Shown piece by piece: positions 1-64,000 of a DNA stretch of 64,000 bases; the stretch's first letter is position 1; every line of letters begins with the position of its first letter. The position numbers were made by a program, and so were the translations under genes. This stretch comes from Chryseobacterium sp. SN22. Lineage in GTDB: Bacteria; Bacteroidota; Bacteroidia; Flavobacteriales; Weeksellaceae. The stretch lies in the NCBI RefSeq assembly GCF_008329705.1, contig NZ_VTSX01000012.1, positions 1-64,000 on the forward strand, read 5' to 3'. Under the pieces are notes generated by a model, which was given only the letters and a program-made list of their open reading frames with translations, was not told the origin of the DNA and made no database searches.

Positions 1-10
1 TTAAACAAAA

Positions 11-42
11 AATAAGGAGCCGATAAGCTCCTTATTTGTTTT
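11..42 (-). terminator. Intrinsic terminator after tRNA-Arg
   Basis: A 10-bp perfect stem (11-20 with 27-36) with a 6-nt loop is flanked by an A-rich run on the left and a T-rich run on the right. On the minus strand it follows the tRNA and ends in a U-tract. It could also stop rightward transcription entering the window. Confidence 0.7.
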
Positions 43-113
43 TGCATTACCCCCGCTTGGGGGTTGTTTTGGGGGTTAACCTGGCGTAAAGCCCCTAAAA
101 TACGTGCGATAAG

Positions 114-187
114 TGACCCCGGAGGGATTCGAACCCCCAACCGTTGGAGCCGAAATCCAATATTCTATCCAGTTGAACTACGGAGCC
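114..187 (-). tRNA. tRNA-Arg (anticodon TCG)
   Basis: Read on the minus strand this 74-nt segment folds as a full cloverleaf. The acceptor stem pairs GGCTCCG with CGGGGTC (one G-T pair). The anticodon stem TTGGA/TCCAA encloses the loop TTTCGGC, giving anticodon TCG, which reads CGA arginine codons. The T arm has the canonical TTCGAAT loop and the discriminator base is A. The CCA end is not encoded. The terminator at 11-36 lies downstream. Confidence 0.95.
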
Positions 188-193
188 ATTTCT

Positions 194-257
194 ATGAGTA
201 ATGAGTAATTATTTAATACGTAATCATTGCAAATTGCTCATTACCCATTATTCATAT
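194..257. repeat. Degenerate tandem repeat, ATTACTCATT type
   Basis: The 60 bases between the tRNA and the stop of the outer-membrane protein gene are built from loose direct and inverted copies of a ~10-base unit like ATTACTCATT (seen as atgagtaatgagtaatt, then ttgctcattacccatta). It encodes nothing visible. Similar degenerate arrays occur at 2036-2109 and 11968-12010 with other units, each abutting the 3' or 5' end of a gene. Confidence 0.45.
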
Positions 258-2021
258 TTAGAACGTAATCTTCACACCTCCCAAAACCTGTGCACCGAGA
301 ACCTTATATCCTTTGTACGTCTGGTATTTCGAGCTCAGAAGATTATTTCCGAGTGCAAAAATACTAAAATTTTTGTGAACTTTATACTCTGCAGAAAAAT
401 TTATATCGGCATACCCCCCAACTTTGTCGTTGGTATCCTCGGCAGACCGGTACATCATCGGACTGCCAACTCCCTCAATCATAAAGGAATTCGTCGTTCT
501 GTCGCTGGCAAAAAGCCCCTTGAAACCGAGCAATAATTTTTTATCCAGCATGGTATATTTTGCCCCGATTGTAGCTGTCAGCAACGGAACATTGTAAATA
601 TTTTCATAATTTTTAAGGTCGAACTTGGTAAATTTCACCTCTCCGTCCACGATTAAATTGGCTAAAGGGAAATATTGTAAGCTTCCTTTGATGTCACTGA
701 CATTCCCGTCATCGTATATGGCGGAAAAAGTGTTGGCATAATCATAGGCCGAACGGTTAAGGGTATAATTGTTATCGAAGAGGCTGTTGCCTTTAAAGAA
801 CATGATGTCCCGCATTTTTCCATAACCTGCCGCAACGTCGTATTTGAAAGTTTCATCGATATCCCCTCTTAACCCTACATAAAAGTGGTATTTGGTCTCC
901 GTTGGCCTCAGGTACTGGTCAGACAGCAGAAACGGGTTCTGCTGCAGCAAATCGGCGTAGGTATTGATCTTCAGGCCGCCGTCTACCCCACCGTAAAATT
1001 TGAATTCTTCAGCAGCTGCAACCTGGAATTCCGCTTCCGGGAACCAGTAGGCTTTGTTGTTCTTCATCTGCTCCGCCATCAGGTCGTTGTTGTTCTTGCT
1101 GTTCAGGAATGAAAACTGAGAACCTAAACGTAAATACGAATCCCCTTTACGGAAAGTCACTTTCGGATTTAAATTGGTATTGAAAAAATTCGAGTTGTTC
1201 TTATCGCGGATGGCAAATTCGGTTTTCACTGTTTCCAATCCCACGCCCAGGTCAGCATTCAGGTCGATTCCCGATTTTCCGATCTCTACGCCATGCTTGG
1301 AAAAATTCGCCAATACGGAAGCCTGATTTTCCTGTGCATCGAAATGGTCTTTCAGGAAGGAAGATTTTACCCGTACGTCGTTTAAAATTTCATTGGAGTA
1401 GAAATCGTAGTATCCGTTTACCTTGAATTGGTTCACCCTCTGGTCAAGATCCACATCGCCTGGGCTCAAAGCATAAATGCCGTAGTAGTTGTAGCTGTTC
1501 AGCCCGTATTCCGCATTCAGATTAAATTTGCCCTTATCGCCGTAAGAATTCAGGTAAGCCCCCAAAGTCGTGGAACTTTGCTTGGAATCCCAGTCGTATT
1601 CTTTTTTCAGGCCCTGGGTCGAAAGGAAATGGGCATCAACGCCGACTTCAATTTTGTTTTCCAGTGTTTTCGAAATGTTTGCATCTCCCAGGATTTTCCC
1701 GTAGTTCCCCATTCCGAACTGAAGGTAATTGTTCTGCGCGGAGCCGTCAAACTTCGGCGTCACGTCCTGTCCCTGGATGGTGGAAGTCTTGAAATCCGAA
1801 ACGGCCGGTACATCGGTAATCGTGTACTGTACCGGGTTTTGTGATTTCTCTTCCGGCGGATAGTTCTTGATGGTTTCCACCGAAGTTTTCTTTTTTTCGA
1901 TCTTCCGTACTTCCGGCTCCCTTTTTTTATTGAGGATCAGCTTTTCTTCTTTGATCTGGGAAAACGCCACCGACGAAATTCCTAAAAATAACAGGGATAA
2001 TATTTGAATTCTTTTGTTCAT
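258..2021 (-). CDS. Predicted outer-membrane beta-barrel protein
   Basis: 587 residues. The start chosen is the ATG at 2021, which opens a clean signal peptide (MNKRIQILSLLFLGISSVAFSQ); a start 13 codons upstream would spoil it. After cleavage there is a charged, Lys/Glu-rich linker (about residues 23-60). The rest is alternating polar/hydrophobic strands rich in Tyr, Asn and Gly, ending in ...GGVKITF. A terminal Phe is the usual BAM recognition feature of outer-membrane barrels. It resembles the barrel part of TonB-dependent receptors, but no plug domain is evident. It lies 88 bp downstream of the large TPR gene on the same strand, so the two are probably co-transcribed and may work together at the envelope. 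The transported substrate is unknown. Confidence 0.75.
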   Translation of the reverse strand: MNKRIQILSLLFLGISSVAFSQIKEEKLILNKKREPEVRKIEKKKTSVETIKNYPPEEKSQNPVQYTITDVPAVSDFKTSTIQGQDVTPKFDGSAQNNYLQFGMGNYGKILGDANISKTLENKIEVGVDAHFLSTQGLKKEYDWDSKQSSTTLGAYLNSYGDKGKFNLNAEYGLNSYNYYGIYALSPGDVDLDQRVNQFKVNGYYDFYSNEILNDVRVKSSFLKDHFDAQENQASVLANFSKHGVEIGKSGIDLNADLGVGLETVKTEFAIRDKNNSNFFNTNLNPKVTFRKGDSYLRLGSQFSFLNSKNNNDLMAEQMKNNKAYWFPEAEFQVAAAEEFKFYGGVDGGLKINTYADLLQQNPFLLSDQYLRPTETKYHFYVGLRGDIDETFKYDVAAGYGKMRDIMFFKGNSLFDNNYTLNRSAYDYANTFSAIYDDGNVSDIKGSLQYFPLANLIVDGEVKFTKFDLKNYENIYNVPLLTATIGAKYTMLDKKLLLGFKGLFASDRTTNSFMIEGVGSPMMYRSAEDTNDKVGGYADINFSAEYKVHKNFSIFALGNNLLSSKYQTYKGYKVLGAQVLGGVKITF

Positions 2022-2035
2022 TTTTTTATAGGTAT

Positions 2036-2109
2036 TAATGTATAATGTCGGATGTATCATGTATTGCTACATTTTACTTTTTACATTCTACGCTGTACAT
2101 TTTATACTT
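2036..2109. repeat. Degenerate TGTACATTTTAC-type repeat between two genes
   Basis: The spacer between the TPR gene and the outer-membrane protein gene is composed of imperfect copies of a TGTACATTTTACA-like unit (tgtatcatgtattgctacattttactttttacattc...). No gene or hairpin terminator is seen, so transcription probably continues through it. Confidence 0.35.
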
Positions 2110-5073
2110 TTACTTTTTAATCTGCTTTTTAACCTCCTTCGCTTCTGCTACGATCTCCGGGAAATCCTTATAATTCTCGATGATCTGGTCGCAGGTATAG
2201 CTTGCCTGGTAATTGTCTTTCAGGCCGATGTAGTTTTTCGCCATCAGCACCAGGGCTTTTGCGCCCCAGTATTCTTCGGAAGCATAATTGTTGGCGAGTT
2301 TAAAGATCGTTTCATTAGAGGATTTGTACGCTTTTCCTTTATTCTGGTAATACGCTTTCGCATACAGGGATTCCGCAGCTACCGAAGTATTGGAAGACTT
2401 TTCAAGCGCCGCATAAGCCGACTGTGCATCCTTATCCTTCCCTGAATTCATCAGGCTCCGGGCTTTGATGACTTTAGCCGTCTCAATAACCGCCGAAGCG
2501 TTTTTGCTGTTGGCAATTACTGCATCCGCCAGTTTTTCCGCCTGGGCGAAATTCTTTTCGTCTGCATAGATCTTCATCAGTTCCACATTCGCGTAGTTTT
2601 TGATATTCACATCCGATGAGCTGGTCAGGTTTTCAAGATACTTCTTCGCTTCCTGCTTATCATCCTGAGCGATGTAGATCTGGGCCAGACGGGTCTGGGC
2701 ATCATCCTGGTAATCGTTCGGAACATTCGCTACCTCCTGTAAAACCAGCAGGGATTTTGTCGTGTTTTTGGTCTGGTAATAGCTTTCCCCCAGTTCGTAT
2801 TTTGCCTGGTAAAGCCCCTCCCCGGTAGGATTCTGGGTTAAGTATTTCTCGTAATAGGAAATCGCGTTTTTGTAATCTTTTTTCGTGAAAAGCTGTTTCG
2901 CTGTCGACAGATTGATTTCATCAATTTCCGAAGCATCAATATTCACCCCGGCGTTCCGTGCAAAAGTCTCATAGCCCGAAACATCGCCGTTTTTCGTGAA
3001 AATCGGTTTTGCTGCCTGAACGATTTTCTCTGCGTAAGCCGTGTTCTTATACTGTTCGGCAAGCGATCTCAATTCAGATAATGCTTTATCGCCCTGGTTC
3101 TGGTCGATGTAATTCTGCGCCCTGTAAATAGATGCATTGGCAACGAGATCTTTATCGGCAGAGGTTTTAACGACTTTGTTAAAATAATCATTGGAATTGC
3201 TGAAATCGTCCTGTGCCGCATACGCGGTTCCGATTTCGTACTGGGCATCGTCGTAATAATCCGAATCGGGATATCTGGACAGCAGGTTTTTCAGGCTGGT
3301 GATTTTCGCCTGGGTATCGCCTTTGAATCCTAAAGCCATTCCTTTCTGGTATAAAGTATAATCCGTGGCATCTTCGTTTTTATCGTAGATCGCGATCGCT
3401 TCGTTCAGGTTGTTATTGGCGTAATTGATATCGCCCAGGCGGAGTTCCGCATCATTCCTGAATTCAGGTTTCGGATTGGCTAAATATTGCTTGAAATACT
3501 TTTCAGCTTCATCGAATTTTTTAGATTTAAAATAAGCATATCCGAGATCATACGGCAACTGCTGCTTCTCAGGGAAATTTTCGTTAAGCAGCTTTTCGTA
3601 GCGGGCAATGGCGGAAGGGTAATTCCCTTTCTGGTAATACACCTGCCCCAGCCAGTATAAAGCCCGGTTGCTGAATTCCTTATTGAGGTTGAAGCCTAAG
3701 CTTCTTAACAAATACTGTTCTGCCTGATCATAGTTCCCTTTGTTGAATTCTTCTGTACCCAACAGATAAGAAACTTCCTGGTCGATTTTATCGATTTCCG
3801 GAGTTGAATTCTGTAACCTGTCGATGGCATTCAGCGTCTCTTTGTAATTTCCGGAATACAGATAGGATTTTATCAGAAGCGCTCTCATTTCAGGTGCATT
3901 CGATTCATTCTGATTATCGTTGATGTAATTCTGGATAACGGTGGACGCGCTTTCAAACGGGTTTCCGATGTCGTAGCTTAATTTGGCATACTGCTCATGC
4001 GCCAGCTTCTTTACCTTCTTGTCATAATTCATCTGATAGGCCGAACGGAATGCCGATAAGGCTTCCTGTTTCTTACCTACTGCCAGGTAAGCATTTCCAA
4101 GCTGATAATAGGCATTCTGGGCCAGGGCCGAACTGCTGTTCAGCAGCTGGTTGTAATAAGAAACCGCTTCGTCGTATTTTTTGAGCTGTGCTGCGACAAA
4201 TCCCATTTCATAAAGATCGTTCTCCGATGGGTTCTGCTGGACGCTCAGGTAATCTTTAAGATGCGGATAAGCTGAAGTGTAATCATTTTTCATGAAATAG
4301 CTTTCCCCGATGATCTTATGGACTTCCGCTTTATAGGCCTCGGAAATATCTTCATTCAGAAGGGCTGTTCCTTCGGTAATGGCTTTATCGTAATCCTTAT
4401 CGTTATAATACATCTGCACATAATAAGGACGGACCAGTTTTGAATATTTCGCCTCCTCCTTTATCGAATCGAAATACTGGAAAGCCTTGTCATTCTGCCG
4501 GTTTGAATAATACAAATGGCCCAACATATAGGCAATATCCCCTCTCTGCGACTGGTCTGCTGTTTTGTAGGCTTCCTCCAGTGCGTCGGTCGCTCCTTTG
4601 GAATCACCCATCATAAATTTGGCGTACCCCAGTTTCAGGATGTATTGGGTATTTTCTTCTTTTGAAAGCTGGTACTGGTTTACTTTTTTCAGGGTTTCCA
4701 ATGCTTTTTCAAAATCTTTTTTAGCCAGATAATAATCCGCCAGCGGTAAGCTTGCCTGCGCAAAATAAGCTGAATTCGGGTATTCTTTCATAAAAGCTGC
4801 CAGCCCTTCTTCCGCATGGTTTTTCTGAAGGATGACGCCGATCACGTTATCAAAAAACTGCGCTGCCTCCTTTTTCGAACGCGACAGATGCTCGTTGTAG
4901 AAATACTGTCGGGCATATTCGTATTGGGAAGCGTTGTATATTTTGGTCTGGTAAAGGTTTTCAGCTAAATTGAACCGGTAGTTTTCTTTTTGGGTAAAGT
5001 ACTGAGACTGTTGCGCATCGGAGATCCCGAAATACATTACAGCAGCCGCTAAAAGTATTTTTCTAGATTTCAT
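2110..5073 (-). CDS. Large exported TPR-repeat protein
   Basis: 987 residues. A signal peptide (MKSRKILLAAAVMYFGISDAQ) is followed almost entirely by tandem tetratricopeptide repeats, visible as recurring units such as ALYWLGQVYYQKGNYPSAIA and AYFKSKKFDEAEKYFKQYL. I count roughly twenty. TPR superhelices are protein-interaction scaffolds; with an export signal this one would act in the periplasm or at the outer membrane. It is immediately upstream of the barrel protein gene on the same strand, which suggests it is an assembly or scaffold partner of that barrel. It has no enzymatic motif. Length and architecture match the very large TPR proteins common in Flavobacteriia. The role is inferred, not demonstrated. 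Confidence 0.85.
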   Translation of the reverse strand: MKSRKILLAAAVMYFGISDAQQSQYFTQKENYRFNLAENLYQTKIYNASQYEYARQYFYNEHLSRSKKEAAQFFDNVIGVILQKNHAEEGLAAFMKEYPNSAYFAQASLPLADYYLAKKDFEKALETLKKVNQYQLSKEENTQYILKLGYAKFMMGDSKGATDALEEAYKTADQSQRGDIAYMLGHLYYSNRQNDKAFQYFDSIKEEAKYSKLVRPYYVQMYYNDKDYDKAITEGTALLNEDISEAYKAEVHKIIGESYFMKNDYTSAYPHLKDYLSVQQNPSENDLYEMGFVAAQLKKYDEAVSYYNQLLNSSSALAQNAYYQLGNAYLAVGKKQEALSAFRSAYQMNYDKKVKKLAHEQYAKLSYDIGNPFESASTVIQNYINDNQNESNAPEMRALLIKSYLYSGNYKETLNAIDRLQNSTPEIDKIDQEVSYLLGTEEFNKGNYDQAEQYLLRSLGFNLNKEFSNRALYWLGQVYYQKGNYPSAIARYEKLLNENFPEKQQLPYDLGYAYFKSKKFDEAEKYFKQYLANPKPEFRNDAELRLGDINYANNNLNEAIAIYDKNEDATDYTLYQKGMALGFKGDTQAKITSLKNLLSRYPDSDYYDDAQYEIGTAYAAQDDFSNSNDYFNKVVKTSADKDLVANASIYRAQNYIDQNQGDKALSELRSLAEQYKNTAYAEKIVQAAKPIFTKNGDVSGYETFARNAGVNIDASEIDEINLSTAKQLFTKKDYKNAISYYEKYLTQNPTGEGLYQAKYELGESYYQTKNTTKSLLVLQEVANVPNDYQDDAQTRLAQIYIAQDDKQEAKKYLENLTSSSDVNIKNYANVELMKIYADEKNFAQAEKLADAVIANSKNASAVIETAKVIKARSLMNSGKDKDAQSAYAALEKSSNTSVAAESLYAKAYYQNKGKAYKSSNETIFKLANNYASEEYWGAKALVLMAKNYIGLKDNYQASYTCDQIIENYKDFPEIVAEAKEVKKQIKK

Positions 5074-5288
5074 TAATTTTAAATTTTAACATGGAAAAGC
5101 CTGATATTCAGGTTCAAATATTTAAAATTACGGGAATTTTTATCCACAATTTATCAACGAAAATATTGAAAAGAAATTGTATAAACAAGCCTTTTAACAC
5201 ATTGTTAATAACTGAATATTTTTTTAAGACTTCTTAACTTTCTTGGGAAGAAACCTTAAGAAAATAAAAATTATTTCGGAGAAATAAT

Positions 5289-5296
5289 TACATTTG
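5289..5296 (+). promoter_or_regulatory. Bacteroidota -7 element for the permease gene
   Basis: TACATTTG matches the Bacteroidota consensus TAnnTTTG exactly and lies 27 bp before the permease start. No convincing TTG -33 element is seen at the usual 17-23 bp upstream, so this is a half-supported promoter. Confidence 0.4.
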
Positions 5297-5323
5297 CTTT
5301 TCTTGAATCAAATATAGAATTGA

Positions 5324-6994
5324 ATGAATCAACTTTTTAGAAGGAAAAACTATTCAGATACCGATACATCCACTCATTTACTGAGGGTATTGGGCGTCTG
5401 GGACATCGTATTTTTTGGTATTGCGGCAATTATAGGAGCAGGAAGTTTCAGCAGTTTGGGAGAGGCCGTTTTCAGAGGAGGTCCCGGCGTGATCTTACTA
5501 TATTTGATCTGCGGATTTGCCTGCGGGTTTACGGCCCTTTGCTATGCGGAGTTCGCGAGCAGGATCCCGACGGCCGGTTCCGCTTATACCTATGCTTATG
5601 CCAGTTTCGGGGAACTGATTGCCTGGATCATCGGCTGGGCCCTGATCATGGAATATTCTTTCGGAAATATTTACGTTGCCTTCTCCTGGTCCGATTATTT
5701 TACCAGCTTTCTTCACCGGTTGGGTATGCATATTCCGGATTACCTGACCTGCAGTTATACCGAAGCGAAAAAAGCCTTTATGAACGGCTCTGAAAATAAA
5801 GAACTGATTAATGCCTGGACCAACGCACCGTTGATCGGAAGCCTGAAATTTATTGTGGATGTTCCCGCCCTGGTTATTAACGGCCTGATTACCTGGCTGT
5901 GTTATGTTGGGGTAAAGGAAAGCAAGAATTTCAATAATGCTTTGGTAATTCTTAAACTGGCTGTGATTATTCTTGTCATCCTGGTGGGTTTTGCTTACAT
6001 CAATACCGATAACTGGACCCCGGTAAATCCTGAAACCCAGGTTTCATCATTTATGCCGAACGGTTTTGCAGGTGTGATGAGTGCTGTTTCGGGGGTTTTC
6101 TTTGCCTATATCGGGTTTGATGCCTTAAGCGTGCTGTCCGAAGAAACAAAAGACCCTCAGAAAACGCTGCCGAAAGGAATGATTATTTCTTTGGTGCTGT
6201 GTACCTTTATTTATATTGCCTTAACCCTGGTTTTAACGGGAATGGTAGATTACAGGAAATTCGACGGTGTCGGAGATCCGCTTTCCTTTATTTTTGAAAG
6301 ATCCAATGCCAATGTAGCCTGGATGGAGCTGGTGGTTTCTTTCGTAGCCATTGTAGCGATTACCACGGTCCTTTTGGTTTTCCAGATGGGGCAGCCGAGA
6401 ATATGGTACGCCATGAGCCGCGACGGGCTGATGCCGCAGAAATTCCAGGAAGTGCATCCGAAATATAAAACGCCGGCTTTTGCTACCGTTGTTACAGGAA
6501 TTGTAGTGGGAATTCCGATCCTGTTTACCGATAAAAGCTTCATCCTGGATTTTACAAGTATCGGGACGATTTTCGCCTTCGTGCTGGTATGTGCAGGGGT
6601 TCTGATGCTTCCGGCCAAAGAAAAGATCAAAGGCAGGTTCCACCTTCCTTATATTAACGGTAAATTTATTTTTCCGTTTATCTTCATCGGAGGAATTGTT
6701 TTCTTCTACTTCTGGCAGCCGGACTTCTTCCATACGCTGATGGACTGGAAAGATCCGAAAGAAGGTGAATTCAGGGCTTCCATATTCTTTTTTATCCTGA
6801 TTAATATCGTTTTGTGTGCAGTAGCTTTTATTAAAAACCTGTCGCTGATCCCACTGATCGGGCTTAGTTCGTGCCTTTATCTTTTAACGGGAATGAGCCA
6901 TGACAACTGGTTCTGGTTTGGACTGTGGTTTGCTGTAGGTTTAGTCATCTATTTCTGCTACGGATACCGGAACAGCAAGCTTAGAAATGCTTAA
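5324..6994 (+). CDS. APC-family amino acid permease
   Basis: 556 residues with 12 or more hydrophobic helices. The N-terminal helix carries the APC signature (GVWDIVFFGIAAIIGAGSFS), and further family blocks follow (ISAV/FFAYIGFDALSVLSEETKDPQ at about residues 255-285, then FQMGQPRIWYAMSRDGLMP at about 350-370). This is the cationic amino acid transporter/YfnA-like branch. It would import amino acids across the inner membrane by proton symport or exchange; the substrate cannot be told from sequence. A long periplasmic or cytoplasmic loop around residues 135-165 is somewhat larger than usual. The next gene begins 6 bp after its stop, so they form an operon. Confidence 0.9.
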   Translation: MNQLFRRKNYSDTDTSTHLLRVLGVWDIVFFGIAAIIGAGSFSSLGEAVFRGGPGVILLYLICGFACGFTALCYAEFASRIPTAGSAYTYAYASFGELIAWIIGWALIMEYSFGNIYVAFSWSDYFTSFLHRLGMHIPDYLTCSYTEAKKAFMNGSENKELINAWTNAPLIGSLKFIVDVPALVINGLITWLCYVGVKESKNFNNALVILKLAVIILVILVGFAYINTDNWTPVNPETQVSSFMPNGFAGVMSAVSGVFFAYIGFDALSVLSEETKDPQKTLPKGMIISLVLCTFIYIALTLVLTGMVDYRKFDGVGDPLSFIFERSNANVAWMELVVSFVAIVAITTVLLVFQMGQPRIWYAMSRDGLMPQKFQEVHPKYKTPAFATVVTGIVVGIPILFTDKSFILDFTSIGTIFAFVLVCAGVLMLPAKEKIKGRFHLPYINGKFIFPFIFIGGIVFFYFWQPDFFHTLMDWKDPKEGEFRASIFFFILINIVLCAVAFIKNLSLIPLIGLSSCLYLLTGMSHDNWFWFGLWFAVGLVIYFCYGYRNSKLRNA

Positions 6995-7000
6995 CTATTG

Positions 7001-7603
7001 ATGAAATATTTTTGGTTTTGTCTGTTGCTTCTAATCTTCAGCTGTAAAAAGACAACCGGGCATGCTTCGGGACCGGGTCCGGAAGAAAAGAGATTAACTT
7101 ATAAAGAGCTTTTAAAATCAATCGGTGAAAAGAACAGAAGCCAGAGGAGCAATTATTTTTTCAGATTCATTAATAATGACGTACCTGAATACTGGCACGG
7201 TACGCCGTGGTCTTTCACAGGAACGTCACGGGAACCGAAGAAGGGAAGCATTGCCTGCGGCTACTTTGTAACCAACACCCTCTCTGATTACGGTTTCGAC
7301 CTTAACCGGACGTTTCTTGCCCAACAGGCATCTTCGGTGATGATCAAAAAGCTGTGCACGGACATCCGGTATTTTACCAAAAGGCAGGAACTGGAGAAAT
7401 ATATTCTAGGAAAAAAGAAAAACCAGGCATATATCGTTGGATTGGATTTTCATACAGGATATATCACCCGCGAGAATAAAGACATTTATTTTATTCATTC
7501 CAATTACCTTCAACATCAAGGGGTAACCAGGGAACTGACTAAAAATTCAAAGGCATTGAATGCATCAAAGACTTTTATGATCGGAACTTTAAATTACAGA
7601 TAA
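7001..7603 (+). CDS. Lipoprotein with an NlpC/P60-like Cys-His arrangement
   Basis: 200 residues. ATG at 7001 is used; the TTG one codon earlier is unlikely. A type II signal peptide has the lipobox LIFSC. The mature part has an aromatic-rich block (EYWHGTPWSFTGTS) followed by GSIACGYFVTNTL and later IVGLDFHTGYI and IYFIHSNY. A Cys at the start of a helix followed by a His and another polar residue on strands is the layout of papain-like NlpC/P60 and CHAP amidases. I infer such a fold, but I do not recognise the exact family and catalysis is unproven. It is linked to the permease upstream and the Mpo1-like gene, which starts 2 bp downstream. Confidence 0.6.
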   Translation: MKYFWFCLLLLIFSCKKTTGHASGPGPEEKRLTYKELLKSIGEKNRSQRSNYFFRFINNDVPEYWHGTPWSFTGTSREPKKGSIACGYFVTNTLSDYGFDLNRTFLAQQASSVMIKKLCTDIRYFTKRQELEKYILGKKKNQAYIVGLDFHTGYITRENKDIYFIHSNYLQHQGVTRELTKNSKALNASKTFMIGTLNYR

Positions 7604-7605
7604 TC

Positions 7606-7953
7606 ATGGCTGAAAGAATAAAAACATTTAACGAATTTTATCGGTTTTATTTAACCGAGCACAGTAAAACAGGAACCCGGATTTTGCATTTTATCGGAAC
7701 GTTGCTGGTCTTTTTTGTGATCGGCTACGTGATTGCTTCGGGAAAAGAGCGGTTCCTCTGGTATGTGCCTATATTCGGCTACGGGTTTGCCTGGTTCAGC
7801 CATGCGGTGGTTGAAAGGAATAAACCGGCCACTTTCAGATATCCTTTATGGTCTCTGATCTCGGATTTCCGGCTGTTCTTTGAACTTCTGACCGGAAAAC
7901 AGAAATTCAGGGGAATTCCGGCACCGAAAGCTCAGGAGAAATCTGATGAATAG
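7606..7953 (+). CDS. DUF962 / Mpo1-like membrane protein
   Basis: 115 residues, matching the whole DUF962 family length. The conserved family residues are present: FYRFYLTEHSKTGTRILHFIG at the N-terminus and the second His block FSHAVVERNKPATFRYPLWS. Two hydrophobic hairpins lie between them. In yeast, Mpo1 (YGL010w) of this family is an iron-dependent dioxygenase in 2-hydroxy fatty acid alpha-oxidation; the same His pattern here suggests a related lipid function, but the bacterial role is not established. It is the last gene of the permease operon and is followed by a strong terminator. Confidence 0.85.
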   Translation: MAERIKTFNEFYRFYLTEHSKTGTRILHFIGTLLVFFVIGYVIASGKERFLWYVPIFGYGFAWFSHAVVERNKPATFRYPLWSLISDFRLFFELLTGKQKFRGIPAPKAQEKSDE

Positions 7954-7979
7954 GCGGGAGAAGGAAGCTGGAGGATGGA
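7953..7979. repeat. GGAAGCTGGA repeat, copy 1
   Basis: A purine-rich unit (ggcgggagaaggaagctgg then aggatgga) begins at the last base of the stop codon of the Mpo1-like gene. It is one of at least five related copies in this window (see also 25414, 52482, 52802 on the opposite strand, and 58572). Confidence 0.6.
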
Positions 7980-8060
7980 CATTTCTTAATTGACCGTTTT
8001 CATGAAATACTACAGGCTTCAATAAATGTACTATTTCTAAATTTAAAGTAAGCAGATAAA

Positions 8061-8104
8061 AATTTCGGCTGGTTTGCAAGCAAACCAGCCGAAATTTTGT
8101 TTTT
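8061..8104 (+). terminator. Strong intrinsic terminator after the permease operon
   Basis: A perfect 17-bp stem (8061-8077 with 8080-8096) with a 2-nt AA gap closing the loop is followed by TTGTTTTT. It ends the permease, lipoprotein and Mpo1-like transcript. Confidence 0.85.
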
Positions 8105-8257
8105 ACAATCGGATATCAGCGATCATTAATATTAAAAGATTCTTTTTCTTTCATTCAAACTTTCATCATTCGGACAAAAAAATTTAATCAGTCAGTAGCG
8201 AAGTGAATTTCAAACTTTCCCATCATCCCGATCCTTACTTTAATCATTCTGCTTTCC

Positions 8258-10279
8258 CTATTTAAACTTTTTCTTAAAGCTGTACTTCAGCATATTCATA
8301 AATCCGGGTTCAATAATATCGATCCCCAATCCGAAATTGCTGTCGGCAATGGTATGGTGATCGGCCCTGAACTTCTCAAATGCTTCTTCCGGGATCTCAA
8401 GATTGACCAGCGGCTTGAATTCGATGTTTACGGCAGCTCCGTTCTTAGTTACTTTTTTACGGCTTGAAAAATCAAAGTACGGATTATGAATCGTACTTTC
8501 CTGGGTGGTGTATTTCTCTTCGGTATCGATTTTCTGGTCCGTATACAGGCTGATCTCATACTTTTCGCTGTCGAAATTATGCCAGAACGGAAGGTCTTTG
8601 TGAATAAAATCCCGTGCACTGGCCTTCACCACGTTCCTGTCGAAGTACATCAGGAAACGGTCTCCCTTCGGATCGGTATAATACGGGTTATTGACGGAGG
8701 CTTTGTACTGTATTTTAAACTCATTCAGCTTCCGGTCGTCGCTGACCATATCGATGGCTGCATCCGTAAAGACATTCCGGACATCCGTTCCGTTGCGGTC
8801 GCCGGAATAATTCAGGCTATAGAACAGGAAATTGTTCCAGCTGTCGATCACTTCCCGCTTGTTGGTATTTTTGAAATACCTTCTCATGGCATTGGCGCGG
8901 TTGCCTTTATAAGTCGTCGTAAGCACCAGCTTCCCGGTTTTGTCCTGTACGTTGAAGTCTACTTTTTCATCGATGCAGAAATATGGGTATTTATACGGCT
9001 TTCTCTGCTTCAGTTCCTGGTCAGTTTTCACTTCAAGATAATGCATAAAGTAAATAAACCCCCGATTTTCCAGCAGCCCGAATTCATCGCGTACCGTCGC
9101 ATCGATGAAATACTCCTCCCCTTTATGATTGATCTTTACAATCGCATGGTTGAACGTCAGCAGTGAAGGCAGGTAATATTTGATATAAAAATCGGTATGA
9201 AAATTCACGAGCACAATAGAGGAATCCACGCCGATATAATCCAGGATCACTTTCAGCAAAACGGATTTTGCCTTGCAGTCGCCCTGTTTGTTTTCATAGG
9301 TAACCGCAGGTGCCTGCGGCTTATGGCCGTTCATCTCATCGGCATTAAAGATATAGTAGATGTTGTTCTGTACATATTCGATGGCAAACTGGATCTTTTC
9401 ATCCGGGTCTGCAATGGCATCCACCTTTTCGATAAGGTTTGGGGCAAAATCCCGTAAAGATGCCTGACTGAATATTTCGCCGTAGATCGGCGCAACGTAG
9501 TTGGAAAGCTCCTTCCAATTGCTGTCCGTTGCAAAATCGATGTACGGAAAAATCTCACGGCTGGCATCCACCGGATTGATGTAGTTTTCTAATTTAAAAA
9601 CAAATTCTTCCCCTTTATTCAGGTAATGGGTTTCCGGAGCCAGGACGGTTCCCGCTTCATCACGGAAGAATGTTTTTTTACAGGCTATCCTCTGTTCGCG
9701 GTCGTTGATGAAGGTAAAGGTATAGCTTCCGTAAGCCCAATAGTTATCCGGGCTTACCCAGACGTATTTCGCAAATTCCTTTCTCAGGAAATCCCGTTCT
9801 TTAAATACCTTCACTCTGGAATCTTCCATGATGAGGATATCATTGAGCCTGAGGTCTTTTATGGTAATATTGATTTTTTTATTGCTGCTCAGGATGCCGC
9901 CGCTGCTCTGGTTCTCACTGTCGAGTACCTTTATTTTGGTATCGGAAATTTTATCGATCAGTATACCGTCTCTCACGACGCTGATGCGGTGGATATGGTA
10001 GACTTCGTTTTCTTCCACAACGATATCGGAAACCGATGCCCTTTCAAGATTAGCCGGCTCATTCAATGTGTAGGCCATACAGACATACTCACTGTTCTCA
10101 GTATTGCCGGTGCGGTATTTTTTATCTAAAAAGTAGCAGAAATCCTTTCCCTGATCAATCTGATGTTTGGCGAATTCAGATTCCCTGATCCGTTCCATAA
10201 GCTCATGATCCTCCATATTTCCTGCCCATGCTTCCGACTTTCCGATCCTGTAATTTTCAATTTCAAGTTGATTATTCAT
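8258..10279 (-). CDS. DUF3857 / transglutaminase-like domain protein
   Basis: 673 residues. The N-terminal half is beta-rich and fits DUF3857 (runs such as YHIHRISVVRDGILIDKISD). A transglutaminase-like core follows, with catalytic Cys at about 334 (KQGDCKAKSVLLKVIL), His at about 380 (FNHAIVKI) and Asp at about 394 (FIDATVRDEFG), so the triad looks intact. The C-terminal third has more beta structure. There is no obvious signal peptide, which is unusual because many DUF3857 proteins are exported. Such proteins are thought to cleave or cross-link peptide bonds; no substrate is known. It stands alone between two intergenic regions. Confidence 0.8.
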   Translation of the reverse strand: MNNQLEIENYRIGKSEAWAGNMEDHELMERIRESEFAKHQIDQGKDFCYFLDKKYRTGNTENSEYVCMAYTLNEPANLERASVSDIVVEENEVYHIHRISVVRDGILIDKISDTKIKVLDSENQSSGGILSSNKKINITIKDLRLNDILIMEDSRVKVFKERDFLRKEFAKYVWVSPDNYWAYGSYTFTFINDREQRIACKKTFFRDEAGTVLAPETHYLNKGEEFVFKLENYINPVDASREIFPYIDFATDSNWKELSNYVAPIYGEIFSQASLRDFAPNLIEKVDAIADPDEKIQFAIEYVQNNIYYIFNADEMNGHKPQAPAVTYENKQGDCKAKSVLLKVILDYIGVDSSIVLVNFHTDFYIKYYLPSLLTFNHAIVKINHKGEEYFIDATVRDEFGLLENRGFIYFMHYLEVKTDQELKQRKPYKYPYFCIDEKVDFNVQDKTGKLVLTTTYKGNRANAMRRYFKNTNKREVIDSWNNFLFYSLNYSGDRNGTDVRNVFTDAAIDMVSDDRKLNEFKIQYKASVNNPYYTDPKGDRFLMYFDRNVVKASARDFIHKDLPFWHNFDSEKYEISLYTDQKIDTEEKYTTQESTIHNPYFDFSSRKKVTKNGAAVNIEFKPLVNLEIPEEAFEKFRADHHTIADSNFGLGIDIIEPGFMNMLKYSFKKKFK

Positions 10280-10403
10280 ATTCTTATTGCTGATTATACA
10301 CTTTGGTATTTTTAAAAAGGAAGATCAAATTAGGGATTAAATCGCAAAAAAACAAGAGTAAAAAACTGAAGATATTTTTTATGCCTTATTGTCTTTTATA
10401 ACA

Positions 10404-10436
10404 GAAAAAATCCTTTCCAGCATGCTGAAAAGGATC
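10404..10436 (-). terminator. Intrinsic terminator after the SPFH gene
   Basis: On the minus strand a 12-bp stem (10410-10421 with 10424-10435, one mismatch) is followed by a run of six U. It lies about 110 bp beyond the SPFH stop codon. Confidence 0.7.
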
Positions 10437-10544
10437 AATTCGTTATTCACAGACAACAGTTTACCATATTGTTCTAACGGATGCCATTCGGTTTTATCAT
10501 TAATTAACCATTGATTTCCAGGCCTGTTTCATCATGAGAACGAT

Positions 10545-11471
10545 TTAAAAATCTTTCTTCTTTGCCGGGTCAGTTACCGGGACATATTCGTCCATTTTCT
10601 GGGTCGCAGCCATGGAAACCACAAGATCATTCAGCATGGAACTGGCTGCGGTAGGCGAATTGGGAAGAAGCACAAGGTTGCTCCTGTTGTTGGCTCCTAT
10701 AGCACTTAACGTGTCGTAATGCTGGGTTACAACAATCAGTGCCGACGCTTCCTGAGCGTTGATATTGGCGGCATTCAGCATTTTCACCGATTCTTCCAGC
10801 CCTTTCGCAATTTCCCTTCTCTGGTCGGCAATTCCCTGTCCCTGCAGCTTCTTGGATTCCGCTTCGGCTTTGGCTACGGCAACAATCCGTATTCTCTGGG
10901 CTTCCGATTCATATTCGGCCGCTGTTTTTTCCCTTTCGGCAGCATTGATCCGGTTCATGGCATGTTTCACCTGCTCATCAGGATCGATATCGGTGACCAA
11001 AGCTTTAATGATGTCATATCCGTAACTCTGCATGGCATCCTGCAGCTCGCTTTTTACAGCAATGGCGATGTCGTCTTTCCTTACGAATACATCATCCAGC
11101 CTTGTTTTCGGCACCTCGGCGCGCACCACATCAAATACATAAGAAGTAATCTGGTTTTCCGGATTTTCCAGCCGGTAATAAGCATCCCTTACATTTTCCC
11201 GGATCACCTGGTACTGTACGGAAACTTTCATTTTGATAAACACATTGTCCAAAGTCTTGGTATCAATAATAACATCCAGCTGCTGGATCCTGAGGTTCAG
11301 CCGTTTGGCAATCTGATCCAGAAAAGGGATTTTCAGATGCAGCCCTGCATGGCTTACTTTTAAAAATTTCCCTAACCGCTCTACGATAGCGGCCGATTCC
11401 TGTTTTACGGTAAAAAATGAAGCAAATAAAGTAATAAGACCGATAAAGGCTAATATTCCTGCGTACACCAT
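10545..11471 (-). CDS. SPFH/Band 7 (stomatin-like) membrane protein
   Basis: 308 residues. One N-terminal transmembrane helix (residues 3-22) is followed by the SPFH core (FFTVKQESAAIVERLGKFLK, then GLHLKIPFLDQI) and an Ala/Glu-rich coiled coil (about residues 170-225, AEREKTAAEYESEAQRIRIV and AKAEAESKKLQGQGIADQ). This is the QmcA/HflK-HflC/stomatin superfamily, which forms large oligomeric rings at the membrane and often regulates proteases or microdomains. No NfeD partner gene is next to it, so its partner cannot be inferred from context. It is monocistronic with its own terminator. Confidence 0.9.
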   Translation of the reverse strand: MVYAGILAFIGLITLFASFFTVKQESAAIVERLGKFLKVSHAGLHLKIPFLDQIAKRLNLRIQQLDVIIDTKTLDNVFIKMKVSVQYQVIRENVRDAYYRLENPENQITSYVFDVVRAEVPKTRLDDVFVRKDDIAIAVKSELQDAMQSYGYDIIKALVTDIDPDEQVKHAMNRINAAEREKTAAEYESEAQRIRIVAVAKAEAESKKLQGQGIADQRREIAKGLEESVKMLNAANINAQEASALIVVTQHYDTLSAIGANNRSNLVLLPNSPTAASSMLNDLVVSMAATQKMDEYVPVTDPAKKKDF

Positions 11472-11604
11472 AATGTTTTCTTTTATTGGTTTGCTGTAAG
11501 ATAGGGATTTATCGTCTAAAAATCAAATAAAAGGCTGGTTTTACAGGGATCGCGAATAGTGAATCCGCTGCGCTTGTCAATTTTTAGGCTGTTTGTTTGC
11601 TTAA

Positions 11605-11668
11605 CGCAAGGGCTTTTCTGATAACATTGAGAATATTTTCATTCGCAAGGGCTGAACTACGTTCCTGA
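11605..11668. repeat. AACGCAA...AACATTGAGAATATT repeat, copy 1
   Basis: The stretch (ttaacgcaagggcttttctg, then ataacattgagaatatttt and cgcaagggctgaac) closely parallels 26157-26222, sharing the 15-mer AACATTGAGAATATT and the flanking AACGCAA and CGC.AGGGC words. Confidence 0.5.
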
Positions 11669-11845
11669 ACTTTCGGTTTATAGGCAGCAAATGATAGGTC
11701 TGGATATATAGATTAAAAATGATTCCTTATTTTCAAAATCATAAGCATTCAAAAGCTTAGCGTCTTTGCGCATTCCAACATGAGCCGCAATTTAAGATTG
11801 ATCGTTCACCATTCAGTTGCGGAGCAAAATTCACCTATCGCAGGA

Positions 11846-11900
11846 CCACCCTGTCAAAAATTCTTTCAGAATTTTCGCCAACCCTCCAAAATTCGGAGGG
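11846..11900. repeat. Decayed CCACCCCGTC element (single arm)
   Basis: The arm reads ccaccctgtcaaaaattc, then ttcagaattttcgccaaccc and tccaaaattcggaggg. It is the same unit as the two arms at 63783-63835 and 63912-63965, including the terminal CCCTCC/GGAGGG hairpin and the internal AAAATTC/GAATTTT palindrome, but is a lone copy with substitutions. Confidence 0.55.
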
Positions 11901-11967
11901 AAATTGCGGTAAAGGTAGTAGCTTCGGGCTTTTGATGGTTGTGGTCTTGTCGGGAGGCAAATGCAAG

Positions 11968-12010
11968 ATTGACCATTGACCATTCACTTGCCAAGAAAAA
12001 TTCACCATTG
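11968..12010. repeat. Degenerate TTGACCATTCACC array
   Basis: Loose tandem copies of attgaccattgaccattcac and ttcaccattgacc run up to the 3' end of the dGTPase gene. Related words (gttcaccattcag, aattcacc) occur at about 11805-11835. Confidence 0.4.
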
Positions 12011-12015
12011 ACCTT

Positions 12016-13374
12016 TTACACGGTCATCCCGATATCGATACCTTTGATTTTACGGTACAGATCGGTGGCGTAATTGTCTGTCATTCCGGAAACGAAATCG
12101 ATCACGCCCAGTACTTTCTGGTAGTCGGTTCCGTTGTCGTAAATAAACTGCTTAGGAATCAGCTTTAATGCTTTGGTATCATAGGATTTTCTTTCTTCTT
12201 TTGATTTGAGAATGGATGGAATAAAGTGGTCGAGCAATTCATACATCACATTATAGCCTGCATTTTCAATTTCCACGACGGCTTTGTGGTTGTATATTTT
12301 TTCAATGGAAAAACTTTCGATATCCTGAAGGGCTTTGTTTTCATCTTTATAAAGATCCAGAAGGGCTTTGTCCAGGTTTCCGCTCAGGATCTTTTCAAAA
12401 TCCTTCTTGTACCTTTCCATCGAGGTGTTGATCAGGGCATTGATGACCTTGGCCCGCAGGTAAGAAATCTGCTCGTTTTCGTTGGATATGGAATTCAGCT
12501 TGCTCTCAATTCTTTTTACATCGTCCGTTTCGGATTTTACCAATTCAAAAAACAGGTTTTTACAGTCGGCTGTGGAAACGATTCCCAGACGGTGGGCATC
12601 TTCCATATCGATGATGTTGTAGCAGATGTCGTCCGCTGCTTCTACAAGCCATACAAACGGATGCCTTTTGAAGATATGCGGTTCCTCGCTTTCTGGAATC
12701 AGTTGAGTTGCTTTTGCAATTTCCAGGAAAATATCCTTTTCGTTCTGGAAAAAGCCGAATTTTTTCCGGTGCACCACACCCTTTGTTTTGGCAATGGCTT
12801 CACACGGATATTTGGCAATACTGGCAAGGGTGGAAAACGTAAGCTGGATGCCTCCCGCATCCTTCCCCTGCTGCTGCTGGGCCAGCACCCGGATCGCATT
12901 GGCATTTCCTTCAAAGTTCACCAGATCGGCCCACTCTTTTTCATTGAATTTCGGTTTCAGATCCGGTTCGTTCCTTTCGAAATAGCTGGCAATGGCATCT
13001 TCGCCGGAATGTCCGAAAGCGGGGTTTCCGACATCATGGCACAGGCATCCTGCCGCAATGACGTTTCCCAGGTTGTGAAGGTAAAAGCTTTTTGCCTCTT
13101 CGGTTAAGTCGTTTTTAAACTGGTCGTGGATGAACTCCCCCATCACGCTTCCCAGGCTTCGTCCCACCGATGAAACTTCCAGCGAATGTGTCAGGCGGTT
13201 GTGCACGAATACACTTCCGGGAAGCGGAAAAACCTGCGTCTTGTTCTGCAGCCTTCTGAAAGCCGATGAAAATATAATTCGGTCGAAGTCTCTCTGGAAA
13301 TCCGTTCTGGAAGCTTTGGTGTGCGGATTGTTGCCTGTACGCTGATTCGTGAAAATCTGGTTTAAGTTCATCAT
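12016..13374 (-). CDS. dgt: Deoxyguanosinetriphosphate triphosphohydrolase
   Basis: 452 residues, the usual length for the family. The N-terminus has the dGTPase signature (SRTDFQRDFDRIIFSSAFRR, then LQNKTQVFPL). It is followed by HNRLTHSLEVSSVGRSLG and the HD metal motif in LCHDVGNPAFGHSGEDAI, at about residues 117-132. The enzyme hydrolyses dNTPs, typically dGTP, to the deoxynucleoside and tripolyphosphate and so affects dNTP pools. Two start ATGs are adjacent (13374 and 13371). It is monocistronic; upstream, 256 bp separate it from the divergent gene at 13631. Family assignment is secure; substrate preference is inferred. Confidence 0.95.
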   Translation of the reverse strand: MMNLNQIFTNQRTGNNPHTKASRTDFQRDFDRIIFSSAFRRLQNKTQVFPLPGSVFVHNRLTHSLEVSSVGRSLGSVMGEFIHDQFKNDLTEEAKSFYLHNLGNVIAAGCLCHDVGNPAFGHSGEDAIASYFERNEPDLKPKFNEKEWADLVNFEGNANAIRVLAQQQQGKDAGGIQLTFSTLASIAKYPCEAIAKTKGVVHRKKFGFFQNEKDIFLEIAKATQLIPESEEPHIFKRHPFVWLVEAADDICYNIIDMEDAHRLGIVSTADCKNLFFELVKSETDDVKRIESKLNSISNENEQISYLRAKVINALINTSMERYKKDFEKILSGNLDKALLDLYKDENKALQDIESFSIEKIYNHKAVVEIENAGYNVMYELLDHFIPSILKSKEERKSYDTKALKLIPKQFIYDNGTDYQKVLGVIDFVSGMTDNYATDLYRKIKGIDIGMTV

Positions 13375-13630
13375 GCTTCAAAAATACTTTAAATTTTATT
13401 TTCTTCTGATAAAATATTCGAATATTAAGTGAATTTTCAGTGCCGGAAGACCAAGCGTACATACTTTTTTAATTATTGACTGCTTTAAGTTTCACACAGC
13501 TGCTTCGGCAAGTTTCAGCATAACTTTTTTCATTTATAAAAGACAACAGGAATTACGAGTTACAATAATTATAATTAGAAGAGTTTACAGCTTAAAAAAA
13601 TTTCAGTAGTATTGTTTCAAATTTCCATCC

Positions 13631-14689
13631 ATGAAAAGTCTTCTCGTATTGCTGTTTCCGGTATATCTGTTTTCTCAGGAAAACTGTTTCGATGATGGCC
13701 AGAAACATTATTCCGCTAAAGGGAAACTCTCCTATTACACCCAAATGACAGAATTTATCCTGCTGAATAATCCAAAACATATTAAGTACAGAGAAAACAG
13801 GGCAAACCTGAGTTATGAAGAAGATGAAAGGATGGATGAATATTCAGGCATGGCTTATGAACAGAGGATGTCGGAGGATTATAAAAAGTTTGAGATTTTC
13901 TACAAATATTTTAACCATCAATTCCATTATATCAGGCTTCAGAAAGCAGGAAATTCCTTATATGCGGTTGCTGAAAATCAATTCGGACACTGGCTGTTGG
14001 AAATAAAGGGACGGAAGCCAAAAGCCTATTATATCGGATTCAGTAAAAACACCTATATCAACAGAAGACAAAAGGACGGATTTATCAGGAACAATACCCT
14101 TTTCCTCGACGGCAGCTTTATCAGCATCAAAAAGGGAATACGGTTTGATGAATGGACAGCCGTAAAAGATTTCCTGACCTTTGAAATCAATCTTGATGAT
14201 ATAAAAAAGGATTCCGATGGTGACGGGTACAATGATCTCTTTGAAAACCTTATTTTCCTGAATCCTGATTCCCGCGATACCGATGGGGACGGAATTTCAG
14301 ACTTTGAGGATTTAAATCCGCTTCACACTTCGGAAAGAAACAGGTTCACCGAACTCTTTAAAAGCATTATCGAGTCAGACCTGGGCGAAAATGAAGATGC
14401 AACCCGGGATTATTATTCCTTTGAAATCTATGAGTCCGACTGTAATTTTTTTCAGCGGATTCATCCTAAGGATACAAGAATACTGGTGCTCTCCGGTTCG
14501 CAGGCTTATCAGCTGGAAAATAATTCCCGGTCTTCGCCGTTCGGTACTTTTTACGGAAGAATCAAAAAAGGTCCGGATGAAAAAACATTTTACATCCCTT
14601 ACTTCAAAAGTTCGAGCGGTGGCAGAATAATTGCTGAGTACAAGAACGAAAAATGGTCTGTTCTTGAAGACCAGGAATATAAAACATAA
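13631..14689 (+). CDS. Exported protein with EF-hand-like Asp loops
   Basis: 352 residues with a signal peptide (MKSLLVLLFPVYLFSQ). At about residues 193-230 are two thrombospondin-3/EF-hand-like calcium loops, DSDGDGYNDLFE and DTDGDGISDFED, spaced by LIFLNPDSR. The flanking domains, including the block FGHWLLEIKGRKPKAYYIGF, are not recognised. It is paralogous to the protein at 15442-16527: the same order of blocks (QFHYIRL/QFYYINT, FGHWLLEIK/FGYWFLEVK, the Asp loops, then SGSGG-like end). The glycosylase gene lies between them, starting 4 bp after this stop, so the three are likely co-transcribed. Function unknown; envelope or secreted calcium-binding is inferred. Confidence 0.7.
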   Translation: MKSLLVLLFPVYLFSQENCFDDGQKHYSAKGKLSYYTQMTEFILLNNPKHIKYRENRANLSYEEDERMDEYSGMAYEQRMSEDYKKFEIFYKYFNHQFHYIRLQKAGNSLYAVAENQFGHWLLEIKGRKPKAYYIGFSKNTYINRRQKDGFIRNNTLFLDGSFISIKKGIRFDEWTAVKDFLTFEINLDDIKKDSDGDGYNDLFENLIFLNPDSRDTDGDGISDFEDLNPLHTSERNRFTELFKSIIESDLGENEDATRDYYSFEIYESDCNFFQRIHPKDTRILVLSGSQAYQLENNSRSSPFGTFYGRIKKGPDEKTFYIPYFKSSSGGRIIAEYKNEKWSVLEDQEYKT

Positions 14690-14693
14690 AGCT

Positions 14694-15428
14694 ATGCCCG
14701 AAGGTCCTCCGGTTGTTCTGATGAAAGAAGACCTGCAAAAGTTTGCAGGCGAAAAGGTAATTGATGTCAAAGGAAGTTCCATCACGGAAATCTCAGATAT
14801 CAAAGGCCATATTTTACGGGAAATAAGGACCCACGGGAAACAGACCTTTCTTCTGTTCGACAAGGAAAATATCCGGATCCACCTGCTGATGTTCGGTTCT
14901 TACAGCCTGAAGGAGAATAAAGCCCAGGCCCATACTTTAAAGCTCGGACTGGAATTCAAAAGCGGAGGCATGTATTTTTATACCTGCAATGTAAAGTTGG
15001 TAGACCCGGAATTTATCTCCGGTCTCGACTGGCAAGCCGATGTGATGAGCGATGCCTGGGATCCTGAAAAAGCGGAAAAGAAGCTGAAAGCCAATCCTGA
15101 ATTGATGGTTTGCGATGCGCTGATGGACCAGGAAATTTTCGCCGGAGTCGGCAACATCATTAAAAATGAGGCCCTTTTCAGGGTCGGCATCCATCCGGAA
15201 ACATTAACCGGCCATCTTCCGCCAGACAGGCTGAAAGCCATGATCGCTGAAGCCCGCATCTACAGCTTTGATTTCAAAAAGTGGAGAAAGGAAAATATAC
15301 TGCGGAAACGCTTTGAGGTCTACCAGCAGAAAAAATGCCCGAAATGCGGCGAAGAAATCATTAAAAAAGAAACCGGACACGGGAAACGCACCAGCTTCTT
15401 CTGCAAAAACGACCAGAAACTTTACTGA
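14694..15428 (+). CDS. Fpg/Nei-family DNA glycosylase (endonuclease VIII-like)
   Basis: 244 residues. The start at ATG 14694 gives the family N-terminus MPEGPP, where Pro2 is the nucleophile and Glu3 the general acid; an upstream start would bury it and is wrong. The helix-two-turn-helix region is DQEIFAGVGNIIKNEALFRV (about residues 143-162). The C-terminal zinc finger has CPKC and then FFCKND, so the fourth Cys is replaced by Asp (see findings). These enzymes excise oxidised bases and nick abasic sites. It sits in frame-tight context between two paralogous exported proteins, an odd setting for a repair gene that is probably positional rather than functional. Confidence 0.85.
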   Translation: MPEGPPVVLMKEDLQKFAGEKVIDVKGSSITEISDIKGHILREIRTHGKQTFLLFDKENIRIHLLMFGSYSLKENKAQAHTLKLGLEFKSGGMYFYTCNVKLVDPEFISGLDWQADVMSDAWDPEKAEKKLKANPELMVCDALMDQEIFAGVGNIIKNEALFRVGIHPETLTGHLPPDRLKAMIAEARIYSFDFKKWRKENILRKRFEVYQQKKCPKCGEEIIKKETGHGKRTSFFCKNDQKLY

Positions 15429-15441
15429 AACTAACCTAACC

Positions 15442-16527
15442 ATGAAACTAAATTATTTATTGCCATTTATTTTTACACTTACCTCCTGTATCACCGACCG
15501 GAAAGAAGATGCCTGTTTTGAAAATGATAAAAAAGAAAAGACAGCGTACCATGAATTCAGAATTGATACCCCACAGGAAATTCTACGGGCCAACCCTTCT
15601 CATGTAAAATTTACTGTCGATAACCAGCAGCTAAAGACTTATAAAGAAGAAACGGAAGATGGCCGGAAATTGTATTCAGAAGCAGAAGATAAAAAACGCC
15701 TCAAAGCTTATAAAGATACGTATGTGGAACTCATCAAAAATTTCGGTGACCAGTTTTACTATATCAATACAGAAAAAACCCATGGAGTCGTTTATGGAAT
15801 CGGCGAAAATATTTTCGGCTACTGGTTTTTGGAAGTAAAAAATAATATTCCCGATGCCTATTATCTGGGACTAAGCCGATTCACCCATCTCAGCAAAGAA
15901 CAGCCGGAACATTTCATTTCGGGAAACAAGCTCACAGCGTACGGCAGCTTCATACGGATCCGTGAAAGCTGGGGTTATCCTTTCGGTCCGCAAGAAGAAG
16001 CTGTAAAAGACCGGCTGATGTTTGAAATTGATCTTAAAGCCGTAAGGAAGGATTCGGATAAGGACCGGTTCAACGACCTGTTCGAAAAGCTGGTTTTGTT
16101 AAATCCCAATTCGGCGGACACCGATCAGGATGATATACCGGATTTCACCGACCGTAACCCGCTGTACCGGTCGGAAAAATCGAAATTCACGGATCTTTAC
16201 ACAATGATCATCGATCGTGAATACGGGCAGAATGATTTTGCAAAAGCGAATTATTTTTTTGCCGGTTATTTTTCAGACTGTGAGTATTTCCATCACATGA
16301 ATCCCATCCAGATAAAAGTCCTTATTTATCCTGAGAACAAAAGTTCCGAGCTTCAATCCGATTACCGGCTGGGCATGTTTCCTGAACACATCGGAAAAAT
16401 CAGGAAAGATAAAGACAAAAACAGATTTTATATCGATTACGGAAGCGGGTCCGGCGGTGGTTTTATTGAAGCGCTTTTCAAAAACGGGCAATGGACCTTA
16501 TCGAAACAATCTACTTATAGTATATAA
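15442..16527 (+). CDS. Lipoprotein paralogue with degenerate Asp loops
   Basis: 361 residues; the start at 15442 gives a lipoprotein signal with the lipobox LTSC. It is a paralogue of the protein at 13631-14689 over most of its length. The calcium-type loops are degraded: DSDKDRFNDLFE and DTDQDDIPDFTD have lost the Gly positions of the DxDGDG consensus, so metal binding may be weakened. Neighbouring blocks (ENIFGYWFLEVKNNIPDAYY) are conserved. It starts 14 bp after the glycosylase stop. The pair probably arose by duplication around, or insertion of, the glycosylase gene. Function unknown. Confidence 0.7.
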   Translation: MKLNYLLPFIFTLTSCITDRKEDACFENDKKEKTAYHEFRIDTPQEILRANPSHVKFTVDNQQLKTYKEETEDGRKLYSEAEDKKRLKAYKDTYVELIKNFGDQFYYINTEKTHGVVYGIGENIFGYWFLEVKNNIPDAYYLGLSRFTHLSKEQPEHFISGNKLTAYGSFIRIRESWGYPFGPQEEAVKDRLMFEIDLKAVRKDSDKDRFNDLFEKLVLLNPNSADTDQDDIPDFTDRNPLYRSEKSKFTDLYTMIIDREYGQNDFAKANYFFAGYFSDCEYFHHMNPIQIKVLIYPENKSSELQSDYRLGMFPEHIGKIRKDKDKNRFYIDYGSGSGGGFIEALFKNGQWTLSKQSTYSI

Positions 16528-17160
16528 TCATTTCTTTCTATTTATAAGGTTTTTGTATAGTATAAGATATGTTCTTACAATTTTCGGCAACCTAATGCAC
16601 TGTCTGATCATGTACAGTTTTTAAACATTAAAAATCACCAATCTCCGATTAACAGGAGAATTTGATTAATGAAATGTCTTATCTTTTTTTAATCATTTTT
16701 ACTTATCCTTTCAATAAGGCTGCCACCCCTCTGAGACAGTTTTAATAAAAAACACAGTCTATAAACAACTGATTTATAGCTTAAAAATTATATTTTAAAA
16801 TAAAACATTTACCAGATTTATCCGGATTCCCTGTTGTTATCATTGGAACGACGATCGTAAAAAGGCATCTTCAAACAGCCCAATAATAAGTTTTTGTAAC
16901 ATTCAATATCCATACAAGTCAAAAATAAGTGATATAATATTGTCTCAAAAGATGTTATTATGTATTGCATTTTTTCTTTTTTGGATTATCAACTTTTAAA
17001 TGCAAGCGCAGAAATGATTAACAGATCAATAATTTTTTACACAAAACACAACAAAAGCCTTTATAAATTTTTAATTTTATATTAAATTAATGTAAACTAT
17101 TTTTATCCAAAACGTAAACAAAAACCACTTAAAACACTGATATACATCATGATTATTTGT
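16528..17160. other. AT-rich gene-free interval
   Basis: More than 600 bp, strikingly AT-rich, without a supportable gene. A 15-codon hydrophobic ORF (16952-16999) preceded by TAATATTG is present but too short to claim. Several A/T runs and TTTTTG/TAACATT words resemble promoter remnants. It separates the 13.6-16.5 kb gene trio from the accessory block that follows. Confidence 0.5.
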
Positions 17161-17191
17161 TTTGGAACCTCATCTGAAAGTCGTAATATTG
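17161..17191 (+). promoter_or_regulatory. Promoter of the small-peptide unit
   Basis: TTTG at 17161-17164 and TAATATTG at 17184-17191 are 19 bp apart, fitting the Bacteroidota -33/-7 pattern (TTTG, 17-23 bp, TAnnTTTG) with one mismatch in the -7 element. It lies 50 bp before the 27-codon ORF. Confidence 0.5.
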
Positions 17192-17240
17192 CAAATGTAA
17201 AATCGACAATAATAAATCAAATAATTAAAAATTCAACAAA

Positions 17241-17324
17241 ATGATCACTTACATCGGAATCGCAACATGTTTAGTAGTTTTTGCTTCTTATTTTGCAACT
17301 GTGAAGAGAGAACAGGGAAACTAA
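17241..17324 (+). CDS. 27-residue single-helix membrane peptide
   Basis: ATG at 17241 to TAA at 17322-17324. The product has a neutral start, a ~16-residue hydrophobic stretch (YIGIATCLVVFASYFA) and a charged tail (TVKREQGN). That is the layout of small single-pass subunits or regulators such as CydX or KdpF, although the sequence is not one I recognise. Supporting evidence is contextual: a well-placed promoter at 17161-17191, codon use in keeping with a gene, a foldable RNA at 17385-17450 and a terminator at 17507-17533, making a self-contained unit in an otherwise empty region. No larger partner gene is adjacent. Confidence 0.5.
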   Translation: MITYIGIATCLVVFASYFATVKREQGN

Positions 17325-17333
17325 TGAGATTTT

Positions 17334-17357
17334 CCGGAACTGATTATCAGTTTACGG
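17334..17357. other. Hairpin after the small peptide gene
   Basis: The stretch ccggaactga / tta / tcagtttacgg pairs as an imperfect stem of about 10 bp (core AACTGA/TCAGTT). It is not followed by a U-run, so it is not a classical terminator; it may stabilise the 3' end or belong to the folded RNA downstream. Confidence 0.3.
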
Positions 17358-17384
17358 AAAAACACAAATGAATGACATTGTATA

Positions 17385-17450
17385 TGTTTTCAATCCGTCA
17401 GAAAGATTGACTGCTCTTTTGCCCATGCGGGTAAAAGGGCACCGAAAACA
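17385..17450 (+). ncRNA. Candidate structured RNA, three-way junction
   Basis: Hand folding gives three helices. The closing stem is TGTTTTC (17385-17391) with GAAAACA (17444-17450). The first arm is a short AATC/GATT hairpin. The second arm is a 12-bp stem from GCTCTTTTGCCC to GGGTAAAAGGGC with loop ATGC, containing only two G-U pairs. It lies between the 27-codon ORF and a terminator. It does not match the core motifs of TPP, purine, hammerhead or cobalamin RNAs that I could check by eye. It may be a 3'-UTR element or an independent small RNA. Confidence 0.35.
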
Positions 17451-17506
17451 TAGCAAAGATTTTACACTAAGGAAGACAACTTTTAATTTTTATAATAGCC
17501 GATAGA

Positions 17507-17535
17507 GTCGAACAGATATTGTTCGGCTTTTTTGT
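17507..17535 (+). terminator. Intrinsic terminator of the small-peptide unit
   Basis: An 8-bp stem (GTCGAACA with TGTTCGGC, loop GATAT) is followed by TTTTTTTG. It ends the 17.2 kb unit just before the AAA+ gene. Confidence 0.75.
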
Positions 17536-17546
17536 TGGATAAGCTT

Positions 17547-17554
17547 TATCTTTG
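17547..17554 (+). promoter_or_regulatory. -7 element for the AAA+ ATPase gene
   Basis: TATCTTTG is an exact TAnnTTTG match 19 bp before the ATG at 17574, immediately after the preceding terminator. It would give a very short 5' leader. The -33 partner is not convincing. Confidence 0.4.
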
Positions 17555-17573
17555 CTGCCATAAATTGAAAGCA

Positions 17574-18290
17574 ATGAACCTGTACAACCTCATTATCCAG
17601 GACAAGGAAGAAATAACGCTTGACGATGTATTCCTGTCGCCCCACAACAAAGAACAGTTTGTACAGCTCATCAAAGAAAACACCTACGCGAAGGAACTGC
17701 AGGAATACGGTCTCCCGGTCAACAACAAGGTGCTTCTGGAAGGAAGTTCCGGCTGCGGAAAAACCATGACGGCTAAAGCCGTTGCCCATGCCTTAGGCAA
17801 AAACATCATCATCCTTAATCTGAGCAACATCGTGTCTTCGCGGATCGGCGAAACGTCCCAGAATATCAAAATGATCTTCGACAAGGCCGCACGGGAACGG
17901 TCGGTCCTTTTCCTGGATGAACTCGACCAGATCGGGAAAGCCCGGGGCAGCGACGATAAAGATGTGGGCGAAATGAGGAGGCTCGTGAATACCCTGCTCC
18001 AGCTCATCGACTATTATCCCGAAAACGCCCTGCTGCTCTGCGCCACCAACCATCCGGAAATTATCGATACCGCTTTGATCAGACGGTTCCAGCTGAAAGT
18101 TAAGTATGAAATGCCTTCAAAAGAATTCCTTGACACCTTCTACAATCAGATTCTGGAAGCATTCCCGGAAGATCTCTGCAACATCGAACGGGAATACGGC
18201 ATTTCCTTTGCCGAAGCGAAAGACCATGCTTTTACGGTAATGAAAGGGAAGTTGATTAAGAAGCTGGAAGAAAATGCTCTGAAAATATAA
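17574..18290 (+). CDS. AAA+ ATPase
   Basis: 238 residues, starting at the ATG at 17574 because the terminator and promoter lie upstream of it. Walker A is GSSGCGKT (57-64), Walker B VLFLDELD (111-118), and sensor 1/arginine-finger regions follow (LLCATNHPEIIDTALIRRFQ, about 150-170). It is a single compact AAA domain of the FtsH/SpoVK/ClpA-N type without a protease or substrate domain. Such stand-alone ATPases remodel proteins, often with a neighbouring partner. The following lipoprotein gene begins 10 bp after its stop, but a cytoplasmic ATPase and a lipoprotein need not interact. The role is unknown. Confidence 0.85.
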   Translation: MNLYNLIIQDKEEITLDDVFLSPHNKEQFVQLIKENTYAKELQEYGLPVNNKVLLEGSSGCGKTMTAKAVAHALGKNIIILNLSNIVSSRIGETSQNIKMIFDKAARERSVLFLDELDQIGKARGSDDKDVGEMRRLVNTLLQLIDYYPENALLLCATNHPEIIDTALIRRFQLKVKYEMPSKEFLDTFYNQILEAFPEDLCNIEREYGISFAEAKDHAFTVMKGKLIKKLEENALKI

Positions 18291-18299
18291 TTCAGCTTT

Positions 18300-18668
18300 A
18301 TGAAATCGAAGCTTTTAGTAATTCTTCTCACCATTTTATTTTCCTGCTCCCAAAAATATACGGGAGAAATTGTCTTTAAAAACTGCAAAGTGGATTATCC
18401 GTTGCATAATGAGGAAAAAGAAATAGAAACATACTATGGAGCCGTTACCAATCAATGGGAATACGAATCTGCTTTGCGAGAATTGGCCCTTTGTCTGTGC
18501 GACCGGTACGATAAGAAACCTGACGAAGAAATTAAAAATAAAATTATCGAAATCGCTCAATACAAATTTGAGTTTTACCCTAGAGATGCGTCATTTAAAA
18601 AAGTAAATTTCGATTCTATTTTAATGAAGAGAAAAGAAATCTTTGATCCTACGATTATTATTGATTAA
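18300..18668 (+). CDS. Small lipoprotein of unknown function
   Basis: 122 residues with a type II signal (MKSKLLVILLTILFSC, lipobox LFSC). The mature part has a central Cys-containing helix (ALRELALCLCDRYDKKPDEE) and a charged C-terminus. I do not recognise the family. It follows the AAA+ gene closely, and its last codons contain the -33 element of the promoter for the ankyrin gene. Confidence 0.6.
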   Translation: MKSKLLVILLTILFSCSQKYTGEIVFKNCKVDYPLHNEEKEIETYYGAVTNQWEYESALRELALCLCDRYDKKPDEEIKNKIIEIAQYKFEFYPRDASFKKVNFDSILMKRKEIFDPTIIID

Positions 18669-18688
18669 AAGATATTGTTTTATATTTG
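18661..18688 (+). promoter_or_regulatory. Promoter of the ankyrin gene
   Basis: TTG (18661-18663) and TATATTTG (18681-18688) are 17 bp apart, an exact fit to the Bacteroidota consensus. The -33 element overlaps the stop codon of the upstream lipoprotein gene; the ankyrin start is 29 bp downstream of the -7. Confidence 0.6.
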
Positions 18689-18717
18689 AAACTAATTTCA
18701 AACAAAACATTAACCTT

Positions 18718-19437
18718 ATGAAAACCAAAAGCCTGTTTGTTGCTTTATCATTATTTACGTTCAGTTCAGTATTTTCCCAAAAAATCTTTAATGCTATTGA
18801 AAGCCGGGATTTTGAAAAGGTCAATAAATTACTGGAGAAAGGCGAAAATATAAATCAGAAATCAAAAGAAGGCATAACGCCATTATATTCGGCAGTCGGA
18901 ACAGGAAATGTAAAGTTGGTTGAACTTCTTATACAGAAAGGTGCCGACGTCAATATGCCTTTGGAAAGCACCGCTACTCCACTGAATTATGCATCACAAG
19001 AAGGATTTGTAAAAATTGTTGAATTACTTTTAAATCATCAGGCCAATCCGAATTTTCAGGATGTTAACGGATGGGCCGCTTTACGGTTCGCTACAAGAAA
19101 TAATAAAATAGAGGTTGTAAAGCTTCTTGTGGAGAATAAAGCTAAAGTAGATACGAGAGCAAACGATCTTGCAACCCCTTTTGCAAGCGCTATTGGGAAA
19201 GGTTATCTGAATATCGCAGAATACCTCATCAAAAATGGTGCTGACATTAACAATATTGATAGTGATCATGAAACACCGATTATGTACTGCTCGCAAGGTG
19301 GAAATGTAGAAACCGTAAAATTCTTACTTCAATATAAGCCTGATTTAACGGTTAAAAACAAAGACGGAAAAACCGCCATGGACTTGGCTGAAGAAAAAAA
19401 CAATACGGAGATCGTAAAGCTTTTACAGTCATCTTAA
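18718..19437 (+). CDS. Exported ankyrin-repeat protein
   Basis: 239 residues; the ATG at 18718 opens a signal peptide (MKTKSLFVALSLFTFSSVFSQ). Six or so ankyrin repeats fill the mature protein, visible as GITPLYSAVGTGNVKLVELL, then ATPLNYASQEGFVKIVELLL and ETPIMYCSQGGNVETVKFLL. Ankyrin domains bind proteins; with export this one would work in the periplasm. Periplasmic ankyrin proteins in other bacteria include catalase partners and inhibitors of secreted enzymes, but neither an enzyme nor a toxin is adjacent. It has its own promoter. Confidence 0.85.
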   Translation: MKTKSLFVALSLFTFSSVFSQKIFNAIESRDFEKVNKLLEKGENINQKSKEGITPLYSAVGTGNVKLVELLIQKGADVNMPLESTATPLNYASQEGFVKIVELLLNHQANPNFQDVNGWAALRFATRNNKIEVVKLLVENKAKVDTRANDLATPFASAIGKGYLNIAEYLIKNGADINNIDSDHETPIMYCSQGGNVETVKFLLQYKPDLTVKNKDGKTAMDLAEEKNNTEIVKLLQSS

Positions 19438-19557
19438 TCCGTAGATGATTGAATATAATAGTTTGTTGAATATTAATTAATATAAGATGAAAATTGGTCG
19501 GGAAATAGTTGAGAGTTACCGGATGATATTGTTTCTACTACAGCCCTGTGACGCACA

Positions 19558-19583
19558 CGGTGGCTGAGGCACTCGAAGCCACG
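19558..19583. repeat. GGTGGCT...AGCCACC palindromic repeat, copy 1
   Basis: The copy reads cggtggctgaggcactc then gaagccacg, an imperfect palindrome with GTGGCT/AGCCAC arms. It belongs to a family with about ten copies in the window. Confidence 0.65.
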
Positions 19584-19654
19584 TCTTGATAGGTGAAAAC
19601 CTGTGGGAGACTTTTCTGGAAGCACAAACGCGAATCTCTCCATACGATATCTTA

Positions 19655-19695
19655 ATACTATGTCGGGATCCCTACGGGATGACAAAACGGAGTGC
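19655..19695. repeat. CCCTACGGGATGACAAA repeat, copy 1
   Basis: The stretch tactatgtcgggatccc then tacgggatgacaaaacgg matches 26388-26430 and, inverted, 43056-43088 in its core (ACTAT, GGGAT/GAT, then ATGACAAAACG). Confidence 0.5.
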
Positions 19696-19750
19696 TGAAA
19701 TCTTTTCGGTCGTTAGTTTTTATACTGAGCAATTTAAATAAATAGTCATC

Positions 19751-19776
19751 CCGGTGGCTGAGGCACTCGAAGCCAC
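19751..19776. repeat. GGTGGCT...AGCCACC palindromic repeat, copy 2
   Basis: The copy reads ccggtggctgaggcactc then gaagccac, nearly identical to the copy at 19558. Confidence 0.65.
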
Positions 19777-19932
19777 TCCTGTCTTTGAGAGACTTTAATT
19801 TAACGGTAATATTTTGTAATCCTAAATCATTAATACGAGAAGGATATTTTATTCCCAAAGAAATTTTTATCCTCATCCATATTTTTTTATCTTTACTCTT
19901 AATTTTTCTAACACTCAAACGTAAGGCGGCAA

Positions 19933-20340
19933 ATGGAACAGAAAATACATCAGGGACGGAATGTAAAACGGTTCAGGGAAATGTTGGGCATCAAACAGGA
20001 AGCCCTGGCTTTTGACCTCGGCGAAGACTGGAACCAGAAGAAAATTTCGGTGCTGGAACAGAAAGAAGTCATAGAAGAATCGTTACTGCAGAAAATATCC
20101 GGAGTCCTGAAAATCCCGGTAGAAGCCTTCCGTAATTTCGATGAGGAACAAGCCATTAATATTATTGCTAATACTTTTCAAGATGATGCAGTAGCTTATG
20201 CTGAACAATATAAATGCACAATAAATCCTCTTGATAAAATCATCCAGTTACACGATCAAAAAATAGCTCTTTACGAAAGAATGCTGAAGGAAAAGGACGA
20301 TATGATGACGAGATTGGAGAACCTGATCAGGTCTAAATAA
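19933..20340 (+). CDS. XRE-family helix-turn-helix regulator, copy A
   Basis: 135 residues. The N-terminal HTH (residues about 8-60) reads GRNVKRFREMLGIKQEALAF and then KKISVLEQKEVIEESLL. The middle (EEQAINIIANTFQDD) is variable. The C-terminus is a coiled coil (ALYERMLKEKDDMMTRLENL). It is a close paralogue of 63276-63683, sharing the first 30 residues and the tail but with an insertion (GEDWNQ) in the recognition region. The family is probably DNA-binding and dimeric; the target is unknown. No mobile-element gene is adjacent. Confidence 0.85.
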   Translation: MEQKIHQGRNVKRFREMLGIKQEALAFDLGEDWNQKKISVLEQKEVIEESLLQKISGVLKIPVEAFRNFDEEQAINIIANTFQDDAVAYAEQYKCTINPLDKIIQLHDQKIALYERMLKEKDDMMTRLENLIRSK

Positions 20341-20437
20341 AAACTCAGATAAAACTTCTATTAAATTCAGGGTATAATTTCTATCCTGGTGAGCCACGGG
20401 TGTGACGCCCGCGGCAGCACTGAAAGAAATACCATAA

Positions 20438-20977
20438 CCGAAAATAAAAACTAATACCATAAAAACAGACAGCCAAAATATCCCCGTACGGAATGCCGGA
20501 ATAGTCCTGTTAAGCCCATTCATTCCCCGGTTGCTTGAACGCCTGAACTTCACTGCTGACGGTCACTTTACCCATCAGCAAAACCGGGAAAAGGCAGCCT
20601 TGTTTCTGCAGTATGTGGTAACAGGAAAGCAAAGCACAACAAATTCTGAATTAGCCTTAAACAAGATCATCTGCGGCCTTTCTCCTGAAGCCATATTATC
20701 CGAAAATATCGAAATTACCACCGAGGACACAGCTTTCAGCGATCAGGTTTTAAACGCCTTAATTTCTAATTGGCGTGCGCTCGGCAGCACTTCCATAGGA
20801 GGACTAAAAGGAAATTTTCTGATAAGAGAAGGCCTTCTTTCTGAATCCCCGGAACACTGGAAACTGAACATAGAACGAAAAGCTTTTGATGTTCTGCTTA
20901 ATCAATGCCCGTTTTCCTTTTCTCTTATTAAATATCCGTGGATGGAGAAACCGCTTGTGGTGGAGTGGGGTTCTTAA
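20438..20977 (+). pseudogene. C-terminal remnant of a contractile-injection-system tape-measure protein
   Basis: The open frame runs from just after a TAA at 20435-20437 to the stop at 20977, about 179 codons, with no ATG, GTG or TTG before 20531. Read through, it gives NIPVRNAGIVLLSPFIPRLL, then LFLQYVVTGK, LNKIICGLSP, NALISNWRALGSTSIGGLKG and a final SLIKYPWMEKPLVVEW. This order is the conserved C-terminal region of the Bacteroidota contractile injection system tape-measure family, whose full proteins are several times longer. The N-terminal part is absent and no sheath, baseplate or spike genes are nearby. It is most likely a decayed fragment; expression as a short protein from TTG at 20531 cannot be excluded. 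Confidence 0.7.
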
Positions 20978-21006
20978 TAAAAACAAAATATGAAACTATT
21001 TCAATT

Positions 21007-21825
21007 ATGACAAAGAAACCTGCACTCATTTTAATATATATTTTTTTAATCTTCAATTCTTGCCAAAAGAAATCAGAACAAAATAAATCTTCCGAAAATG
21101 TTATTATTTTCAGAGATAAATTGGGACATAGCCTATCAAAGAATGATTTACAAAACACAACGGGACAAGTAAATTATGAAATTATGGACAATCAAAATAT
21201 AAATGCAGCTGCTGATCAATTACACAAGGAAGCCAGACAGTTGGGCCAGTCAGGAAAATATGATTTGGCAATTGCTAAACTCCAAGAAGCTATAAAAATC
21301 CAACCGGATTGGGCATATCCTACCTATGATTTAGCTTTTACCTACCTCCTGAAAGGAGATTTCGAAAATGCCTTAAAGTTTTATAAAAAAACAGATGAAT
21401 TAGCTCCGAAAGGATTTTTTACAACTAAAGTCGCCCTTTATACTTTAGAAGGAGAACAGACTGGAAAATTTCCAAAAGGTTTATATCTTGCCTATCTACA
21501 AATTGAATGGACAGATAATAAAGAACAGAAGTTAGAGATCGCAAAAACTTTAACGGATAAAGTTCCCGATTTCGCGCCTGCCTGGAAAGAACTTTCGAAT
21601 CTTTTAAATGGTGATGCAGAAAGACTTGAAGCTATCGAACAGGGTCTTTTAAAAAATCCTGATGCCGACACTGCCGGAATGTTAAAAATAAATAAAGCAA
21701 TACTTTTGAACAATGCGGGAAAAGGTGAAGAAGCTAAAAACCTTTTAGGAAATCTTATTTTTTCAGCGGATTCCACTACAGGTACTATTGAAATGGCAAA
21801 ATTTGCTTTAAAATCGATCTCGTAA
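21007..21825 (+). CDS. TPR-containing lipoprotein
   Basis: 272 residues from ATG at 21007, with a lipoprotein signal (lipobox FNSC). The mature part contains TPR units (DLAIAKLQEAIKIQPDWAYP, then YDLAFTYLLKGDFENALKFY) and a helical C-terminal region (LLKNPDADTAGMLKINKAIL). TPR lipoproteins are usually scaffolds at the outer membrane. The N-terminal 60 residues are low in identifiable features. It follows the tape-measure remnant but I see no functional link. Confidence 0.75.
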   Translation: MTKKPALILIYIFLIFNSCQKKSEQNKSSENVIIFRDKLGHSLSKNDLQNTTGQVNYEIMDNQNINAAADQLHKEARQLGQSGKYDLAIAKLQEAIKIQPDWAYPTYDLAFTYLLKGDFENALKFYKKTDELAPKGFFTTKVALYTLEGEQTGKFPKGLYLAYLQIEWTDNKEQKLEIAKTLTDKVPDFAPAWKELSNLLNGDAERLEAIEQGLLKNPDADTAGMLKINKAILLNNAGKGEEAKNLLGNLIFSADSTTGTIEMAKFALKSIS

Positions 21826-21963
21826 AATAAATTTAATTAAATCCTTTTAACTCGTATTTAACCTGAATCATTAAAAATTCCAGGAATCAATCTGACGTAT
21901 TTCGCCGAATTGAATAAAGCAATAAGATTATCTGAATATTATCAACAAAATAGAAATCTTAAC

Positions 21964-21994
21964 AAAAAAATCCCTCTCAGTCACGAGAGGGATT
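21964..21994 (-). terminator. Intrinsic terminator after gcvP
   Basis: A 10-bp perfect stem (21969-21978 with 21985-21994) is followed on the minus strand by a U-rich run (seven A on the plus strand). It lies 22 bp past the gcvP stop codon. Confidence 0.8.
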
Positions 21995-22015
21995 CATATT
22001 ATAGATCAGATTGAA

Positions 22016-24874
22016 TTACATATAAGCTTCAATTGGCTCGCAGGTACAAACTAGGTTTCTATCTCCGTAAGCTTCGTCTACTCTGGAAACGGTTGCGAAG
22101 AACTTGTGGTCTCTTACCCACTCCAATGGATAAGCGGCTTTTTCTCTGCTGTATGGTTTATCCCATGAATCGGAGATCACCACCTGCTCGGTGTGCGGCG
22201 CATTTTTTAATACGTTATTGGCAGCATCAGCTTCACCGTTGGCGATTTCATCGATCTCATGTTTGATGGCGATTAAGGCTTCTGCGAAACGGTCGATTTC
22301 AGCTTTGCTTTCGGATTCGGTCGGCTCGATCATTAACGTTCCGGCTACCGGGAAAGAAACGGTTGGGGCGTGGAATCCGTAGTCCATCAATCGTTTGGCC
22401 ACATCAGCTACTTCAATTCCTAGAGACTTGAACTGTCTGAAATCGACGATACATTCGTGAGCTACTTTTCCGTTTTCGTTGGAATATAAGATCGGGAAAT
22501 GTTCCGCTAAGATTTCTTTCAGGTAGTTGGCGTTTAGGATCGCATGTTCCGTTGCTTTCTTCAATCCAGAAGTTCCCAGCATCTTGATGTAAGCGTAAGA
22601 AATGTTCAGGATCAGTCCGGAACCGTAAGGCGCTGCCGAAATCCCGTCGATCGACTCATTCCCTCCTACTTTGATGTTCGCGTTGGAAGGCAGGAAAGGA
22701 ACCAGGTGTTTCGCCACACAGATCGGGCCTACTCCAGGACCTCCTCCACCGTGAGGAATCGCGAAAGTCTTGTGAAGGTTCAGGTGACAAACGTCTGCCC
22801 CGATATTTCCAGGACTGGTATACCCCACCTGAGCGTTCATGTTGGCTCCGTCCATGTATACCTGACCGCCATGTTCGTGAATCAGAGACGTGATTTCTTT
22901 AATGTTGGCATCGAAGAATCCGTAAGTAGACGGATACGTGATCATCACACACGAAAGGTTTTCGGAATGCTGTTCGGCTTTGGCTTTCAGGTCCTCGAAA
23001 TCGATTTCCCCGTTCTCCAGGTTTTTCACGACAACGATCTTCATTCCGGCCATGGCAGCAGAAGCCGGGTTGGTTCCGTGCGCCGACTGTGGAATCAATA
23101 CCACGTTTCGGTGACCTTCGCCTCTTGCGATATGATATTCCCTGATCACCATCAGTCCTGCATATTCTCCCTGGGCCCCTGAATTCGGCTGAAGGGAAGT
23201 TCCTGCAAAACCGGTAATTTCCGCTAAGTCTTTTTCCAGCTCACGGATCATTTCCTGATATCCTCCGGCCTGGTCTACCGGTACAAACGGGTGGATGGCA
23301 CCCCAGTTGTCCCATGAAAGCGGAAGCATCTGGGTAGCGGCGTTCAGCTTCATCGTACATGATCCCAAAGAAATCATGGAATGCGTCAGCGATAAATCTT
23401 TTCTTTCAAGACGCTTGATGTAACGCATCAATTCGGTTTCCGTATGGTATTTGTTGAATACTTCTTCGGTAAGGATTTCGTCTTTTCTTAAATTCTCTTC
23501 CGGAATGCTGTATCCTTCTTTGATTTCCAGTTTGAAAGTCTGCTTGTCCTTGAACTGGGCGAAAGAAGCCATCAGGTAGTTCAGCTTCTCCAGAGTCGTA
23601 CTTTCGTTGATCGCAATGCTTACCACCCCTTCCGTGAAATAGTTCAGGTTCAGCTTGTGGTCCAGCATCATTCTCATCAGCCTTTTCTTATCCTCTTCAT
23701 TGATCGTGATTTTTACCGTATCGAAGATCGGCTCTTCCACGATTTCGTAACCTAATGCTTTCAGTCCGCCTTTTAAAGCGTTTGCTTTGAAGTGGATCTG
23801 GTCAGCGATATAATTTAATCCTTTCGGACCGTGGTAAACGGCATACATTCCGGCCATTACCGCCAGAAGAACCTGAGCCGTACAGATATTGGACGTTGCC
23901 CTTTCTCTTTTGATGTGCTGCTCTCTGGTCTGCAACGCCATTCTCAGGGCACGCTTTCCGTAAGCATCCTGGGAAACCCCGATGATTCTTCCCGGAATAT
24001 CCCTTTTGTAATCTTCCTTACAGGAGAAAAATGCCGCGTGAGGCCCTCCGTAACCCAAAGGAATCCCGAATCTCTGCGTCGTTCCTACGGCACAGTCGGC
24101 GCCCATGGATGCAGGAGATTTCAATTTCACCAAAGCCATCGGGTCGCAGGCAACCACCACCTGAAGGTCTGATTTTTTATATTCGGCAATATCTTCTGTA
24201 TAATCCAGAACAATCCCGTTTTTCCCCGGATACTGCAACAGTACCCCGAAGTAAGAACCGTCAAGCTCATGCGTTTTGTGATCCCCTTCTACGATCTCGA
24301 TTTCAAGACCTTCCGCCTTTGTTTTCAGTACGGAAACCGTCTGAGGCAATACCAGATCCGAAACGAAGAACTTGTTGGCCCCTCCTTTCTTCTGGTCTTT
24401 CGTCCGGTTGTTGAAGAACATGTGCATGGCTTCCGCAGCTGCCGTAGATTCATCAAGCAATGAAGCGTTGGCCAAGGCAAAACCGGTAAGGTCGCACACC
24501 ACCGTCTGGAAATTAAGAAGCGCCTCCAGTCTTCCCTGGGCGATTTCCGCCTGGTAAGGCGTATAAGCCGTATACCAGCTCGGGTTCTCGAAAATGTTTC
24601 TCTGAATAGCTGACGGCAACAGGGTATTGTGATATCCGAAACCGATGTAGCTGGTGTAATCCGTATTCTTGGACGCCAATTCCTTGGAGTGGTTCATCAT
24701 CTCATACTCGGAAAGCGGGGCTGAGATGTTGAGATCCTTTTCTAAACGGATAGAGGAAGGGATGGTTTGAGAGATAAGCTCTTCGACACTTGAAACGCCA
24801 ATTTTTTCCAGCATCGCCTGTTTATCGGCTTCGTTCATGGAAATGTGACGGCTCACAAACTGTTCTGTATTCAT
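22016..24874 (-). CDS. gcvP: Glycine dehydrogenase (decarboxylating), P-protein
   Basis: 952 residues, the length of a full single-chain GcvP. The PLP-binding Lys lies in CHLNLHKTFAIPHGGGGPG (about residue 700). The N-terminal half has the pseudo-symmetric P-domain (YIGFGYHNTLLPSAIQRNI; PYQAEIAQGRLEALLNFQT). It carries out the first step of the glycine cleavage system, decarboxylating glycine and passing the aminomethyl group to the H-protein lipoamide. It is monocistronic; gcvT and gcvH are not in this window. The upstream 0.4 kb has no recognisable glycine riboswitch. Confidence 0.97.
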   Translation of the reverse strand: MNTEQFVSRHISMNEADKQAMLEKIGVSSVEELISQTIPSSIRLEKDLNISAPLSEYEMMNHSKELASKNTDYTSYIGFGYHNTLLPSAIQRNIFENPSWYTAYTPYQAEIAQGRLEALLNFQTVVCDLTGFALANASLLDESTAAAEAMHMFFNNRTKDQKKGGANKFFVSDLVLPQTVSVLKTKAEGLEIEIVEGDHKTHELDGSYFGVLLQYPGKNGIVLDYTEDIAEYKKSDLQVVVACDPMALVKLKSPASMGADCAVGTTQRFGIPLGYGGPHAAFFSCKEDYKRDIPGRIIGVSQDAYGKRALRMALQTREQHIKRERATSNICTAQVLLAVMAGMYAVYHGPKGLNYIADQIHFKANALKGGLKALGYEIVEEPIFDTVKITINEEDKKRLMRMMLDHKLNLNYFTEGVVSIAINESTTLEKLNYLMASFAQFKDKQTFKLEIKEGYSIPEENLRKDEILTEEVFNKYHTETELMRYIKRLERKDLSLTHSMISLGSCTMKLNAATQMLPLSWDNWGAIHPFVPVDQAGGYQEMIRELEKDLAEITGFAGTSLQPNSGAQGEYAGLMVIREYHIARGEGHRNVVLIPQSAHGTNPASAAMAGMKIVVVKNLENGEIDFEDLKAKAEQHSENLSCVMITYPSTYGFFDANIKEITSLIHEHGGQVYMDGANMNAQVGYTSPGNIGADVCHLNLHKTFAIPHGGGGPGVGPICVAKHLVPFLPSNANIKVGGNESIDGISAAPYGSGLILNISYAYIKMLGTSGLKKATEHAILNANYLKEILAEHFPILYSNENGKVAHECIVDFRQFKSLGIEVADVAKRLMDYGFHAPTVSFPVAGTLMIEPTESESKAEIDRFAEALIAIKHEIDEIANGEADAANNVLKNAPHTEQVVISDSWDKPYSREKAAYPLEWVRDHKFFATVSRVDEAYGDRNLVCTCEPIEAYM

Positions 24875-25243
24875 TTTTATTTATTAGATTTTGTTTGTAA
24901 AAAAGATGGGTAAAATTACGATTTTTTGGAAAATTGTACAACTAAATCGAAATCATAAATAAATAACGCAAAGTATTCTATCTTATTTAAAATTAAGCCG
25001 TTTTTATTGCTATTTTAAGTATAAATTAATCCAAAACCGGTTTTATCATCAAAAATAATTCACAATCCGCATTTGAAAAATTCACAAAATCGACTATTCA
25101 TTTTTTCTATACGGGAGAATACTAAAAACGGTTAATGTTTTTTATGAGAGTTCACAAAAGCACGGAAAATGATAACGTAAACAATTAAGTGTTAAAAGAA
25201 TAAATATTTTCAGATTTTATTATCTGTATTTATTCTAAATTAA
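24875..25243. other. AT-rich gene-free interval upstream of gcvP
   Basis: Very AT-rich leader and promoter region shared by gcvP (leftward) and the small Cys-rich gene (rightward). No riboswitch-like conserved core is visible and no ORF of note is present. Confidence 0.5.
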
Positions 25244-25251
25244 TATATTTG
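25244..25251 (+). promoter_or_regulatory. -7 element for the Cys-rich small gene
   Basis: TATATTTG is an exact TAnnTTTG match ending 4 bp before the ATG at 25256. The transcription start would fall on or just after that ATG, so the mRNA is probably leaderless, or starts translation at the second ATG (25262). Confidence 0.5.
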
Positions 25252-25255
25252 CATC

Positions 25256-25411
25256 ATGAATATGATCGTTCCTTTCAAAGTACCGCCGTTGGCTCCTGCT
25301 TTCTCAATGAATACCGAAGAAATTTATTGCGGCGAAAAGAAATCCTGCTGCAAGAAATTCAAAAAAGGGAAAAGATGCAAAAAGTGTCCGGGAAATAAGA
25401 AACTGGCTTGA
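25256..25411 (+). CDS. Small basic Cys-rich protein, possibly leaderless
   Basis: 51 residues from the ATG at 25256 (49 from 25262). The N-terminus is Pro-rich and neutral (MIVPFKVPPLAPAFSMNTEE). The C-terminal half is dense in Lys and Cys (YCGEKKSCCKKFKKGKRCKK, then CPGNKK), with five Cys including CC and CKKC, suggesting a metal site. I do not recognise a named family, but a promoter at the right distance and a composition unlike random sequence support it as a real gene. A GGAAGCTGG repeat follows 2 bp after the stop. Confidence 0.6.
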   Translation: MNMIVPFKVPPLAPAFSMNTEEIYCGEKKSCCKKFKKGKRCKKCPGNKKLA

Positions 25412-25413
25412 TT

Positions 25414-25443
25414 GTAAGAGGGAAGCTGGTGGCTGGAAGTTCT
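25414..25443. repeat. GGAAGCTGGA repeat, copy 2
   Basis: gtaagagggaagctggtgg then ctggaagttct starts 2 bp after the stop of the Cys-rich gene, as copies at 7953 and 58572 do behind other rightward genes. Confidence 0.6.
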
Positions 25444-25460
25444 ATGCAGCAATACTGCCG

Positions 25461-26111
25461 TTAGTGTCCGAAACTTTTAATCAGAAAGTAGACGGCCACG
25501 ATCAGCATCACAATTCCTACGATAAGTCTCGCTATCTTAGGCTGCCCGGTTGGATTGGCAACTGTCCGGGGCTGGGATTTGAATAATTCTTCCGCTTTGT
25601 CTTTGAATTTTTCCGTATTGGTTTCAAAAACCTCGGTGATGGTAATACCCTGAACCGCCGTTTTATGCAGCAGCGAATTGGTAGCATGAAGCAGGATCTG
25701 GAATTTCCCGTCCTTAAATTCTGTAATTTTAAAGGCCCTTTCTCCATACGCTTTTTCCAGGCCGAAAGGCAATACCTTTACCACATCCGCATTCTGGGTC
25801 TGCCAGGTAATGATGATCTCCTCCCCTTTTTTCGCATGGACCTTATTGGCCGAAAAGGTCTTGATGGAAGGCGGAACCGTATACCGGAAACTTTTCTGAT
25901 GGCTCTCTAAATTCTGGTCGTACGTATACCGGCTGCTTTTATCGCTCAACGTTTCGTACGCTTCCTGGATTTCCCGGAAACGGTCTGCGAAGAATGCGTC
26001 GTTTTCATTTTTGTCCGGATGGTATTTTAAAGACAGTTTCCGATATGCCTTTTTGATGTCTTCTTCCGAAGCATCGTTTGAAATCCCGAGAAAATAGTAG
26101 TAATCTTTCAT
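25461..26111 (-). CDS. J-domain (DnaJ-like) membrane protein
   Basis: 216 residues. The J domain fills residues 1-67 with the HPD motif at 31-33 ([13 protein letters not shown]). A beta-rich middle domain follows (about 75-165, [20 protein letters not shown]), and there is one C-terminal transmembrane helix ([20 protein letters not shown]). HPD stimulates Hsp70/DnaK ATPase, so this is probably a membrane-anchored co-chaperone. It lacks the Gly/Phe and zinc regions of DnaJ proper. It is monocistronic between repeat-bearing spacers. Confidence 0.85.
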
Positions 26112-26156
26112 TGAGCCTTACAAAAATAAGGATTTATTTTCTTTGCCGGTAAATTT

Positions 26157-26222
26157 TTAACGCAACGATCGCCAGGATTTTCTGTAAACATTGAGAATAT
26201 TCTTCGTCCGCTAGGGCGCTTC
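26157..26222. repeat. AACGCAA...AACATTGAGAATATT repeat, copy 2
   Basis: The stretch ttaacgcaacgatcgcc, then aggattttctgtaaac and attgagaatattcttcg matches the copy at 11605-11668. Confidence 0.5.
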
Positions 26223-26270
26223 ACTCAGCAATGATAGCAGAGTATCTTTTTTAATAAAACAAATGACTAC

Positions 26271-26297
26271 CCGGTGGCTGAGCGAAGCCGAAGTCAC
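26271..26297. repeat. GGTGGCT...AGCCACC palindromic repeat, copy 3
   Basis: The copy reads ccggtggctgagcgaagccg then aagtcac; one arm base is altered (GTCAC). Confidence 0.55.
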
Positions 26298-26387
26298 ATT
26301 ATCATCTAAGAACATCTATGTCAATCTTTGGGAAAATTTTATCCTTTTAAAGAAATCAAAGTCCACAATTTTCGATATTGATCGCCG

Positions 26388-26430
26388 ATACTATATTGAG
26401 ATTGCCTGCGGCAATGACAAAACGCGGTAT
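26388..26430. repeat. CCCTACGGGATGACAAA repeat, copy 2
   Basis: The copy reads tactatattgagattgc then ctgcggcaatgacaaaacg; compare 19655-19695 and the inverted copy at 43056-43088. Confidence 0.5.
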
Positions 26431-26467
26431 TGAACTTGTGATTCATAATATATATATGACCAACGAC

Positions 26468-26494
26468 CCGGTGGCTGAGGCTACTCGAAGCCAC
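26468..26494. repeat. GGTGGCT...AGCCACC palindromic repeat, copy 4
   Basis: The copy reads ccggtggctgaggctactc then gaagccac; the two arms pair perfectly over GTGGCT/AGCCAC. Confidence 0.65.
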
Positions 26495-26550
26495 ATTGCA
26501 GCCCCTGAGTTGATAAAAGCCCAAGCTTAAAGCTGCGTGAGACAACATAC

Positions 26551-26590
26551 AAAAAAGTTGGGTTCGGAAAACTTTGCTTTCCAAACCCAA
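26551..26590 (-). terminator. Terminator of the sigma-factor operon
   Basis: A 13-bp stem with one mismatch (26558-26570 with 26578-26590) is followed on the minus strand by a U-run (six A on the plus strand). It closes the operon 26621-27907. Confidence 0.75.
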
Positions 26591-26620
26591 CCCAACAATT
26601 TCAATTTAGCTGCTTTTATT

Positions 26621-26890
26621 TTACGCTTCGGCGGTCGGTTCTTTCTCAAACCTTCTGTGGCCGCATTTGGAAGCGAATTCTTTTTTGAATTTCCCTTTCA
26701 GTTCCTGATAGTCCTCCTCGTTCATTTCACGGATTTTATCAGCGAGTCCGAACGGCGATTTTTCCCTGATCCCGTATTCCTCAAAAATACCTTTGACGAA
26801 TCTTTTCCGCTGAATGGCTTTTTTGGCAATCATGGCGATGCCTGCCACGGCTAAGGCTCCGAGAGCCCCTCTTACTACTGAATTTTTCAT
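26621..26890 (-). CDS. Small protein with an N-terminal hydrophobic helix
   Basis: 89 residues. Residues about 7-24 are hydrophobic (RGALGALAVAGIAMIAKKAI), followed by a charged helical domain (GLADKIREMNEEDYQELKGK) and a Cys/His-containing tail (SKCGHRRF). I do not recognise a family. It is the third gene of the operon with the sigma factor and the two-helix membrane protein and is followed by the terminator. Confidence 0.65.
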   Translation of the reverse strand: MKNSVVRGALGALAVAGIAMIAKKAIQRKRFVKGIFEEYGIREKSPFGLADKIREMNEEDYQELKGKFKKEFASKCGHRRFEKEPTAEA

Positions 26891-26973
26891 TTTCTTAAAT
26901 TTTAAATTTTACTACTTCTTTTTATAAAGACGAACACCCCTAAACTTTACTTTACTACTTCTTAAAATTTCGG

Positions 26974-27315
26974 CTATCCGTTTGTTTTTCTGTTTCTGCT
27001 GAAAAAACCGTTTTCACATCTGCTTCTCCAGACTTCTTTAAACTTTTCCCGCTCTTCCGGAGACAGGTTCATCATCTTTTCCCTCATTTTCCGCTCCTTG
27101 AAATCCCGCATTCCTTTTCCGAAATGGAAACCCCCGAAAAGGATCTTGCATAAAATCAGGATTCCCATTGCCTGCCAGTAGTTGACGGTCTTTACGCCTA
27201 AAATCTCAGGCAGCAGGCAGTTCCAGAGCGCCATCACGATCCAGGTGACGCCTAAAAAAATCAATGGCGGACAAAGTATTAAAAAAAACCAGCCCTTTTT
27301 ATGTTTATGATTCAT
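26974..27315 (-). CDS. Two-helix membrane protein linked to an ECF sigma factor
   Basis: 113 residues. Two transmembrane helices (GWFFLILCPPLIFLGVTWIV; YWQAMGILILCKILFGGFHF) and a C-terminal soluble part (LSPEEREKFKEVWRSRCENG). Its position 13 bp after the sigma gene fits an anti-sigma factor or a sigma target, but no zinc-binding anti-sigma motif (HxxxCxxC) is seen. Function unknown. Confidence 0.65.
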   Translation of the reverse strand: MNHKHKKGWFFLILCPPLIFLGVTWIVMALWNCLLPEILGVKTVNYWQAMGILILCKILFGGFHFGKGMRDFKERKMREKMMNLSPEEREKFKEVWRSRCENGFFSRNRKTNG

Positions 27316-27328
27316 AATCTTATTTTTA

Positions 27329-27907
27329 CTAACTGTTTAAATCTTCGTATAATCTTCTCAATCGGTTCCTTAAGTGCTTTACCGCATAATTTTTACGGCT
27401 GATGATGGTTTTGATATTTTCCCCATGCTCATCGGCAATTTCCTGAAGGGTCTTGTCATTAAGCTCATTTTCAACATAGACCAGCCGCTGCTTTTCCGGA
27501 AGTTCGTCCAGTGCTTCAAACAGCTTTTTCCAGATTTCGTCCTGAAACATTTTTACTTCCGGCCCGGCACTTTCATCCATCAGCAGGATGTCTTTAATGG
27601 AAAAGCTTCCGTCTTCATCTTCGTAAACAAAATCTTCCAGGTTCTCGGTTTTCTTTTTGCGGTACTTATCGGTGATTTTATTGGCCGTCACCCGGTAGAG
27701 CCACCCGCCGACATTCACAATTTCGGAGAGATTGGTCAGGCTGCTGAACTGATACCATACTTCCTGCAGGATATCTTCGGCATCTTCCGTATTCTTCACT
27801 TTCGGGCGAATGTAAGACATCAGCTTTCCTCCGTACTTTGAAACGGTCTGTGAGATGACATTATCTTTCTCCTTCTGTGGCATTGTTATTTCTTCGGCAA
27901 CCTCCAT
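27329..27907 (-). CDS. ECF-type RNA polymerase sigma factor
   Basis: 192 residues. Region 2 is YIRPKVKNTEDAEDILQEVW followed by WLYRVTANKITDKYRKKK; region 4 is LPEKQRLVYVENELNDKTLQ and then EIADEHGENIKTIISRKNYA. The usual sigma-70-like fold is complete, with a rather long linker rich in acidic residues (EDFVYEDEDGSFSIKDILLM). It directs RNA polymerase to a small stress regulon, unknown here. The start could be the ATG at 27907 or one at 27883. The first gene of a three-gene operon. Confidence 0.9.
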   Translation of the reverse strand: MEVAEEITMPQKEKDNVISQTVSKYGGKLMSYIRPKVKNTEDAEDILQEVWYQFSSLTNLSEIVNVGGWLYRVTANKITDKYRKKKTENLEDFVYEDEDGSFSIKDILLMDESAGPEVKMFQDEIWKKLFEALDELPEKQRLVYVENELNDKTLQEIADEHGENIKTIISRKNYAVKHLRNRLRRLYEDLNS

Positions 27908-28191
27908 ACCTCTATGACGGTTGGAAATTTTGTTTTACTTTAATAAATTTAAAATATTTTTCGGGAAGGTAAAAATCTCCTACAGATTACATCGATTTTC
28001 ACAGATGATAACGTGGCTTCGAGTGGCCTCAGCCCCCTTGAATCACCATTCCTGCTTCTTGAATTATACAATCAAAGATTTTCTTAAAATTTTTGTGCCC
28101 GTGTCAAAATATAGTATTCAGCTTAACGCCATAAGATTATCTTCTGTTAAACTTTGTGGTTAAATAAAAAGCTTTAGTACCTTAAATAAAA
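27908..28191. other. Gene-free interval with a composite repeat
   Basis: No supportable gene. The stretch tacagattacatcgatttt / cacagatgataac (27980-28012) lies next to a GTGGCT palindrome (28013-28036); the same composite occurs at 33921-33979 and near 43130-43181. Confidence 0.55.
28013..28036. repeat. GGTGGCT...AGCCACC palindromic repeat, copy 5
   Basis: The copy reads gtggcttcgagtggcc then tcagcccc; the second arm is partly decayed. Confidence 0.5.
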
Positions 28192-28218
28192 AACGGAAAG
28201 CCAAAGTGACTTTCCGTT
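28186..28218 (-). terminator. Intrinsic terminator after the S9 peptidase
   Basis: A 9-bp perfect stem (28192-28200 with 28210-28218) is followed on the minus strand by a U-run. Confidence 0.75.
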
Positions 28219-28243
28219 GATTCATTATAAAAAGATATTGCTT

Positions 28244-30247
28244 TTACTTATTAAAATTCTGGGCAAAGAAACCGAGCATGGTTTTATAAAACTCGATGCG
28301 GTTCTGCTCTTTGCCGAAGCCGTGGCCTTCATCGTATTTTACCATGTACGGCACTTCAAAACCTTTGGCCCGTAATGCTTTTACGATCTGGTCGGATTCA
28401 TTAATGTTTACCCTTGGATCATTGGCTCCCTGAACCACGAACAGCGGCTTTTTAATTTTATCGATCTGGAATACCGGCGAAACTTCCTTTGCGATCTTCG
28501 CTTCTTCGGGATTATCCAGGTCGTACCAGATCTGCTTTACCATTTCTTTATACGGCTTCCAGTATTCCGGGAAGGAACCGAAGAAAGTGAAAATATTGGA
28601 GACGCCTACATAATCGACCCCGCATGAGTACAGATCCGGGGTTTTGATCAGCCCCATCAGCGTCGCATAACCGCCGTGGCTTCCGCCATAGATCGCTACT
28701 TTGTCTTTATCGATCCAGCCTTGCGAAATGGCATATTTTACACCGTCTTCCACATCGTCCATGGCTTTCCTGCCGATCTGCTTATAACCGGATTTCTGGA
28801 ATTCTTTGCCGTAGCCTCCTGAAATCCTGAAATTCACCTGCAAAGTCGCATAGCCGCGGCTTGCAAAAAGCTGCGTTTCGGGATTAAAACCCCAGTCGTC
28901 ACGGATTCCCTGTGGCCCGCCGTGAGGATTTACAATCAGTGGTACTTTCTTACCCTGAACAGCCTCTTTCGGCAAGGTAATATAACCGTGAATGGTTACC
29001 CCGTCCCTGCTTTTGAATTCGATCGGGCGCATTTCCGCCATGTCTTCTTCTTTCAGCTGAGGCATCAGGTCGAAAAGAAGCTTGGTCGTATTCGCTTTGG
29101 TATCGTATTCGTAATATTTTCCATAGAGTTTATCACTGTCGACCACCACCAGCAGTTTCTCGTCTTTGTCATCGGAAGAAACAACGGAAAATTGTTTATC
29201 GCCGAATTCGGAAGCCAGCTTGTCATGAACTTCCTTATAATATCTGCTTACCGGAATGGTTTCATTCTTAATCCCGTTATAGCTGATGTAATCCAGTTCG
29301 TAATTCCTGTTCTTTCCCGCCAGACTGATGGAATTGACATCAAAATCCGGATGGGAATACACTTCTTTAATGGGTTGGTCTTTTTTTAAATCATAAAGAA
29401 CGATTCTCGATTTATCACCGTTAAGGTCGGTCGCCACATAGGCTTCATCTTTATTGCCTGAATTTTCATTGAAACTGATGATCTGGAAACTGTCTTTCCA
29501 GTCGGTGGTTTTCAGCAGGTTGAATTTGCCGGTCTGCAGGTCTTTGTAATACAGTTTTGAAGTAAGGCCGTTTTCCAGGATGGTATATCCTCTCAGATTT
29601 CCCTGCTTGTCAAAAATATAATTGTCGATCGGGCTGTTTACATCCTTATTCTCATACAGCCGGGTCATTTCCCCGGTGTTGAAATCGATTTTATAAGGTT
29701 CGAAAATCTGCCTGTTGTTTTTGTTCATCGTAACGATCACGAACGGCGTATCCTTAATAATCCTTACGCTGTTTAACGTAATTCCTTCAAAAGGCGTAAG
29801 GTCTTTCAGGTTTTTTCCGTCAATGTCCGCAGCATACAGATGAATGTTTTCATTTCCGCCGCGGTCCTGGGTGTAAAACAGACGTTTTTTATCCAGCCAG
29901 CCGTAGCTTTTGATCAGATCATTTTTTTCTTCCAGGGCCCTGGTAATTTTTCCTGTGGTAAGGTCTTTTACGTAGACATGGTTTTTGCTGTCCTTGTCTT
30001 TTTCTTTGTAGGACAGGTACTTTCCGTCGGGCGAAATCTTAAACTGGGAAGCTTTCGGCCTTGCAAAATAATCTTCTACTCTGTATGTAAAATTTCCTTT
30101 ATCGTAAGAAATCAGATTTTCGAAAGTCGCTTTTGTAGAAACCAGGGACGGATCTCCCGGCAGTTTGGTAGTGTTGGTCTGGGCGTTCATCATAATAGCG
30201 GATATGATCACTTGGGTTATCCCGAAAAATTTGGTGTTGATATTCAT
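28244..30247 (-). CDS. S9-family prolyl oligopeptidase-like peptidase
   Basis: 667 residues; ATG at 30247 opens a signal peptide ([23 protein letters not shown]). The N-terminal half is the beta-propeller region and the C-terminal half the alpha/beta-hydrolase domain. The catalytic residues are Ser at about 522 ([12 protein letters not shown]), Asp at about 609 (QGANDPRVN) and His at about 642 (DEGHGFG). The enzyme cleaves short peptides, often after proline, in the periplasm. It stands alone with its own terminator; the DoxX-like gene is 117 bp upstream on the same strand. Confidence 0.92.
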
Positions 30248-30363
30248 AATCTCATGGTTTGTGAAACGTATCTTTACCATAAGACGCTTTTAGCGGGCAG
30301 TTTGTTACATGCCCACTGCTAAAATTTAGTCTAAAAACAAAAAGAGAGTGGTATTTCCCTTGA

Positions 30364-30822
30364 TTAGTTCAGGTAAATTCCGAAATACCAGGTCCATGCA
30401 ATTAAGATCACCTGCATCGGAATTCTTTCTTTATACAGGTAAGCCATTCCCGGTCCTGTAAAATCGGCTTTGAAAATATTGATGTTTTTCCGGGATGAGT
30501 TGATGTTGGCAATAAAAACCAATAGGTAGAAAACAATTAACAAGACCGCTGTCAGCTCACGGATAGAAGGAATCATTACTCCGATCCCCGCAGCAATTTC
30601 CAGAACACCGGTGAAATAGACCCAGAACATTTTGCCGGGAATCCATTCAGGGATCATCATGGCCATTCCTTTCTGGAATTTAAAATGTGCCAATCCGGTA
30701 AAAATAATAAAGGCCGCCATTCCGAGATTTCCGGAAAATAAAAAATTCCAGTCTCCCTGAAAAATTTTTGTGCCCAGTAAACCTAAGATAAAGGTGACGA
30801 AGAGAATCGTTAATAGTTTCAT
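30364..30822 (-). CDS. DoxX-family membrane protein
   Basis: 152 residues with four hydrophobic segments. The helix carrying IIFTGLAHFKFQKGMAMMIP and the second block GVLEIAAGIGVMIPSIRELT fit DoxX-like proteins, which are small inner-membrane proteins found with respiratory or redox systems. No partner gene is adjacent. Role uncertain. Confidence 0.75.
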   Translation of the reverse strand: MKLLTILFVTFILGLLGTKIFQGDWNFLFSGNLGMAAFIIFTGLAHFKFQKGMAMMIPEWIPGKMFWVYFTGVLEIAAGIGVMIPSIRELTAVLLIVFYLLVFIANINSSRKNINIFKADFTGPGMAYLYKERIPMQVILIAWTWYFGIYLN

Positions 30823-31162
30823 ATTTTATTTTTAATCACACAATGGTATGCATGTTATCGAAATTAAGCAAAACAAAGCAGCATTCGTACAGATAACAGA
30901 ACAGAAAGTATTTAGATCATAACTTTTTTGCAAGCGACTTAATCCTCAGGCACATTTACTTTAAGCGGCGAAATCAGATGAAATTTTAATCACTTCCTGA
31001 AAAGATTATGATGTTTACTTTTTTGAACATTCTATCACATCATTTGTAAAAACAATTTTTACTTAACAACAGAAAACGGACTTACGCCGAGGTATGTATC
31101 CGTTTAATTTAGTTAAACAAGATAACACCCGGGTAAATCCGTGTTAATTTGTGATTCGTTAT
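30823..31162. other. Gene-free interval upstream of the DoxX gene
   Basis: No supportable gene. It ends with gtaaatccgtgttaatttg / tgattcgtt (31131-31159), a variant of the CAGATTnnnnCAGAT composite repeat found elsewhere in the window. Confidence 0.45.
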
Positions 31163-31609
31163 TTACAATGTGCTTTCGGCAAGGTTCTTTACGATTTCCA
31201 ATCCTTTGGTAAATCCGGTATTGAGATCGTCCTCCCATTCTTTTTCGGTCTGGACCTCTGTATGGAGTTTGGTTTTCCCGTCATAATCAATAAGAATGTA
31301 TTTTTCGAAACATCCGCTCCACTGTTTTACTTCCATGCTTTCGGCATCTTCATTACCGTCTTTATCCACCATTCCCAGATGTTTGAAAATAATCTGATCA
31401 GGTTCTTCAAGACTGTCGATAGTCGACACCATCCCTGCTCCTTCTGCATTGACAAAATACGTTTTGCCACCGACTTCCCAATCGGATTTCATTACGTTTC
31501 CGGGATTGAAAAACTGCGTCCATTGACTGTATGTCTTTTCGTTCCATAATACATCCCAGACTTTTTGTTTCGGGGCATCGATCACAATTTCATAAGATAA
31601 GGTTTCCAT
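31163..31609 (-). CDS. SRPBCC (AHSA1-like) protein 1
   Basis: 148 residues with the AHSA1/START-like fold: an N-terminal strand then helix (IDAPKQKVWDVLWNEKTYSQ), a central sheet, and a long C-terminal helix (FTKGLEIVKNLAESTL). Such domains bind hydrophobic ligands or, for AHSA1, Hsp90. It is closely paralogous to the next gene, from which it is separated by 28 bp; both end in ...LxxNLAES/LSNVKHLSE. Part of the seven-gene SRPBCC/VOC/SDR cluster. Function unknown. Confidence 0.8.
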   Translation of the reverse strand: METLSYEIVIDAPKQKVWDVLWNEKTYSQWTQFFNPGNVMKSDWEVGGKTYFVNAEGAGMVSTIDSLEEPDQIIFKHLGMVDKDGNEDAESMEVKQWSGCFEKYILIDYDGKTKLHTEVQTEKEWEDDLNTGFTKGLEIVKNLAESTL

Positions 31610-31637
31610 GTTTTATTGGTTGGGTTTGATTAGTATT

Positions 31638-32066
31638 CTATAACTGATTTTCGGAAAGATGTTTCACATTGGAAAGGGCATCCGGAAATTTTTCCTCAAA
31701 AAAAGATCTGAATTCTTCGGTAGTCTGAATTTCAACCTCCAAGTGGGTAATGTTCTCGTCTTCACTCAACAGATACCGTTCGGTAGCTTCTCCCAAATCC
31801 CGCGGTGTTTCCACGCCTTCATAGATTTCCCCGAGATGTAAAAATATGATTTCCTCATTCGGAACCAGCTTTGTAATTTTGCTGTACATCCCGTTGTTTT
31901 TGGGATCCAGGAATTTAATGGTGGCGCCTTCCTGCAGATCCCCCTGATAAAAAGAACCTTCGGTGAATGCGGAAGTCCACTGTCTGAAAGAAAAATCATC
32001 CCACAACACACTCCAAACCTTTATTGCTTCAGCTTTAATCTGAACATCAAAATGTAATTTTTCCAT
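31638..32066 (-). CDS. SRPBCC (AHSA1-like) protein 2
   Basis: 142 residues, same fold as the gene downstream (IKAEAIKVWSVLWDDFSFRQ near the N-terminus; DALSNVKHLSENQL at the end). Both lie on the minus strand with short gaps, implying a tandem duplication. It is 40 bp downstream of the SDR gene. Ligand unknown. Confidence 0.8.
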   Translation of the reverse strand: MEKLHFDVQIKAEAIKVWSVLWDDFSFRQWTSAFTEGSFYQGDLQEGATIKFLDPKNNGMYSKITKLVPNEEIIFLHLGEIYEGVETPRDLGEATERYLLSEDENITHLEVEIQTTEEFRSFFEEKFPDALSNVKHLSENQL

Positions 32067-32106
32067 AAAAATTTATAAACTAGCTGTTAATTTCTGTGTC
32101 TACTCT

Positions 32107-32940
32107 TTACCCGCCTACAAAATCCCCGCCATTAATGTGGATAATTTCACCGGTTATAAAACTTGAATCCTGTGAAGCCAGAAATACGTAAGCCGGAGCG
32201 ACTTCCGAAGGCTGTCCTGCCCTTTTCATCGGATTGTCTTTTCCGAAATCCGAAACATCATCGAATGTTTCCTTCACCAGAGGCGTCCAGATCGGGCCCG
32301 GTGCTACCCCGTTCACCAGAATATTCTTTTCTGCAATATTGGTGGCCAAAGAACGGATAAAGGTGGCGATTGCTCCTTTGGTGGATGAATAGTCTATTAA
32401 ATGGTCGCTGCCGCGATAGGCCGTCACGGAAGTGGTACAGATCACCCGCGAACCGCTGTCCATGAGCTGCAGGCAGTCTCTCGTAAAAGAAATCATGGAG
32501 ATAATATTGGTATTGAATGTCTCATGAATCTGTTCATCAGAAATGCTTTCCAGATCGTCTTTGGGAAACTGGATGCCTGCATTGTTCACAAGGATATCCA
32601 GTGACTGCCATTCGTTTTTGATTTTCTCCGTACATTGTTTCCGGAAATCTTTATCAGAAATATCCCCTTTCAGTAAAAGGCAGTTTTTCCCTTCTTTTTC
32701 CACCAGTCTTTGGGTTTCCTTAGCATCGTCGTCGCTTTCCTTATAAATAATGGCTACATCAGCGCCTTCACGGGCATAATGCACCGCTACGGCCTGGCCG
32801 ATCCCGCTGTCGCCCCCGGAGATCAGCGCCTTTTTACCATGAAGCTTGTCGCTTCCTTTATAATTTTCACGGATGATTTCCGGATAAAGGCCCTCCTCAG
32901 GAACCTGCGATTTGGAATCTGATTGGTTCTTTGTTTTCAT
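32107..32940 (-). CDS. SDR-family oxidoreductase
   Basis: 277 residues. The nucleotide-binding motif is SGGDSGIGQAVAVHYAREGA, the structural NNAG is present, and the catalytic Ser-Tyr-Lys appears as TSVTAYRGSDHLIDYSSTKG. This is the general-stress/glucose-dehydrogenase-like branch (YhdF/YhxC type), usually NAD(P)-dependent and acting on unknown aldehydes, ketones or sugars. It sits within a cluster of small binding-fold proteins and may be transcribed with them. Confidence 0.9.
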   Translation of the reverse strand: MKTKNQSDSKSQVPEEGLYPEIIRENYKGSDKLHGKKALISGGDSGIGQAVAVHYAREGADVAIIYKESDDDAKETQRLVEKEGKNCLLLKGDISDKDFRKQCTEKIKNEWQSLDILVNNAGIQFPKDDLESISDEQIHETFNTNIISMISFTRDCLQLMDSGSRVICTTSVTAYRGSDHLIDYSSTKGAIATFIRSLATNIAEKNILVNGVAPGPIWTPLVKETFDDVSDFGKDNPMKRAGQPSEVAPAYVFLASQDSSFITGEIIHINGGDFVGG

Positions 32941-33016
32941 ATTTAAATATTTTGTGGTGAATTAAATATCAAACGACAAGCCGAAGGAGGAAAAAGTATG
33001 GTACATAAAAGGAAAC

Positions 33017-33883
33017 TTACGAATGATAAACCTTTTCTAAATCTTCGATGACAATCTTCTGCATGGTCATCATGGCCTGGACAACTTTCTGCGCTTTTTC
33101 CGGATCATGGTCGCTCATCAGCTGAATCAGCCTTTTCGGAACAATCTGCCAGCTGAAGCCGAACGGATCTTTGAGCCAGCCGCACATGCTTGCCCTTCCT
33201 CCATCGGCAGTCAGAGCATTCCAATACTTATCCGTCTGCTCCTGTGTATCCGTCATGACGACCATGGAAATCCCTTCGTTGAAATCAAATGCATGATCGT
33301 AAGAGTTATCCATACAGAAGAGGCTGTAGCCGTCAATTTCAAACTGTGCCTGCTGAATGTTGTCTTCCGGTTCCTGCATCGGATGGCCTTCACTGCCCTG
33401 ACCGTATTTCAGAACATTCCCGATTTTAGAATTGGGAAAAGTACGGATATACAGTTCCATGGCCTGCATGGCTTTTCCATTGTTTCCGTGAATGAACATG
33501 AGGGCCGGAACCATCTTCTGGTCTCCGGATTTATCACCAAGATAGATCTGCCAGGTTACGCCGTACCGATCCTGTACCCAACCGTATTTTCTGCTCCACG
33601 GATAGGAATCCAGCGGCATCAGGACCATACCGTCTTCCGAAATCGGGTCCCAGTATTGCAGAACCTCGTCTTCCGTCTCGCAGATCACCATAAAAGATAC
33701 CGAAGCATTCTTTCTGAAATGCGGGCCGCCGTTCAGCAGCATCAGTTTCTGGCCGAACAGATCAATATTCATCACCATGGGCGTATCGGCTGTAATTTTG
33801 CCGTTGAAAACTTTACAGTAAAATTCTGCAGATTCTTTAGCATCACCATCGTACCAGAGGCACGGGAAAATATCGTTATTCAT
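33017..33883 (-). CDS. Two-domain VOC (PhnB-like) protein
   Basis: 288 residues made of two vicinal-oxygen-chelate modules: FPCLWYDGDAKESAEFYCKV with DSYPWSRKYGWVQDRYGVTW, then ALMFIHGNNGKAMQAMELYI with GWLKDPFGFSWQIV. Both carry the PhnB-like tail pattern (DxxGxxWQI). Metal residues are not obvious, so catalysis is unproven. The C-terminus ends in a helical extension. Confidence 0.85.
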   Translation of the reverse strand: MNNDIFPCLWYDGDAKESAEFYCKVFNGKITADTPMVMNIDLFGQKLMLLNGGPHFRKNASVSFMVICETEDEVLQYWDPISEDGMVLMPLDSYPWSRKYGWVQDRYGVTWQIYLGDKSGDQKMVPALMFIHGNNGKAMQAMELYIRTFPNSKIGNVLKYGQGSEGHPMQEPEDNIQQAQFEIDGYSLFCMDNSYDHAFDFNEGISMVVMTDTQEQTDKYWNALTADGGRASMCGWLKDPFGFSWQIVPKRLIQLMSDHDPEKAQKVVQAMMTMQKIVIEDLEKVYHS

Positions 33884-33953
33884 AATTTTAGTATAGTCTA
33901 GTTGTTATCATTATCTTTCGACCACAGGTCTGTACGGATTTGACAGATGATGA

Positions 33954-33979
33954 GGTGGCTTCGGCTCCGCTCAGCCACC
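33954..33979. repeat. GGTGGCT...AGCCACC palindromic repeat, copy 6 (composite)
   Basis: The copy reads ggtggcttcggctccgctc then agccacc, a near-perfect palindrome. It is preceded by a variant of the CACAGATTTnACAGAT unit (33921-33953) with the same join (acagatgatga) as at 28002 and, approximately, 43150. Confidence 0.65.
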
Positions 33980-33989
33980 GATTATAATT

Positions 33990-34262
33990 TTATGTCTCTA
34001 TTGATGTTTCAGAAAAATCATGTTCATTTTCCGTGAATGAAAAGTGATTTTCATTCATGTGACTTTTCAGTTTTTTCATGCTGACTTCTCCGAAACCCCG
34101 CATCTGCCGGATTTCATTTTCCGAATAGCCGGATAATTTTTCAAGGGAATCGATCTTCTCTTTTTCCAATGCTCTTCTTGCTGCCACAGCAATAATTCCC
34201 TGCAGAAAGCATCCTTCCGAGGTATGGTTTACCACGCAGACTGATTTCAGGCATTTCGCCAT
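33990..34262 (-). CDS. Helix-hairpin-helix (RNA polymerase alpha-CTD-like) protein
   Basis: 90 residues from ATG at 34262; the longer start at 34280 is less likely. A helix-hairpin-helix segment (SLEKLSGYSENEIRQMRGFG, then EVSMKKLKSHM) resembles the C-terminal domain of RNA polymerase alpha. The N-terminal half has four Cys/His (MAKCLKSVCVVNHTSEGC). Possibly a DNA-binding accessory protein of the SRPBCC/VOC cluster. Exact role unknown. Confidence 0.7.
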   Translation of the reverse strand: MAKCLKSVCVVNHTSEGCFLQGIIAVAARRALEKEKIDSLEKLSGYSENEIRQMRGFGEVSMKKLKSHMNENHFSFTENEHDFSETSIET

Positions 34263-34297
34263 TATCACCAGATTGATCATGCTCCTGAAAAGTGTAT

Positions 34298-34711
34298 TTA
34301 ATTGTTTTCGGCGTACTTATGAAAATTATTCAGAATGGCGTACCATCCTTCCCGCTGCATTTCCACCGGGTTCTGCTTTTCCGGATCGAAGGTAATCTCT
34401 ACCTTCGTGGCGGCAGCATCGATTTCATGAAACAGGATTTCAACCTTCCTTCCGTCTTCCAGGTGATACCGGATCTTTCTGTTGGGAATGATTTCGTCAT
34501 ACGTCCCTTCAAAATCGAAACCGAAACTGCCGTCCCGGGCTTCCATTCTGGTTTTGAGCCTTCCTCCAGGACGCATATCGTTTTCAGCCACCGGACAATG
34601 CCAGGTTTCATTCGCAAAATTCCATTGGACAATGTGTTCCGGACCGTTGTAATATTCCCAGACTTTTGTGACGGGCACCAACAGGGTAATGTCTATTTTA
34701 ATAGGTTCCAT
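34298..34711 (-). CDS. SRPBCC (AHSA1-like) protein 3
   Basis: 137 residues. The fold blocks are clear: VTKVWEYYNGPEHIVQWNFA, then PGGRLKTRMEARDGSFGFDF, then EREGWYAILNNFHKYAENN-like tail (QREGWYAILNNFHKYAENN). Typical single-domain AHSA1 protein. It ends 35 bp upstream of the helix-hairpin-helix gene. Confidence 0.82.
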   Translation of the reverse strand: MEPIKIDITLLVPVTKVWEYYNGPEHIVQWNFANETWHCPVAENDMRPGGRLKTRMEARDGSFGFDFEGTYDEIIPNRKIRYHLEDGRKVEILFHEIDAAATKVEITFDPEKQNPVEMQREGWYAILNNFHKYAENN

Positions 34712-34790
34712 AATTTATCATTTTGTGATGGGGTAAAAGGGCAACTTCATCAGCTGCCCATAACATATATAATGAAGTTTAAAGATAGGA

Positions 34791-35222
34791 CTATTTCGGA
34801 TATTCTTCATTATAATTCACCATCCAATGAGTACCGTATTTATCCCTGAAGCTTCCGAAATAATCGCCCCAAAACTGGTCTTCGATCGGCATTTCAATGT
34901 CCCCGCCTTCCGAAAGCCCTTTAAAAAGCCGGTCGGCCTCTTCTCTTGATTCCGGGAAAATTGAAACGTAGTTGTTGTTTCCAACCGTAAGCGTCTGTCC
35001 GAAGCCCGGAACAATATCGGAAGCCATCAGAAGGTCTTTTCCAACCGGAAGGGCAATATGCATCACCCGTTTCTTTTCTTCATCAGACAGATGTTCGGTT
35101 CCGGGAGCATTTCCCATTCTGTAAATTTCTCCCAGGAATTCACCACCGAAAACCGATCTGTAAAAGTTGAACGCTTCTTCTGCCTGCCCGTCAAAATTTA
35201 AGTAAGAATTTAATTTAGCCAT
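34791..35222 (-). CDS. VOC (PhnB-like) protein
   Basis: 143 residues: LNSYLNFDGQAEEAFNFYRS near the N-terminus, EKKRVMHIALPVGKDLLMAS in the middle, and WGDYFGSFRDKYGTHWMVNY at the end, a full PhnB-like domain. Many relatives are annotated as 3-demethylubiquinone methyltransferases, but that label is unreliable. It lies 79 bp upstream of SRPBCC 3. Confidence 0.85.
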   Translation of the reverse strand: MAKLNSYLNFDGQAEEAFNFYRSVFGGEFLGEIYRMGNAPGTEHLSDEEKKRVMHIALPVGKDLLMASDIVPGFGQTLTVGNNNYVSIFPESREEADRLFKGLSEGGDIEMPIEDQFWGDYFGSFRDKYGTHWMVNYNEEYPK

Positions 35223-35415
35223 GTGTTTGATGTTATGATTGATAAAGTATATGTGAATATGTAAAGAAAATATTTATATCACTTTCCTACGGTCAGCTGA
35301 TAACTGAAAAGTCCCTGAATAAATATTCCGGTTCACTATAAAAATAAATACCTACTTTTATTCATTTATACCAGTGACTGATTCAGCTGCAATCTTTTAA
35401 TTGACCCGCAGAATT

Positions 35416-35826
35416 TTAAAGATGTTCGGGCATTTGAGTAGGATCAGCAAAAATAACATTCCATCCATGCCCGTTGATGTCCCAGAAAGAATTCTGATAC
35501 ATCCAGCCATGATCCTGCGGCTCTTCATGCTGCGTTGCGCCGTTTTCAATTGCTGCATTCACTACCTGATCCACTTCTTCACGGCTGTTCAGGCCGACGG
35601 CAACCAATACCTGCGTGGTATCGCCTTTCGGAACCGGCCTTTCGGAAAAGGTCTGAAAATAATCTTCGGTAAGGAACATTACATAGATATGGTCTCCCAT
35701 GATAATGCATACGGCATTTTCATCCGAGATCTGATCATTGGCAGAAAATCCGATATTCGTCCAGAATGTTCTGGTCTGCTCAATATTTTTTACGGGAAGA
35801 TTTACATAGATCCGGTTCGCTTTCAT
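35416..35826 (-). CDS. VOC/glyoxalase-like protein
   Basis: 136 residues. N-terminal strand IYVNLPVKNIEQTRTFWTNI and C-terminal DHGWMYQNSFWDINGHGWNV fit a single glyoxalase/bleomycin-resistance module. It is the first of the small binding-fold genes after the Crp/Fnr regulator. Substrate unknown. Confidence 0.82.
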   Translation of the reverse strand: MKANRIYVNLPVKNIEQTRTFWTNIGFSANDQISDENAVCIIMGDHIYVMFLTEDYFQTFSERPVPKGDTTQVLVAVGLNSREEVDQVVNAAIENGATQHEEPQDHGWMYQNSFWDINGHGWNVIFADPTQMPEHL

Positions 35827-35905
35827 AGGATCATTTTTAAGGTTACAATTTTAACCAAAATTACCGTATTGTCATGAAAGCCTGCTTGCCATAAGACAAG
35901 AATTC

Positions 35906-36490
35906 CTATTCTGGATGCGAAACAAGTTCCTTCCGGATCCGGCTTAAAGAGGTATCCGTTACGCCCAGGTAGGAAGCAATCTGCTTCAGGGGTGCCCACC
36001 TTACCACCTGGGGTTTCTGCTCCAGAAGATTTAGGTATCGTCTAGTCGCAGAAAGGGTAAACATTTCGGCCGAACGCTGCTTGTAAGCGAAAAGCTGCTG
36101 CGACATCCATGCCCTTCCCCACTCCCTGAGGTTCGGAATCTTATGGAAAAGCTCCTGAAAATTGTCAAAGCTTAGCTTCATGCACTCGCAATCGGTGATG
36201 CAGACAATATTTTCCTGTGTGGGAATCCGCTGAAATAAGGAGGACACTTCAATAACGATCTCGTTGTCTGCAAAAAAGTGGGTGGTTACTTCGTTACCGT
36301 TGAAGTCAGTGACAAATGAGCGGGCCAGCCCTTTTTCGAGGATGTAATATTCGTTGGCAGTCTTTCCCTCCTGTAAAATAATATCTCCTTTCCGGAAGCT
36401 TACTTTTTCATGGGCCTCGAATATCTCGTCAAGTTCTTCTTTCAGAAAGAACGGAAAATCATAGCAGATTTCCAGGGATGTCTTGCTCAT
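35906..36490 (-). CDS. Crp/Fnr-family transcriptional regulator
   Basis: 194 residues. The N-terminal cNMP-binding domain (SFRKGDIILQEGKTANEYYI, then EKGLARSFV) and a C-terminal helix-turn-helix (APLKQIASYLGVTDTSLSRI) are both recognisable. It is the first gene of the leftward SRPBCC/VOC/SDR run and is a plausible local regulator. No Fe-S Cys cluster is seen. The signal it senses is unknown. Confidence 0.88.
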   Translation of the reverse strand: MSKTSLEICYDFPFFLKEELDEIFEAHEKVSFRKGDIILQEGKTANEYYILEKGLARSFVTDFNGNEVTTHFFADNEIVIEVSSLFQRIPTQENIVCITDCECMKLSFDNFQELFHKIPNLREWGRAWMSQQLFAYKQRSAEMFTLSATRRYLNLLEQKPQVVRWAPLKQIASYLGVTDTSLSRIRKELVSHPE

Positions 36491-36635
36491 CGGTCAGTGG
36501 TTTTCAGGTTTTAAAAATAAAATTTTATTTTAACATACTGAAAGTTTTTTTAACGCCAGGTATAGGATTAATGATCGCATAAAAATTATGGAGATCACGA
36601 AGTTTGTTATCTGATTTAAATTTTTAAAAGCAATC

Positions 36636-37847
36636 CTAAAATAAAGAAAGCTGGATCGGTTTGGGAGGTGATGGTTTCTGCGCATCCCCGAAAACAGTTT
36701 TTCCACCGAAGCGCCAGGAGTTCTGCCGCTCTTCTTCAATCACCTCCTGGATATCGAAATCCGGGGTAAAATCTTTTTCCGTTGCTTCAATGATCTGGTG
36801 AAGCTTGTTTAGGGTTCTCAGTTTATCCGAATTCCCCAATTTGGATTTTTCAATTCCGGACCTGATGATCTGCAGGCTTTCGTCATACACTTTTGTAGGA
36901 ACCGGAAAAGGGTGACCGTCTTTGCCGCCGTGTGCAAAGGAAAACCTTGCCGGATCTTTAAATCTTGAGGGCGCACCGTGAATCACTTCACTCACCAAAG
37001 CCAGCGACTGCATGGTGCGCGGTCCTACCCCTTTCAGCATCAGCAGGTCTTCGAAGTTTTGCGGCTGCTGCTCCCGGGTGACATATAAAAGTGCTCCGAG
37101 ACGCTTCAGATCCACATCCGAAGCCCGGACCTCATGGTGGTTGGGAAGAATCAGCCTTGAGAAATCGCTCATGATTTCTGCAGAATCGGTATGGGAAATT
37201 TCCAGGATGCCTTTACGGTTATCCGAAGCTTCAGCATCGGTTAAATTAAGGATTTTTCCTCTTGAAATCCCATTGATTCCGGTATGAGGTTCTTTCACAA
37301 AAGAAGTAATATTTTCAGAATGCCAGTGGTAACGCCTGGCGGTGCCGTCGGATTCATGCATGCCCTGCTGCACCACGCTCCAGTTTCCGTTGTCCGAAAG
37401 AATAAAGTTGTGAAGGTACAGCTGGTAGCCATCCTGAATAGCGGTATTATCCACCTTTGCAGAAAGCTTGCTGGCTTTTACCAGCTTGTTTCCGTCCAGT
37501 CCGGTTTTATCGGCAATCTGAAGCAGCTCGGAAGGCGTTTCGCGTGAAAATTTCCCTTTTCCACCACAAATATACAATCCCAGAGACTGCGAATTGGGAT
37601 TGATCGAACGTTTCAAAGCTCCCATCACGGAAGTGGTAATTCCCGAAGAATGCCAGTCCATCCCCATTACTGCACCGAAGCTCTGGAACCAGAACGGATC
37701 TGCCAGCCGGCGGAGCACTTCGTCCTTACCGTAATCCATCAAAATCACTTCCACAATAGAAAGCCCGAGCACCGACATGCGTTCGTACAGCCACGGCGGT
37801 ACTTTGCCATAGTGAAGCGGTAAATCTGCAGTTCCGGAACGTTTCAT
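36636..37847 (-). CDS. DUF763 domain protein
   Basis: 403 residues from the ATG at 37847, which gives the family start MKRSGTADLPLHYGKVPPWL; an ATG 17 codons further upstream (37898) is possible because the CATATTTG promoter-like element at 37924-37931 fits it better. Further blocks (VEVILMDYGKDEVLRRLADP, then YQLYLHNFILSDNG, then ALVSEVIHGAPSRFKDPARF) cover the whole protein. The family is described as associated with archaeal/bacterial DNA-related contexts but the biochemical activity is not established. It is a single gene. Confidence 0.85.
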   Translation of the reverse strand: MKRSGTADLPLHYGKVPPWLYERMSVLGLSIVEVILMDYGKDEVLRRLADPFWFQSFGAVMGMDWHSSGITTSVMGALKRSINPNSQSLGLYICGGKGKFSRETPSELLQIADKTGLDGNKLVKASKLSAKVDNTAIQDGYQLYLHNFILSDNGNWSVVQQGMHESDGTARRYHWHSENITSFVKEPHTGINGISRGKILNLTDAEASDNRKGILEISHTDSAEIMSDFSRLILPNHHEVRASDVDLKRLGALLYVTREQQPQNFEDLLMLKGVGPRTMQSLALVSEVIHGAPSRFKDPARFSFAHGGKDGHPFPVPTKVYDESLQIIRSGIEKSKLGNSDKLRTLNKLHQIIEATEKDFTPDFDIQEVIEEERQNSWRFGGKTVFGDAQKPSPPKPIQLSLF

Positions 37848-37898
37848 CCGGTAAAGGTAAGGGGAATCTTTGTATTTTTTATTGCTTTGAATCAGCAT

Positions 37899-38202
37899 GT
37901 CGCGTTCAAAACTTTTTTATTAACAAATATGTATCTTATAATTAAACGGAGCTCCCGGAAACTGTATTAAAGTTTTTAGCACATAAGAAATCAGGAAGAG
38001 GCTATTATTGAAAACAGGAAGAACACATGAGAATAAAAATCGAAGATTTTTAATAGGTACAATCATCTGTGAAAATCTGCGTCAATCTGTGGTATAAAAT
38101 TAACCAGGATCCCGGTGACTGAGCGGAGCCGAAGCCACGCAATCAGCCGTGCGATCCGTAGTTTAAAATCTAACTCTAATTATTAAATACAAAGCGTAAA
38201 AA
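37899..38202. other. Gene-free interval with a composite repeat
   Basis: No supportable gene. It contains tctgtgaaaatctgcgtc / aatctgtggt (38067-38095), a second half of the CAGATTTTCACAGAT family, then a GTGGCT palindrome (38112-38138) in the opposite orientation. Confidence 0.5.
38112..38138. repeat. GGTGGCT...AGCCACC palindromic repeat, copy 7
   Basis: The copy reads ccggtgactgagcggagcc then gaagccac, inverted relative to copies 5, 6 and 8; one arm base is changed. Confidence 0.5.
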
Positions 38203-38228
38203 AGCCCTGCAAAATTATTTACAGGGCT
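38198..38228 (-). terminator. Intrinsic terminator after tpx
   Basis: A 7-bp stem (38203-38209 with 38222-38228) is followed on the minus strand by six U. Confidence 0.7.
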
Positions 38229-38247
38229 CCTAACTTTTATTATTGAA

Positions 38248-38748
38248 TTATCTTACAGCAGATAATGCCGCTTCGTAATTAGGCTGGTCTGCAATTTCGG
38301 AAACCTGCTGCGTGTACACCACTTTGTTGTTTTCATCCGCTACGATCACCGCACGGCTAAGAAGTCCTTTAAATACGGAATCCGCGATGGTCACTTCATA
38401 ATCGTCTCCGAAGCTGCCTCTGAAATCCGAAAGCGTCTCTACGTTATCCAGCCCTTCAGCTGCACAGAATCTTCCCAATGCAAATGGAAGATCTTTAGAA
38501 ACATTGATGACCACCGTATTGTCCAAAGCAGATGCTTTTTCGTTAAACTCTCTTGCAGAAGCTGCACACACCGGGGTATCAACACTCGGGAAAATATTGA
38601 AAATTTTCTTTTTGCCTTCAAAATTTTCAAGCGTCTTTACATTCAGTCCGGAATCAACCAGCGCAAAATCCCTGATGGTTGTACCTACTGCCGGAAGCGT
38701 TCCTATGGTATGTACTTCATTTCCTTTTAAAGTGATTGTCGTTGCCAT
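38248..38748 (-). CDS. tpx: Thiol peroxidase (cytoplasmic)
   Basis: 166 residues, atypical 2-Cys peroxiredoxin of the Tpx type. Peroxidatic Cys lies in FPSVDTPVCAASAREFNE and the resolving Cys in DLPFALGRFCAAEGLDNV. There is no signal peptide, so it acts in the cytoplasm, reducing lipid and other hydroperoxides with thioredoxin. The window has a second, exported paralogue at 56108. It is monocistronic with its own terminator. Confidence 0.95.
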   Translation of the reverse strand: MATTITLKGNEVHTIGTLPAVGTTIRDFALVDSGLNVKTLENFEGKKKIFNIFPSVDTPVCAASAREFNEKASALDNTVVINVSKDLPFALGRFCAAEGLDNVETLSDFRGSFGDDYEVTIADSVFKGLLSRAVIVADENNKVVYTQQVSEIADQPNYEAALSAVR

Positions 38749-38955
38749 AAATTTATTTTTTTAATGTTTCAAATTTAGTTAAAATATAAAAGATAATTTC
38801 ATATTTCTCAACTTATATAACCAGACACAATGGGATTTATTTAATAATTAACATTGCTCATTAAACTTAAGAATAAATTAAACCATTGTCAATTAATCCT
38901 GACTTAAAACAACAAAATTTAAAACAAAAAATCTTTTTCTTAAAAGGAAATTATC

Positions 38956-38963
38956 TATATTCG
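38956..38963 (+). promoter_or_regulatory. -7-like element for the surface-protein pair
   Basis: TATATTCG, one mismatch to TAnnTTTG, lies 24 bp before the ATG at 38988. Confidence 0.3.
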
Positions 38964-38987
38964 CAGACCTAAAAAAATTGTTTAACC

Positions 38988-39440
38988 ATGAAAAAGAAAA
39001 TTACTTTGCTTTTGTTCGGGGTTCCTTTCTTCGGATTTGCACAGTCAGCGATCGGGAGCATCAATTCCGGGGCGGTTTCTGCAAACGGCTTTAGCCATTC
39101 GGTGGGAGAAATTTATGTAATCCCTACAGATCCCGATCAGACGAGTTCCGGTACGATGGGAATGTTTTACCAGTCCGTTCTTCAGGTGTTGGGCGTTTCC
39201 GAACTTGAGAAGGACAACGTTAAGATCTATCCGAATCCAACCGCTGATTTTATTTACGTTAAATTAAGCTCAAAATCCAAGATTGAAGGCGCTGAAATCT
39301 ATGACCTGTCCGGAAAACTGGTTCTCAGAACCAAACTGGAATCCGAACAGCTGGACCTAAGATCGCTCCCGCAGGGCGTTTATATGATCGTCTTCAAAAA
39401 TTCCGACCTCAAACCCATTAAAATTATCAAAAAACCTTAA
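38988..39440 (+). CDS. T9SS-sorted small surface/secreted protein
   Basis: 150 residues with a signal peptide (MKKKITLLLFGVPFFGFAQ). The C-terminus (VKIYPNPTADFIYVKLSSKS ... IYDLSGKLVLRTKL ... LPQGVYMIVFKN) is a type A T9SS sorting domain, so the protein crosses the outer membrane by the type IX system and is attached or released. The short mature region carries no recognised activity. It is 12 bp upstream of the next gene; the two may form a unit. Confidence 0.88.
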   Translation: MKKKITLLLFGVPFFGFAQSAIGSINSGAVSANGFSHSVGEIYVIPTDPDQTSSGTMGMFYQSVLQVLGVSELEKDNVKIYPNPTADFIYVKLSSKSKIEGAEIYDLSGKLVLRTKLESEQLDLRSLPQGVYMIVFKNSDLKPIKIIKKP

Positions 39441-39452
39441 AAAACTAATTAC

Positions 39453-40586
39453 ATGAAAAAATTATACGCTACGATCGGATTATTCCTTGCTTCTTTAGTG
39501 AGCGCGCAGGTGCCACAGGCTTTCAGCTACCAGACCATTGCTTTCAATGCTGCCGGAGCGCCGATTGCCAACGGAAATGTATCTTTCAGAATCAGCATTC
39601 TGGATAACTCTGCAACAGGAACCGTTTTATATACCGAAACACAAACCAAAACCACCAATGCCAAAGGATTGGTGAATTTAAATATTGGCCAGGGAACCGC
39701 TGCTACCGGAAACTTCGGGGGCATCAACTGGGGAACCAATACCAAATTCGTTAAAGTCGAAATGGATCCGGCAGGAGGTTCCAATTATACCAATGTTGGG
39801 GTGAATCAACTGATGAGTGTGCCTTACTCACAGGTGAGTAAGACGGTGGTGACCGGCGCAGGACAGGGAATTACTCTTACCGCCCCAAATGGGACGGCCT
39901 ATACTTTGGGCGTTGATAATTCAGGAGCTTTAAGCTTGCCAACGACTTCAGGATCCGGCAGTTCAATTCCGGTTAATTTATATTTTTACGGTTCTTATAA
40001 TAATTTCAATGCCAGCGGAGCAGAATTACTGAGAAATATTTCAGGGAATATAAAAATGGGTTATAAATATCTCCCTGCTAATACACAATTCAAATTTATT
40101 GCAGCACAGAATTCATCTGCACAGGTATATGGATCAGGAACTCAAAGTACGGTGATAGCTAACGGAGCCAATCTGAATATTTCTTCTAACGGATTTTACA
40201 GAATTCATGTTGCTGATTATGGGACATCTGTTAATGTATTTACTGTAAATATTAATCCATCTATCAATTTAAATTATAGCGGTAACAGTAGCAGTAATCT
40301 TCCACAAATCTCTGCTACAATGTATAATGCATCAACCAATAAATTTACAATCAATTTAACTGGTGTAACTTCTGCAAATTTTTCAGGATTTAAAATAGAC
40401 TTACCTAGTGGTAATAGTAGTAACAACTATCCGGAAACATTAGGTGATAACTTAAGTGATGCCAGTTTTGATATAGATGGAGCTAACATTATGATACCAA
40501 ATTTAACTTCTACTCCAAAAAATTTCAAGATTGAGTTTAGTATTAATTTTGATGCATCCGGGACGTATACGATTACCCAGATCTAA
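39453..40586 (+). CDS. Exported two-part protein with SusE/F-like C-terminal region
   Basis: 377 residues with a signal peptide (MKKLYATIGLFLASLVSA). The N-terminal part (QAFSYQTIAFNAAGAPIANG, then VSFRISILDNSATGTVLYTE) is a repeat-like beta domain found in Bacteroidota surface proteins. From about residue 165 the sequence becomes Asn/Ser-rich and AT-rich (VNLYFYGSYNNFNASGAELL) and resembles SusE/SusF carbohydrate-binding regions. It ends without a T9SS tail. The shift in composition suggests two parts of different origin (see findings). Followed by a terminator. Confidence 0.65.
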   Translation: MKKLYATIGLFLASLVSAQVPQAFSYQTIAFNAAGAPIANGNVSFRISILDNSATGTVLYTETQTKTTNAKGLVNLNIGQGTAATGNFGGINWGTNTKFVKVEMDPAGGSNYTNVGVNQLMSVPYSQVSKTVVTGAGQGITLTAPNGTAYTLGVDNSGALSLPTTSGSGSSIPVNLYFYGSYNNFNASGAELLRNISGNIKMGYKYLPANTQFKFIAAQNSSAQVYGSGTQSTVIANGANLNISSNGFYRIHVADYGTSVNVFTVNINPSINLNYSGNSSSNLPQISATMYNASTNKFTINLTGVTSANFSGFKIDLPSGNSSNNYPETLGDNLSDASFDIDGANIMIPNLTSTPKNFKIEFSINFDASGTYTITQI

Positions 40587-40590
40587 ATCT

Positions 40591-40614
40591 AAGAGGCACC
40601 CGCCTCTTTTTTTA
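40591..40614 (+). terminator. Intrinsic terminator after the SusE/F-like gene
   Basis: A 6-bp G/C-rich stem (40592-40597 with 40602-40607, loop ACCC) followed by a long U-run. Confidence 0.75.
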
Positions 40615-40646
40615 TGCAAAATATCCAAATAAACAATCATAATCAC

Positions 40647-40654
40647 TAAATTTG
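40647..40654 (+). promoter_or_regulatory. -7 element for icd
   Basis: TAAATTTG, an exact TAnnTTTG match, 38 bp before the icd start codon. Confidence 0.45.
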
Positions 40655-40664
40655 TGTGTCTTAA

Positions 40665-42911
<2,247 letters not shown>

Positions 42912-42934
42912 TTTCCTGTTCTTGTTATAAATAG

Positions 42935-42960
42935 AAGCTCCTTTTTAAGGGGCTTTTTTG
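42935..42960 (+). terminator. Intrinsic terminator after icd
   Basis: A 7-bp stem (42935-42941 with 42949-42955, one G-U) then TTTTTTG. Confidence 0.75.
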
Positions 42961-43055
42961 TTTGTTTCGGCAAAGTGCTTTTATTTGAAATGTCTTTATT
43001 AAATTTTAAATGAGCAGCTTACTCATTATCATTCTAGCAGCCAATTACACATTCT

Positions 43056-43088
43056 GTTTTGTCGTTCCTTCAGGGAATCCAATATAGT
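43056..43088. repeat. CCCTACGGGATGACAAA repeat, inverted copy
   Basis: The copy reads gttttgtcgttccttcag then ggaatccaatatagt; on the other strand this parallels 26388-26430 (ACTATATTG, then GACAAAAC). Confidence 0.45.
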
Positions 43089-43155
43089 TTAACAATAAGT
43101 CCGGAATCCGCGTCTGGATTCTTATGAACCGCAGAGGTTTCCCGTATATGATGAT

Positions 43156-43181
43156 TTGGCTTCGACTCCGCTCAGCCACCA
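43156..43181. repeat. GGTGGCT...AGCCACC palindromic repeat, copy 8
   Basis: The copy reads ttggcttcgactccgctc then agccacca; preceded by atgatgatt as at 33945. Confidence 0.55.
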
Positions 43182-43354
43182 AATTACAACATAGAGTTTA
43201 TCATTAATTGAGTTGAATCTACAATTTCCCAAACAAACCCAAACATAATATGGGAAATTCAGCCCGGATGAGAAATAACAATTCCGTATGTAAAGTAAAA
43301 TCCGATTCCATCCGTCTTCATAAAAACAGATATCAACTTTTCAATTACTTATGC

Positions 43355-43385
43355 AATAAATCCTCCCGTCATAGGAGGATTTATT
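43355..43385. terminator. Hairpin beyond the MFS gene
   Basis: A 12-bp perfect stem (43355-43366 with 43374-43385) with a 7-nt loop. No U-run follows on either strand, so it may be an mRNA 3'-end stabiliser rather than a classical terminator. Confidence 0.45.
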
Positions 43386-43451
43386 ATTGAAAATGATATA
43401 GAAAATTTAAATAATCAAAGTTGAAATACAGGCTGAAGATAAATCATCATA

Positions 43452-44642
43452 CTAAACATGGGCCTTTCTCCATTTAATCATGGTTAGGATAAACAGTCCT
43501 AACAATCCCAGCACGAAGTATCCTTCCGCCACCTGCAGCTGGATTTGGGGCCGGATTACCGCTACAATACCGTAGCTTAGGGCAGAAGTAATGATAAAGG
43601 CAACCCCACCCGTAAGACCGCCGGCAATTCCGGCAGAATTCGGGAATCTACCGATGCAGTACGAGAAATAATTATTGAAAATAAATCCGGCCGTAACATG
43701 AATTAAGAAGGCAAAGGCCACCAGGCTGTAAATATTGTTGGAAAAATAAGACGCAATGAACATAACAATAATTAAAAACAGCTGGATAAAATTGGCATTG
43801 CGGATTTTCGGCAGAAAAGCTTTATTAATTAATGCTTTTCCTAAAAAACCGCCCGTCATCCAGGCAAACCCGAGGATCAGGGAAACATAGCCCGCCACGA
43901 CTTCGGAATACCCCATCTTGTGCTCAATGATAAAAGATCCGCACAGGTTGAAAAACATAATCATCGAATAGCTCAGTCCGCACATGATCATCCCGTAGAA
44001 AAAATCTTTGGCTTTGAACATAGAATTATACTCTTTGAGGAGGAATTCAAAGTGAAACGGATTGCGTTTCTTCAATGTTTCGCCTGAAAATACAAACTCC
44101 AAAATCAAAAGCAACAGGCTGTAGCCGGCCAGCATATAAAAATTCGACTGCCATCCGAAGCTTTTCTGAAGGTATCCTCCGATAAAAGGTGCAATAATAG
44201 GTCCTACCGACCAGACGATCGTCATGATGCTCAGGTAATGCTTACGCTCCTCCCCTTCATAGACATCCACGAAAAAAGCCCTTTTGGCGACCACGGCAAA
44301 GCCCGATAAAACACCCTGCAATATCCGCATTGCGTAGATCACAAAAATATTCTGGGTTGTTGCCGTAATCAGGAAAGAAGCCACGAACAAAGCCAGTGAA
44401 ACCATCGAAATCCGGTACCTTCCGAATGAATCCACAATGCTTCCCGCAAAAAACTGCGTCAGTCCATAGCTGATTAAAAATATGGATAATGTAAGCTGGA
44501 TGTTGCTTTCCGGCTGATGGAGTTCCGTGGCCATGCTCGGCATGGAAGGCAGGTAGATGTCCGTCGCAAGCCCGGACATCGGAATTACGGCAAAGGCCAG
44601 GATTGTCGCAATAAATTTATTTTTTTCTTTAAGTGTAACCAT
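43452..44642 (-). CDS. MFS drug-resistance transporter (Bcr/CflA type)
   Basis: 396 residues with 12 hydrophobic segments. The family signatures are visible: SGLATDIYLPSMPSMATELH at the N-terminus, and GLTQFFAGSIVDSFGRYRIS in loop 2-3. Proton-driven exporter of drugs or small toxic molecules. It is downstream of the aldo-keto reductase gene on the same strand; both lie beside an AraC regulator that probably controls them. Confidence 0.9.
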   Translation of the reverse strand: MVTLKEKNKFIATILAFAVIPMSGLATDIYLPSMPSMATELHQPESNIQLTLSIFLISYGLTQFFAGSIVDSFGRYRISMVSLALFVASFLITATTQNIFVIYAMRILQGVLSGFAVVAKRAFFVDVYEGEERKHYLSIMTIVWSVGPIIAPFIGGYLQKSFGWQSNFYMLAGYSLLLLILEFVFSGETLKKRNPFHFEFLLKEYNSMFKAKDFFYGMIMCGLSYSMIMFFNLCGSFIIEHKMGYSEVVAGYVSLILGFAWMTGGFLGKALINKAFLPKIRNANFIQLFLIIVMFIASYFSNNIYSLVAFAFLIHVTAGFIFNNYFSYCIGRFPNSAGIAGGLTGGVAFIITSALSYGIVAVIRPQIQLQVAEGYFVLGLLGLFILTMIKWRKAHV

Positions 44643-44713
44643 TGCTGTTGCTGAAAATTTTTATGGGAACTTCTAATCCCGGAAAAAGATCCGGGAACAG
44701 GTAAAATATTGTT

Positions 44714-45715
44714 TTAATTGTTAACCAACCGCATGGAACCCTCGCTGTATCTTTCTCCTACATTCGGGTATTTTTTCAGGATGGCATCGATGGTTTCCAG
44801 ATCGGATGAGGAAAGTCCGATGTCTGCAGCCGCAATATTCTCTTCCAGATACTGGATGCGCTTGGTTCCGGGAATCGGAATAATGTCTTCACCCTGATTC
44901 AGCACCCAGGCCAAGGCAAGCTGTGTTCCTTTTATACCCTTGGAAGCAGCAAATTCATTGATTTCTTTTGCTAAATTCCGGTTGTTTTCGAGATATGCTT
45001 CCTGGTAGCGTGGCAGCGACTTTCTGAAATCTTCATCCCCGAAATTCTGGGCTTCATTGATATTGGAAAATAATCCTCTTGCCAATGGGGAATAAGGAAC
45101 CAGCGTAATCCCTAATTCCCTGACGGTCGGTAAAATCTGCTGTTCGACATCTCTTGTCAGTAAAGAATATTCTGACTGTAATGCGGTAATCGGATGGATT
45201 TCGTTTGCCTTGCGGATAGATTCTGCGGAGGCTTCGGACAATCCCAGATATTTTACTTTTCCGGCCTGTACCAGGTCTGCCATTGCACCGACCGTTTCTT
45301 CAACCGGAATGTCGGGATCTATCCGATGCGCGTAATACAGGTCGATCTCATCAATGTTAAGCCGTTGCAGACTGAAGTCGACTGCCTTTTTGATCCATTC
45401 CGGCGACCCGTCAAAATAGGTTCCCGGAGCCCCGCTGTGCCCGGCTCTTCCGTCCTTGAACCTGAACCCGAATTTGGTGGCGATAAAGATTTTGTCGCGG
45501 TTCGGAACCAGTACCTTTGAAATCAGCTTTTCGTTTTCTCCGTTGGCGTACATGTCCGCCGTATCCCAGAAATTAATACCCAGATCCAGGGCTTTATGCA
45601 GGGTTTTGGTACTCTCCTGCTCGTCGGCAGGCCCATATGCAAAACTCATCCCCATACAGCCTAATCCGATGGCTGATAATTGTTTTCCTGTGTTTCCTAA
45701 TGTTCTGAATTTCAT
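44714..45715 (-). CDS. Aldo-keto reductase
   Basis: 333 residues, YajO/Tas-like NADPH-dependent AKR. The catalytic tetrad is intact: Asp in FWDTADMYANGENEKLIS, Tyr there, Lys in IFIATKFGF and His in DLYYAHRID. A fold-specific C-terminal NADP loop (IIPIPGTKRIQYLEENIAAA) is present. It reduces aldehydes; substrate unknown. Probably forms a unit with the MFS pump (71 bp downstream). Confidence 0.92.
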   Translation of the reverse strand: MKFRTLGNTGKQLSAIGLGCMGMSFAYGPADEQESTKTLHKALDLGINFWDTADMYANGENEKLISKVLVPNRDKIFIATKFGFRFKDGRAGHSGAPGTYFDGSPEWIKKAVDFSLQRLNIDEIDLYYAHRIDPDIPVEETVGAMADLVQAGKVKYLGLSEASAESIRKANEIHPITALQSEYSLLTRDVEQQILPTVRELGITLVPYSPLARGLFSNINEAQNFGDEDFRKSLPRYQEAYLENNRNLAKEINEFAASKGIKGTQLALAWVLNQGEDIIPIPGTKRIQYLEENIAAADIGLSSSDLETIDAILKKYPNVGERYSEGSMRLVNN

Positions 45716-45803
45716 AATCGCTTGTGATTTTAAATTGATGGTACAAAATTAGAACAGCCATCCATCAGTTTCAATATAGAATTCAAACAAAGAATTATAA
45801 AAT

Positions 45804-46700
45804 TCAAACAACCGCCATTCTTACGGCATTAGGCGTCATTCCGGTCTGTTTTTTAAAATAATTGGTAAAATAAGCCGGCTCTTCGAAGCCCAGTCCGTAA
45901 GCAATTTCGGAAACGCTCCAGTCGGTATGCTTCAGCAATGCACGGGCTTCGTGAATAATCCTTGCCGCAATCTGCTGGCTGGTGGTTTTCCCGGTGATTT
46001 CTTTCACGGAACGGTTCAGCGAATTTACGTGAATCGAAAGATTTTCTGCATAATCCACAGGGCTTTTTAATTTTAAAAACCGCTCCGGGCTGTCAATCGG
46101 GAATTGTCTTTCCAGCAATTCCATGAATAAAGAGGCGATTCTCTGTGAAGCATTCTGATAAGGCTCAAAGCTTTCCGCAGGATGCATTTTCATTGTTTCG
46201 TGGATCAGCAGGTGAAGATATGCCCGGAGCATATCGTATTTATGCAGGTAATCCGACTGAATTTCGGTCATCATTTTCATAAAAATCTCAGAAACGGTTT
46301 TCTGCTGTTCTTCAGTAATAAAGAAAACCGGTGTTCCGCCGATTTTAAAAAGCTGTGAATCCTGAAGATTGCCCGGGCGGCTGCCTTCATACACGAACTG
46401 ATCGGTAAAAAGACAGAAAAACCCTTTCTGATCGCTGTTCTCCGCTTCCCATGAATACGGTACAACGGGATTGGAGAACAGCAGCGCAGGCTGGTCTACA
46501 TAAATCCATTTATCTGCATAGTGCAGCTTTCCTTTCCCGATAATCAGCGAAATTTTATAATAATCCCTCCTGCTGTACGGCGTAACGAGCGAACAGCTTT
46601 CCCGGGAAAAAACATTGAAATGCCCGACACCCGGCGTTTTGATACACTCCAGGCCGACACGCCGGTAAAAACCTTTTACTGTTTCATTGGATTCCATCAT
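45804..46700 (-). CDS. AraC-family transcriptional regulator
   Basis: 298 residues. The C-terminal AraC helix-turn-helix pair (WSVSEIAYGLGFEEPAYFTN, then YFKKQTGMTPNAVRMA) is intact. The N-terminal part (LHYADKWIYVDQPALLFSNP, then WEAENSDQKGFFCLFTDQFV) is a cupin-like ligand-binding domain. It lies 88 bp upstream of the aldo-keto reductase and likely regulates that gene and the MFS pump in response to a toxic compound. Confidence 0.9.
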   Translation of the reverse strand: MMESNETVKGFYRRVGLECIKTPGVGHFNVFSRESCSLVTPYSRRDYYKISLIIGKGKLHYADKWIYVDQPALLFSNPVVPYSWEAENSDQKGFFCLFTDQFVYEGSRPGNLQDSQLFKIGGTPVFFITEEQQKTVSEIFMKMMTEIQSDYLHKYDMLRAYLHLLIHETMKMHPAESFEPYQNASQRIASLFMELLERQFPIDSPERFLKLKSPVDYAENLSIHVNSLNRSVKEITGKTTSQQIAARIIHEARALLKHTDWSVSEIAYGLGFEEPAYFTNYFKKQTGMTPNAVRMAVV

Positions 46701-46755
46701 CCAAAATTATAAAATTCAAACAGAATAAAATATAAATCCTTTAAAAAATTAAAAT

Positions 46756-46782
46756 AAAAACGGCTGATCTTACGACCAGCCG
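46756..46782 (-). terminator. Intrinsic terminator after the small exported protein
   Basis: On the minus strand a 9-bp stem (CGGCTGGTC/GATCAGCCG, one G-U) closes a GTAA tetraloop and is followed by UUUUU. Confidence 0.8.
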
Positions 46783-46814
46783 CTACTAATTTGCACTAAT
46801 ATCAAATATTTCTT

Positions 46815-47237
46815 TTAATGATGTCCGTTTCCGTGTTTTCCTTTATGCATCTTCATTTTTTTATCCATGTGCTTATAACGTTTGTCATTATTCTTATTGC
46901 GGTTATATACGGCCACCGGGTTCCGGCCTTTGTAATACTTGTTTTTGAACTTCATGTATTTTTCCCGGCCCATGATTCTTTCCAGCTCACCGTAACGGTC
47001 GGTTCTCCAACGATCCGGGTTATTGTTATAAGTCCTGTCCCAGGTATTGTAATCCCGGTAGCGGTCATTCAAAGCATAAATCTGGTTAGCCTGGGTGGCG
47101 GATAAAACCAGATCCGAAACCACACTTTGCCAGTTGACATCGGTAATACTTCTTTGGTAATCACTGTAATAGTCGGTCTGTGCATTCGACAATCCGAATG
47201 TTCCGATCAGCATTGCTGCTATTATTAACTTTTTCAT
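46815..47237 (-). CDS. Small exported basic protein
   Basis: 140 residues from ATG at 47237, giving the signal peptide MKKLIIAAMLIGTFGLSNAQ. The mature part is rich in Tyr, Arg and Asn (YNNNPDRWRTDRYGELERIM, then FKNKYYKGRNPVAVYNRN) and ends in a Lys/His/Gly-rich tail (KKMKMHKGKHGNGHH) that could bind metal. Not recognised; related small proteins are common in Chryseobacterium. It is monocistronic with a terminator. Confidence 0.65.
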   Translation of the reverse strand: MKKLIIAAMLIGTFGLSNAQTDYYSDYQRSITDVNWQSVVSDLVLSATQANQIYALNDRYRDYNTWDRTYNNNPDRWRTDRYGELERIMGREKYMKFKNKYYKGRNPVAVYNRNKNNDKRYKHMDKKMKMHKGKHGNGHH

Positions 47238-47552
47238 AATCATCAAATTTAAATACCTTAGTATTTTCAATTAAAATGCCATATTATTCTAAATATTTTA
47301 AATTTCTGTTAAAATATGTGAAATCTCAGCCATCTGCAGTAAATTTCAGCAAAAATAACATTCATCTACAGTCTTTGAGTTTTTCTGAGGGTTAAAAATA
47401 TTTTTCGACTATTAACTATCATTCTGTGTCTAATGTATAAGAAATACATCCGCTTGTTAAAATATATGCGAAAACTGTAAAGTTTTCATTTTTAATTTGT
47501 AATTTTAAAAAAGCTTCAGATCGTTTTTTTTAATCAACAAAATCTCAATAAT

Positions 47553-47840
47553 ATGGAAAATATAAAATTTGAAATAGCTCCGTATCAGGATGAACTGCAG
47601 ATATTGATTGATGATAAAAAAGCGGGTTATATGTCCGTCAAAATAGACGGAAGATTATTAGCCGTTTATTATACCAAACTCGATGAACAACATGAAGGAA
47701 AGGGCTATGCCAAGATGCTTCTGGATGAGCTGGTACGGTATGCCGAGGAAAAAGATATGATGATCGATCCCGAATGCGATTTCGTAAGACAGCAGTTTGA
47801 GAATCATCCCGCACGCTACAGAGATATCTGGCACGCCTGA
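47553..47840 (+). CDS. Short GNAT-family acetyltransferase-like protein
   Basis: 95 residues, the size of the YidJ/CG short GNAT branch. The acetyl-CoA region is EQHEGKGYAKMLLDELVRYA and the C-terminal block RQQFENHPARYRDIWHA. Only part of the GNAT fold is present, as in this subfamily, and substrate is unknown. Its stop (47838-47840) is 1 bp from the stop of the converging MBL gene, so both transcripts share the same 3' zone. Confidence 0.8.
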   Translation: MENIKFEIAPYQDELQILIDDKKAGYMSVKIDGRLLAVYYTKLDEQHEGKGYAKMLLDELVRYAEEKDMMIDPECDFVRQQFENHPARYRDIWHA

Positions 47841-47841
47841 A

Positions 47842-48939
47842 TTAATCTTCCCACCAGGCTTTAAAGGCATGATTGGCTTCGGATAAATCTAACTGTTCAC
47901 CGATCATCGGGGTGAGAACGGTAAGATTTTCTGCTTTGCCGAGAGTTGTGACTTTCTGCAGCGGCTCATTCCAGGCATGAAGGGCCAGGGCGAATTTGGA
48001 AGAGTGAACCGGAATGATATTTTTGGCATTTACATCGATGCTCGCCTGAATCACATCTTCCGGCAGGGCGTGAATGTATTTCCACGCTTCATTGTACTGT
48101 CCGTTTTCAATAATCGCATAATCAAACGGACCGTATTTTTCGCCGATCATTTTGAAATGGGTATCGTAACCGCTGTCGCCGCCTAAAAACAGTCTCCTGG
48201 TCGGGGTTTCCAGGACATAAGAAGTCCAGAGTGTTCCGTTTCTTTTCACTTTCCGCCCCGAAAAATGCCGGGCCGGCGTAAAGATGATTCTGAGATTGTT
48301 TTTTAAGCCTGCTTCACCGCCCCAGTCTTCTTCGATCAGCTGTTCCGGCCGGTAGCCCCATCTTTCCAGATGTGCCCCGACCCCCAAAGGCAGGATGACT
48401 TTTGAAACTTTATCTCTGATCGCTTTTACCGTAGGATAATCCAGATGGTCGTAATGATCGTGGGTAATCACCAGATAATCCAGTGCAGGAATATCTTCCG
48501 GCTTAAAAATATCGGCTCCGGTAAAGGCTTTGTTGAAAAATTTAAACGGCGAGCCGTAAGCACTTAAAACCGGATCAATCAGAAACGAGACTCCATCCGT
48601 CTGAATATAATAGGAAGAATGCCCCAGCCAGACAAAGATATCCTGATCTTTAGGAAGGGATTTCAGATCGGTATGAATGGACGGAACATTTTTCAACGGT
48701 TTCAGCAGCGGATTTTTCTTTGTGAAAAAGAAATCGTACATCACCTTAGGCATGGAATATCCTTCGGCCAAAGAAGGCGTATCGCTGAGATTCTGAAACT
48801 GATGATTTTTATAATGTCCGGATTGCTGCATTCTCTTCAGCCGCTCTCCTTTTGCCTCCGAACCGAAAACTTCCTGTCCGGTGATAACAAAATAGAGAAT
48901 AATGACTGAAACAAGGACTGCGATGATTATATATATCAT
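47842..48939 (-). CDS. MBL-fold metallo-hydrolase
   Basis: 365 residues. A single N-terminal transmembrane helix (IIAVLVSVIILYFVITGQE) anchors it. The zinc-binding motif is LVITHDHYDHLDYPTV, with further His at PARHFSGRK and Asp at FLGGDSGYDTHF. This is the NAPE-PLD/UlaG-like branch that hydrolyses phospholipid or phosphodiester substrates; the actual substrate is unknown. It lies convergent with the short GNAT gene. Confidence 0.87.
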   Translation of the reverse strand: MIYIIIAVLVSVIILYFVITGQEVFGSEAKGERLKRMQQSGHYKNHQFQNLSDTPSLAEGYSMPKVMYDFFFTKKNPLLKPLKNVPSIHTDLKSLPKDQDIFVWLGHSSYYIQTDGVSFLIDPVLSAYGSPFKFFNKAFTGADIFKPEDIPALDYLVITHDHYDHLDYPTVKAIRDKVSKVILPLGVGAHLERWGYRPEQLIEEDWGGEAGLKNNLRIIFTPARHFSGRKVKRNGTLWTSYVLETPTRRLFLGGDSGYDTHFKMIGEKYGPFDYAIIENGQYNEAWKYIHALPEDVIQASIDVNAKNIIPVHSSKFALALHAWNEPLQKVTTLGKAENLTVLTPMIGEQLDLSEANHAFKAWWED

Positions 48940-49099
48940 TTTTAATATTGTAATGAATGAATTTATATTCTTGTGACGGTTCAGAAAAGGAATACCTTTA
49001 TTTCTGATAAAAATTTTTCCCCCGATTTTACAAATTTATCCGGAACCGTATTCATTAATTGCTGTAAACTATTAAATTAGCTTTCAAAAAAAATTCAAA

Positions 49100-50644
49100 G
49101 TGCATTTAAAAAATTATTTTATTATCCTTGTCTTTGCCATGACCTCCTGTGTTTCGGTAAAGAAATATAATGAGCAGCAAAAAGTATGCATTCCTCCTGA
49201 AAAGCTGAAGGCGGACGTGGATTTTGCCTATTCCAGACTGAAGGAAACCCATCCTCAGCTGTATTGGTATATTTCAGAAAAGGATCTTGATTATAAATTT
49301 GACAGCCTTAAGCAGACTCTTACCGAACCCCTTACCCCGCTTCAGTTTTACTTTAAGCTGCAGCCGGTGATTGCAGATATCCGCGAGGGCCATCTGGCTC
49401 TGAGAATTCCTTCAAAGCGGATCAGCAAGAAAGAAATCAGGAACCTGGAAAACAAAAAAGGGATGTTCAGCCGTTTCGGATATTATGTGAAAGGCGACCG
49501 GCTTTACATCACAGAAAATAAAGATTCCATCCAGAATATACAGCCCGGAACCGAAATCCTGTCCATCGATCATGTTCCCGTTTCAGACTACATCAGAAAA
49601 TACAGGAAGCTGATCAGCAGCGACGGTTTCAATACGACTTTTCATCCGTATTACCTGAAAGACGTATTCTTCGGTTATTATGTAGCGGAAAAAGGCTATG
49701 AAGACCGCGCTACACTGGAAACGATTTATAAAGGGCAGAAAAAGACCTACGAACTGACGCGGGAATCGAAATCCGAAGATGATCTCAAAAAAGAAAAAGA
49801 AAACGGAAAAAGAACCGAAGAGAAAAAAATAAACGATTATATTGCTTTCAGTGATTCCTACAACAGGAACTTTAAATTTCTGGACCGGGACAGTACAACT
49901 GCCTACATTAAGGTGAAAAGTTTTTCAAGTGATTATTCGGCTAAGTTTTACAAGGAAACTTTCGGGAAAATCAGAAAAGCAGGCTCGTCATATCTCATTA
50001 TCGACATCCGGAATAATTACGGCGGTTCCCTGCAGGAGATTAACAACCTGTATTCTTACCTCAGTCCGGAACCTTATACGCTGATTAAACCTTCACAGGT
50101 GACTTCAGCAATATCGCCCCTGAAAACAAATTATTTCAGGAAGACGGGCTTCTTACCGTATGTTCTGAAGACCCTTGCCTATCCTGCCTTTTTCTTTGGA
50201 CAGACTTTCAGCACTTATAAGAAAGACGGCCGGTTTTATTATAAAAACAAAGCCGACAAGCTATCAAAGCCCAACACAGATGTTTTTACGGGAAAAGTTT
50301 TTGTGCTGATCAACGGCAGCAGCTTTTCGGCCTCCTCGATCCTGACGGCCAAAATGAAAAATGATAAACGGGCGGTTCTTGTAGGTGAAGAAACCGGTGG
50401 AGCAAATGACGGAACAGTAGCCGGATTTTATTCCTATCAGACCCTCCCGAATTCAAAAATCGACCTGCCGATCGGCGTTCTTCTGGTACAGCCCAATATT
50501 GATTTTACCGGTACTCAAAGAGGGGTCGTGCCGGATGTAAAAATCTCTGAAACGCTGCAGGATATCCTGGATAAAAAAGACCCCGAAATGGATTGGGTGA
50601 TGAAGGAAATTGAAAATGAAAAAACCGGAAAACAGCAGCACTGA
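49100..50644 (+). CDS. S41-family peptidase-like lipoprotein
   Basis: 514 residues; the start is GTG at 49100 and gives a lipoprotein signal (LVFAMTSC). A PDZ-like stretch (GDRLYITENKDSIQNIQPGT) precedes the peptidase domain, whose nucleophile is Ser in VFVLINGSSFSASSILTAKM (about 408). The CtpA-type catalytic Lys is not in the expected place: the later block is RAVLVGEETGGANDG, as in the non-canonical S41 branch. It probably degrades or processes envelope peptides. Overlaps the start region of the next gene by up to 35 bp. Confidence 0.85.
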   Translation: MHLKNYFIILVFAMTSCVSVKKYNEQQKVCIPPEKLKADVDFAYSRLKETHPQLYWYISEKDLDYKFDSLKQTLTEPLTPLQFYFKLQPVIADIREGHLALRIPSKRISKKEIRNLENKKGMFSRFGYYVKGDRLYITENKDSIQNIQPGTEILSIDHVPVSDYIRKYRKLISSDGFNTTFHPYYLKDVFFGYYVAEKGYEDRATLETIYKGQKKTYELTRESKSEDDLKKEKENGKRTEEKKINDYIAFSDSYNRNFKFLDRDSTTAYIKVKSFSSDYSAKFYKETFGKIRKAGSSYLIIDIRNNYGGSLQEINNLYSYLSPEPYTLIKPSQVTSAISPLKTNYFRKTGFLPYVLKTLAYPAFFFGQTFSTYKKDGRFYYKNKADKLSKPNTDVFTGKVFVLINGSSFSASSILTAKMKNDKRAVLVGEETGGANDGTVAGFYSYQTLPNSKIDLPIGVLLVQPNIDFTGTQRGVVPDVKISETLQDILDKKDPEMDWVMKEIENEKTGKQQH

Positions 50645-51137
50645 TTATATGGGCAGAAAATTTTTCAGATTTTTCAAAATCTTTGTTGCTTTCCTTCTGT
50701 TATGGTTTACCGCTCACTCCATGTACCTTATTGCAGACGGTATTTCCGATGAAGGCAAGAATGCGGATCTTGCCGTTATCTTAGGAAATAAAGTAAATGA
50801 AGACGGCACTTTATCGACGAGACTGGAAAAACCGCTGGAAAGCGGCATTCAGCTTTATAAAAGCCACCGTGTCCGGAAGATCCTGGTAAGCGGCGGACTG
50901 GGAAAAGAAGGCTTTTATGAAGGCGATAAAATGAAAGAATTCCTGGTTTCAAAAGGCATTCCCGATTCAGATATTATCATTGACAACAAAGGCGACAATA
51001 CCCGGAAAACGGCTGAAAATACTTTGGAATTAAGATCTAAATATCATTTCCACAGCCTGATTGCCGTTTCCCAGTATTTTCATGTGACACGGACTAAAAA
51101 ACTCTTCAGGGATAAAGGATTTCAGGAGGTAAGTTAA
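50610..51137 (+). CDS. YdcF/SanA-like DUF218 protein, prematurely stopped
   Basis: 175 residues as read, with one N-terminal transmembrane helix (FKIFVAFLLLWFTAHSMYLI) and DUF218 blocks (NADLAVILGNKVNEDGTLST, then ILVSGGLGKEGFYEGDKMKE, then DNTRKTAENTLELR). The frame meets TAA at 51135-51137 but continues, in the same frame, for 24 more codons that read like the family C-terminus (PDYFEWRDLYALVREFPAYY) and end at a second TAA at 51210-51212. I therefore think this is a nonsense mutation, for example TCA to TAA. The translated start may be ATG 50610, 50616 or 50649; the last lies just after the stop of the S41 gene. Functional state uncertain. Confidence 0.75.
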   Translation: MKMKKPENSSTDYMGRKFFRFFKIFVAFLLLWFTAHSMYLIADGISDEGKNADLAVILGNKVNEDGTLSTRLEKPLESGIQLYKSHRVRKILVSGGLGKEGFYEGDKMKEFLVSKGIPDSDIIIDNKGDNTRKTAENTLELRSKYHFHSLIAVSQYFHVTRTKKLFRDKGFQEVS

Positions 51138-51212
51138 GTAAGCCCGGATTATTTTGAATGGAGAGACCTGTATGCTTTGGTCAGGGAATTTCCGGCTTAT
51201 TATATACAGTAA
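51138..51212 (+). other. In-frame relic of the YdcF-like C-terminus
   Basis: 25 codons after the TAA at 51135-51137, in the same frame: VSPDYFEWRDLYALVREFPA, then YYIQ and TAA. The block resembles the conserved end of DUF218/SanA-type proteins, so the true ancestral gene ran to 51212. Confidence 0.6.
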
Positions 51213-51249
51213 GTATTCGGCGGGCCTTTGGCCCGCCGAATACTTACTG
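51207..51249. terminator. 20-bp perfect palindrome sharing the stop codons of converging genes
   Basis: 51207-51226 pairs perfectly with 51230-51249 around a TTT loop. The left arm contains the second TAA of the YdcF-like frame (51210-51212) and the right arm contains the stop of the leftward gene (51244-51246 on the plus strand as TTA). As RNA it is a very stable G/C-cored hairpin on either strand. It probably serves as a bidirectional terminator or mRNA-end protector. Confidence 0.8.
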
Positions 51250-51840
51250 ATTCAGCGCTTTAACAAGATGTTCAATCTGCTGAATGTATTTTCCATAAAA
51301 CACCCGGAACCACCATCTGCAGATCACCAGCAGCAGAGGCATCGTCATAACCAGCGTCAGGATAAGGACAAATGCAATCTGAAAATCGGAAAGCGGTACC
51401 GGACGGGGGATGAATTCCAGCACAATAATCAGTTCACAGACCAGGAACGGGACAAAGGATAGATAAAAAGAAAAGTAATACTGCTTATTCAGATCAAACT
51501 GGTGCAGTAGATCCTTTAATCCGTCCAAGGTTTTCATTGCCGGATCTCCCATATTCCGGTACAGTTTGAAGAACTGGTTGTAGAAGAAAAAAGTAACGAA
51601 GACCATCGAACCAATAAGGATCGAGAGGTAAAATTTAAACTTAAAACTTCCTTCATACAAAGCAATTAACGCAAAAACAAAAACAAAAAAGCCTATTGTA
51701 GACCATAATTCGATCCGCATGTTCTTCCGGAGCTTCTCCAACGGAAGATTGATTTTATTTTTCTGTTCGATGCTGATTTCCGGTGTTCCCTCAAAGGAAT
51801 CGTCCTCATTCCAGGCATTCTTCAGTTCGTCTATATTCAT
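51244..51840 (-). CDS. Four-helix membrane protein linked to an ECF sigma factor
   Basis: 198 residues. The N-terminal ~35 residues are cytoplasmic and charged (MNIDELKNAWNEDDSFEGTP); four transmembrane helices follow (IGFFVFVFALIALYEGSF, then ILIGSMVFVTFFFYNQFF, then FVPFLVCELIIVLEFIPR and LILTLVMTMPLLLVICRW). Being 23 bp downstream of the sigma gene it is a candidate anti-sigma or sigma-linked protein, but no recognised anti-sigma motif is present. Confidence 0.7.
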   Translation of the reverse strand: MNIDELKNAWNEDDSFEGTPEISIEQKNKINLPLEKLRKNMRIELWSTIGFFVFVFALIALYEGSFKFKFYLSILIGSMVFVTFFFYNQFFKLYRNMGDPAMKTLDGLKDLLHQFDLNKQYYFSFYLSFVPFLVCELIIVLEFIPRPVPLSDFQIAFVLILTLVMTMPLLLVICRWWFRVFYGKYIQQIEHLVKALNQ

Positions 51841-51863
51841 GATAAATAATTTAAAAGTTAGTA

Positions 51864-52358
51864 TTATGGTTTTTGTAAGATATCTTTCAGTTTATTTTTG
51901 GCACGGTTCATTTTTACCCGCACGTTTCCTTCGGAAATACCCATCTGTTCGGCGATTTCCTTTCCGGAGAAATCTTCCAAGTAGTAGAAAATAAAAGCTT
52001 TATCAATGGGATTCAGCTGATGGATGGCTTTGTACATGGCATTCAGCTTTTCTTCCTTTTCATGATCGGGTTCTTCCTGAACGATTTTATAATTGGTAAA
52101 ATCTTCGTTCCCGATAAAGCTCCTCCTTTTTTCATTTTTCAGGAAAATGATCGCCGTGTTGAGGGCAATCCGGTACAGCCAGGTCGAAAATTCACTTTCG
52201 CCTTTGAATCTGGGATAAGACTTCCATACCTGATAAGTGATCTCCTGAAAAAGATCGTCACGGTCGTCCTTGTCGTCCATGTACATTTTAGAAATCTTGA
52301 AAATGATTCCTTTATGCTTTTCGATCTTTTGTAAAAATTCCTGTTCTGTTGAAGCCAT
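51864..52358 (-). CDS. ECF-type RNA polymerase sigma factor
   Basis: 164 residues. Region 2: YMDDKDDRDDLFQEITYQVW followed by WLYRIALNTAIIFLKNEKRR. Region 4: LNPIDKAFIFYYLEDFSGKE and IAEQMGISEGNVRVKMNRAK. It is a compact ECF sigma in a two-gene operon with the membrane protein downstream. A possible ECF -35 word, TGTAAC (minus strand, 52401-52406), lies upstream of the start, hinting at autoregulation. Confidence 0.9.
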   Translation of the reverse strand: MASTEQEFLQKIEKHKGIIFKISKMYMDDKDDRDDLFQEITYQVWKSYPRFKGESEFSTWLYRIALNTAIIFLKNEKRRSFIGNEDFTNYKIVQEEPDHEKEEKLNAMYKAIHQLNPIDKAFIFYYLEDFSGKEIAEQMGISEGNVRVKMNRAKNKLKDILQKP

Positions 52359-52400
52359 GATTTGTACTCTCTGTAGAGTTAGTTGCTTACTGAAAAAAAT

Positions 52401-52406
52401 GTTACA
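52401..52406 (-). promoter_or_regulatory. Possible ECF -35 (TGTAAC) upstream of the sigma gene
   Basis: On the minus strand TGTAACATTTTTTT lies 43 bp before the sigma start, followed after ~17 bp by AACTAACTCTACAG. The spacing fits an ECF -35/-10 pair with an AAC-type -35, but the match is weak evidence on its own. Confidence 0.25.
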
Positions 52407-52481
52407 CGTTTTTTTGAAAAATAATATTTTTTTCAGGAACTATTTGAATTTAATGTGAATTAAAAGAGAATCAGGGCTGAC

Positions 52482-52516
52482 GGGCTGGGAGAAGGAAGCC
52501 GGATGCTGGAGGTTCC
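52482..52516. repeat. GGAAGCTGGA repeat, copy 3
   Basis: The copy reads gggctgggagaaggaagcc then ggatgctggaggttcc, the longest copy. Confidence 0.6.
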
Positions 52517-52801
52517 AGTAAGTATCAGAATCAACCAGGTTAACCATCAAACGGTAATTTTTACCGGCTGCTGAAAAATTATTGTTACATGGGCAGATTA
52601 GACAAACTAATGACGAGGTTTAAATTTTAGTCGGTTTTGAAAACTAAATTTAACATGAATCCGATAATATTTATTCATTCTTCAGGGGCTTAAAGCAAAC
52701 AGGGAAATAAAAATGATTAGGAATCTTAATAAAGTTTTCCTTTGTTCAATACAAAAAAATTGCTTTAATATTCAATACTTTTAGAAGTTTTGATGGGAAG
52801 G

Positions 52802-52824
52802 ACTTCCAGCCTCCGGCTTCCCCC
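52802..52824. repeat. GGAAGCTGGA repeat, inverted copy
   Basis: The copy reads acttccagcctccggc then ttccccc, the reverse complement of the unit, 286 bp from copy 3. Confidence 0.5.
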
Positions 52825-52991
52825 CTGCTGCCTTTCAATCTGGTTTCTGCTTCGAGTTCACGTTAAATTTAATCATGAAGCAGAATTAAGTTTCATAAAG
52901 GCTGTCTCAAAAATGATGTTGGTTTATTTTCTTCAGCTACCATATTATGGCTCAATATTTGAAATCCATGTTGTACACCAAAAATATCACT

Positions 52992-53822
52992 ATGCCTTAC
53001 ATTACAAAACAGGACGACCGGAACGTCCAGCTTTACTACGAAGATTTCGGATCAGGACAGCCCATTATTCTTATTCACGGATGGCCGCTCAGCGGAAAGT
53101 CATGGGAGATGCAGATTCCTGTATTATTAAATTTAGGTTACCGCGTTATTACCTATGACCGAAAAGGCTTCGGAAAATCGTCCCCTACTGTGGATGGATA
53201 TGATTATGACGGACTGACAAAAGACCTTCACGAATTGATTTCCCAATTGGATCTGAAAAACGTGATCCTGTTCGGTTTCTCTATGGGAGGAGGGGAAGTA
53301 GTACGTTATCTTACGAATTACGGATCTGAAAATGTAGATAAGATCGCTCTGATTTCATCGATCATTCCTGTTGTTAAGCAGAAAGAAGATAATCCTGACG
53401 GCGTTCCGCAGGAAAAACTGGATGAAATCCTGAATTCTCTGAAAACGGATCGAATCACCTTCCTTGAATCTTTCCATAAAGATTTTTATAATTATGGGAT
53501 GCTGTCTAAGCCGGTAAGCCAGAAACAGCTGGATTACGATTGGGCCATTGCTTCCTTTGCCAACCCGATTGCCACCATTAAGTGTGCGGAAAGCTGGGCC
53601 AATACCGATTTCCGTCCTGAACTTCCGAACGTTAATGTGCGAACGCTTATCGTTCATGGGGATTCCGACAATGTCGTTCCTATTGATACGGCAGGAAAAC
53701 AGGCAGCACAGGGAATTGCCGACAACGAATTTTTTATTATTGATGGTGCACCGCATGGCCTTAACGTAACGCATGCCGATGAGCTGAACAGTATTATCAG
53801 CAGGTTCCTGACGCAAAAGTAA
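52992..53822 (+). CDS. Alpha/beta hydrolase (non-haem chloroperoxidase-like)
   Basis: 276 residues from ATG at 52992 (MPYITKQDDRNVQLYYEDFG); an upstream in-frame ATG at 52947 is less likely. The oxyanion region is ILIHGWPLSGKSWEMQ, the nucleophile elbow GFSMGGGEVV (about residue 101), and the His is in GAPHGLNVTH. This branch includes perhydrolases and cofactor-free haloperoxidases; substrate unknown. Monocistronic, with a terminator downstream. Confidence 0.9.
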   Translation: MPYITKQDDRNVQLYYEDFGSGQPIILIHGWPLSGKSWEMQIPVLLNLGYRVITYDRKGFGKSSPTVDGYDYDGLTKDLHELISQLDLKNVILFGFSMGGGEVVRYLTNYGSENVDKIALISSIIPVVKQKEDNPDGVPQEKLDEILNSLKTDRITFLESFHKDFYNYGMLSKPVSQKQLDYDWAIASFANPIATIKCAESWANTDFRPELPNVNVRTLIVHGDSDNVVPIDTAGKQAAQGIADNEFFIIDGAPHGLNVTHADELNSIISRFLTQK

Positions 53823-53862
53823 CTTTTCCACCAATATATGTCTTTTTGATTTTTACCAATCA

Positions 53863-53900
53863 AAAATCCGCAGCCTCAGTGAGGTTGCGGATTTTATTTT
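53863..53900 (+). terminator. Intrinsic terminator after the hydrolase
   Basis: A 15-bp stem with one G-U (53863-53877 with 53881-53895, loop AGT) followed by A/U-rich sequence with a U-run. Confidence 0.75.
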
Positions 53901-53965
53901 TGGCTTTCTCCACAGATTCCGGAACCTTCATCAGATCTTTCCCGAATGACGCAGATTTTACAGAG

Positions 53966-54001
53966 ATCCCGGTGGCTTCGAGTAACTTCAGCCACCGGGA
54001 T
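53966..54001. repeat. GGTGGCT...AGCCACC palindromic repeat, copy 9 (extended)
   Basis: The arms extend to atcccggtggct and agccaccgggat, so about 12 bp pair with an ~12-nt loop. It is the most complete palindrome of the family in the window. Confidence 0.7.
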
Positions 54002-54155
54002 GGTTATTACTATAAACGTCCGGCCAAAAATCTCAGATTTTTGAAAACTTTTGTGCACTTGTGCAGATTCCAGCATTTAGCTTTTTATGCAGTATCAATA
54101 TTTTTTGATCCTTTTGTGGTAAAATCTCCCACCGATTTTCACACTTTAAAACCAA

Positions 54156-54180
54156 TGGCTTCGAGTGCCTCAGCCACCGG
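54156..54180. repeat. GGTGGCT...AGCCACC palindromic repeat, copy 10
   Basis: The copy reads tggcttcgagtgcctc then agccaccgg, facing the same way as copy 9. Confidence 0.6.
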
Positions 54181-54325
54181 TGTGCAGGACTTTTCAGAAC
54201 ATAACAGTACATAAAGATCTCTGATTTTTTAATCTGATGTGATCTGAAATATGCGCAAAACCTACTCTTTAAATTTCATGTGACTCATGTGTTACAATCC
54301 GCTCAATTCCTAAGCTTTATAAATT

Positions 54326-55954
54326 TTAAAAAATATAATCGGTGCTCAGGAAATTGGAATCGTGATCCCGTACAATTGTATTAAGGAGGTTTTTATTGGA
54401 ATCCGTTATTTTTGCGGCGACCAGGGATCTGATGGAGAATGACCGGAGCGCATCAAAAACGGAAAGTGTTCCTTCCGCACTGTCTTTTCTTCCGGTAAAA
54501 GGGAATACATCCGGGCCGCGCTGTGCCTGGCAGTTGATGTTGACGCGGCTCACCAGATTCACAAACGGATCGATCAGTTTTGAAACTTCCATTGCGTCTT
54601 CACTGAAAATACTCACCTGCATTCCGTGGGAAGCATGCACCTGGTAATCGATCGGCTCTTCGATATCTTCAAAAGGAACCACCGGAATCACCGGACCGAA
54701 CTGTTCTTCATGGTAAAGCTTCATATCGCTGTTTACCGGATAAACGACTGCCGGGAAAACAAAAGATTCTTCGGTGAAACCGCCGTGCTCATTCAAAACT
54801 TTCGCGCCTTTGGCCAATGCATCCTCAATACATTCTTTAAGATAAGGCGGCTTGTTGACTTCCGGAAGCGGCGTAATCTTGACATCCTTTTCCCATGGAA
54901 GCCCGGGTTTCAGGGCAGAAACCGCAGCCGTCAGTTTCTGTGTAAATTCTTCGGCAATCTCTTTCTGAACGAAAATCAGCTTCAGTGCCGTACATCTTTG
55001 TCCGTTAAAGGAAAGTGCGCCTAAAATACATTCGCTTACGGCCACATCAAGATTGGCATGTTTGGTCACGATGGCCGCATTTTTTGCATCCAAACTTAAG
55101 ATGGCCCTCAGACGGTTAACTTTCGGATGCAGTTTTTTAAGACCGTTGGCTACTTTACTCGAACCGATGAAGGCTAAGACATTCACTTTCCCGCTTTCCA
55201 TAATCGGGGTGATGATTTCCGAGCCTTTTCCATACAGCGTGTTAACCGTTCCGGCAGGAAATGCTTCCTTGAATGCTTTCAGTAAAGGATAGTGGGCTAA
55301 AACTCCATGCTTCGGAAGCTTAAACAGGATGGTATTTCCCATGATCAGTGCAGGAATCAACGTGGTAAAGATTTCGTTTAGCGGATAATTGAAAGGACCC
55401 ATGCTGAGCACGACGCCAAGCGGTGCCCTTCTGATCTGGGCAATGGTTCCTTCCGCCTGCTGGAAACGGGACGATTCCCGGTCCAGGTCTTTCAGTGCAT
55501 CAATGGTCTGATTGATATAATCTACGGTCCTGTCGAATTCTTTGGTGGAATCAGCCAGTGTTTTTCCGATTTCCCACATCAGCAGTTTAATCACCAGATC
55601 CCGCTGCTGGATCATGACATACACAAACTTCTGCATACATTTGATCCTTCCTTCTACCGACATCGTCGGCCATGCTCCCAACCCGTTGTCATACGCTTTT
55701 ACGCAGGCATCAAGCACCTTCATCGCTTCATCAGGCCCGATATCCGGAATGCTTCCCAGTAATTTTCTTTCCAGGCCGTTTTCCGTACGGATGCAGACCG
55801 GTGAATAAACTTCCTGTACGTTGCCGTTCCACGCTACCAGTTCACCGTTCAGTAGATATTCCCGCTGGTGGATTTCGGGAACTTTGTATTCTTCGGGAAT
55901 GTCGTTTTCGGATTTGAATATTTCTTGAAAAGAATGGTTGTTTTCTGAGTTCAT
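54326..55954 (-). CDS. Aldehyde dehydrogenase, GapN-like
   Basis: 542 residues, long for an aldehyde dehydrogenase. The NADP-binding and substrate blocks are GPFNYPLNEIFTTLIPALIM, FLIGSSKVANGLKK-like (AFIGSSKVANGLKKLHPKVN), and the catalytic Cys in FNGQRCTALK (about 321). The usual general-base motif LELGG is here LSLDAKN, so the classic Glu is missing (see findings). The overall pattern fits NADP-dependent glyceraldehyde-3-phosphate dehydrogenase (non-phosphorylating), which converts G3P to 3-phosphoglycerate and yields NADPH. Monocistronic. Confidence 0.85.
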   Translation of the reverse strand: MNSENNHSFQEIFKSENDIPEEYKVPEIHQREYLLNGELVAWNGNVQEVYSPVCIRTENGLERKLLGSIPDIGPDEAMKVLDACVKAYDNGLGAWPTMSVEGRIKCMQKFVYVMIQQRDLVIKLLMWEIGKTLADSTKEFDRTVDYINQTIDALKDLDRESSRFQQAEGTIAQIRRAPLGVVLSMGPFNYPLNEIFTTLIPALIMGNTILFKLPKHGVLAHYPLLKAFKEAFPAGTVNTLYGKGSEIITPIMESGKVNVLAFIGSSKVANGLKKLHPKVNRLRAILSLDAKNAAIVTKHANLDVAVSECILGALSFNGQRCTALKLIFVQKEIAEEFTQKLTAAVSALKPGLPWEKDVKITPLPEVNKPPYLKECIEDALAKGAKVLNEHGGFTEESFVFPAVVYPVNSDMKLYHEEQFGPVIPVVPFEDIEEPIDYQVHASHGMQVSIFSEDAMEVSKLIDPFVNLVSRVNINCQAQRGPDVFPFTGRKDSAEGTLSVFDALRSFSIRSLVAAKITDSNKNLLNTIVRDHDSNFLSTDYIF

Positions 55955-56107
55955 AATTTTTTACTTTTAATAGTCTGACTGGATTTGAATATTAAAGGTA
56001 ATCCTAAATTCTGACTTTAAAAAGTACGGCGTCATAGATTTGTTCTATTTAAAAAAAGTTTAACATGACGGAACCGGAAAAACAATAATTTTGCTTAAAA
56101 ATAATTT

Positions 56108-56680
56108 ATGTATTCAAAATTCGCTTTCGGCGTTCTTCTACTTCTTTCGGCATTTGTTTTTGCCCAGAATTCTAAAGCGGCCAATACGGTGATGGCCGGT
56201 GGGAAACCGGTCCATACGTATGCCCAATTGCCGGCGGTAAACAAACAGGCTCCTGCGTTTACCCTGACGGACGTGGCCATGAAAGACCAGACGCTGGACT
56301 CCTACAAAGGAAAATACCTGATCCTGAATATTTTTCCGAGCGTTGATACCGGGGTTTGCTCGGCTTCGGTACGCCATTTTAATGAAGACGCTGCCAATCT
56401 TCCGAACACCGTGGTGCTTTGCATCTCCAAAGATCTGCCGTTTGCCCAGAAAAGATTCTGCGGAGCCGAAGGAATTAAAAATGTGGTGATGCTCTCTGAT
56501 TTCCGTTCGGATTTCGGGAAAAAGTATGGAGTTGAACTGATGGATTCTGCCATGAAAGGGCTGTTGAGCAGAGCGGTTGTCGTTATTGATCCTTCAGGAA
56601 AGATCGTTTATGAAGAGCAGGTAGCGGATATTTCCCATGAGCCGAATTATGACGCGGCCATTGCTGCTTTGAAAAAATAA
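56108..56680 (+). CDS. tpx: Thiol peroxidase, exported form
   Basis: 190 residues with a signal peptide (MYSKFAFGVLLLLSAFVFAQ), the Tpx domain then matching 38248-38748. Peroxidatic Cys in FPSVDTGVCSASVRHFNE and resolving Cys in DLPFAQKRFCGAEGIKNV. It would reduce peroxides in the periplasm, using an exported thioredoxin-like donor. Exported Tpx proteins are known in this phylum. A bidirectional terminator lies after it. Confidence 0.93.
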   Translation: MYSKFAFGVLLLLSAFVFAQNSKAANTVMAGGKPVHTYAQLPAVNKQAPAFTLTDVAMKDQTLDSYKGKYLILNIFPSVDTGVCSASVRHFNEDAANLPNTVVLCISKDLPFAQKRFCGAEGIKNVVMLSDFRSDFGKKYGVELMDSAMKGLLSRAVVVIDPSGKIVYEEQVADISHEPNYDAAIAALKK

Positions 56681-56699
56681 AAACATCTACACATCATAC

Positions 56700-56730
56700 C
56701 AAAGACCGTTTTACAAACGGTCTTTTTAGG
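56700..56730. terminator. Bidirectional terminator
   Basis: An 11-bp perfect stem (56701-56711 with 56715-56725, loop TAC) followed by U's on the plus strand and A-rich on the left; it separates the Tpx gene from the converging gene. Confidence 0.75.
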
Positions 56731-56736
56731 TCTGAA

Positions 56737-57192
56737 TCAATCACCGTCTCCGCCTATTCCATTAAATTCTTTGGTAGAATAATGCAGGAACATCAGAACC
56801 AGTAAATCATCCGTAAGTTCATCTGCTTCTATATGAAAAACGGAATCCTTAAACCACCGCCTTTCTTCTCTGATCTCAATAAGAAGTCTGCCTTTTTCAG
56901 ACAGGCGGTTTGTTTTCTTTAAATCAAAATGATAGATCCTCACCGCTTCACCGGATCTGATAATCCGCTCTTTCGCCAGATCGGTAAAATAAATAACCCC
57001 TTTGCTGTTGAACAGCTCCAGGTCATTTTTCATAAATCCCACATTCCGGATGTCATAACTCCGGCAGTTATAAATGATATAATGTCTTAAACTGAAAAGC
57101 GTGCTGTTATCAACGATTCTTCCGACTTCATGATGGTGTTCATCAAGCATCACAAACTGTTTCCGGTGACGACAGGCAGTATATTTTTTCAA
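56737..57192 (-). CDS. Hypothetical protein
   Basis: 151 residues with no signal peptide or recognised domain. It contains alternating beta/alpha segments (EVGRIVDNSTLFSLRHYIIY, then RSYDIRNVGFMKNDLELFNS, then DELTDDLLVLMFLHYSTKEF) reminiscent of LURP/phospholipid scramblase-like folds, but I would not claim it. Located 7 bp after the plug-domain protein gene on the same strand, so they are co-transcribed. Confidence 0.6.
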   Translation of the reverse strand: MKKYTACRHRKQFVMLDEHHHEVGRIVDNSTLFSLRHYIIYNCRSYDIRNVGFMKNDLELFNSKGVIYFTDLAKERIIRSGEAVRIYHFDLKKTNRLSEKGRLLIEIREERRWFKDSVFHIEADELTDDLLVLMFLHYSTKEFNGIGGDGD

Positions 57193-57199
57193 GATTACC

Positions 57200-57919
57200 T
57201 TAATTTCTTTTTGTTTTTTTCTTTTTCGTCGTTACCAAAATTACTCCATTCATTCCTTTTGTGCCATATAAAGCGGTTGCCTTTTCATCTTTTAAAATAT
57301 TTAAAGTTTCTATGGATTCAGGATCCGTTTTCTGCAATTCTTCCAAGGTAATTACCCGGCCATCCAAAACGGTCAGAGGTTTTTGATCTTCACGTAGAGA
57401 AGCATGGGCACCTCCGATCCGCAGCTGCTTTTCCGAATGGTTTTTCAAGGCAGGTTTTCCCACGACCCCCTGCAATGCTGACAATGCTTCTTTTTCTTTT
57501 TGAGTAGTGGTTGACTGATCATCACGGATCAAAGTCCCTCCGCCTGTTACTGAATTATCTTTTTTTGTGTGAAATCCTGTCAGCACCAACTCCTCGATCT
57601 TTTCTGATTTCAGCGTATCTGCTACATGCTGTTGCGCTTGTAAAGAAACAAAACCTCCGGCCGTCAGCATAAAACCGACGGCAAACTTTGTAAAAAGGGA
57701 ATTGATGTAAGAATATCTTAAATCCCGGTTCAACTGGGATTCCCTTAAATTGCCGCAGATATTTTCCGGAGGGTCTGAAAAAGCACGGATCATTTCATCA
57801 TCGGATGCATCGGTAAAATCCCTTACGGTTTTGGAGCATACGGAACAGAATCTTCCTTTTTCATTCGGAGTCATGGTATTCCAGTTTTCGTTACAGGGTG
57901 TCGGTATGGTTATTTTCAT
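57200..57919 (-). CDS. Membrane protein joining a Cys motif to a TonB plug-like domain
   Basis: 239 residues. The N-terminal ~68 residues carry four Cys (9, 25, 28, 55) in PCNENWNTMTPNEKGRFCSV and later ENICGNLRESQL, likely a zinc site in the cytoplasm. One transmembrane helix (about 74-94) follows. The C-terminal part has a plug-like tail (PLTVLDGRVITLEELQKTDP, then SIETLNILKDEKATALYGTK and GMNGVILVTT) as found in the plug of TonB-dependent receptors. No barrel is present. Topology would put the plug in the periplasm. Role unknown, perhaps signalling or carboxypeptidase-like accessory. Confidence 0.75.
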   Translation of the reverse strand: MKITIPTPCNENWNTMTPNEKGRFCSVCSKTVRDFTDASDDEMIRAFSDPPENICGNLRESQLNRDLRYSYINSLFTKFAVGFMLTAGGFVSLQAQQHVADTLKSEKIEELVLTGFHTKKDNSVTGGGTLIRDDQSTTTQKEKEALSALQGVVGKPALKNHSEKQLRIGGAHASLREDQKPLTVLDGRVITLEELQKTDPESIETLNILKDEKATALYGTKGMNGVILVTTKKKKTKRN

Positions 57920-58064
57920 AATATCGCTTTTATTGATAAAGATGCATCATGCATCGAAAAGGTTGGAAAGGAGCAGATATATTTTTAAATCCGGATACTT
58001 CCCGGTCTGAAAAAATTCCCGATATTTCGGAAATCAAAACAACCCTGTGAACTTTTAAAGCAGC

Positions 58065-58565
58065 ATGAAAGAAGAAAGCATCGACCGACTGAATAATTTG
58101 TTTTATAATTTAAAGACCGAAGAAGAGAAACTGCAGCACCGCCTGGCTAAGAAAAAGAGCGAAGAAGAACTTTTTCTGGAAGGGTTCAGGATGCTTTGCA
58201 AAAACTTTATCGATCCGAAAATGCAGGAGTTCCGGAGAATGCTGAGGGAAAATAAATTCGGCAGCAAGATCTCCATCGCCGAAGAAACGGCGAACGGATC
58301 GGGAATTCTTGCGCAGCCCCACATCAAACTCCAGATTTCAAGAAATGTGGATTCCAATTTTTATGCGAACGATAAATTTCCGCACGTGATGTTTGCAGCG
58401 GATAAAAACTTAAAAAGAATCGGGATCCATGTGGATACCATTTTCCAGAACGGTACGGGAACAGCTGCTCTAAAGCCTGATTTTTACACTTTGGAAACAT
58501 TGGATGAGGATGCCATTGAAAAGGAAATTATTGAAGGGCTCGAAAAGATTCTGGTTAACCGTTAG
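58065..58565 (+). CDS. Hypothetical protein with an N-terminal coiled coil
   Basis: 166 residues. The first ~65 residues are a charged helix (LKTEEEKLQHRLAKKKSEEE and MLCKNFIDPKMQEFRRMLRE) followed by a globular alpha/beta part (GILAQPHIKLQISRNVDSNF). No recognised family. It lies alone between a repeat-bearing gap and the divergent gene upstream. Confidence 0.55.
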   Translation: MKEESIDRLNNLFYNLKTEEEKLQHRLAKKKSEEELFLEGFRMLCKNFIDPKMQEFRRMLRENKFGSKISIAEETANGSGILAQPHIKLQISRNVDSNFYANDKFPHVMFAADKNLKRIGIHVDTIFQNGTGTAALKPDFYTLETLDEDAIEKEIIEGLEKILVNR

Positions 58566-58571
58566 TATTTA

Positions 58572-58604
58572 CAGGCTGGAAGAGGGAAGCTGGATGCTTG
58601 AAGT
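58572..58604. repeat. GGAAGCTGGA repeat, copy 5
   Basis: The copy reads aggctggaagagggaagctg then gatgcttgaagtt, 6 bp after the stop of the hypothetical gene, repeating the stop-adjacent pattern of copies at 7953 and 25414. Confidence 0.6.
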
Positions 58605-58843
58605 TGTCCATATTAGTGACATCACCTCTATTTAATGATAAATCAATCCGGTCTAAAAATTTTGAAATAATCAATTTGCCTTTGACGCAAAGTTTCTTTT
58701 ACTGCTGCATAATGCAAGGAGGCAGAGAATTGATCAGCAGGCTGATCTGATAAAGCGTCCGTCTGATCCATCCGCTTTATTGGTGGCTTTGCCAATCTAC
58801 TTTGCTCCCTTTAAAATGTGCGCAATGATCATTAGGCTTTGCG

Positions 58844-59995
58844 TTAATTTATGCTATTTATCTTCGTGCAGACTGAAATCCAAACCGTTGACAACAGCAA
58901 CGAAAGGCAGGTAATGCAAAGACCTGCTTTATAAAGGTCGTATGGAATAATCTCCGTTTTATAGGCAATAGAAAGAGCCAGGATCCCGAATTCCCCGGTC
59001 TGCGAAAGCAGGGCACCGCCGTACCAGCTCTCTTCCCAGTTGTATTTCAGTACTCTGAAAACCAGGGCGGACATCAGGCTGTTGCTGATCAGCACGAAAA
59101 AAGTGCCTAATAGAATGATCTCATAATGCTCATATATATATTCCAGGTCCAGCCTCAATCCTACCGATACGAAAAAGAGCGTAATAAAAAATACCTTGAA
59201 AGGAATCAAGGCGTGCTCAAGCCAGTTCAGCAGTTTTAATCTTCCGACCATAACGCCGGCAATAAAGCTTCCCAGCGCACTGCTCAACCCGATCAGTTCC
59301 GCCAGCAGACCGAATCCGAGACAGATGAGCAGTCCCGTGAATACCTGCAGGTCATGGTCGTCTTCAATATTCCGGAACAGCGGCGGCAATCTGATTTCCT
59401 GGACATTCCTTATTTTTTTGAACAGTAAAAATACGGCCATGCTGAAAAGAACAGGCAGCACGAGGTTCCGCAGATCCGACTGTTCCCCGCTCCAGGCTTT
59501 CAGCAGGGTAAGCACGGGCGCCAGCAGCAGGTCCTGAACAATCAGGATATTGAGCAGCGTGATTCCGAAAGCAGTATGAAGCGTTCTGTGCTTTTTAAGG
59601 AATTCGCTGACGACCGCGGTACTGTTGAAGGTAAACAGAATGGCAATCAGGATCGTGCTCCTGAAATCCAGACCGATGAAATACCCGATCAGAAAGGCAA
59701 AGCCAAGACTGAGCAGGATCTTGATGCCCTGCGCCACCAGCGGTTTGACGATAAGGCTGTGGTGGTTCGGGATATTGATTTCCATTCCCAGGAAAAACAT
59801 CAGCAGGAGAATCCCCATCTCCCCGATCACTTCAATTTCATGGATTCCGGTAAATACTTTCAGAACATAAGGCCCCAGAAGAATTCCTGCGGCGATGTAA
59901 GCAATGAGATAAGGCTGCTTCAGTTTTTTCAGCACGAAAATAAGCCCTGTGGTAACCAGGCACAGAATGCAAATCGATAAAAGCAACGTATTCAT
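58844..59995 (-). CDS. CPA2-type cation:proton antiporter
   Basis: 383 residues with about 11-12 hydrophobic helices: LIAYIAAGILLGPYVLKVFT, then GEMGILLLMFFLGMEINI, then ILIAILFTFNSTAVVSEFLK and GLSSALGSFIAGVMVGRLKL. This is the KefB/Sodium-hydrogen exchanger group without the C-terminal TrkA-N domain. It would exchange protons for potassium or sodium at the inner membrane. It lies downstream of the Hsp20 gene on the same strand, 132 bp apart. Confidence 0.9.
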   Translation of the reverse strand: MNTLLLSICILCLVTTGLIFVLKKLKQPYLIAYIAAGILLGPYVLKVFTGIHEIEVIGEMGILLLMFFLGMEINIPNHHSLIVKPLVAQGIKILLSLGFAFLIGYFIGLDFRSTILIAILFTFNSTAVVSEFLKKHRTLHTAFGITLLNILIVQDLLLAPVLTLLKAWSGEQSDLRNLVLPVLFSMAVFLLFKKIRNVQEIRLPPLFRNIEDDHDLQVFTGLLICLGFGLLAELIGLSSALGSFIAGVMVGRLKLLNWLEHALIPFKVFFITLFFVSVGLRLDLEYIYEHYEIILLGTFFVLISNSLMSALVFRVLKYNWEESWYGGALLSQTGEFGILALSIAYKTEIIPYDLYKAGLCITCLSLLLSTVWISVCTKINSIN

Positions 59996-60127
59996 GACGC
60001 ACTGTTATTTAAATCTACATAAAAAAGAGCTGACAGAAATATTGGATTAGATTTCGTATGAGGCACCAATAACCGGTAACAACAATTGGTTTTCCTCAGG
60101 AAAACCAATTGCTTAAACTGTATTGAA

Positions 60128-60583
60128 TTACTGAATCTCGATCAGTCTCGGTGCCTGCCGTTTGGCTTTTTCCGTTTTCGGAATCGTCAGTTTCAGAACC
60201 CCATTGTCGTATCGCGCCTCAATATGTTCTTCATCCACCACATCCTTGGCCAGCTCAAAGCTCCGCTGGAACGACTGGTAGCTGAATTCACGCCGCGTGT
60301 AATTGGACTTGGATTCTTCGGTTTCATTTTTCCTGGATGACAAAATGGTAAGCAGGTTGTTGTCCAGGGTAATCCTGAAATCCTCTTTTTCCATTCCCGG
60401 TGCCGCTACTTCCACTTCAAAGCTTTCATCGTTTTCCCGGATGTTCACCGAAGGAACGGTGGTTAATGTGGAAGAAAAATTGGTGTTGCCCCAATTAAAA
60501 AGTTCGCGGCTGAAAAAGTCATCGAACAGGGCCCGTGGGTTGGCAGGCAGTAAGCTGCCGTTGTTTCTTTTTACGATTGACAT
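60128..60583 (-). CDS. Hsp20-family small heat-shock protein
   Basis: 151 residues from ATG at 60583 (MSIVKRNNGSLLPANPRALF). The alpha-crystallin domain covers about residues 42-142 (VNIRENDESFEVEVAAPGME, then IEARYDNGVLKLTIPKTEKA). It holds unfolding proteins in a refoldable state. Divergent from the EcsC gene across a 234-bp shared promoter zone. Confidence 0.95.
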   Translation of the reverse strand: MSIVKRNNGSLLPANPRALFDDFFSRELFNWGNTNFSSTLTTVPSVNIRENDESFEVEVAAPGMEKEDFRITLDNNLLTILSSRKNETEESKSNYTRREFSYQSFQRSFELAKDVVDEEHIEARYDNGVLKLTIPKTEKAKRQAPRLIEIQ

Positions 60584-60817
60584 AACAAACGAATTTTTAA
60601 GGTTAAACATTAATTTTAATGAACACACTTCAACATTTTCAAAGCCTGTGCCAGGGCTATACGGCTGAAATCTTGTCACTTGAAATGAAAATTTGTCATT
60701 TCGGGAGGTTAAAATTGTCAGATTTTAAGAAACCGTTTCTTACAGTTTGCCCCTATTTTTGATATAACCTTCATTAAGAAACAAATCCAACTATCAATTA
60801 ATAATAACTTTAATATA

Positions 60818-61606
60818 ATGGACTTATCTGAACCTCATCTTGAAGAATTGCGCCAGGCCATGGAAATCCTGGAAAATCCGGGGATCGTTGCCAAAATTAC
60901 CAACGTTATCGGTCAGCCACTGGAAAAAGCCCTTGAGTTTCTTCCCAAAAACCTGCATGAAAAAGTAGGAACCATTACGGAAGCCGCTTTGCTAAAAGCA
61001 GCAGATACGGCTATTTTTACGATGAAAGATACTCCGAACATACAGCCTTCCAACTGGTGGCATAAAATCGGCGTCGCGGCTTCCGGAGCGGTCGGCGGTT
61101 TTTTCGGACTGCCGGCGCTCGCGGTTGAACTGCCGGTATCCACCACCATCATGCTGCGCTCCGTTATCGATATTGCACGCAGCCAGGGAGAATCGGTGAA
61201 GGATCCCGATGTTAAGCTGGCCTGCCTGGAAGTATTTGCCCTCGGCGGCAAAAGTGAAGCCGACGATGCCAGCGAAAGCGGATATTTCGCTACCCGGATC
61301 GCCCTTGCCCAGACCATGTCTGAGGCGGCCAGACAATTTACCTCCAGGACCCTCGCCGACGAAGGCGCTTCGATGATCGTCAAACTGATCTCAAAAGTAG
61401 CCGCCCGGTTCAGCGTACAGGTTTCTGAAAAAGTAACCGCCCAGGCTGTTCCCGCCATCGGAGCGGCCGGCGGTGCCATCATCAATACGTTATTCATCAA
61501 TCATTTCCAGGATATGGCAAAAGGCCATTTTATCGTCAGGAGACTGGAAAGAGTCTATGGTGAAGGAACCGTCAGGACAGCTTATGAGGAAATGCTGAGC
61601 AATTAA
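60818..61606 (+). CDS. EcsC-family protein
   Basis: 262 residues. The conserved EcsC block (KIGVAASGAVGGFFGLPALA, then VELPVSTTIMLRSVIDIARS, then VKLACLEVFALGGKSEADDA) is clear, and a Gly/Ala-rich helix follows (VPAIGAAGGAIINTLFINHF). EcsC proteins accompany the Ecs transporter in Firmicutes; here no ABC partner is adjacent, so its role is undetermined. A hairpin with a U-run (about 61606-61645) follows the stop. Confidence 0.88.
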   Translation: MDLSEPHLEELRQAMEILENPGIVAKITNVIGQPLEKALEFLPKNLHEKVGTITEAALLKAADTAIFTMKDTPNIQPSNWWHKIGVAASGAVGGFFGLPALAVELPVSTTIMLRSVIDIARSQGESVKDPDVKLACLEVFALGGKSEADDASESGYFATRIALAQTMSEAARQFTSRTLADEGASMIVKLISKVAARFSVQVSEKVTAQAVPAIGAAGGAIINTLFINHFQDMAKGHFIVRRLERVYGEGTVRTAYEEMLSN

Positions 61607-61643
61607 AGACTTTGTTAAAGCTAAAGTCTTTGACAAAGTTTTT
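61606..61643 (+). terminator. Terminator-like hairpin after the EcsC gene
   Basis: AAAGACTTTG and AAAGTCTTTG pair in an imperfect stem, followed by ACAAAGTTTTT. Overlaps the CTTTGACAAAG-type word seen again near 63720. Probable terminator between converging genes. Confidence 0.5.
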
Positions 61644-62400
61644 ACCGGTGAAAATACTGCGGATCGGGATACTGAAACTTAAAGTTCAGCTCTGAGATCA
61701 TTTTTTCCGGGGAGATAATCCTTCCTGTATCAGTCCGGGTTCCGGAATACGGCAGGCCTTTCTGGGCATTGATGACTTCTTCCTTATTTGGATGAACGGG
61801 AGCAATAACATTATACACTTTCGATACCGAACGACTGTCTAACATCTTTTCAATCACTGAGCAGATGTCTGCATAATGGATATGGTTGACCAGCTGGTCC
61901 AGGTTGGAGATGTTGTAATTTTTCAGCAGCCGATCACCGCCCATCAGGCCTCCTAATCTCAGGATATTGGCCTGCGGAAATTTTTCAAGGATAAAGCTTT
62001 CGCTTTCCACTTGTTCCGCCGGCTGATCGTCCTCCGTAAATTCTTTTTCGGTATCCGGGTAAATTCCTGTTGAACTTGTATAAAAAAGCTGACCTTTAAA
62101 ATCCCCGATAAACCGGAGCAGGTTCTGCCTTTTTCCCGTCATCGGAATTTTTGTTCCCCGCAATCCGGAAAAAGGAACAGCGATGATGATCGCATCCAGA
62201 CCGGAAGCTACCTCCCACTGCTCCATTTCCGCATGGGGTTCGTCCGGAAATTTCACCAAAAAGGCTTGATATCCTTTGGATTTCAGACCGTCCAGTTTGG
62301 CTTCCGTCGTAGTCGTTGCAAAAATTTCATACCGGTCCGACAAATGTTCTGCGATATGCTTTCCCAACCAGCCGCAGCCGATGATTCCCAGTTTTTTCAT
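61642..62400 (-). CDS. NAD(P)-binding Rossmann protein (YeeZ-like epimerase)
   Basis: 252 residues. The N-terminus GIIGCGWLGKHIAEHLSDRY is a Rossmann Gly motif; further blocks (FYTSSTGIYPDTEKEFTEDD, then HIHYADICSVIEKM) fit the YeeZ/epimerase-like branch of extended SDRs. The classical YxxxK is not obvious, suggesting a substrate-binding or atypical enzyme. It is the first gene of a short leftward set with the ParE/antitoxin pair upstream. Confidence 0.8.
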   Translation of the reverse strand: MKKLGIIGCGWLGKHIAEHLSDRYEIFATTTTEAKLDGLKSKGYQAFLVKFPDEPHAEMEQWEVASGLDAIIIAVPFSGLRGTKIPMTGKRQNLLRFIGDFKGQLFYTSSTGIYPDTEKEFTEDDQPAEQVESESFILEKFPQANILRLGGLMGGDRLLKNYNISNLDQLVNHIHYADICSVIEKMLDSRSVSKVYNVIAPVHPNKEEVINAQKGLPYSGTRTDTGRIISPEKMISELNFKFQYPDPQYFHR

Positions 62401-62427
62401 ATGTATTTTTTAGATTGTATTTGAATA

Positions 62428-62727
62428 TTATGGCTGTAAAGATTTGTAATTTTCTTCGGGATCCTGATAATTCTGGATAATCCTGATGATTTTTAAGACC
62501 TCATCTTCTACACTGTAGACAAGTGTATTGTGTTTCGTAATTAAAATTTTATGATAGTCGCTGTCTTCATATTTTTGGAATACAACCTTTCCGTTACAGA
62601 TAATTTGTACCTTTTCATCCAGTCTTATGAGAAAATCTTCTAGCACCCGGTCATTCCAATTCCTGAGAAGGTATTCTTCTATATTCAGCAAATCAGAAAG
62701 CGATTCATCAGAGAATTTTATTTTCAT
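62428..62727 (-). CDS. RelE/ParE-type toxin
   Basis: 99 residues, typical ParE/RelE size. The conserved tail is VYSVEDEVLKIIRIIQNYQD and the N-terminal helix LNIEEYLLRNWNDRVLED. Such toxins inhibit DNA gyrase or cleave mRNA in the ribosome; which applies here is not decidable from sequence. Its start (62727) overlaps the end of the antitoxin gene (62708) by 20 bp, the usual translational coupling of a toxin-antitoxin pair. Confidence 0.85.
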   Translation of the reverse strand: MKIKFSDESLSDLLNIEEYLLRNWNDRVLEDFLIRLDEKVQIICNGKVVFQKYEDSDYHKILITKHNTLVYSVEDEVLKIIRIIQNYQDPEENYKSLQP

Positions 62728-63052
62728 TTCTGTATTTTTCTAAACGTAATTTCGCCGCTTTCATCACTTCCTGATAATCGTGGACTCTTCCGTTTTTAAA
62801 ATCCTCCTCAGAACGCTTCAAAGATTCCAGAATTTCCTCTTTCGTTTCATTGCGCCACTCTTTTACCTCTATGGTTTTTGAGATCACCAACAGTTCTTCC
62901 GGCGTAAACCTTTTTTCTTTCAGCTTCTTAAAAAACGTCGGCTTTTTAATTCCCGATTTCTCAATAATGTAAGACATCTTGAAAGGCGAATTTTTCAGGA
63001 TCTCATCAATATTATTCCGGATCTCGATAAATTTCTCTATTTCAGCTATCAT
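62708..63052 (-). CDS. Antitoxin with HTH and Phd/YefM-like C-terminus
   Basis: 114 residues, unusually long for a RelB/Phd antitoxin. The first half reads as a short helix-turn-helix (MSYIIEKSGIKKPTFFKKLK, then EKRFTPEELLVISKTIEV), giving DNA binding. The C-terminal half (LKRSEEDFKNGRVHDYQEVM, then KAAKLRLEKYRN) resembles the toxin-binding tail of YefM/Phd antitoxins. So it looks like a fused regulator-antitoxin. It likely represses its own operon. Confidence 0.8.
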   Translation of the reverse strand: MIAEIEKFIEIRNNIDEILKNSPFKMSYIIEKSGIKKPTFFKKLKEKRFTPEELLVISKTIEVKEWRNETKEEILESLKRSEEDFKNGRVHDYQEVMKAAKLRLEKYRNENKIL

Positions 63053-63275
63053 AATTTTATGTTTTTAAATATCGGTTTATGAGACAAATATAATAATTAT
63101 TTATAAGGAGATCATTATGAAATATATTGTGTAAAAATCAAATAAAAGATTAACAGATATAATCCTCCGCTAGCGCGAGCTTCCAAGCTCGTGCTTTAAA
63201 TAAACTCCGTACATTCCCCTTGCCCAATCCCACAATATTTTCTAAATTTACCCTTTACTAAATAAAACACCGGTC

Positions 63276-63683
63276 ATGGAACAAAAAGTACATCAGGGAC
63301 GCAACGTAAAAAGATTCAGGGAAATGTTGGGCATCAAGCAGGAAACACTGGCGTTTGATCTTGACATCAGCCAGCAGAAAATTTCGTTGCTTGAACAGAA
63401 AGAAAATATAGAAAGCGACATGCTGGAAAAGATCGCTGAACTGATGAAAATTCCGGTGGAAGCTTTTCAGAATTTTGATGAAGAACAGGCGATTAATATT
63501 ATATCAAATACAATTACAAATCATGAAGGTTCCACGGGAATTGCATATAATTTTCACCCAACATTTAATCCCATTGATAAAGTAATTCAATTATACGATG
63601 AAAAAATTGCATTGTATGAACGTCTTTTAAAAGAAAAAGATGAAATGATGTTGAGGCTTGAAAAGCTTTTACAGAATAAATAA
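63276..63683 (+). CDS. XRE-family helix-turn-helix regulator, copy B
   Basis: 135 residues, closely paralogous to 19933-20340 over the N-terminus (GRNVKRFREMLGIKQETLAF, then LDISQQKISLLEQKENIESD) and the tail (NPIDKVIQLYDEKIALYERL, then LKEKDEMMLRLEKLLQNK). The middle differs. It follows the toxin-antitoxin genes divergently and ends at a terminator. Targets unknown. Confidence 0.85.
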   Translation: MEQKVHQGRNVKRFREMLGIKQETLAFDLDISQQKISLLEQKENIESDMLEKIAELMKIPVEAFQNFDEEQAINIISNTITNHEGSTGIAYNFHPTFNPIDKVIQLYDEKIALYERLLKEKDEMMLRLEKLLQNK

Positions 63684-63687
63684 TCTA

Positions 63688-63714
63688 AACCTGCCTTATG
63701 GCAGGTTTTCTTTT
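63688..63714 (+). terminator. Intrinsic terminator after XRE copy B
   Basis: An 8-bp perfect stem (63688-63695 with 63700-63707, loop TTAT) followed by TTCTTTTG. Confidence 0.75.
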
Positions 63715-63782
63715 GAAACTTTGTCAAAGATTTTCAACTTTGGCAAAGTGTGGATAGCATGAGTATAGGAAGTACGGGAATT

Positions 63783-63965
63783 CCCCTCCTTCGGAGGGGT
63801 GGCAGAAATTCTCTGAATTTCTGACGGGGTGGTTTTATGGCGAAAGATAAGTTTCTGTAAGGGTTTTTCTTAAAAAGTAAAGTGTGGGATTTAAAGTTGT
63901 GTATCATTTTAAACCACCCCGTCAAAATTTTTTTAAAATTTTGCCACCCCTCCACAGGAGGGGAA
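63783..63965. repeat. Inverted-repeat element with CCACCCCGTC arms (MITE-like)
   Basis: Arms at 63783-63835 (cccctccttcggaggggtgg then cagaaattctctgaatttct and gacggggtgg) and 63912-63965 (ccaccccgtcaaaattttt then aaaattttgccacccctcc, closing ...aggagggga) face each other across a ~76-bp core (63836-63911). Each arm itself folds: CCCCTCC/GGAGGGG and AAATTC/GAATTT. No transposase or ORF is inside. A lone decayed arm lies at 11846-11900. Confidence 0.65.
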
Positions 63966-64000
63966 TTTCTATTGGGGCTAAATTTCCCTTTACACGAGTT

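Follow-up and report, generated by a model that had tools for sequence, protein, structure and literature searches.

A small gene conserved throughout Chryseobacterium combines a predicted membrane peptide with a candidate three-way-junction RNA

We analyzed a 64,000-nt stretch of a Chryseobacterium sp. SN22 contig (hereafter, the window; NZ_VTSX01000012.1, positions 1 to 64,000), in which a promoter, a 27-codon ORF, a three-way-junction RNA and a terminator had been proposed to follow one another within 375 bp, in about 1 kb otherwise devoid of genes. All four elements are present in the sequence, in that order and at the proposed places (Table 1), and the gap between the flanking ORFs indeed spans 16528–17573, if the downstream AAA gene begins at the ATG at 17574. 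The predicted fold of the unit is more stable than those of dinucleotide shuffles (z -5.05 for 17195–17535), and the same comparison for 17325–17460 gave a z of -6.71. Regarding the surrounding genes, the AAA ATPase (17574–18290) is recognized by the PADLOC models of IetA (best E 2e-58), and the ORF that follows it (18300–18668) has no Pfam match. On the other side, two related ORFs of one BLAST cluster (cluster 17; 13631–14689 and ~15442–16527), one of which has a sub-threshold TSP3-repeat match, flank a gene that we take, on our own reading of the sequence, to be Nei/Fpg-like.

Table 1. Positions of the elements of the unit and of its upstream DNA in the window.
Feature	Position	Strand	Description
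AT-rich conserved noncoding block	16950..17062	.	Upstream of the promoter; limits approximate
Near-invariant upstream element	17137..17150	+	CTGATATACATCAT; 5′ of the promoter
Bacteroidota-type promoter	17161..17191	+	TTTG at 17161–17164, 19 nt, TAATATTG at 17184–17191; predicted from sequence
ORF	17241..17324	+	27 codons plus TAA, MITYIGIATCLVVFASYFATVKREQGN; a single transmembrane stretch is predicted, and the C-terminal tail is basic
Three-way-junction RNA core	17378..17456	+	Placed by covariance model and alignment of relatives
Helix P1	17383–17391/17444–17452
Helix P2	within 17392–17411
Helix P3	17413–17424/17429–17440
AU-rich linker	17475..17505	+	From RNA to terminator; absent where the RNA abuts a gene
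Intrinsic terminator	17504..17533	+	Hairpin 17504–17530 followed by a T-run

Mean pairwise identity across 126 loci is highest in the ORF (0.77), the upstream element (0.76), the leader (0.73), the promoter (0.71) and the RNA (0.69), and falls to 0.43 in the terminator and to 0.41 in the spacer just 5′ of the RNA. The 43 nt after the RNA are moderately conserved (0.48), and the far-upstream DNA, from -300 to -180, still reaches 0.58, vs. 0.24 at 100–200 nt past the RNA. The spacing is regular as well, with quartiles of 49–55 nt from stop codon to RNA core and of 43–49 nt from core to terminator. The neighbourhood of the unit is fixed across relatives, and promoter, RNA and terminator are retained across most of the genus. 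The unit is a genuine small gene, conserved throughout Chryseobacterium.

In the 132 loci scored for a promoter (one further locus has no box by the pattern that we used), TAATATTG was found in 106 and TTTG 19 nt 5′ of TAATATTG in 108. In 101 of these 132 loci the motif ACATCAT sits 40 bp ahead of the -7 box, and a looser form of it occurs in all 133. In the aligned promoters of many relatives the -33 position reads TTTGGCACGTGATTTGAAA, which recalls a sigma-54 site; the window and some other loci differ there. The AT-rich block farther upstream, which we also aligned over 37 selected loci, possibly represents regulatory DNA. We considered whether it could be an ORF or an RNA and rejected both, as the 133 loci share no long open frame and the RNAalifold consensus is empty on both strands. 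The block and the CTGATAWACATCAT element are kept despite differing upstream genes. In the fold of the window the 5′ leader also forms a long-range pairing with sequence 3′ of the RNA, but the relatives that we compared by eye do not keep it. On the minus strand, three sites in the unit or next to it (17209–17486) were marked as sigma-70-like, none of them of the Bacteroidota type, in a simple sigma-70 scan, a method poorly suited to promoters of other types.

The ORF is intact and starts with ATG in all 180 loci collected (duplicates included), among which there are 118 different ORFs encoding 80 different peptides; its length is 26 aa in 103 loci, 27 aa in 76 and 25 aa in 1. Over 6057 pairs of the distinct ORFs the median dN/dS is 0.21, with 99.6% of pairs below 1, and for close pairs the ratio of means is 0.32. 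Conservation of this kind, together with the universal ATG, argues that the ORF is coding and that the peptide is under purifying selection. The 19-residue hydropathy maximum of the peptide is 1.89. Four residues (T9, S16, Y17 and E24) are invariant among the 80 distinct peptides, and T20 and C10 are nearly so (78 and 72 of the 80, respectively); from their spacing, T9, S16, T20 and E24 would lie on one face of a helix. NCBIfam returned no family for three peptides scanned, Pfam gave for these three only PRD1_DD, weakly (16.3 bits vs. a cut-off of 46), and the PDB gave no significant match (best E 0.36). CydX and KdpF are small accessory subunits of membrane complexes, and the Chryseobacterium peptide resembles them in its size class (~25–40 residues), in its single transmembrane helix, predicted here, and in conserved polar residues that probably share one face. 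Unlike them, it has neither a Pfam or NCBIfam family above cut-off nor a significant PDB match, and it was not found outside one genus.

Within that genus the peptide is nearly universal: it was found in 167 of 168 Chryseobacterium genomes, one copy each, including all 164 of good quality, and the sole genome without a match is 73% complete. When the whole unit was searched by blastn against a first draw of 59 genomes, all 36 of the same genus matched, and two of the other 23 gave weak matches that did not extend beyond the AT-rich leader. Across the family, 149 of 296 genomes were hit by the peptide profile, all of them in a single one of the 33 genera. A broader profile run over the order matched 60 of 395 genomes at E <= 0.1. 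Of these, 42 belong to the genus (E <= 9.5e-15); the remaining 18 reach E 8.9e-4 at best, each over only part of the profile, and we take them as chance. The family- and order-wide searches thus gave no convincing copy outside the genus. A scan of named genomes, which seeds on conserved words and can miss divergent relatives, yielded 96 loci, and among the best 80 of them 79 were titled Chryseobacterium and one Weeksellaceae. The AAA gene itself occurs in 13 of 41 genomes of other genera, where inspection by eye of the ~770 nt upstream revealed neither peptide nor RNA. A search for the RNA outside the genus matched 1 of 60 genomes (E 0.0064), and we take this match as fortuitous, since the unmasked part of the sequence has no peptide ahead of it.

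Inside the genus, a covariance model of the RNA (R1) matches 153 of 168 genomes in a search whose stricter filters lose weak matches. Six genomes gave a second match; second matches in a set of 100 loci lie on the opposite strand at the same place, except for a weak one elsewhere (L212, E 0.74). The three-way junction had been proposed from the window alone, and P1 and P3 fold as described there, whereas P2 is short and ambiguous in the window: the single-sequence fold pairs GUCAG with UUGAC (17397–17401/17407–17411), and the alignment of relatives pairs AAUC with GAUU (17392–17395/17405–17408). A further hairpin (17330–17361) lies in the poorly conserved spacer between stop codon and RNA. Of the 4227 Rfam families searched against the window, only a tRNA reached its gathering cut-off, and the four weak matches in 17100–17620 (best E 0.46) are far below theirs. 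The matches listed in our literature search include none on the peptide or the RNA, which is weak evidence of absence.

To describe the fold we used an alignment of 82 rows (A2), obtained from 85 distinct cores that were extracted by pattern, minus three that were dropped (L010, L047 and L075); five further loci fall outside the core pattern and hence outside the alignment, which therefore favours recognizable cores. The three-helix structure pairs 95.3% of cells in these rows, compared with 41.5–52.3% when the partners are slid. When substitutions were re-dealt on a tree, 82.9 ± 2.2% of cells were paired and the observed value was reached in 0 of 500 draws; with a second tree the same null gave 80.8 ± 2.9%. 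Double changes occur at 17 of 28 pairs, with 76 doubly changed cells vs. 15.9 in shuffles (0 of 500), and they are carried by P2 and P3. P1 hardly varies. Its double changes do not go beyond the null (152 and 121 of 500), and some of them look like misalignment. The wobble cells favour the sense strand, with 110 G-U cells against 24 A-C cells (57 against 24 without one wobble-rich pair), and single folds of 81 of the 82 cores contain exactly two hairpins. At the level of individual pairs, a covariation test in the style of R-scape found no significant pair (E <= 0.05) with either of the two trees, and RNAalifold predicted only P3 from the same alignment. Base pairing, taken as a whole, is conserved in relatives, and so is the peptide, the opposite of the non-conservation that the original prediction had named as counting against it. 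By these measures the peptide and the RNA fold, taken as a whole, are both under selection, and both parts look functional.

The two parts do not always travel together. Fourteen of the 15 genomes without an RNA match have the peptide. Some of the genomes without a match keep a changed fold, and one such locus (L019, from genome G030) was itself a row of the alignment. In the leaf order of a tree built from 89 AAA proteins, the RNA-less loci do not group at a single place, a hint that the RNA was lost more than once. In another locus (L068), a hairpin resembling P3, GCTCTTCCGCA/TGCGGAAGAGC, with several changes on both sides, lies ~40–80 nt past the peptide stop; P1 and P2 were not seen beside it.

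Variation is also found at the 3′ end of the unit. Among 133 non-redundant loci, the RNA is followed by a terminator in 94 and runs into a gene in 18, while 14 have another arrangement (including L075, which lacks a real core) and 7 are without RNA. In 17 of the 18 loci without a terminator, the following gene has its ATG 5–7 nt past the 3′ strand of P1; in the eighteenth, read by eye, the distance is 7 nt. In one of these loci the fold buries this start codon. Of 41 distinct loci, 38 are followed by the AAA gene (39 of 42 labels, the window being counted twice), and in 19 of the 38 a gene of a single BLAST cluster intervenes before it. One member of this cluster is MepB-like (PF08877, E 2.6e-46), and 16 of the 18 loci in which the RNA is fused to a gene belong to it, the other two (L221 and L224) being outside that comparison. 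No mepB-like gene is present in the locus of the window itself. Promoter-like boxes were seen by eye before the AAA gene and before several mepB-like genes.

Based on these data, we favour a model, to which we give an even chance of being right, in which the unit is the mRNA of a small membrane protein, with a structured element in its 3′ UTR that acts on the transcript itself. The promoter would drive a short mRNA encoding a 26–27-residue single-pass peptide, and the 3′ UTR would fold into the three-way junction and normally end at the terminator. To judge by its composition, the peptide would sit in the inner membrane with its basic C terminus in the cytoplasm, and may bind a larger membrane protein via the invariant face (T9, S16, T20 and E24). 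The junction may be recognized in cis by a protein or a nuclease and thereby set the stability, the processing or the membrane localization of the mRNA. We infer action in cis from two features, which favour a cis-acting structure over a base-pairing seed: sequence conservation is found in helices P1 and P3 but not in the loops, and loci in which no terminator would give a discrete RNA nevertheless retain the core. Since the peptide persists in 14 of the 15 genomes without an RNA match, it would be the core of the gene and the RNA an accessory 3′ element, one that is probably dispensable given its absence from the matches in 15 of 168 genomes. Among the three readings offered originally, a peptide with a regulatory 3′ element is the one that best fits the data.

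A second possibility, which we consider tentative, is that of a dual-function RNA, whose 5′ part is the peptide mRNA and whose 3′ part is, or releases, a small RNA that base-pairs in trans. In length, order of parts and terminator, the unit resembles VcdRP of Vibrio cholerae, a dual-function RNA of more than 300 nt that encodes the 29-residue protein VcdP (PMC8672173). The two are alike in being short independent transcripts, predicted as such here, that combine a peptide of about the same size with a 3′ part that is regulatory, or in Chryseobacterium presumably so; a U-rich conserved stretch before P1 and the AU-rich linker that follows the core in terminator-bearing loci would also suit a base-pairing RNA. 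Unlike VcdRP, which has an experimentally demonstrated base-pairing segment, the Chryseobacterium unit shows no seed in its core and no Hfq match in its genome, and its conserved RNA part is a helical junction. Neither the sequence nor the length of the P2 and P3 loops is constant, so that the core holds no conserved single-stranded seed, and 18 of the 133 loci keep the core without terminator and linker, compared with 94 in which a terminator would give the discrete transcript end. Hfq has no match in the window's own genome, although base pairing without Hfq is possible. In E. coli AzuCR, AzuC binds and activates GlpD while the RNA base-pairs with the cadA and galE mRNAs (PMC8672173); the unit is like AzuCR in placing a small protein and an RNA on one transcript, a likeness of layout for which we claim no homology. 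By analogy, then, the unit resembles small-protein transcripts with a regulatory part, such as these two, a resemblance that does not establish membership in their class.

We find it unlikely that the RNA is instead a cis-regulator of the downstream gene, in which the junction would sense a signal and act through the terminator in most loci and, in others, by occluding the start of a MepB-like gene. The short distance from P1 to the next ATG in terminator-less loci, the one buried start codon and the regular gap from core to terminator are consistent with such a role, and an AAA gene follows in nearly all distinct loci. Yet a simple terminator separates the RNA from what follows in 94 of 133 loci, no conserved antiterminator was seen, the AAA gene and several mepB-like genes appear to have promoters of their own, and the window's locus has no mepB-like gene to regulate. 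A related idea, which we hold to be improbable, is that of a portable 3′ UTR sensor with two outputs, the terminator in most species and, in others, occlusion of the start codon where a MepB-like gene is fused to it; if true, one membrane-peptide mRNA would control the next product in response to a ligand or a protein.

Somewhat harder still to reconcile with the data is the proposal that only the peptide matters and that the RNA is an incidental stable 3′ UTR, protecting the mRNA end unspecifically. The survival of the peptide in genomes without an RNA match and the lack of significant per-pair covariation would fit this proposal, but pairing over the whole structure exceeds the tree-aware null, the RNA is better conserved than the spacer preceding it, and helices conserved in sequence exceed what generic stability would ask for.

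The suggestion of a type I toxin-antitoxin unit, with the peptide as a membrane toxin silenced by an antisense RNA, did not withstand the comparison and is very hard to credit: size and a single hydrophobic stretch fit the class, but the gene is present in one copy in 167 of 168 genomes rather than patchy, mobile or multicopy, the peptide is under purifying selection amid conserved neighbours, PADLOC returned nothing for two peptides, the plasmid and phage searches gave no match for the window peptide (a 27-residue query having little power there), and no antisense promoter was obvious in the simple sigma-70 scan. A patchy, mobile or multicopy distribution is typical, if not strictly defining, of type I systems, whose toxins TisB and ShoB are short, hydrophobic, single-pass peptides encoded on a small transcript. 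The Chryseobacterium peptide, also short, hydrophobic and predicted to be single-pass on a small predicted transcript, differs from them as a universal single-copy gene under purifying selection, for which a simple promoter scan brought no recognizable antisense RNA.

Returning to the favoured model of a small-membrane-protein mRNA with a cis-acting 3′ element, the unit couples, on one short gene, a peptide family and an RNA fold that both lack an entry above cut-off in the libraries searched. This gene spans a large bacterial genus, and such small genes are easily missed by annotation pipelines. The loci in which the RNA is fused to mepB-like genes would provide natural experiments that separate the job of the RNA from that of the terminator. 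If both halves act, the unit would represent a new example of peptide and RNA functions being coupled, in bacteria whose representative here has no Hfq match in its own genome.
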